Source: Longimicrobium sp. (lineage in GTDB: Bacteria > Gemmatimonadota > Gemmatimonadetes > Longimicrobiales > Longimicrobiaceae). Taken from it: a stretch of 23,392 nucleotides of DNA. The stretch lies in the NCBI GenBank assembly GCA_030446945.1, contig JAUJMI010000010.1, forward strand, positions 1 through 23,392, written 5' to 3'. The notes beneath the pieces are model-generated. The model ran no database searches and was not told the DNA's origin. It saw only the letters and a list, made by a program, of their open reading frames with translations. The position numbers and the translations under genes were made by a program. Below, in pieces: positions 1 to 23,392 of this stretch; within the stretch, counting starts at the first letter, position 1, and every line of letters begins with the position of its first letter.

Positions 1-1377
1 GGCGAGCCGCGCGACGAGGGTGGTCCCCCGCTCCCGTACCTCCCGGTGGACCGCGCCTTCACCCTCAAGGGGATCGGCACCGTGGTCACCGGCACGCTGG
101 TGCGCGGGCGGCTTGCCGAGGGCGACGCCGTATCGCTGGCGGGGGAGACGTGGCGGGTGCGCTCGCTCCACAACCACAGCGAGCGCGTGGCCGCCATAGG
201 CGCGGGGCACCGGGTGGGGGTCAACGTCGCCGGCCTCGCGGCGGACGCCGTGCGGCGCGGCGACACGCTGGTCTCGCCCGGCCACCCGCACGTGGGCCGC
301 TTTCTGAACGTGCGCCTGCGCTGGGTGGAAGGTGCCCCGGCGGAGTGGAAGCACGGCGCCCGCCTCCTCTTCCATGCGGGGTGCACCGAGGCCGAGTGCC
401 GGCTGTGGGGCCTGGTGCGGGAGGGGGAGGAGAGCTGGGGGCAGGTGGAGCTGCGCGAGGCGGCGCCGTTCTTCCCGGGACAGCGCTTCATCCTGCGCGG
501 AACCACGCCGCTGGCCACCGTCGGCGGCGGCGAGGTGGTGGACGTCGCGCCGGACCGCCCCCGCCGCGTCACCCCGGCCGAGCGCGCGGCCTACGCAGGC
601 GCGGAGCGGCTGGCGGCCTACCTCGCGGGCGGCGCCGCGCCGGTGCTCGACCTGGGCGCCCTGGCCCGCCGGTGGATGCTCCCCGAGGAGTCGCTGCGGG
701 GTGAGGCGGAAGGGAGCCCCGGGCTGCGCGCGGCCGGATCGCTGGCGTGGGGCGCGGAGTGGGAGGGGGAGCTGCTGAAGCGGTTCCACGGCTTCGTGGC
801 GGATCACCCGCGCGGGGAAACGCTGGTGCCGTTCGCGCGCCTGGCGCGGGAGCTGAAGGCGCCCGCTGCGCACCTCCCCGTGCTCCTGCGTGCGCTGCTC
901 GCGCGCGACGATGCCGCCTTCCTGCGTGCGAACGTCCGGCTGGACCGTGCGGGGTGCGTGCTCTACGCCGGCCGCGTCGCGCTCACCCCGGACGAGGAGC
1001 GCATCGCCGGACGGCTGCTGGAGCGGCTGCGGGCGGCGGGGCTGCGCCCGGAGCGCATCCGCGAGTACGGGGATCTCCACCCGAAGCGCCCGGAGGTGGT
1101 GGGGCGCGTCGCGGCCAAGCTGTGCGAGCAGGGGCGCGCCGTCCGCGTCTCCGCGGACCTCGTGCTGGACGCGGACGCGGCGGAGGAGCTGCGCCGGGCT
1201 CCGCTTCGCCACGGGCTGGACGGCGTGCGCGCCGCCGAGTTCGGGCAGGCGCTGGGGCTCTCCCGCAAGTACACGATCCCGTATCTGGAATACCTGAACC
1301 AGGTGGGGATCATGCGGCGCGAAGGGGATCTGCACTCCCTTGCGCGGGGTGCGCTCGAGCGGCCGGCGTCCGCATGA
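1..1377 (+). CDS. selB: Selenocysteine-specific elongation factor SelB, 5'-truncated by the window edge
   Basis: SelB is the EF-Tu-like GTPase that brings Sec-tRNA to UGA codons followed by a SECIS hairpin. The reading frame is open from base 1, and the first residues (PVDRAFTLKGIGTVVTGT) are the start of EF-Tu-type domain II, so the GTPase domain and true start lie before the window. About 458 residues are visible. Domains II and III run to roughly residue 190 (TTPLATVGGGEVV near 165-180), followed by the SelB-specific winged-helix repeats, ending in a KYTIPYLEYLNQVGIMRR segment typical of the last one, which binds the SECIS RNA. It stops at TGA 1375-1377. selD and a Sec-containing gene follow on the other strand, so the genome very probably makes selenoproteins. 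selA may lie upstream, but this cannot be seen. The GTG at base 46 is internal, not a start. Confidence 0.93.
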   Translation, partial: GEPRDEGGPPLPYLPVDRAFTLKGIGTVVTGTLVRGRLAEGDAVSLAGETWRVRSLHNHSERVAAIGAGHRVGVNVAGLAADAVRRGDTLVSPGHPHVGRFLNVRLRWVEGAPAEWKHGARLLFHAGCTEAECRLWGLVREGEESWGQVELREAAPFFPGQRFILRGTTPLATVGGGEVVDVAPDRPRRVTPAERAAYAGAERLAAYLAGGAAPVLDLGALARRWMLPEESLRGEAEGSPGLRAAGSLAWGAEWEGELLKRFHGFVADHPRGETLVPFARLARELKAPAAHLPVLLRALLARDDAAFLRANVRLDRAGCVLYAGRVALTPDEERIAGRLLERLRAAGLRPERIREYGDLHPKRPEVVGRVAAKLCEQGRAVRVSADLVLDADAAEELRRAPLRHGLDGVRAAEFGQALGLSRKYTIPYLEYLNQVGIMRREGDLHSLARGALERPASA

Positions 1378-1444
1378 CGCGCTCGCCACACGCCTCTGAG
1401 GAGCAGGCCACGTACGGAATCCGGGAGAATCGAAGGGATCTCCT

Positions 1445-1545
1445 GTAGGGCTGCGATTCATCGCGCCCGTGCCAGATGCGCCTCCGACCCGTGCGCAGCA
1501 GGATACGTCGCGGGGGCGGGCACGGGCGATAAATCGCGCCCCTAC
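1445..1545. repeat. Inverted pair of interspersed palindromic repeats between selB and the DinB gene
   Basis: Two copies of a GTAGGGG-type palindromic repeat face each other. The left arm (1445-1473) reads GTAGGGCTGCGATTCATCGC and then GCCCGTGCC. The right arm (1514-1545) is the reverse complement of a close variant containing GGGGCGCGATTTATCGCCC. Each arm carries its own GCGAT/ATCGC hairpin and the two arms can also pair with each other. The pair sits between convergent genes, where it could act as a bidirectional terminator. The TAG stop of the DinB-like gene (1542-1544) lies inside the GTAG end of the repeat. Related copies lie at 11725-11935. Confidence 0.7.
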
Positions 1546-2051
1546 GACACTGCCCTACCTCCGCTCTCCGCGCCCTCGCCGGGCCAGTAGGTGCCGAGGG
1601 CGCTCTCTTCCACGCGGTAGATGTGCAGCATGTCGTGCAGCGCCGCGTGCCGGCACATCAGGAAAAGCGAGTAGCGCGCGTGCGCGGTGTTCACCGCCCG
1701 GCGCTCCCACGCGGCCGGATCGAGCTGTGCGACCCGCGCGAGGAGGATCTGCCGCCCCCGCTCGTAGGCGTCCATCGCCTCGTCGAGATCCATCGTGAGG
1801 AGCCGGTCCGGCGGCTCATCGGCGTCCGGCTCGTAGGAGACGATGGTGGGCACGTCCTCCGTCAGGATCCGCTCCAGACGTGCGGCCCAGAGCGGTTCCA
1901 CGAGCGCCAGGTGGCAGGCCTGCTCGTGCGCCGACCACTTCTCCGGACGGGGCCGCCGCTTGAGGTCGGCGGGGGGCACGTCCGCGATGAGGGCGCGGAG
2001 CGTGCCCGGGCCGCGGGCGAGCTGTGCAATGATCTCGGATGGGGTGCGCAT
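1542..2051 (-). CDS. DinB-like four-helix-bundle protein (DinB_2 type)
   Basis: This is a 169-residue DinB-superfamily protein, a possible metal-dependent thiol transferase or hydrolase; the substrate is unknown. Seen: an N-terminal helix (SEIIAQLARGPGTLRALI), then the WSAHEQACHLALVE segment with a His at about residue 50, and a C-terminal HAALHDMLHIYRVE segment with two further His. These are the usual places for the three metal-binding His of the fold. The ATG at 2049-2051 is chosen because the family begins near it; the longer open frame upstream runs into a degraded antitoxin gene. There is no clear ribosome binding site. The stop codon lies in a palindromic repeat. The gene faces selB and shows no functional link to it. 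Confidence 0.8.
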   Translation of the reverse strand: MRTPSEIIAQLARGPGTLRALIADVPPADLKRRPRPEKWSAHEQACHLALVEPLWAARLERILTEDVPTIVSYEPDADEPPDRLLTMDLDEAMDAYERGRQILLARVAQLDPAAWERRAVNTAHARYSLFLMCRHAALHDMLHIYRVEESALGTYWPGEGAESGGRAVS

Positions 2052-2119
2052 AGGAGTACGGTGGAGGGCGGTATCCGGCTGACTGCCAAGGGCCAGCCAC
2101 ACGTCGGCTGCGACGCAGG

Positions 2120-2432
2120 TCACGCGGCGGTGCGGTTCAGCACGGCAACCTCTTGGGCGAGTCGCGGCCCCAGGCGATCCCGCTCGACCTCGAGATCGTA
2201 CCGAGTCTGGAGGTTCACCCAGAACTGCTCCGAAGTGCCGAAATATCGCGCGAGCCGAAGGGCCGTATCCGCGGTAATCGAGCGCTTGCCGAGCCGATCT
2301 CGTTGATTCGACGAGGCGGAACACTGATGTCTTTGGCCAGACGTACTGCTCCATCGGCAGGACAAAGCCGTGTAGCAGCACCTCGCCCGGGTGAATCGGA
2401 TCGAGCTTTCTCGGTCGCGCAGGACGTGTTCG
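2120..2432 (-). pseudogene. higA: Degraded HigA-type (XRE family) antitoxin
   Basis: Three reading frames together spell one HigA antitoxin. The first piece is KLDPIHPGEVLLHGFVLPMEQY (split here only by frame), then RLAKDISVPPRRINEI in a second frame, then GKRSITADTALRLARYFGTS and a QFWVNLQTRYDLEVERDRLG tail in a third. The joins are near 2341-2347 and 2291-2297, and each is explained by loss of one base. No convincing start codon precedes the first piece in its own frame, which has a TGA at 2433-2435. No intact higB toxin lies on either side. The gene is therefore a relic rather than a working toxin-antitoxin pair. Sequencing error is possible but two indels within 60 bases make decay more likely. 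Confidence 0.8.
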
Positions 2433-2525
2433 TCACGATTCCTCAACGGCTCAGTGGTACGATCTCGACTCCGAAGCGGCGATGCGCACGGGGCTCAGGC
2501 GCGATTGGCTCGATGCCGGCGAGCG

Positions 2526-3593
2526 TTACAGCACCGCGACCACCGGTCCGTCGCCGCCCTCGCGGAGGACGCCGAAGGGCGCCACGTCCAGCCCGTGCGC
2601 GCGAGCGACGCGCAGGAAGTCGTCGCGGCCGGCGGGATCCACGGCGACCAGGAGGCCGCCGCTGGTCTGCGGGTCGCAGAGGATGGCGCGCTGGTCGTCG
2701 GCGAGGGGGCCGACCTTGTGGCCATAGCTGTCCCAGTTGCGGCGGGTGCCGCCGGGGACGGTCTTCTGCTCCAGGTAAAAGGGGAGCACCTCCAGCCGCG
2801 GAACGTCGTCGAATCGGATCTCCGCGCGCACCCCGCTCCCCTCGCACAGCTCGATCAGGTGCCCGAGGAGGCCGAAGCCGGTCACGTCCGTCATCGTTGC
2901 CACCGAGGGGACCCCCGCCAGCGCGCGGCCCACGTCGTTGAGCGCCAGCATCTGGGTGCGGGCCGTCGCGAAGTCCTCCTCGCGCAGCACACCCCGCTTC
3001 TGCGCGGTGGTCAGGATGCCGACGCCCAGCGGCTTGGTGAGGTAGAGCTCACACCCGGCGCGGGCCTGGGTGTTGGTGCGGACCTCGTCGCGATGCGCGG
3101 TGCCCGTGACGGCCAGCCCGAAGATGGGCTCCGGCGCGTCGATGCTGTGTCCGCCCGCCAGCACGATCCCCGCGCGCCGGCAGGCGTCGCTCGCGCCGCG
3201 CAGCACCTCGCCCGCCACCTCGGGACCCAGCCTGTCCACCGGCCACCCCAGGATGGCGATGGCCAGGATGGGCGTCCCCCCCATCGCGTACACGTCGCTG
3301 ATGGCGTTGACGGAGGCGATGGCGCCGAAATCGAACGGGTCGTCCACGATGGGCATGAAGAAATCCGTGGTGCTGATCACCACGCGCTCGTCGTCCAGCA
3401 GGTAGACGGCGGCGTCGTCGCGCGCGCCGTTCCCCACCAGGAGGCGCGGATCGGCCGCCGCCTGCGGCACCGCGGCCAGGATGCGGGTGAGGACCTCCGG
3501 CGCGATCTTGCAGCCGCACCCCGCGCCGTGGGAGTACTCGGTGAGGCGAATGGGGCGCGCGGGCTCGGCCAGGATCACGGATTCGGAGCGCAT
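2526..3593 (-). CDS. selD: Selenide, water dikinase (selenophosphate synthase) SelD
   Basis: SelD makes selenophosphate from selenide and ATP, the selenium donor for Sec-tRNA synthesis. The 355-residue protein starts at ATG 3591-3593 ([20 protein letters not shown]), which matches the family length of about 350; the longer open frame upstream is not conserved-looking. Seen in order: [11 protein letters not shown] with the catalytic Cys (Cys, not Sec, in this protein) and the following Lys; [71 protein letters not shown]; and [11 protein letters not shown] near the C-terminus. All key motifs are intact. It lies 167 bases downstream of the GrdB-family selenoprotein gene on the same strand, separated from it by a terminator-like hairpin, so it may have its own promoter. 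Confidence 0.97.
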
Positions 3594-3707
3594 GCGGGGC
3601 TTCGGTGCACGGGGAGAGCGCCGCCGGGTGGCGGAGGGCACCCTCGCCAGCCGCAGGAAGCGAGCCCGCAAGGCTTCCGTGGTGATGTGTGAGGAAACCA
3701 AAAGCAG

Positions 3708-3732
3708 GGGGCCGGGCATGGTGCCCGGCCCC
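3708..3732 (-). terminator. Strong hairpin terminator after the selenoprotein gene
   Basis: An 11-bp perfect stem (GGGGCCGGGCA with TGCCCGGCCCC) encloses a 3-base loop. Read on the minus strand it is followed by CTGCTTTTGGTTTCC, a T-rich tail, and it lies about 30 bases after the stop of the GrdB-family gene. The orientation and tail fit intrinsic termination of that gene before selD. Confidence 0.75.
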
Positions 3733-3760
3733 GAGAGAGGACCCCTTCGACTTCCCGATG

Positions 3761-4594
3761 TCAGGGCCGTAGCCCCAGCCGCCGCTCGATCTCGATCCCT
3801 TCCTTTCTCGCCTGCACCCAGGGGATCGGGAGGGTGCGGACCTCGCCGCTCCGCTCCGCGCTCACCAGGTGGTCGAGGCACTCCAGGATGACGCGCCGCT
3901 GCAGGTCGCGGTGGAACGGCACCCCGAAATGGTGCCCCATCATCCAGGGAAGGAAGACCGCGCGGGGCGGCTTCGCGTGCTCGGTGACGTCGAGCGCCAC
4001 CGTCGGGGAAACGGTCGGAATCCCTCGCTGCTCTAATGCGCGCTGGACCAGCGCGATGCTCTGGTGGCAGATGGGTCAGGCAGGCGCCGCAAGGGCGATG
4101 TCCGCCCCCTCTTCGGAAACGGCGGCGGCGATGTCTTCCGCGAGCGTCCGCTCCAGCCGCTCGGGATCCATGTTGTAGCCGATGAAGGTGTAGAAGTTCT
4201 CCGCCAGTCCGCCGATCACCCCTTCGTCCGCCAGCTCGCGCAGCCGGTCGAGGGGGAAGATGACGTTGAGGTCGCGGTTGGCGCTCGCCGTGGGGTACTT
4301 GAGCTGATGGATCTCCAGCTCGTCCGGGCGGGACGCCGAGGGGACGCGGCGGAAGGAGTAGTCGCCCACGGGGTGCACGGTGTCAAAGGGCATCGACCCC
4401 TTCGGCTGCACCCCGGACGTGCTGATGAAGACGAGGCGGCACTCCGAGAGCGGCTTGCGGAGCGGCGCCAGCGGAACGAAGTCCGCCTTGTCGATCATGG
4501 AGCCGGGGTAGCGCTCGTTGACCGTATCCCACAGCCCCGGCCGCAGCTGCGCCACCCGCGGCGGCCCTCCTCCGCCGTCAGAGGTTTCCGTCAT
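3761..4594 (-). CDS. GrdB-family selenoprotein (glycine/sarcosine/betaine reductase selenoprotein B family) with in-frame UGA as Sec
   Basis: I read this as one 277-residue gene with TGA at 4078-4076 decoded as Sec173. Before the TGA are family-like segments: [64 protein letters not shown]. After it the same frame goes on for 104 codons: [20 protein letters not shown], then [20 protein letters not shown], then ILECLDHL, to a TGA at 3763-3761. The UPIC motif (Sec173, Cys176) is a redox UxxC. The start is ATG 4592-4594, preceded by AGGAG at suitable spacing. The family is known from anaerobic amino-acid reductases, but shorter relatives of unknown substrate occur elsewhere; a role as a thiol/selenol redox enzyme is inferred. 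selB and selD lie close by. A routine gene caller would split it into a truncated gene plus a small orphan. Confidence 0.88.
4039..4055 (-). promoter_or_regulatory. Candidate bacterial SECIS hairpin downstream of the Sec UGA
   Basis: On the minus strand, 20 bases after the TGA, a perfect 7-bp stem CGCGCTG/CAGCGCG closes a GTC loop whose first base is G. Known bacterial SECIS elements place a stem-loop with a G early in the apical loop about 16-37 bases after UGA; here the loop G is about 28 bases after it. An alternative 5-bp pairing (ACCAG with CTGGT) overlaps and would give a larger loop. The fit is good but the region is GC-rich, so hairpins arise easily. Confidence 0.55.
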
Positions 4595-4868
4595 GGATCC
4601 ATTCTCCTGAGCGTTGCACCAGGTAGAAGTGCAGGTGGAAGAAAAGGTGCGCGAGTGTGGCCGGATCCCTGGTGCGGATCGTCTCCAGGATGAACTCGCG
4701 GTCGGTGGGCGGAACGTCGAGCAGCGGCTTGAGCGCCTCGATCCACGCCTTGTCGATCTCCCGGCGCCCCGCTTCCTCGTTGCCGTCGCCGAAGTGAAGG
4801 CGGACGTAGCGGATGAGCTTTTCCGGGTCACCCGCCGCGGCGGCGTCTTTGAGGTACTGCAGCGACAT
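4578..4868 (-). CDS. Small protein of unknown function, overlapping the selenoprotein gene
   Basis: This 96-residue protein starts MSLQYLKDAAAAGDPEKLIR and has no signal peptide or membrane segment. It looks helical, with an aromatic/His cluster near the end (HLFFHLHFYLVQRSGEW). I do not recognise a family. ATG 4866-4868 is chosen because GGAGAG lies about 10 bases upstream and because the longer open frame before it has no such signal. Its last 17 bases overlap the start of the GrdB-family gene, so the two are probably translated together. By position it could be a partner or small subunit of that enzyme, but nothing in the sequence proves this. Confidence 0.7.
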   Translation of the reverse strand: MSLQYLKDAAAAGDPEKLIRYVRLHFGDGNEEAGRREIDKAWIEALKPLLDVPPTDREFILETIRTRDPATLAHLFFHLHFYLVQRSGEWIHDGNL

Positions 4869-5138
4869 CGATCCGCTCTCCAATGGGGTCCGTGCTGGTG
4901 ATCCCGCGCGGGTCGGCGGGGTGCAAGTTCGGTGCTCGTGCCGCCGTCTCACGCCGCCGCACGGCCGGTACCGAGCCTCCCCCGGGAGCTCCTTGTTTCC
5001 CGCCCCGCGGGAGGGCTCGCCGTGTCAGGGGATTCCACCACACGCGCCTCCGTCACTCCCGATACTGCGCCGCATCGGTCGCGCTTACCTTGTAAGCGCA
5101 GCGTCCGCAAAGGCTTATCTGAGGCGAGGATTGCAGCG

Positions 5139-5513
5139 ATGCATGCGAAGACGATCCTGGTTGTGGAAGATCACGCACCGACCCGCGAGGCCTACGTGGC
5201 GTTCCTGGTGGAGTGCGGCTACCGCGTGATCGAGGCGGCGCACGGCGGCGAGGCGATCCTGCACGTGCACCGCTACCGCCCCGACCTGGTGCTGATGGAC
5301 ATCAACATGCCCGTGCTCGACGGCCTGGAGACGGCCGAGTCGCTGCGGGCGCACGTGCCGGCCGCGGCGCTGCGCATCCTGGGGCTGACCGGCTGCGACT
5401 CGCAGGTGAAGTGGGAGCGGATGCACGCCGTGTGCGACGACGTCCTGCAGAAGCCGTGCGCTCCCGAGCTGATCACCTCCCGCATCCAGTCGCTCATCGG
5501 GACGGGCGCTTGA
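5139..5513 (+). CDS. Receiver-only response regulator (CheY-like)
   Basis: A 124-residue single receiver domain. Seen: ILVVEDH with the acidic pair (Glu-Asp) near residues 9-10, the phospho-acceptor Asp in LVLMDINMPVLDG, the conserved Thr in LGLTG, and Lys in LQKPC. There is no output domain, so it would act by protein contact, within a phosphorelay or as a scaffold. ATG 5139 is preceded by GAGGCGAGGA. It is the first gene of a plus-strand cluster of receivers (5139-6546) and is divergent from the small gene ending its transcription unit at 4868. No kinase is fused to it; the kinases at 6788 and 8758 are the nearest candidates. Confidence 0.9.
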   Translation: MHAKTILVVEDHAPTREAYVAFLVECGYRVIEAAHGGEAILHVHRYRPDLVLMDINMPVLDGLETAESLRAHVPAAALRILGLTGCDSQVKWERMHAVCDDVLQKPCAPELITSRIQSLIGTGA

Positions 5514-5530
5514 AAGGCTGCTTGCTCATC

Positions 5531-5926
5531 ATGAGACGCGTCCTGCTGGTGGACGACCACGAGGACAGCCGCATCATCTACCGCACGGCCCTGCTGCACG
5601 CCGGGTTCTCCGTGCTGGAGTGTACCGACGGTGAGAGCGCCGTTCGCTCCGCCCGGCAGGAGAGCCCCGACCTGATCCTGATGGACCTGTCGCTCCCGGT
5701 GCTCGACGGCTGGGAAGCGACCCGCATCCTGAAGGCGGACGAGCGGACGCGGCACATCCCCATCGTCGCGCTCACGGCGAACGCGCTGCTCTCCGACCGC
5801 GCGCACGCCCGCGGCCTGAGCTTCGATGGGTTCCTCACCAAGCCGGTCACCCCACGCCGCGTCCTGAGCGAGATCGAGTCCCGGTTCGATTCGATCTCCA
5901 ACGAAGCGCCGGCGCACAGCCGATAG
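5531..5926 (+). CDS. Receiver-only response regulator (CheY-like)
   Basis: A 131-residue single receiver domain: MRRVLLVDDHEDSR with the acidic pair, phospho-acceptor Asp in LILMDLSLPVLDGWEAT, conserved Thr in VALTANAL, Lys in FLTKPV. All switch residues are present, so it should be phosphorylated. The ATG at 5531 is 17 bases after the previous receiver stops, which implies co-transcription. The last 15 residues are a tail beyond the receiver fold. It may be a relay partner for one of the sensor kinases downstream; this is inference. Confidence 0.9.
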   Translation: MRRVLLVDDHEDSRIIYRTALLHAGFSVLECTDGESAVRSARQESPDLILMDLSLPVLDGWEATRILKADERTRHIPIVALTANALLSDRAHARGLSFDGFLTKPVTPRRVLSEIESRFDSISNEAPAHSR

Positions 5927-5940
5927 GCCAGGAGCCAGCC

Positions 5941-6546
5941 ATGGACGATACCGCACGAGACATTCGCCCCGACGTCACGCTCCCGCTTTCCCGAGACCGG
6001 CGCGCGCGTTTCGACGTGCAGCTGCGGCGGGCGGAAGAGTTCCTCCGCTTGTCGCTCCGGGAGCTCGACTCGCTGGAGTCTGGAGGGGGCGCGGCGGTGC
6101 TCGACCTCCCCGCCGACGGCTGGATCGCGACGTGCCAACGGTCCTCCGGGCGCGCGGCCGCGGCGGACGGGGTGCCCCCGATCCTCGTGGTCGACCTGCA
6201 GGAGAGCTCGCGGGTGGCGCTGGGCAACCTGCTGCGAATGAGCGGCTACCCGGTGCTGGAAGTGGGAAGCTCGTCCGACTTCCCGGCAGACGCCGAGATC
6301 ACCCCGCAGCTGATCGTCTTCGACCCGGGCCCGCACCTGGACGCCGCGCTCCGCACCGTCGCCCGCATGCGGATCCAGCAGGTGACGCCCGTGCCGGTGG
6401 TGCTGATTAGCGAGGCGATCTCCCCCGAGATGAGGAGCCGGGCACTGGCGATCGGATGCGCCGAGGTGCTGCCGAAGCCGTGCCCGCCGGTGCAACTCCT
6501 CACCGCCATCGAAGGCCTGCTGAGACCCGCTTCGGCGGCGGACTGA
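5941..6546 (+). CDS. Divergent receiver-domain protein with a unique N-terminal region
   Basis: A 201-residue protein. Residues from about 80 on look like a weakened receiver: ILVVDLQESSR has one Asp where two acidic residues are usual; LIVFDPGPH supplies an Asp at the phospho-acceptor place but lacks the usual M-P motif; the Thr position reads LISEA; Lys is kept in LPKPC. The first 80 residues (helical, RFDVQLRRAEEFLRLSLREL) match nothing I recognise. AGGAG precedes the ATG, 14 bases after the previous receiver. The loss of switch residues suggests a pseudo-receiver that binds partners without a full phosphorylation cycle. Confidence 0.7.
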   Translation: MDDTARDIRPDVTLPLSRDRRARFDVQLRRAEEFLRLSLRELDSLESGGGAAVLDLPADGWIATCQRSSGRAAAADGVPPILVVDLQESSRVALGNLLRMSGYPVLEVGSSSDFPADAEITPQLIVFDPGPHLDAALRTVARMRIQQVTPVPVVLISEAISPEMRSRALAIGCAEVLPKPCPPVQLLTAIEGLLRPASAAD

Positions 6547-6569
6547 CCGCGCGTCGACGCCTAGGCGGG

Positions 6570-6613
6570 CGAGCCGGCGGGGTGCCTCACGGGAGAGGCG
6601 CCTCGCCGGCTCG
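6570..6613 (+). terminator. Long hairpin after the receiver cluster
   Basis: CGAGCCGGCG pairs with CGCCGGCTCG, and inside it GGTGCCTC pairs with GAGGCGCC with one G-U joint between the two parts, giving a nearly continuous 19-bp stem with a 6-base loop. It begins 23 bases after the stop of the divergent receiver gene. There is no clear T-run after it, so it may be a terminator of the GC-rich type or an mRNA-stabilising end. Confidence 0.5.
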
Positions 6614-6614
6614 G

Positions 6615-6665
6615 TTGCTGGTTATGATAAATTGCGCTATCTTCTTTAAGTAGCGCAACTTGCGC
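6615..6665 (+). promoter_or_regulatory. Putative promoter with TTGCGC dyads upstream of the RsbRD histidine kinase
   Basis: TTGCTG (6615-6620), a 17-base spacer and TATCTT (6638-6643) form a sigma-70-like promoter in a local AT-rich patch. Over its -10 end lies a dyad, TTGCGCTA (6632-6639) and TAGCGCAA (6651-6658), and another TTGCGC follows at 6660-6665, making a second small dyad. The arrangement suggests an operator. The distance to the kinase start at 6788 leaves a leader of about 140 bases. Confidence 0.35.
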
Positions 6666-6787
6666 AGCTTTTGCTTTCTTCTTCGGGACCACCGGACTTG
6701 TTCCAAGGGGAGCCGCTTCCCCGACGGCCTGGTTCTCTGACCTCGCCCAAGACAGCCGAGGTCCCCCCGCCCTCGTTTTCGGGGAAC

Positions 6788-7930
6788 ATGAACCAGGCCG
6801 CACCCACCTTCGAGCAGTTCGCGGCATCCCGGCTCGTCAGCGACCGCAACCTGATCACGGCAGACTGGGTGGACACGCTGTCTGCGCAGCTCAGCGTCGA
6901 CCCGCGCCGCGTGCTTCCTCACCACGACCTGCTGGACCACATCCCCGTGGTCCTGGCCAGGGCGGCGGATTTCCTGCTCGTCCCCGATCCCGAGAAGCTC
7001 AGGGCCGAGCAGGTGGTGACCGACGAGATGCGGGACATCGCCCGGCTGCGGCGCGGGCAGGGGTTCGGCGTGCAGGAGATCATCCGCGAGTTCGACGAGC
7101 TGGCGCGGCTGCTGGACGCCGCGGCGCTCCGCTGGCTGGACGAATACCCCGGCGTTCCCGACCCGAAGTGCGTGGGACGAGTCTTCGGGCGGCTGAACCG
7201 AGTGCCGCTGCTCATGGGGCAGATCACCGTCGGTTCCGTCGAGGAGGAGCGCAACTCGCTCCTGCGGCAGCTCGCCCTCGCCGAGGAGGAGGAGCGCCTC
7301 CGCCTGTCGCGGGAGCTGCACGACCAGATGGGCCAGCTCGTCACGGCCCTGCTGCTCGGCCTGCGCACGCTGCAGCACGGGCCCACCTCCGCCGAGCAGT
7401 CCGCGACGATCGCGGAGCTGGAGAAGCTGGCGGACCGCATCGCGCGGGAGGTGCAGCAGCTCGCCCTCGACCTGCGCCCGCCGGCGCTGGACACGCTGGG
7501 GCTTCCGGCCGCGCTGGAGAACCTGCTGCACGAGTGGTCGGCGCGGAACGGCATCGAGACGGACCTGCAGAGCATCGGGATCACCGGAGAGCGGTTCCCC
7601 GCCGAGGTGGAGACCACGCTCTACCGCGTGGCGCAGGAGGGCCTCACCAACGTCCTGAAGCACGCCCGCGCGTCGCACGTGAGCCTGCTGATCGAGCGGC
7701 GGGGCGGCACCCTCTCCCTGATCCTGGAAGACAACGGCGACGGGTTCGAGCTCGAGGAGGTCCTCGTCGCCCCCGACAAGGCCCGGCGCCTGGGGCTGCG
7801 GGGGATGCGCGAGCGCGTCGCGCGGCTGGGCGGGAGCCTGGAGATCGAGTCGTCGCCCGGCGTGGGCACCTGCCTCTTCATCCGCGCCCCCGTCCCGGCC
7901 GGCGAGCTCGCGACGGGCGCGGCGCAGTGA
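6788..7930 (+). CDS. Sensor histidine kinase, RsbRD-HisKA_3-HATPase (NarL-system type)
   Basis: A 380-residue soluble kinase. Residues about 5-130 resemble the RsbRD/RsbR N-terminal sensor fold (LLDHIPVVLARAADFL, then IIREFDELARLLDAA). The HisKA_3 dimerisation box is EEERLRLSRELHDQMGQ with phosphorylated His178, followed by LDLRPPALDTLGLPAAL, a hallmark of NarX/DegS-type kinases. The ATPase domain has VAQEGLTNVLKHA and EDNGDGF, and LGLRGMRERVARLGG. No membrane segment is seen, so it senses from the cytoplasm. ATG 6788 is chosen because the RsbRD domain starts just after it; an upstream ATG at 6671 in the same frame would add 39 poorly conserved-looking residues. Its stop overlaps the start of the NarL-type regulator, a clear cognate pair. 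Confidence 0.88.
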   Translation: MNQAAPTFEQFAASRLVSDRNLITADWVDTLSAQLSVDPRRVLPHHDLLDHIPVVLARAADFLLVPDPEKLRAEQVVTDEMRDIARLRRGQGFGVQEIIREFDELARLLDAAALRWLDEYPGVPDPKCVGRVFGRLNRVPLLMGQITVGSVEEERNSLLRQLALAEEEERLRLSRELHDQMGQLVTALLLGLRTLQHGPTSAEQSATIAELEKLADRIAREVQQLALDLRPPALDTLGLPAALENLLHEWSARNGIETDLQSIGITGERFPAEVETTLYRVAQEGLTNVLKHARASHVSLLIERRGGTLSLILEDNGDGFELEEVLVAPDKARRLGLRGMRERVARLGGSLEIESSPGVGTCLFIRAPVPAGELATGAAQ

Positions 7931-8577
7931 GCTCGGTGCGCATCGTCCTGGCGGACGACCACGAGGTGGTGCGCGCCGGGATGAAGGCGATGCTGGAGGC
8001 GAGCCGCGGCATCGAGGTGGTGGGCGAGGCGCGCAACGGCGAGGAGGCGATCGCCCGCGCGCGGGAGCTGAAGCCGGACCTGGTGGTGATGGACCTCTCC
8101 ATGCCCGTGCTCGGCGGGGCCGAGGCCACCACCCGCCTCTCGCGCGAGCTGCCGGAGGTGAAGGTGCTGGTGCTGACCTCCTTCGACGACCGCGGCCACC
8201 TTACGCGGCTGCTGGACGCGGGGGCGGCGGGGTACGTGCTGAAGCGCGCCGCCGCGGACGAGCTGGTCCGCGCCATCCGCATGGTGGCCGAGGGAGGCAC
8301 CTACGTGGACCCGGGCCTCGCCGGAAACCTGCTGCGCAGCTCGCGCCGCGCGTCGGACTCGTTCGCCATCCCTTCCGCCTCGCTGAGCGAGCGCGAGGAG
8401 GCGGTGCTCCGGGCGATCGCCTGGGGGCAGAGCAACAAGGAGATCGCCGCCACCCTGGAGATCAGCACCAAGACGGTGGAGACCTACAAGGCGCGCATCA
8501 CCGAAAAGCTCGGCCTGCGCACGCGCACCGAGATGGTACGGTATGCGCTCAGCCGCGGGTGGCTCGCGGAGAGCTGA
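7927..8577 (+). CDS. NarL/FixJ-type response regulator
   Basis: A 216-residue regulator with an N-terminal receiver (IVLADDHEVVRAGM, phospho-acceptor Asp55 in LVVMDLSMPVLGG, LVLTSF, Lys in VLKRA) and a C-terminal LuxR-type helix-turn-helix from about residue 152 (LSEREEAVLRAIAWGQSNKE, then STKTVETYKARITEKLGLRT). The start is GTG 7927, overlapping the kinase stop as GTGA, which implies translational coupling and makes that kinase its partner. The TTGCGC dyads upstream of the kinase gene are candidate autoregulatory sites, untested. Confidence 0.94.
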   Translation: MSSVRIVLADDHEVVRAGMKAMLEASRGIEVVGEARNGEEAIARARELKPDLVVMDLSMPVLGGAEATTRLSRELPEVKVLVLTSFDDRGHLTRLLDAGAAGYVLKRAAADELVRAIRMVAEGGTYVDPGLAGNLLRSSRRASDSFAIPSASLSEREEAVLRAIAWGQSNKEIAATLEISTKTVETYKARITEKLGLRTRTEMVRYALSRGWLAES

Positions 8578-8757
8578 CCAGTTACAGGAATGCTGCGTGC
8601 ATTCTAAACGGCCGGTCTCACGCAGAGGCTTTGCACATACCTTTCTGCTGACTGGTACGATCCAAACGGCCGGCGCGCAGTTCCGATTCCCTGCGCGCAC
8701 GGCCTTTGCGCTCTAGCCGGGGGTTCGCCCGATCCGCGCTGGCCCCGGTGACATCCA

Positions 8758-11694
8758 GTGACGCAAGCGACCCCACCTTCTTCGACGCCCCCCGGTTTCC
8801 CGGCACGCCTCCGCGACGCGGAGCGGCTGGCCGTGCTGCGCGCCAGCGGGCTGTTGGACGAGGCGCGGGTGGAGCTGTTCGAGCGGCTGGCGCGCGCGGC
8901 GGCGCACGCGCTGCACGCCCGCGTCGCGCAGGTGAATCTCCTGACCGGCGACCGGCAGATCCCCAGCGCCTCGTTCGGGCCGGAGCCGTGGCCCTCGGGC
9001 GGGCCGGTGACGCTCGACTACTCTCTCTGCCAGCACGTGGTGGCGTCGGGCGAGGTGCTCGTGCTGGGCGACACCGCCGCGGACCCGCGGTCGGCGGAGA
9101 GCCTCGCCACACGCGAACAGGGGGTCGCCGCCTACGCGGCGGTGCCGCTCACCACCGGCGAGGGGCACACGCTCGGCACCCTGTGCGTGGTGGACTTCGA
9201 GGCGCGCGAATGGACCGCCGACGAGGTGGAGGTGCTGCGCGACCTGGCCGAGGTGGCCGTCGCGGACATCGAGAACCGCCTGCAGTCGGCCCTGCGGGCG
9301 CACGAGGCGCTGCGGGAGAGCGAGGCGCGCTACCGCACCCTAACCGAGGTGGACCCGGACGGCATGGTCGTCATGGACGACACGGGGATCATCGTCTCGG
9401 CGAACCCCGCCATGGAGCGGATCTTCGGCTACACGCACGAGGAGCTGGTGGGGGAACCACTCTCGGTGCTGGTGCCGGAGCGGTTCCGCGAGGCGCACAG
9501 CAAGGGGATCCAGCGCTATCTGGCCACCGGAAGGCGCAACATCCCGTGGACCGGCATCGAGCTCCCCGGCCTCACCAGGAGCGGGCGCGAGATCGCCACC
9601 GAGATCGCCTTCGGAGAGTACGTCCACGAGGGGAGGCACGTCTTCGCGGGGTTCATCCACGACATCTCGCGCAGGAAGCGCGAGGAGGCGCGGCGGCTGA
9701 CGGAGCACGCCGTCACCCGCATCCTCGCCGAGGCGGCGACGGTGGAAGAGGCGGCGCCGGGCATCCTGCGCACCATGGGCGAGATGCTGCGCTGGGACCT
9801 CGGCGCCCTCTGGAGGGTGGAGGCGGGGGTGCTGTGCTTCGTGACCGGCTGGCATGGGCCGGGGGTGGACGGCGAGGCGTTCGAGGCGGCCAGCCGCGCC
9901 GCCGGCATGGGCTTGGGCGAGGGGCTCCCCGGCCGCGTGTGTGAGCGCGGCGAGGCCGCGTGGATCCAGGAGCTGGCCGATGACCCCAACTTCCCCCGCG
10001 CCAGGATCGCCGCCGAGGCCGGGCTGCGCACCGGCTTCGCGTTCCCCGTGACCGGCGGCGGCCAGACGCTGGGCGTCATCGAGTTCTTTGCGCGCGAAGC
10101 GGAGATCCCCGACGATTCCATGCTCCGCACCATGGAGGCGATGGGGAGCGAGATCGGCCAGTTCATCGTGCGCAAGGAGGCCGAAGCCGCACGCGACCGC
10201 GCACTCGCAGACGCCGTCGAGGCGCAGGCCAGGGCGGAAGAGCAGGCGGTGGAGCTGGAGACGCAGACGGGCGAGCTCCAGAACCAGGCCGCCCAGCTCC
10301 AGGAGACGCAGGCGGAGCTGGAGATCGCCGTTTTCGAGCTGCAGCGCGCGAACGCCGAGCTGAGGCAGCGGACCGAAGAGGCCGAGCAGGCGACCGCGGA
10401 CGCGGAGGAGGCGAACCGCGCCAAGAGCCAGTTCCTGGCCAACATGAGCCACGAGCTGCGCACCCCCATCAACGCGGTCATGGGCTACACCGACCTGCTG
10501 GAGATGGGGATCGCGGGACCGCTGAACGAGCAGCAGCGCGCCCACCTGGAGCGCGTCAAATCGAGCAGCCAGCACCTGCTCTCGCTGGTCAACGAGATCC
10601 TGGACCTCGCCAAGGTGGAGTCCGGCCAGCTGCGCGTGGCGCGCGAGCGGTCGGCGCTCCGCGACGCGCTGGACGGGGCGCTGGGGCTCGTTCTGCCGCA
10701 GGCCGCAGGCGCCGGCGTCGCGGTGCGCGACGAGGTGGGCGCGGACGCCGACGCGGCGTATTGGGGCGACCACGAACGCGTGCAGCAGATCCTGACGAAC
10801 CTGCTCACCAACGCCATCAAGTTCACCCCGCGCGGCGGGAGCGTCCGGCTGGCCTGCGCCGTCACCGACCGGGCGGACCCGGGCGTGCAGGCGCGGGGCG
10901 CCGGCAACTGGCTGCGCGTGGACGTGGAGGACACCGGCGTCGGCATCGCGCCCGATCACCAGGAGGAGATCTTCCAGCCCTTCTTCCAGGTCGACGGCGG
11001 GTACACGCGGGAGAGCGGCGGCACGGGGCTGGGGCTCTCCATCAGCCGCCGCCTGGCGCGCCTGATGGGGGGCGAGGTCACCCTGCAGAGCCGCCCCGGC
11101 AAGGGCTCCTGCTTCACGCTCTGGCTCCCCACCGACTCGGAACAGGCCGCCGAGGAGGAGCGGCTGCGCGCCGGGCAGGCCGCTCCCCAACCCGTTCCGC
11201 GGCTCGCTGAGGTGGGCCGCCTGCTGGTGCGCTCCGCGGAGGAGATCGTGGAGGAGTGGGGCAACCGGCTCTGCGCCGAGACCACCGTGCCCGCGGCGCG
11301 CGACCTCGACCGCGCCCAGCTGGAGGACCACGTGGCCACCGCGCTGGTGGAGATCGGGCTGGCGCTGCTCGCGCTGGGCGAGGGCGGCGGCGAGCCCGCC
11401 CTGATGCGCGACGGTACGGACATCCAGCGCGTCGTCTTCGACCGCCACGGGCGCCAGCGTTCGAGGCTGGGCTGGTCGCGGGCCGCCCTGCACCGCGAGT
11501 TCCAGCTTCTGCGCGACCTGGTGGAGCCCACGCTGCGCGAGGGCCTTCCGCCGCACGGCGAGGGCACGGTGGACGAAACGATGACGGTCCTGCGCCAGCT
11601 CCTGGAGCAGGCGGAGCGGATCAGCCTGGACGGCTGGCAGAAGGCGGAGCACCTCGTGCTGAGCGGCATCAAGGAGACGCGCAGACGCGCGTGA
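8758..11694 (+). CDS. Multidomain sensor histidine kinase GAF-PAS-GAF-HisKA-HATPase with C-terminal RsbRD-like domain
   Basis: A 978-residue cytoplasmic kinase. Order: GAF (about 22-185; SLCQHVVASGEVLVLGDTAA), PAS (190-305; NPAMERIFGYTHEELVGEPL), GAF (317-478), a Glu/Gln-rich coiled coil (480-555), HisKA with NMSHELRTPINAVMGY (His565), HATPase with NLLTNAIKF, EDTGVGI (about 724) and GGTGLGLSISRRLARLMGG. After residue 819 comes about 150 residues that resemble an RsbRD sensor domain (LLVRSAEEIVEEW, LEDHVATALVEIG, RHGRQRSRLGWS, LHREFQLLRDLVEPTL), an unusual place after the ATPase. There is no receiver domain, so it needs a separate one; the receivers at 5139 and 5531 are candidates. The GTG start at 8758 lacks a strong ribosome binding site. 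The 180 bases upstream hold two AAACGGCCGG direct repeats (8606, 8664). Confidence 0.9.
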   Translation: MTQATPPSSTPPGFPARLRDAERLAVLRASGLLDEARVELFERLARAAAHALHARVAQVNLLTGDRQIPSASFGPEPWPSGGPVTLDYSLCQHVVASGEVLVLGDTAADPRSAESLATREQGVAAYAAVPLTTGEGHTLGTLCVVDFEAREWTADEVEVLRDLAEVAVADIENRLQSALRAHEALRESEARYRTLTEVDPDGMVVMDDTGIIVSANPAMERIFGYTHEELVGEPLSVLVPERFREAHSKGIQRYLATGRRNIPWTGIELPGLTRSGREIATEIAFGEYVHEGRHVFAGFIHDISRRKREEARRLTEHAVTRILAEAATVEEAAPGILRTMGEMLRWDLGALWRVEAGVLCFVTGWHGPGVDGEAFEAASRAAGMGLGEGLPGRVCERGEAAWIQELADDPNFPRARIAAEAGLRTGFAFPVTGGGQTLGVIEFFAREAEIPDDSMLRTMEAMGSEIGQFIVRKEAEAARDRALADAVEAQARAEEQAVELETQTGELQNQAAQLQETQAELEIAVFELQRANAELRQRTEEAEQATADAEEANRAKSQFLANMSHELRTPINAVMGYTDLLEMGIAGPLNEQQRAHLERVKSSSQHLLSLVNEILDLAKVESGQLRVARERSALRDALDGALGLVLPQAAGAGVAVRDEVGADADAAYWGDHERVQQILTNLLTNAIKFTPRGGSVRLACAVTDRADPGVQARGAGNWLRVDVEDTGVGIAPDHQEEIFQPFFQVDGGYTRESGGTGLGLSISRRLARLMGGEVTLQSRPGKGSCFTLWLPTDSEQAAEEERLRAGQAAPQPVPRLAEVGRLLVRSAEEIVEEWGNRLCAETTVPAARDLDRAQLEDHVATALVEIGLALLALGEGGGEPALMRDGTDIQRVVFDRHGRQRSRLGWSRAALHREFQLLRDLVEPTLREGLPPHGEGTVDETMTVLRQLLEQAERISLDGWQKAEHLVLSGIKETRRRA

Positions 11695-11724
11695 GGGGGC
11701 GAATGGCCCGCGCGCAACACACAT

Positions 11725-11935
11725 CTCGTAGGGGCGCGATTCATCGCGCCCGCCCTTCGCCCCGCCTCGACACCCGCCCTACGCACCAATCTCGTAGGGG
11801 CAGACCTGCATGTCATACGCAGGTCTGCCCGCCCTTTCCCCAGTCTCGACACCCGCCTCGCGCACCAATCCCGTACGGGCCGCCCCGCGTGGCTGCCCGT
11901 GCCTTCCCCCGCAACGAACGGGTGCGCGCCCGCGA
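11725..11935. repeat. Array of three palindromic repeats with a shared framework and variable hairpin tips
   Basis: Units start at 11725, 11791 and 11870. Each begins with a (C)TCGTAGGGGC-like box (CCCGTACGGGC in the third), then a hairpin, then GCCCGCCCTT and, in the first two, CTCGACACCCGCC and GCGCACCAAT-like ends. The framework is shared while the hairpins differ: GGGCGCGAT/ATCGCGCCC (11732-11751), GGGCAGACCTGC/GCAGGTCTGCCC with a 9-base loop (11798-11830), and an imperfect GGGC-GCC/GGC-GCCC (11877-11897). The array fills the gap after the large kinase gene, before the convergent hydrolase gene. The first hairpin is the same as in the pair at 1445-1545. Confidence 0.8.
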
Positions 11936-11987
11936 CGACGCCGACACACCCCTCTCCGCGTCTCCGCGCCTCCGCGTGAGACTGCCG

Positions 11988-12914
11988 TTACGGGCCTTCC
12001 GGCCGCAACCACTTCCGCAAAAACGCCAGGGTGGTGCAGGTGGAGACGCGGAAAGTGGGGCTGGTGCCGAACTCGTCGATGCTGTGGCCGATCCCGGGAA
12101 GCTCGATCAGGGTCACGGGGACGCCCGCGGCGCGGAGGGTGTCGCGCATGGAGCGGGACTGCCGCAGCGGGACGACACCGTCCGAGGTGCCGTGGACCAG
12201 GAGGAAGGGGGGCGTGCCGGCCTTCACGTGCACCGCCGGCGAGGCCAGGAGCGCGCGCTCCATCGCGGCCTCGGGAGGCGCGCCCAGGAAGTTCTCCACC
12301 ATCCCGCGCTGGCTGGGGTCCAGCGCCCCCGCCGTGCGGATGTCCTGCGGCCCCGCGAGCGCCACCACCGCGCTCACCGCCGGCGAGACGTCGCGGAGAG
12401 GGCACGCACCATCCAGCCCCTGCACCCCCGCCGCGGTGCCCAGCATCGCGGCCAGGTGCGCCCCGGCCGAGTGTCCCAGCGCCCCGACGCGCTCCGGATC
12501 GATGCGGTACGTGGCGGCGTTGGAGCGGAGGAAGCGGACCGCGCAGCGCACATCCTCCACCGCCGCGGGAAAGACGTTGCGGGGCGCCCTCGCCAGCCGG
12601 TAGTTGATCGATGCGGCCGCGTACCCCTGCCCGGCGAGGAGGCGCATGGCGTAGTGGTAGGCACTCTTGTCGCCGCCGCTCCACCCGCCGCCGTGGATCA
12701 GCACCACCAGCGGGTACGGCCCCTCGCCCGCCGGCCAGGCGACGTCCATGCGCTGCGGCTGGGCATCCATTGCCGCGTAGGTGACGTCACGCGCCGTGCG
12801 GATCTCCGCGGCGGCTGGCGCGGGAACGCTGCAGTCGCGCGTCACCGCCACCGACTCGCCGCCGGCGCTACTGGAGGGCGCGGGCACCGGTGCTCCCGAG
12901 CAGGCGGCGGCCAT
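11988..12914 (-). CDS. Alpha/beta hydrolase (BD-FAE-like esterase), probable lipoprotein with an unclear start
   Basis: A serine hydrolase of about 308 residues: HGGGW oxyanion motif (VVLIHGGGWSGGDKS), nucleophile elbow GHSAGAHL, catalytic Asp in VHGTSDGVVP and His in PGIGHS. The carboxylester substrate is unknown. The listed ATG (12912-12914) gives MAAACSG, too short a leader, but the same frame reads LRKRCALALTMAAACSG just before it, a clear lipoprotein signal with Cys at the lipobox. That stretch has no ATG, GTG or TTG before a stop; it would need a CTG start at 12942-12944 or correction of a one-base frameshift against the ATG at 12955-12953. The protein probably sits at the cell envelope. 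It is flanked by hairpins and repeats and seems to be transcribed alone. Confidence 0.85.
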   Translation of the reverse strand: MAAACSGAPVPAPSSSAGGESVAVTRDCSVPAPAAAEIRTARDVTYAAMDAQPQRMDVAWPAGEGPYPLVVLIHGGGWSGGDKSAYHYAMRLLAGQGYAAASINYRLARAPRNVFPAAVEDVRCAVRFLRSNAATYRIDPERVGALGHSAGAHLAAMLGTAAGVQGLDGACPLRDVSPAVSAVVALAGPQDIRTAGALDPSQRGMVENFLGAPPEAAMERALLASPAVHVKAGTPPFLLVHGTSDGVVPLRQSRSMRDTLRAAGVPVTLIELPGIGHSIDEFGTSPTFRVSTCTTLAFLRKWLRPEGP

Positions 12915-12987
12915 GGTCAGGGCCAGAGCGCATCTCTTTCTCAGAACGCCTCATTCGGTTCGCATGGTGGTGGGCGGAGACACGACA

Positions 12988-13015
12988 CGGCCGGAGCACC
13001 GAGTGTGCCCGGCCG
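12988..13015 (-). terminator. Hairpin between chrA and the hydrolase gene
   Basis: CGGCCGG pairs with CCGGCCG, and inside GCAC pairs with GTGC around a CGAGT loop, with one bulged A. It lies about 75 bases after the chrA stop on the minus strand. No T-run follows, so termination is plausible but not certain. Confidence 0.45.
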
Positions 13016-13088
13016 GGATTGCCGCGTTGCATCCGCGCCTCCGTGTCTCTGCACCGCCGCCCTCGCGTCTCCGAGAGTGCGCCGCGGC

Positions 13089-14258
13089 TCACATCCCGTC
13101 CCACACCATCGTCCGCGCCAGACCCACCGCGGCCCCGCCCAGCACCAGCCACGCGGAGTTGACCCTGTAGCGGATCAGGAGCCCCGCGCTGGCCAGCGCC
13201 AGCGCGATGGTCAGCGGGTCCACGAGGGCAGTGCGCGCAAGCTGGATCGTGACCACCGCCATCAGCGCCAGCGACGCGACGTTGACCCCGTCCAGCGCCG
13301 CCCCGGCCGTCTGTGAGGAGCGGATGCGCCGCACCAGCGGCCCGCTCGCCGCCACGAAGATGAACGCCGGGAGGAAGATGGCGATCGTCGCCACCGCCGC
13401 GCCGGGTACGCCGCCCAGGATGTACCCGATGAAGGTGGCCGTCGTGAAGACCGGTCCGGGCGTGACCTGTCCGATGGCGACGGCGTCGAGAAGCTGGCGC
13501 TCCGTCAGCCATCCGAGCCGCTCCACGAGATCGGCGCGCAGGAAGGCGACGAGCACGTATCCGCTCCCGAACAGCACCGCCCCGATCTTCAGGAACACCC
13601 CAAAGATCGCCGCGAGCGACGCCGGAGCCACGCTCGCCCCCGCCGCCGCACCGGCCGGCCACACGAGCGCGATCCCCGCCGCGCTCACCCCACCCGACGC
13701 CGCTCGCTGCCCGGCCGCGCACGCGAGAGCCGCCATCGCCAGGACGAGCAGCTCGTTCACGCCGAAGGCGAACAGGAGCGCGGCCCCGGCCCCCACGATC
13801 CACAGTGCACGGCTCTTGAGCGCCGTACGCCCGAGCCCCGCGACCGCCTGCAGGATGACCGCGATGACCACGGGCTTGATGCCGTACAGGAGCCCGGCCG
13901 CCTGCGGCAGCGTCCCGAAGCGCACGTACGCCCACGCCAGCACGCCGACGATAATCGCCGCCGGAACGATGAAGGCTGCCCCCGCCACGGCAAGGCCGGC
14001 CCAGCCGCGGCGCTCGAGGCCCACGTGCATCGCCAGCTCGGTGGAGTTGGGCCCGGGGATCAGGTTGGTGGCGCCGAGGTAGTCGAGGAAGTCCTCTCGC
14101 GTGAGCCACCCGCGTCGCCGCACCACCTCGTCCTCCATCATCGCCACGTGCGCCGCCGGCCCGCCGAACGCCGTCGTGCCGAGCTTCACGAAGAGCAGGG
14201 CGAGCGCGCCGAGCGACGTCTCGCCCTGGTCCGCGGGCCGGACCGCCGGCCGCGACAC
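13089..14258 (-). CDS. chrA: Chromate efflux transporter ChrA (long, two-half form)
   Basis: A CHR-family membrane protein that in known cases exports chromate. The 389 residues show two homologous halves: FGGPAAHVAMMEDEVVRRRG with FLDYLGATNLIPGPNSTELA in the first, and GSGYVLVAFLRADLVERLGW with GQVTPGPVFTTATFIGYILG in the second, plus about ten hydrophobic segments, the usual length for the long form. The start is not certain: GTG 14256-14258 lies just before the conserved region, but it has no strong ribosome binding site and lies 5 bases after the stop of the NTF2-like gene, so translation may be coupled. Substrate specificity cannot be read from sequence alone; sulfate or another oxyanion is possible. 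Confidence 0.9.
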   Translation of the reverse strand: MSRPAVRPADQGETSLGALALLFVKLGTTAFGGPAAHVAMMEDEVVRRRGWLTREDFLDYLGATNLIPGPNSTELAMHVGLERRGWAGLAVAGAAFIVPAAIIVGVLAWAYVRFGTLPQAAGLLYGIKPVVIAVILQAVAGLGRTALKSRALWIVGAGAALLFAFGVNELLVLAMAALACAAGQRAASGGVSAAGIALVWPAGAAAGASVAPASLAAIFGVFLKIGAVLFGSGYVLVAFLRADLVERLGWLTERQLLDAVAIGQVTPGPVFTTATFIGYILGGVPGAAVATIAIFLPAFIFVAASGPLVRRIRSSQTAGAALDGVNVASLALMAVVTIQLARTALVDPLTIALALASAGLLIRYRVNSAWLVLGGAAVGLARTMVWDGM

Positions 14259-14263
14259 GCGCG

Positions 14264-14731
14264 CTACGACGGGCGGCGGGTGCGTGAGGACCAGTGGATC
14301 GCCGAGATCCTCCACCCGCGCGGCGTGCGCGTGAGCACCATCAGCTCGGCGCCCGCGGAGTTGATCGCCCGCTCGCGGAACTGGCCCTCGGTGACGCTCG
14401 TCGACGTGGCCCATGCCACGTCGCCCTTTACCCGCACGCGCATCGGCCCGCGCTGCCTGCGGATGGCCCGCGCGAACTCGATGTCGCCGCCCAGGTGGTG
14501 AGCGCGGTACTCGGCCCGCGTCTCCACCCCGCCCGCCTCCAGGATGATTGCGTCGGGGGCGAGGAGCGCGAGGGCTCCCGTGCTGTCGCCCGCCGCCAGC
14601 GCCCCGTGGAAACGCTCCACCACGGCCGCCACGGCGGCGGAGTCGCGCGTGCGAGCCTGTGCGGCGAGCGGCGTCGCCAGCGTGGCGGCCAGTGCCGCGA
14701 ACAATATGGTTCGGGAGAGAAGACGGATCAT
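14264..14731 (-). CDS. Exported NTF2-like protein (SnoaL/DUF4440 type)
   Basis: A 155-residue protein with a signal peptide (MIRLLSRTILFAALAATLAT, cleavage after PLAAQA) and one NTF2-like alpha/beta cone domain: VVERFHGALAAGDSTGALAL, LLAPDAIILEAGG, then strand-rich MRVRVKGDVAWATSTSV and WRISAIHWSS. Such domains bind small ligands or serve as enzymes; the function here is unknown. ATG 14729-14731 is preceded by AGGA about 8 bases away. It is followed after 5 bases by chrA, so the two probably form an operon. Confidence 0.82.
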   Translation of the reverse strand: MIRLLSRTILFAALAATLATPLAAQARTRDSAAVAAVVERFHGALAAGDSTGALALLAPDAIILEAGGVETRAEYRAHHLGGDIEFARAIRRQRGPMRVRVKGDVAWATSTSVTEGQFRERAINSAGAELMVLTRTPRGWRISAIHWSSRTRRPS

Positions 14732-14853
14732 GCGGAGTCCTGTGCTGTGGTGGTGGTCAGGGTCGGGAGCTTGGGGCTTGGATCTGTGGAGATGTGCCGA
14801 GTGAGCTCGTGGCAACAACAGCACAAAGCCCGCCTGTGCGGACTCCGGGTCCC

Positions 14854-14897
14854 ATGCCGCGGTTCTCGAGCCGGCTTCAGCCGCCTTCCCGTGGTTT
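14854..14897 (-). repeat. Interspersed repeat, copy 1 (GCCGGCTTCAGCCGCC family)
   Basis: About 44 bases nearly identical to 20064-20106: ATGCCGCGG, then a CGAG-centred dyad, then GAGCCGGCTTCAGCCGCCTT and GTGGTT. It contains the hairpin GGCTGAAGCC (minus strand). It lies within 100 bases after the stop of the copC-copD gene in the same orientation, relative to the gene, as copy 2 after the M56 gene. Confidence 0.75.
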
Positions 14898-14949
14898 CAC
14901 CCGGGGGCGTCAGGTTCCCGCCAGCCGGCATCCTCCCGCACCCGCCGCA

Positions 14950-16404
14950 TCACAGCCCCGCCGGTGCCGCCGTCGCCACCAGCACGGCGGTGGCGAGCAG
15001 CACCAGCGCCCCGGCCGCGATCTCGACCGTCGCGGAGCGGCGCAGGCGCGCCGCGCCGGCCTCGTTGCCGAGGGCGGGGCGTAGGCGGCGCCAGTTGTAC
15101 GCGCCGGTCCCGAAGACGGTGGTGAGGAGCGCGAGCTTGATCAGGAGCGTGCGGCCGTAGTCCGTCTGCCAGAGCGCGGAGGGAGCGCCCACGTGGAGCC
15201 AGGTGGCGAACAGCCCGGTGACGGTGAGCGCGCCCGCGCAGGCCAGGGCCACCGGCGAGAAGGCGTTCACCAGAGCGGCCACGGCGGGACCGCGCTCCTC
15301 CTTCGGCAGGCGCATGGCCGCCGGGACGCCCGCCGCCACCACCAGGAACAGCCCGCCGACCCACCCGCCCGCCCCCAGCACGTGCACTGCATGGGAGATG
15401 ATGGCGAGGCCGCTGAGCCGCGGGACCGCCGCCGCGTGCCCCGAGAGCGCGGGCGCCACGGCGAGCGCCAATCCGCCCAGCGCCGCCAGCGGCCATCCCG
15501 CCCCGCCCCTTCGCGCCGCGACGAAGCCGGCCAGCGCGAGGATCGCCCCCACCGCCTGGATGATCCACCCCCACCCCCACGTGGTGCGCGCCAGCATCGT
15601 CGTCACGAGGCCGCCATCCACCGCTGCGGCGGGGCCGTGCATGGCGTACGACTGCGCGTACAGGCGCAGGACCGCGGCCAGCGCCACGAGCGCCGCGGCG
15701 GCGAGCCCGATCCCCGCCGCGCGCGCCGCCGCGGGCGTGGCCAGCGCACCTGCACCGAACCGAGTCGCGGCGGGGAGCACCACCAGGCGCAACGCGAGCG
15801 CTCCCAGGACGCCGAGGAGCCCGACGTACGTAAGCCAGCGCACCACCACGTACAGCGGCGATTCCGCACCGAAGCCGGGGCCGCTGGGGAAGGTGGCCGC
15901 GTCGTGATGCGTCTCGTCGGGGTCGGTGGGCGCGGCGGGCTGCTGCCCGGGTGCCAGGCCGGGCGGCGGAGCGAGCCCCTCGGCGCCGGGGGCGATCACG
16001 AACGAATACCTGCCTCGCACCGGATGTCCGTCCGCGCCCGCGATCTGCCAGGCGACGATGTACTCGCCCGCCTGGAGCGCCCCGCCGACGGGAGCCACGA
16101 TCACGCGCGGCGAGTCGGCGGCGAGGGCGAGCGTGCCCAGACGGATCTCCGCGCTGTCCGGCCCGATGAGCTGGATCCGCGCCACCGCGAGCTCGACGTT
16201 CTCGTTGAAGCTCAGCCGGATCTCGCGCGGCGCCGTGCCGAGGTGCGCGCCGCTGGCGGGCTGGGCGCGCCGGAGCGCGCCGTGGGCGAGCGCGAGCTCA
16301 GGAACGGCCAGCGCCAGGAGGAACAGGGCGACGCGGAACAGCCATCCTCGCCTGCAAGCGTGTTTGGCCGGGGCCATGCTTCGGCGGTTTTCGATGTGGG
16401 TCAT
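14950..16404 (-). CDS. CopC-CopD fusion, copper resistance/uptake protein (YcnJ-like)
   Basis: A 484-residue fusion. A signal peptide ends at ELALA just before HGALRRAQPASGAHL, which puts a His at the mature N-terminus as in copper-binding CopC. The CopC domain continues with IRLSFNENVELAVARIQL and ADGHPVRGRYSFVI, whose His is the second likely copper ligand. A Pro-rich linker (about 150-180) leads to the CopD part with about eight membrane segments, including HAVHVLGAGGWVGGLFLV and FSPVALACAGALTVTGL. CopC-CopD proteins bind periplasmic copper and are thought to bring it into the cytoplasm. ATG 16404 is used; ATG 16375-16377 (MAPAKHACRRGW) also fits. It follows the His/Met-rich lipoprotein gene by 81 bases, which contain a hairpin. 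Confidence 0.93.
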   Translation of the reverse strand: MTHIENRRSMAPAKHACRRGWLFRVALFLLALAVPELALAHGALRRAQPASGAHLGTAPREIRLSFNENVELAVARIQLIGPDSAEIRLGTLALAADSPRVIVAPVGGALQAGEYIVAWQIAGADGHPVRGRYSFVIAPGAEGLAPPPGLAPGQQPAAPTDPDETHHDAATFPSGPGFGAESPLYVVVRWLTYVGLLGVLGALALRLVVLPAATRFGAGALATPAAARAAGIGLAAAALVALAAVLRLYAQSYAMHGPAAAVDGGLVTTMLARTTWGWGWIIQAVGAILALAGFVAARRGGAGWPLAALGGLALAVAPALSGHAAAVPRLSGLAIISHAVHVLGAGGWVGGLFLVVAAGVPAAMRLPKEERGPAVAALVNAFSPVALACAGALTVTGLFATWLHVGAPSALWQTDYGRTLLIKLALLTTVFGTGAYNWRRLRPALGNEAGAARLRRSATVEIAAGALVLLATAVLVATAAPAGL

Positions 16405-16450
16405 GGGGTGCGTCGATCCAGGAATACTATCCGGCGGGTGCCCGGTGCGT

Positions 16451-16481
16451 CGAGGGGGCGCCGAGCGTCGGCACCCCCTCG
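16451..16481 (-). terminator. Hairpin after the His/Met-rich lipoprotein gene
   Basis: CGAGGGGG pairs with CCCCCTCG and GCCGA with TCGGC around a GCG loop, with one mismatch. It begins 5 bases after the stop codon. No T-run follows on the minus strand. It may terminate part of the transcripts, lowering copC-copD expression relative to the genes before it. Confidence 0.55.
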
Positions 16482-16485
16482 CGGC

Positions 16486-17382
16486 TCAGGGCTGCTTCGT
16501 GACGACCCGCCGCACCCCGGGATCTTCCCAGGCCTCGCGCAGCGCCGGATCTTTGCGGATCTCCTGCTGGACCGCCGGGTCGCGGACCAGTTCGCCGACC
16601 AGCGTCAGCAGCTTCTCCGTCGCGCCATCCGCCGGCACGGCGCGTGGGGCGCCGTGGACCATCGCCGCGTGGCTGGTGCTCCCCGCCGTCGGTGTGCCCG
16701 TCGCGGCGCCGTGGCCCATCTCGGCGTGGCTCGATGCGGCGGGCCGGACGCTCGCGTTGCCCGGCGCCCCACGGTGCTGAGAGTGGTCCATCCCACTCGC
16801 GGCGGTGCGGCCGGACCCCGCGCTGGCCATCCGGCTGTGGTCCATTCCGGACATCGAGTGGCCGGCGTCGGAGCGGGCCACGCTCGCCGCCGCGTGTGAC
16901 CCGGAGTGGCTGGCCGAGCCGGCCGAGGCGTGGCCCATGCGCGAGTGATCCGTCGCCTGCGCACGGCCCGCAGATGCGGCCCCATGCCGCATCCCGCTGT
17001 GCGACTGCGCGCTGGCGGCACCTGCGTGGCTCTTGCCGGCGTGCGCCTGTGCGGAGCCCGGCGCGGAGTGGCTCATACCCGCGTGTGACTGCCCGCCCGC
17101 GGCGGCGCCGTGATTCATCCCGGCGTGCGCCTGCGCGTTCGTGGACCCGCTCGCGCCGGCCGGCGCGGAGTGATCCATCCCCGCGTGCGATCCCGCCCCG
17201 TGCTGCATCCCGGCATGGGCACCCGAATCCGCCGCGGCGCTGTCGGCGCCCTTCGCGTGCATGTCGGGCGCGGCTGCGGCGGCGGTGTCGCGCGCAGGCG
17301 TGGCCGCCTGATCGTCGCCCGCCGGTCCCGAACACCCCGTGAGCGCGAGCGCAGCGAGGGTGATGCTCAGCTTTCCGTACAT
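16486..17382 (-). CDS. His/Met-repeat lipoprotein, probable copper-binding, of unknown family
   Basis: A 298-residue lipoprotein: LALTGC lipobox with Cys17. Residues about 55-245 are low complexity with some ten units of the form H-(A/S)-x-M-x-H-(G/S/A), such as HAGMQHG, HAGMDHS, HAGMNHG, HAGMSHS, HSGMRHG, HAEMGHG, HAAMVHG, with Ala/Gly/Ser spacers. Interleaved His and Met fit binding of Cu(I)/Cu(II), as in known periplasmic Met/His-rich proteins. The last 50 residues form a small domain (LLTLVGELVRDPAVQQEIRK, then DPALREAWEDPGVRRVV) that also occurs in the upstream protein. GAGGAGGA gives a strong ribosome binding site. Silver or another soft metal is possible. I know no named family for it. 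Confidence 0.85.
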   Translation of the reverse strand: MYGKLSITLAALALTGCSGPAGDDQAATPARDTAAAAAPDMHAKGADSAAADSGAHAGMQHGAGSHAGMDHSAPAGASGSTNAQAHAGMNHGAAAGGQSHAGMSHSAPGSAQAHAGKSHAGAASAQSHSGMRHGAASAGRAQATDHSRMGHASAGSASHSGSHAAASVARSDAGHSMSGMDHSRMASAGSGRTAASGMDHSQHRGAPGNASVRPAASSHAEMGHGAATGTPTAGSTSHAAMVHGAPRAVPADGATEKLLTLVGELVRDPAVQQEIRKDPALREAWEDPGVRRVVTKQP

Positions 17383-17396
17383 CTAAGTCCTCCTCA

Positions 17397-17416
17397 GGGA
17401 CGTCGCTGGACGTCCC
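17397..17416 (-). promoter_or_regulatory. Perfect hairpin in the intercistronic gap before the lipoprotein ribosome binding site
   Basis: GGGACGTC and GACGTCCC form a perfect 8-bp stem with a GCTG loop. It fills the space between the stop codon at 17417 and the GAGGAGGA ribosome binding site at 17388-17395. It could be a processing or stabilising element, or could affect translation of the lipoprotein. Confidence 0.55.
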
Positions 17417-18949
17417 TCAATGGTTGTGCTGCGACGTCCCGGGAGCGGCGGGCTGCATCATCCCGCGCTGGCGGCGAAGCTCGGCGAGGCGACGCTGGAC
17501 CTCGGGGTCGCTCCAGAGGCGGTGCAGGCGAGGATCCGCGTGCACCCGCGCCTCCACCTCCGGATCGGAGAGGAGGCGGACCGCGAAGTCGATCGCCTGC
17601 GCGCTGTCCGACGCTGCGCCCTCGGCCGCGCCGTGGCTCGTCCCGTGGGCTCCCTGCATCTGCTGCACCAGGCGCCGGAGCGCGGAATCGGCCTCGACGC
17701 GCTGGCGGATGACCGGGTCGGCCATCATGCGCTGGTGCAGCTCCATCATCTGCTGCATGTTCGTCGAGCCGGCGGCGCCGTGCTGCATCCCGGGCATCGC
17801 GGAGTGATCCGCCGTATGCGCCTGGCCGGCGGGCTGAGTGCCTGCGTGCCCGGCGTGGCTCGTCTGGCCCGCCGCGCCGTGGTTCATCCCCGCGTGCGCC
17901 ATGACGGCGCCGCGCGCCACTGTCGGCGTGGGGAACTCGGGGAGGAACCCGACGGCCGGGCCACCCATGTTCTGGATCCCCATCATCGTCCCCATGTCCC
18001 GCCATTCCTGCATCGTCATCAGGAACGAGGTGTCGTCGCGGTAGCGCGCGGCGGCGCGCAGGATCTCATCGCGCTTCTTCTCGCGCGGCACCTTGGGCGA
18101 CGCCAGGATGTCGGAGATGACGTCGTGCATCCCGTGCAGGTTGTCGAAGACGATCGCCGCCTCCGGGTAGCGCGCCGAAAAGGTGGGGGCGATGGCGGCC
18201 GTCATCGGCATCACGCGCGGCATGTGCTCCGGAGCGCTCTCCAGCATCTGGCGGAAGCGCGCCACCGTGGCCGTGACCCCGGCCTGCCTCGCCTCCGGCG
18301 ACTGGGCGGTCATCAGCGGCTCGTACAAGCCCACCTGCAGCCAGTGGTAGCCCCAGATCAGCCCGTTGAACTTGGGATACGCCTCGCGGAACGCCGTCGC
18401 GTAGTACTGCCCCTCCATCAGCTCCATCGACTTGGGAAGGGAGCTGAAGGCGAGGTCCGGGCGCGACTTGTAGTAGCGCATCACCTCCGCCACCTCGCGG
18501 TCCTTCTCCTCCTGGCTCAGCCGCTCGTCGCCCAGGATATCGTAGATCTGGCGATGGAGGATGTGCGCCCACTCGAACATCATCTTCGCTTCGGGCGCGA
18601 GCTTGGCGTACTGCACCTCGATCGCGGCCTCCTCCAGCGGAAGGCGCGGCGGGGCCACCAGGAGCTTGCGCGTGATGTAGTCGTACTCCTTCACCTCCAA
18701 CTCGCTGACCGGCGCGCCGGGACGCGTCAACAGCTTCTCGTACAGGATGGCGTGCCCGTAGTCGAAGGCGTTGAAGAGCCGGTCCGCGCCCGGGTAGTTG
18801 CGGCGGAAGACCCAGTTGTGGCTCGCCGGCAGGTAGAACTGCTCGTGCACCCGTGCCCACTGCGCGTACGCGGGCTCGGCCACCATGCTCAGACCCATCG
18901 CCAGCGCCGCGGTGCCCATCACGCGGCGGGCGCGATATCCTCTATCCAT
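17417..18949 (-). CDS. Exported His-rich helical protein of unknown family with HAGM linker and C-terminal DP modules
   Basis: A 510-residue protein. The signal peptide ends near AYA-Q30. Residues about 30-345 form a helical region with many His beside acidic and aromatic residues: VHEQFY, FNAFDYGHAILYEKLL, MFEWAHILHRQIYDIL, GYHWLQVGLYE, VFDNLHGMHDVISDIL. Such helices could hold a metal site, but I do not recognise the fold. A linker (about 345-395) has HAGMNHG, HAGHAG and MPGMQHG, like the next gene. After it come two DP modules (MMADPVIRQRVEADSALRRL and LLSDPEVEARVHADPRLHRL) and the end SQHNH. GGAGG precedes the ATG. It is the second gene of the presumed metal operon, 39 bases after the beta-barrel gene. 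Confidence 0.85.
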   Translation of the reverse strand: MDRGYRARRVMGTAALAMGLSMVAEPAYAQWARVHEQFYLPASHNWVFRRNYPGADRLFNAFDYGHAILYEKLLTRPGAPVSELEVKEYDYITRKLLVAPPRLPLEEAAIEVQYAKLAPEAKMMFEWAHILHRQIYDILGDERLSQEEKDREVAEVMRYYKSRPDLAFSSLPKSMELMEGQYYATAFREAYPKFNGLIWGYHWLQVGLYEPLMTAQSPEARQAGVTATVARFRQMLESAPEHMPRVMPMTAAIAPTFSARYPEAAIVFDNLHGMHDVISDILASPKVPREKKRDEILRAAARYRDDTSFLMTMQEWRDMGTMMGIQNMGGPAVGFLPEFPTPTVARGAVMAHAGMNHGAAGQTSHAGHAGTQPAGQAHTADHSAMPGMQHGAAGSTNMQQMMELHQRMMADPVIRQRVEADSALRRLVQQMQGAHGTSHGAAEGAASDSAQAIDFAVRLLSDPEVEARVHADPRLHRLWSDPEVQRRLAELRRQRGMMQPAAPGTSQHNH

Positions 18950-18988
18950 CGGTCCTCCAATCGCATCTGTAGGTCTCGATCAAGGCGC

Positions 18989-19801
18989 TCACCGGCCCGC
19001 GAGCAGCGTGCGCAGGGCGAACGCGTGCGCCACGCCCACGGTGAAGCTCCACCCCTGCTCCTCGCCCGCGAAGCGCCGGCCGATGCCCAGGTCCAGGTTG
19101 AACTGCGGGCTCGTCTGGTACCGGAGCCCGGCCTCCGCCGTCCAGCTCAGGCTCTCGCCGGGGTTCAGCGCCTGCTCGGCGAACAGGTCCGCCGTCACCA
19201 GGAGCGAGCGGATGGGAAAGGTGCGGTCCACCGCGATCCCCGCCATCCAGCGCGACGCCTCGCCCACCTCGTCGCCGTCCCCGGCATCCGGCCCCGGCGT
19301 GTACTCCGCGTTCGCGTGGAAGCGCGCGCCGGAAAAGGTGCGCGTGGCGATCCCCTTGAGGGTGGAGTACACCCGGTCAGGTCCCAGCCCGCCCACGGGG
19401 AGCAGCACGTCCGCCGCGAAGGCGAAGGCGGGGAGCGTCCGCGTCTCGTTGTTCAGGTTGTAAAGCGCGGAAAGCTCGATCCCCGCCAGCCCCGACGCCT
19501 TTCCGGCCGCCCCCGCATCGGCGTATGCCAGCGGGAACGCCATCTCCAGCTGCGTGCGCGGAAGCACGCCCCACGCCACCTCCGGCGCGACTTCCCAGTT
19601 GTAGACGCCCCCCGCCTCGCGCTCCAGCCGCAGCGGCGCGAGCTGCAGCTCGAAGGCGTGCCGCTCCACGGGATACGCATCCTCCACCCGCACCGGGCGG
19701 CCCTTGTCCGTGTTGTAGTAGTCCGTCTGCGCCGCCGCCGGCCCCGCGAGCGCCGTCGCCAACACCACGATCCTGTACCCCGCTCTCACGCTATCGATCA
19801 T
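18989..19801 (-). CDS. Outer-membrane beta-barrel protein, transporter/MetA-like
   Basis: A 270-residue exported protein. The signal peptide ends at GPAAAQ. The rest alternates polar and apolar residues in strand-like fashion (HAFELQLAPLRLER, TQLEMAFPLAYADA, GIELSALYNLNNET, FAFAADVLLPVGG, WTAEAGLRYQTSPQFNLDLG), ending in a strand (GWSFTVGVAHAFAL). The pattern resembles the small barrels annotated as phenol-degradation MetA or putative transporters; the cargo is unknown. It is the first gene of the presumed metal operon and the operator/promoter at 19870-19898 lies about 70 bases upstream. ATG 19801 is used; GTG 19789 is an alternative. Confidence 0.8.
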   Translation of the reverse strand: MIDSVRAGYRIVVLATALAGPAAAQTDYYNTDKGRPVRVEDAYPVERHAFELQLAPLRLEREAGGVYNWEVAPEVAWGVLPRTQLEMAFPLAYADAGAAGKASGLAGIELSALYNLNNETRTLPAFAFAADVLLPVGGLGPDRVYSTLKGIATRTFSGARFHANAEYTPGPDAGDGDEVGEASRWMAGIAVDRTFPIRSLLVTADLFAEQALNPGESLSWTAEAGLRYQTSPQFNLDLGIGRRFAGEEQGWSFTVGVAHAFALRTLLAGR

Positions 19802-19869
19802 CAGCCGCTCGTCTCCACGATGTTATCTTGCCGAGTCAGCCATCCGGACAGGCCCTCGCACGAGCGGAA

Positions 19870-19898
19870 ATTTTACAGAGCATAAAACGTACGCGCAA
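19870..19898 (-). promoter_or_regulatory. Promoter A for the beta-barrel/His-rich/lipoprotein operon
   Basis: On the minus strand TTGCGC (19898-19893), a 17-base spacer and TAAAAT (19875-19870) form a good sigma-70-like promoter. Operator A overlaps the -10 box and most of the spacer, which fits repression. The leader to the ATG at 19801 is about 60 bases. Confidence 0.6.
19871..19888. promoter_or_regulatory. Operator A, putative BlaI-family repressor site
   Basis: TTTTACAGAGCATAAAAC holds the dyad TTTTA-N7-TAAAA. It matches operator B (21733-21750, minus strand) at 15 of 18 bases. It lies inside promoter A. The repressor assignment rests on the second copy lying in the blaI promoter. Confidence 0.6.
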
Positions 19899-20063
19899 CT
19901 CTACCCCCATCTGTCCCGCGGAGTTTCGTCACACGGCCTTCGACGTCGAACATGGGGACGGGGCGGTGCTCGTGGCAGAGCCCGTCTCCTTCGCTCCGCG
20001 CCCGGCGGTGGAGCCGGGGAGAGGCCGGAGCAGCGCTTCGCCCAGGAAGTGGGCTTCGGTCGA

Positions 20064-20106
20064 ATGCCGCGGCTCGCGAGCCGGCTTCAGCCGCCTTCCA
20101 GTGGTT
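20064..20106 (-). repeat. Interspersed repeat, copy 2 (GCCGGCTTCAGCCGCC family)
   Basis: Nearly identical to 14854-14897. It holds the perfect 14-base palindrome CGGCTCGCGAGCCG and the GGCTTCAGCC hairpin. It lies about 100 bases downstream of the M56 gene stop and may form the 3' end of its transcript. Confidence 0.75.
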
Positions 20107-20203
20107 CCAGCCGCTTCAGCCCCCGGTGATGCCGCCGCCGTGCGGCCTCTCTCACCAACCCATTCCCCCGCACCGGCCGAAGGGAGGTTTCCCCGGTTTC
20201 GAT

Positions 20204-21226
20204 TCAACCCCTCGCGACGCGCGCCACGTCCGCGTGGGGGCACACGGGGTTGCGCGGGGCCGCGCCGAGGCGGCAGAGCAGGTGGCCCAGCGGGGACTCG
20301 CCCGGGTGGCCGCAGTGGTGCGTGGGGTGCGCGGCGTGGTCTCGGGGGAGGGGGTGCGCCATCACCGCGCCCGACACGCCCACCAGGCTGAGCGCCAGCA
20401 ACGCGGCCACCAGCGACCGGCGCGTGACGTGGCTCCCCACCGGTGGATCTTCGCCGGCCAGGCGCCGGATGCGGCGGTCCAGGAGGTCCACCCGGTGGGC
20501 GAAGCCGACGCCGACTCCCGGAACGTGCCGCCAGGAAGCCGTCGCAAGGAGGGCAGAGGCAAGGGCGAGCGGCCGCTCCCGCGCGGCGCGGTCGTCCGCA
20601 CGGATCTCGGCCTCGTCGGCGACGTCCTGGGCCAGGCGGCGGAGGGCGGGGAGCCAGAATAGGGTGAGCGCCAGGAAGCGCAGCAGCGACAGGCGCAGCG
20701 GGTCGCGCCGGGCCACGTGCGCGCCCTCGTGCGCCAGCAGCGCCTCCAGCTCGTCCGGCGCGAGGCGCACGGCGAGCGCGGCGGAGACGTAGATGCGCGG
20801 GCGCAGCCATCCCACGGTGAACGCGGGGTTGGGGAGGCCGTCCACCACCCGCACCCGCACCGGATCCACGCGCGCCGCGACGGCCGCGGTCCAGAACGGA
20901 TCGCCTACGGCCGGCACCCGCGCCTCCAGCCGATCCAGCGTGCGGCGCACCCGGCGGGCGGCGCGCACGCGGTCGTACAGCGCGTACGCGAGCCCGGCGA
21001 CCACCAGCACGTGGAAGAAGAGGTGCACCGGCCGCAGCAGCTCGTGCAGCGCGATCACGCAGAGCGCACCCAGGTGGTCGCGCCCCTCCAGCCCGCGCTC
21101 CAGCCCGGTGGCGAAGTGGTGGCCGAAGACGGGGCTGACCGACAGCAGGAGGAGCGTGCCGATCCCCAGCAGGAGCGCGCGGCGGTGCGCCTCCTCGCGG
21201 GTGACGAGGGTGCGGGAGTGCGTCAT
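20204..21226 (-). CDS. M56-family (BlaR1-like) membrane metalloprotease with His/Cys-rich periplasmic tail
   Basis: A 340-residue sensor protease. Two hydrophobic stretches lie at about 16-35 and 50-84; the gluzincin motif is HEGAH at 166-170 with a further acidic motif DEAEIRADDRA; a last membrane segment is near 271-290. In BlaR1/MecR1 the following periplasmic part is a penicillin-binding domain. Here it is only about 50 residues with His291, 297, 300, 303, 304, 307, 315, 331 and Cys305, 318, 329, which looks like a metal-binding tail. Upon signal such proteases cleave, or cause cleavage of, their BlaI partner. The ATG overlaps the blaI stop by 4 bases (ATGA). Metal sensing is inference from the tail and neighbours. 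Confidence 0.9.
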   Translation of the reverse strand: MTHSRTLVTREEAHRRALLLGIGTLLLLSVSPVFGHHFATGLERGLEGRDHLGALCVIALHELLRPVHLFFHVLVVAGLAYALYDRVRAARRVRRTLDRLEARVPAVGDPFWTAAVAARVDPVRVRVVDGLPNPAFTVGWLRPRIYVSAALAVRLAPDELEALLAHEGAHVARRDPLRLSLLRFLALTLFWLPALRRLAQDVADEAEIRADDRAARERPLALASALLATASWRHVPGVGVGFAHRVDLLDRRIRRLAGEDPPVGSHVTRRSLVAALLALSLVGVSGAVMAHPLPRDHAAHPTHHCGHPGESPLGHLLCRLGAAPRNPVCPHADVARVARG

Positions 21227-21681
21227 CGGCGCTCCCCCGTTTCAGCCAGGCGGCGCTGGATCAGGCGGGCCAGCTCCGCGAGCTGCTCCGGGTCCTGGTC
21301 GGCCAGGATGTCCACGAACGACGCCGTCACCGCCTGGGGGCCGAACGACAGGATCCCCTCCATCAGCCGGCGCGACGCCTGGGAGCGGAACTCGTCTTCG
21401 GAGAGGCAGGCGTCGTAGTGGAGGAGCTCGTCGCGTTTGGCGCGGCGCAGGAGGCCCTTCTCCACCAGCTTGTTGAGCACGGTGATGACGGTGTGGATCG
21501 CCACGTTGTGCTCGCGCGCGACCCGCTCGTGCACGGAGCGCGCGGGTGCCGGCCGCCCGATCTCCCAGACGGCCTGCATCACCCGCGCTTCGAGGTCGCC
21601 CAGTACCTTTGCCAGCCCCTTGGCGGAGAGGCGGACCGTGTCGTGGATGCGGAGCGATTCCGGTGTGTCGCCGTGGTTCAT
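21223..21681 (-). CDS. BlaI/MecI/CopY-family winged-helix repressor
   Basis: A 152-residue repressor: winged helix LGDLEARVMQAVWEIGRPAP, VHERVAREHNVAIHTVITVL, NKLVEKGLLRRAKRDELLHY, then a dimerisation/cleavage region (LSEDEFRSQASRRLMEGILS). It lacks the CxCx4CxC copper motif of CopY, so release would depend on the protease encoded next. ATG 21679-21681 is chosen; a further ATG at 21727-21729 would place the start within the -10 region of the promoter. It probably represses its own operon through operator B and the beta-barrel operon through operator A. Confidence 0.93.
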   Translation of the reverse strand: MNHGDTPESLRIHDTVRLSAKGLAKVLGDLEARVMQAVWEIGRPAPARSVHERVAREHNVAIHTVITVLNKLVEKGLLRRAKRDELLHYDACLSEDEFRSQASRRLMEGILSFGPQAVTASFVDILADQDPEQLAELARLIQRRLAETGERR

Positions 21682-21720
21682 CACGCGTCCCGTGGGGAAG
21701 GGGCCGACGGTGGCAGCTGC

Positions 21721-21749
21721 ACGATACACAAGGTTTTATGCTGCGTAAA
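21721..21749 (-). promoter_or_regulatory. Promoter B for the blaI-M56 operon
   Basis: On the minus strand TTTACG (21749-21744), a 17-base spacer and TATCGT (21726-21721). Operator B covers the -35 box and part of the spacer. The expected transcript start leaves about 30 bases before the ATG at 21681. Confidence 0.6.
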
Positions 21750-21750
21750 G
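21733..21750. promoter_or_regulatory. Operator B, putative BlaI-family autoregulatory site
   Basis: The minus strand reads CTTTACGCAGCATAAAAC, a TTTA-N7-TAAA dyad matching operator A at 15 of 18 bases. It lies between the TonB receptor stop (21759) and blaI. Confidence 0.6.
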
Positions 21751-21758
21751 GGGCCTCG

Positions 21759-23392
21759 CTACAGTTCCAGCCGCACCCCCGCGTTGATCACCCGGCCCTC
21801 CAGCGGCGCCCACACGTCCGTGGTCCAGCGCCCCTCGGCGGAGCGCGTGGGTAGCACGAGAGGGTCGTAGCGCGTCTGCCGCACGTCCAGCAGGTTCTCC
21901 AGGTTGATGAAGGCGCGCGCGCGGCCGATGCGGCGCTCGGCGAGGAGGCCCAGGATCAGGTACGGACGGCTCTCGTCGCGGAACGGGTCGTCCTCCAGCG
22001 CCTGGCGGCCCGTGTAGTAGAACTCCATTCCCACGCGCCCTGCATCTTCCGCTTCCCACATCCCCACCAGCCCCACGGCGTGGCGCGGGGTGAGGGGGAC
22101 CTCGCGGCGGCCGGGACCGTCGGGGTCGTCCTCGCGCGAGCGTATGAAGGTGTGCGTGCCCGTCACGTGGAACGGCCCCTGGTGCCAGCGCACGAGCAGC
22201 TCGCTCCCGTGGGTGCGCGTGGGGCCCGGCGCGTTCGCCAGCTCCAGCATCCCCGGTGCGGCGCTCTCCACGAGCTGCAGTGCGTTTTCGGTGCGCGAGC
22301 CGAAGACCGTCGCGTTCACCTCCACCGGCCCGATGCTTCGCCCCACGTCCAGCGACGCCGTGAGGGCGCGCTCGGCATCCAGCCCGTCCAGCGGGCGCAC
22401 GCGCGAGAGGCCGATGGACTCGGTCTCCTCGGTGAAGGGCGTCGGCGCGAAGTAGCCGGTGCCGACCGAGCCGCGCACCGTCCACTCGGCCGGGCGCAGC
22501 AGCAGCGACAGGCGCGGGTTGAGGAAGGCGCCGTACTCGCTGTGCCAGTCGGCGCGCCCCGCCAGCGACAACGTGATCCACTCCGCCGGCGCGTACTCCT
22601 CCTGCGCGATCAGCGACGGCGTCACGTAGGTGTAGTCGAAGCCGCTCACGTCCCGCGCGCGGTAGCCCTCCGCCTGGAGGGCGGCGCCCACGACCCAGGT
22701 GTGCCCACCGCCGGTGCCGGAGTACGCGGCCTCCGCGAAGCCGGTGGAGTGCAGGTCCTCCTCGCGCGTGTCGCCGAAGCCGTGGGTGTGGCTCTGCGCC
22801 ATCGCGGACGCGCGCACGGCCAGGAGCCGGTCGCCCATGAGAATGCGTCCCACGGCGCCCAGGTCGCCGCGGCGCGTATCCAGCGTCTCGGGAAAGTCGC
22901 CCGCGGGCACCCGGCCGCCGCCCTCGCGGTCCTCCGCCGTGGCGCCCGCGGTGATGAAGGCGGAGCGGCCCGCGCCGTCGTCCCAGAAGAGGCGCGGACG
23001 CAGGACGGCGCGCCGGTAGCCGGGCATGTCGGTCCAGCGGTCGCCGTCCACGTCGGCCTCAGCCTGGCGGTGGACGCTCGCGAGCAGGGAGTAGCCCCAG
23101 CGCCCGGTCAGCGGCGCCGCGGCGAAGCCCACCACGTCCGTGCCGTTGCGCGTGGTCTGGTTGAGGAGGAGCTCGCGCGTGGCCCCCTCGCCGGGGCGGC
23201 GCGAGATCAGGTTCACCACCCCGCCCAGCGCGGACGACCCGTCCACAGCCGATGCGGCTCCTGAGATGACCTCCACCTGCCCCAGGTCCATGGGCGGGAT
23301 CTGGGGGAGGCCGGGCGCGCCGGCCTGACCGCGGGGGCGGGGAGGGCGGTCGGTGAGGATCTGCGGGGACCGGCCGCGCAGGCCCTGCAGGC
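21759..23392 (-). CDS. TonB-dependent outer-membrane receptor, 5'-truncated by the window edge
   Basis: The C-terminal 543 or so residues of a TonB-dependent receptor. The frame stays open to the window end, where the plug domain is seen (LQGLRGRSPQIL, then QAGAPGLPQIPPMDLGQVEV and ISGAASAVDGSSALGGVVNL). The ATG at 23289-23291 is internal. Barrel strands follow (RPRLFWDDGAGRSAFITAGA, WTVRGSVGTGYFAPTPFTEE, FHVTGTHTFIRSRE) and the end is a typical barrel signature (FINLENLLDVRQTRYDPLVL, then INAGVRLEL). Such receptors import chelated metals or cofactors across the outer membrane; the ligand here is unknown. It lies upstream of the blaI promoter on the same strand and could take part in metal traffic with the neighbouring genes. 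Confidence 0.9.
   Translation of the reverse strand, partial: LQGLRGRSPQILTDRPPRPRGQAGAPGLPQIPPMDLGQVEVISGAASAVDGSSALGGVVNLISRRPGEGATRELLLNQTTRNGTDVVGFAAAPLTGRWGYSLLASVHRQAEADVDGDRWTDMPGYRRAVLRPRLFWDDGAGRSAFITAGATAEDREGGGRVPAGDFPETLDTRRGDLGAVGRILMGDRLLAVRASAMAQSHTHGFGDTREEDLHSTGFAEAAYSGTGGGHTWVVGAALQAEGYRARDVSGFDYTYVTPSLIAQEEYAPAEWITLSLAGRADWHSEYGAFLNPRLSLLLRPAEWTVRGSVGTGYFAPTPFTEETESIGLSRVRPLDGLDAERALTASLDVGRSIGPVEVNATVFGSRTENALQLVESAAPGMLELANAPGPTRTHGSELLVRWHQGPFHVTGTHTFIRSREDDPDGPGRREVPLTPRHAVGLVGMWEAEDAGRVGMEFYYTGRQALEDDPFRDESRPYLILGLLAERRIGRARAFINLENLLDVRQTRYDPLVLPTRSAEGRWTTDVWAPLEGRVINAGVRLEL

Follow-up and report, generated by a model that had tools for sequence, protein, structure and literature searches.

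A probable PrdB-like selenoprotein encoded across an in-frame UGA codon, with a recurring partner gene, in Longimicrobium sp.

The stretch of Longimicrobium sp. DNA analysed here (23,392 nucleotides, referred to below as the window) contains on its minus strand a reading frame that opens with ATG at 4594-4592, meets a TGA at 4078-4076 and runs on to a second TGA at 3763-3761. Does the first TGA end a protein of 172 residues, or is it read as selenocysteine within a longer one, and what would such a protein do? A sequence-only reading of the window had proposed a hidden selenoprotein of the GrdB family. When the frame was read again its coordinates proved right: the gene occupies 3761..4594 and has 277 codons plus the stop, with the single in-frame TGA as codon 173, so that read-through gives a product of 277 residues carrying the motif AUPICHQS. 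The TGA at 4076..4078 (minus strand) would encode the U of a UxxC motif, and the TGC codon at 4067..4069 (minus strand) its Cys, presumed to be the resolving residue. From the comparisons given below we consider it very probable that a single gene underlies the two apparent fragments, its UGA being decoded as selenocysteine to yield a PrdB-like selenoprotein of 277 residues.

As that reading had noted, two genes for selenocysteine synthesis and insertion lie close by. selD, the selenophosphate synthase gene, is found downstream on the same strand (2526..3593, start picked by eye; NF002098 514.1 bits, TIGR00476 422.8 bits), and we take its motif GAGCGCKI to denote the Cys form of selD. The 3' part of selB lies on the plus strand (1..1377; TIGR00475 87.3 bits) and includes the PF09107 winged-helix domain; the contig begins inside this gene, which at 16-1344 is 79% identical to the complete selB of a same-genus genome, G004.

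In order to examine the part following the UGA we scanned named bacterial genomes. The 37 loci obtained, together with the window and a relative from the same family (L006, from genome G018), made up 39 sequences, three of which (L060, L063 and L065) do not cover the UGA site. TGA was found at the site in all 36 covering sequences, within UPICHQS or UPICHQT in 22 of them, the window included, and within UPIUHQS in the other 14. The loci belong to nine named phyla (Gemmatimonadota, Acidobacteriota, Bacillota, Armatimonadota, Actinomycetota, Planctomycetota, Verrucomicrobiota, Chloroflexota and Thermomicrobiota), and two come without a named phylum. TGA also stands at the site in two distant order-level relatives (L009, UPVCHQS; L010, UPMCTQA). 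Two weak matches, in G057 and G023 (E near 9e-4), looked like chance and were not used. Codon tests were run on 34 rows, L061 and L062 being excluded as both have lost the frame. Between codons +4 and +87 past the UGA, frame 0 contained no stop, and the two remaining frames had 96 and 57. Differences between the window and L006 fell 9/5/18 on the first, second and third codon positions in the 98 codons past the UGA and 12/2/45 in 150 codons upstream of it, whereas in 54 codons beyond the final stop they fell 37/32/34, a random pattern. In the five relatives compared, substitutions past the UGA were mostly at third positions and similarity collapsed beyond the final stop. The part that begins UPICHQS is homologous and colinear in the relatives, in the same frame, and its substitutions are of the coding type up to the final stop.

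The sequence-only reading had also suggested looking for Cys at the Sec position. Two alphaproteobacterial plasmid homologues, from Roseomonas haemaphysalidis (L067) and Haematobacter massiliensis (L068), carry TGC there instead of TGA. These Cys-type proteins, labelled 'selenoprotein B family', are 26-27% identical to the window protein and read CPVCHQT and CPICHQT where it has UPICHQS. Cys is likewise found in protein P0123 (CPICHQS), while the W of P0124 at this position is probably a TGA read as Trp by the gene caller of its source. In the Roseomonas locus (L067:3800-5272) the Cys homologue adjoins a gene annotated as protein adenylyltransferase SelO.

The best protein-database matches cover only the first half of this gene. 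A search that admitted full-length proteins too gave 1,700 matches to the selenoprotein, of which the best 120 were all 154-179 residues long and ended near the UGA. When the second half alone served as query, two proteins were matched. Since the best 120 matches are first halves and the second half finds only these two, the active site largely escapes annotation. At the DNA level the homologues run on past the UGA; the exception is the locus of Terrihalobacillus insolitus (L063), which keeps the partner gene described below and the first half but departs from the family at the UGA itself (L063:6471-6500). Its C-terminal half was not found within the 12.5-kb locus, and its genome has selA and tRNA-Sec. 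This locus may be a decayed or rearranged copy. Three pairs of loci that share an accession prefix (L037/L054, L032/L061 and L053/L056) each come from one metagenome-assembled genome (MAG) with two copies of the selenoprotein gene; they may be duplicates, binning mixtures or assembly duplicates, and in two of the pairs one copy lacks the partner.

Is the machinery for selenocysteine present? A search for selA and selC had been recommended. Neither selA nor a true tRNA-Sec was found in the window's own assembly, which is 86% complete and whose contig starts inside selB. In the RF01852 search of this genome 150 of 693 candidates were scored; four matches with E <= 0.001 were rejected because ARAGORN identified them as tRNA-Ser (L001), tRNA-Gly (L002), tRNA-Met (L003) and tRNA-Leu (L004). 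Both genes do occur beside the same genes in G004. There, selD shares one strand of a single contig with the partner and selenoprotein genes, and the opposite strand bears selB, selA (422.7 bits) and tRNA-SeC(TCA), in a layout that is the mirror image of the window. An alcohol dehydrogenase gene beside them was discarded as a linked gene, not being a constant neighbour across loci. In G018 a single contig carries selB, selD, the gene pair and, at its end, part of selA; in G007 tRNA-SeC lies on another contig and the selenoprotein copy is cut by the contig end before the UGA site. Within the window's family (21 genomes) a close selenoprotein is present in four and selA in three, all of them carriers. 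RF01852 scores above 60 bits were obtained in this family only for G004 (79.8) and G007 (74.3), the next being a 52.1-bit match in G006 that we take for an ordinary tRNA. We then counted 32 carrier genomes, derived from the 37 loci after leaving out L029 and L060 (in G004 and G007) and L054, L056 and L061 (same MAGs as L037, L053 and L032). tRNA-Sec was present in 28 of these and selA over its cut-off in 30; 26 had both, and all 32 had at least one.

Insertion of selenocysteine in bacteria calls for a SECIS element, described in PMC1088965 as a hairpin just downstream of the UGA with a small apical loop containing G. The window has a hairpin that fits this feature at 4039..4055 (minus strand), made of a 7-bp stem, CGCGCTG/CAGCGCG, closed by a loop GTC that starts 27 nt past the UGA; folded alone it has an energy of -10.4 kcal/mol. 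Twenty-nine of the 36 sequences were aligned over the hairpin, leaving aside the near-copy L054 and six loci with another hairpin (L053, L055-L059). All 29 aligned rows form six of the seven pairs and 8 form the seventh, the innermost pair (30-34) being unpaired in 21, and the predicted consensus is a six-pair stem. Covariation is thin: a two-sided change is seen in only one of the seven pairs, in 3 rows, and control positions slid by -1 and +3 scored higher (0.122 and 0.069, compared to 0.056 for the hairpin), with only 16% and 33% of paired cells, compared to 90%. As covariation is weak, codon constraint is the main support for the hairpin. We counted identical codons against the expectation from each sequence's own codon use in 32 rows (without the frame-shifted L061 and L062 and the near-copies L054 and L059). 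The strongest eight-codon segment of the gene begins at +7 past the UGA, with a codon-identity excess of 0.28; the mean excess is 0.157 for +1 to +14, against 0.031 elsewhere, and another segment, at -40, shows an excess of 0.166 (5 codons). Every one of the 24 alanine codons at +8 is GCG (expected identity 0.32). In four Bacillota rows, 6 of 8 third positions from +6 to +13 are G or C, compared to 49-91 of 185 elsewhere. That the UGA is instead a true stop, the half past it being the remains of a pseudogene or a fragment translated on its own, as the first-half database matches, the end of L063 at the UGA and the selA and tRNA-Sec missing from the window's own assembly could suggest, is extremely improbable in view of the third-position bias with no frame-0 stop, the exchange of UGA and Cys, the codon constraint at the hairpin and the Sec genes beside the same gene in G004.

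To which family does this selenoprotein belong? The earlier assignment to GrdB stood only in part. The PF07355 (GRDB) score, 42.7 bits, exceeds the cut-off of 22, but the best curated model is TIGR04483 (PrdB) with 146.7 bits, below its equivalog cut-off of 300, and not large GrdB. Scores against the GrdB models TIGR01917 and TIGR01918 were 38.6 vs 602.2 bits and 44.8 vs 65.45 bits, both below cut-off. These models are 431-435 positions long and the window protein matches only about 206-375. Its homology to GrdB (glycine/sarcosine/betaine reductase selenoprotein B, PF07355) lies in the C-terminal half with the UxxC region. By these sequence criteria the window protein counts as PrdB-like and not as one half of a GrdB. 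About a third of its residues are shared with the PrdB encoded on a Terrisporobacter petrolearius plasmid (L066; 34% identity over 80% of the query), a protein of 241 residues against 277 that has Sec at the same position: its segment UGTCHRSAVLVQRAIEEAGIPTV aligns on the window segment starting UPIC, and the codon at the site is TGA. No relative of the window protein was found in the PDB apart from one chance-level match (E 1.2).

PrdB-like selenoproteins with UxxC are also abundant in the sea. The surveys of the Sargasso Sea and of the Global Ocean Sampling (GOS) list 42 and 235 sequences, respectively, as 'proline reductase PrdB' (PMC1088965, PMC2398784), and the GOS table gives PF07355 for them (PMC2398784). 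In the tables of these two papers PrdB is entered with UxxC only, and the parts available contain no mention of UxxU or of a constant partner gene for this family (PMC1088965, PMC2398784).

Could the window protein be PrdB proper, of D-proline reductase, or GrdB, of glycine reductase, and serve amino-acid fermentation? The TIGR04483 score, the PF07355 score over cut-off and the resemblance to Terrisporobacter PrdB, down to the place of Sec, speak for it. Against it, the score is half of the PrdB cut-off, and the plasmid prdB is preceded by prdA and a different small gene, unlike the window partner; this small gene, which lies between prdA and prdB, gave no alignment with the 96-residue partner. 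PF09338 (the pyruvoyl-type partner) was unmatched in all four carrier genomes of the family, in a search without positive control that also gave 0 matches in 14 control genomes. We regard this reading as highly improbable, and D-proline reductase activity of the window protein as unlikely.

The PrdB-like selenoprotein gene is instead accompanied by a gene for a protein of 96 residues, which the sequence-only reading had not pointed out, nor had it the SECIS hairpin or the double-Sec relatives described below. The partner gene (4578..4868, minus strand) lies directly upstream, its last 17 nt overlapping the start of the selenoprotein gene. Nine of ten further loci with both ends readable show an overlap of equal length, and the tenth one of 14 nt. 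By tblastn the partner was found in 38 of 42 loci (37 of 41 distinct ones, L028 and L060 being the same contig), with 53-100% identity, and not in L037, L061, L009 and L010. L037 and L061 have another sequence upstream; the other copies from the same MAGs (L054 and L032) do have the partner gene. Among 61 relatives it is present in exactly the four genomes that have the close selenoprotein. The partner matched no family over cut-off in Pfam or NCBIfam (Pfam HAAS was rejected at 13.3 of 27 bits) and no credible relative in the PDB (E 0.28), and no relative of it was found in the plasmid collection; 1,839 database relatives were counted. In an alignment of 30 rows its invariant residues include R23, H25, D28, W42, H80, W90, H92 and D93.

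Some relatives apparently carry two selenocysteines. In fourteen of the 36 sequences, from 13 genomes, the Cys codon of the UxxC motif, three codons past the first TGA, is TGA as well, which would give UxxU. Bacillus sp. ISL-45, whose record is not labelled as a MAG, is among them. We built a tree from an alignment of 33 rows without the two Sec/Cys columns; it included 11 UxxU rows and the distant L009 and L010, and left out L006, L053, L054, L060-L063 and L065. On this tree the UxxU/UxxC label needs three changes, at least two of them forced by well-supported branches, and one UxxU sequence (L035) sits among three UxxC Bacillota. The second TGA exchanges with Cys, as Sec would, and a sequencing error shared across phyla is unlikely. 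The table of a 2026 review, as far as available, lists D-proline reductase as UxxC with one Sec and UxxU only in other families (PMC13188914), and in the literature within our reach we found no report of UxxU or of a constant partner gene for the PrdB-like family.

The position of the hairpin differs between these groups. In the UxxU branch its loop lies 18 nt past the second UGA. The six Acidobacteriota loci L053 and L055-L059, which have one UGA, carry another hairpin (ATCAGTCC-GTC-GGACTGAT or one slightly altered from it), with its loop about 18 nt past that single UGA and not 27 nt as in the window type, a shift equal to the 9-nt spacing of the two UGA codons. The UxxC gene of the window keeps the shifted hairpin (27 nt) and may descend from a double-Sec ancestor. 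The tree branch uniting the 27-nt hairpin type is supported at 92/84, below the program's threshold. Should the double-Sec form prove real, it would offer a natural test of one SECIS serving two UGA codons and of the interchange of Sec and Cys at the resolving position.

How might the PrdB-like selenoprotein work? In UxxC proteins generally, Sec attacks, the second residue resolves and a thioredoxin-type donor regenerates the active site. In the window, SelB and tRNA-Sec would decode the UGA at 4078-4076 as selenocysteine by way of the hairpin 4055-4039. The product, a PrdB-like selenoprotein of 277 residues encoded by a gene that overlaps the partner gene, would have UxxC as its active-site motif. 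Sec would be the attacking nucleophile on a substrate or a disulfide, the Cys (or Sec) three residues on would resolve the Sec adduct, and a thioredoxin-type donor would restore the active site. The 96-residue protein may be a subunit of the selenoprotein or its dedicated partner.

As to the substrate, the neighbouring genes give a hint. A carbon-nitrogen hydrolase gene is present in 13 of the 42 loci. In ten it lies beside the selenoprotein gene or the pair, on the same strand and within 200 nt, either upstream (L030, L031, L033, L045, L046 and L052) or downstream (L034, L037, L042 and L050); in three it is farther away. Among proteins of solved structure, the L034 copy is closest to NIT4, nitrilases and cyanide dihydratases. 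Six of the 13 proteins were tested against the Nit6803 model TIGR04048 and scored 187-247 bits, below the cut-off of 502.6. The window's genome has a 63% identical nitrilase copy on another contig, and all four carriers in its family have one (62-64% identity). At 400 bits or more, a nitrilase is found in 7 of the 21 genomes of the family, namely in 4 of 4 carriers and 3 of 17 non-carriers; a further non-carrier, G013, has a partial copy. Among the 32 carrier genomes, 14 have a nitrilase at 380 bits or more and 11 have none at E <= 1e-60. As the neighbouring nitrilase genes suggest, the compound that the enzyme reduces may be a small organic one connected with nitrile or carboxylate metabolism, a proposal to which we give somewhat less than an even chance; a nitrile-linked substrate is the best lead.

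A rival to this substrate, though not to the selenoprotein itself, is that the protein serves general thiol or selenol redox or repair chemistry (on peroxides or disulfides), the nitrilase being incidental. UxxC and UxxU are typical of thiol-dependent redox selenoproteins in the parts of published tables available, and a nitrilase gene that is adjacent in so few of the loci and lacks a strong match in about a third of the carriers agrees with such a role. Its recurrence as a same-strand neighbour on either side (6 upstream, 4 downstream) in different phyla, and the copy kept by every carrier of the family, speak against mere coincidence. We judge the chances of this alternative to be nearly even.

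Returning to the PrdB-like selenoprotein and its partner, we tentatively propose, while holding it to be somewhat more doubtful than not, that they make up a selenoenzyme of two proteins, widespread over at least nine phyla, with the 96-residue partner nearly always present, and acting in the same pathway as a nitrilase. Its UxxU branch would read two UGA codons 9 nt apart with a single SECIS, and the UxxC form of the window would stem from an ancestor with two Sec in which the second went back to Cys. The protein appears to be of a known kind, a PrdB-like selenoprotein, and the recurring partner, the phylogenetic spread, the double-Sec branch and the shifted SECIS appear to be new. With the recurring partner and the nitrilase link, the substrate of PrdB-like selenoproteins outside amino-acid fermenters comes within reach of experiment.

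The window contains other genes, all on the minus strand, that we looked at by eye. An open reading frame tail resembling a HigA-type antitoxin, seemingly split over two frames, lies beside what we take to be a DinB-like frame (2120-2446 and 1542-2381). Farther on, 14950-16404, 16486-17382 and 17417-18949 presumably form a copper-related run (CopC/CopD-like and His/Met-rich proteins), and at 20204-21226 and 21223-21729 a presumed M56-type membrane peptidase adjoins a BlaI-type repressor.
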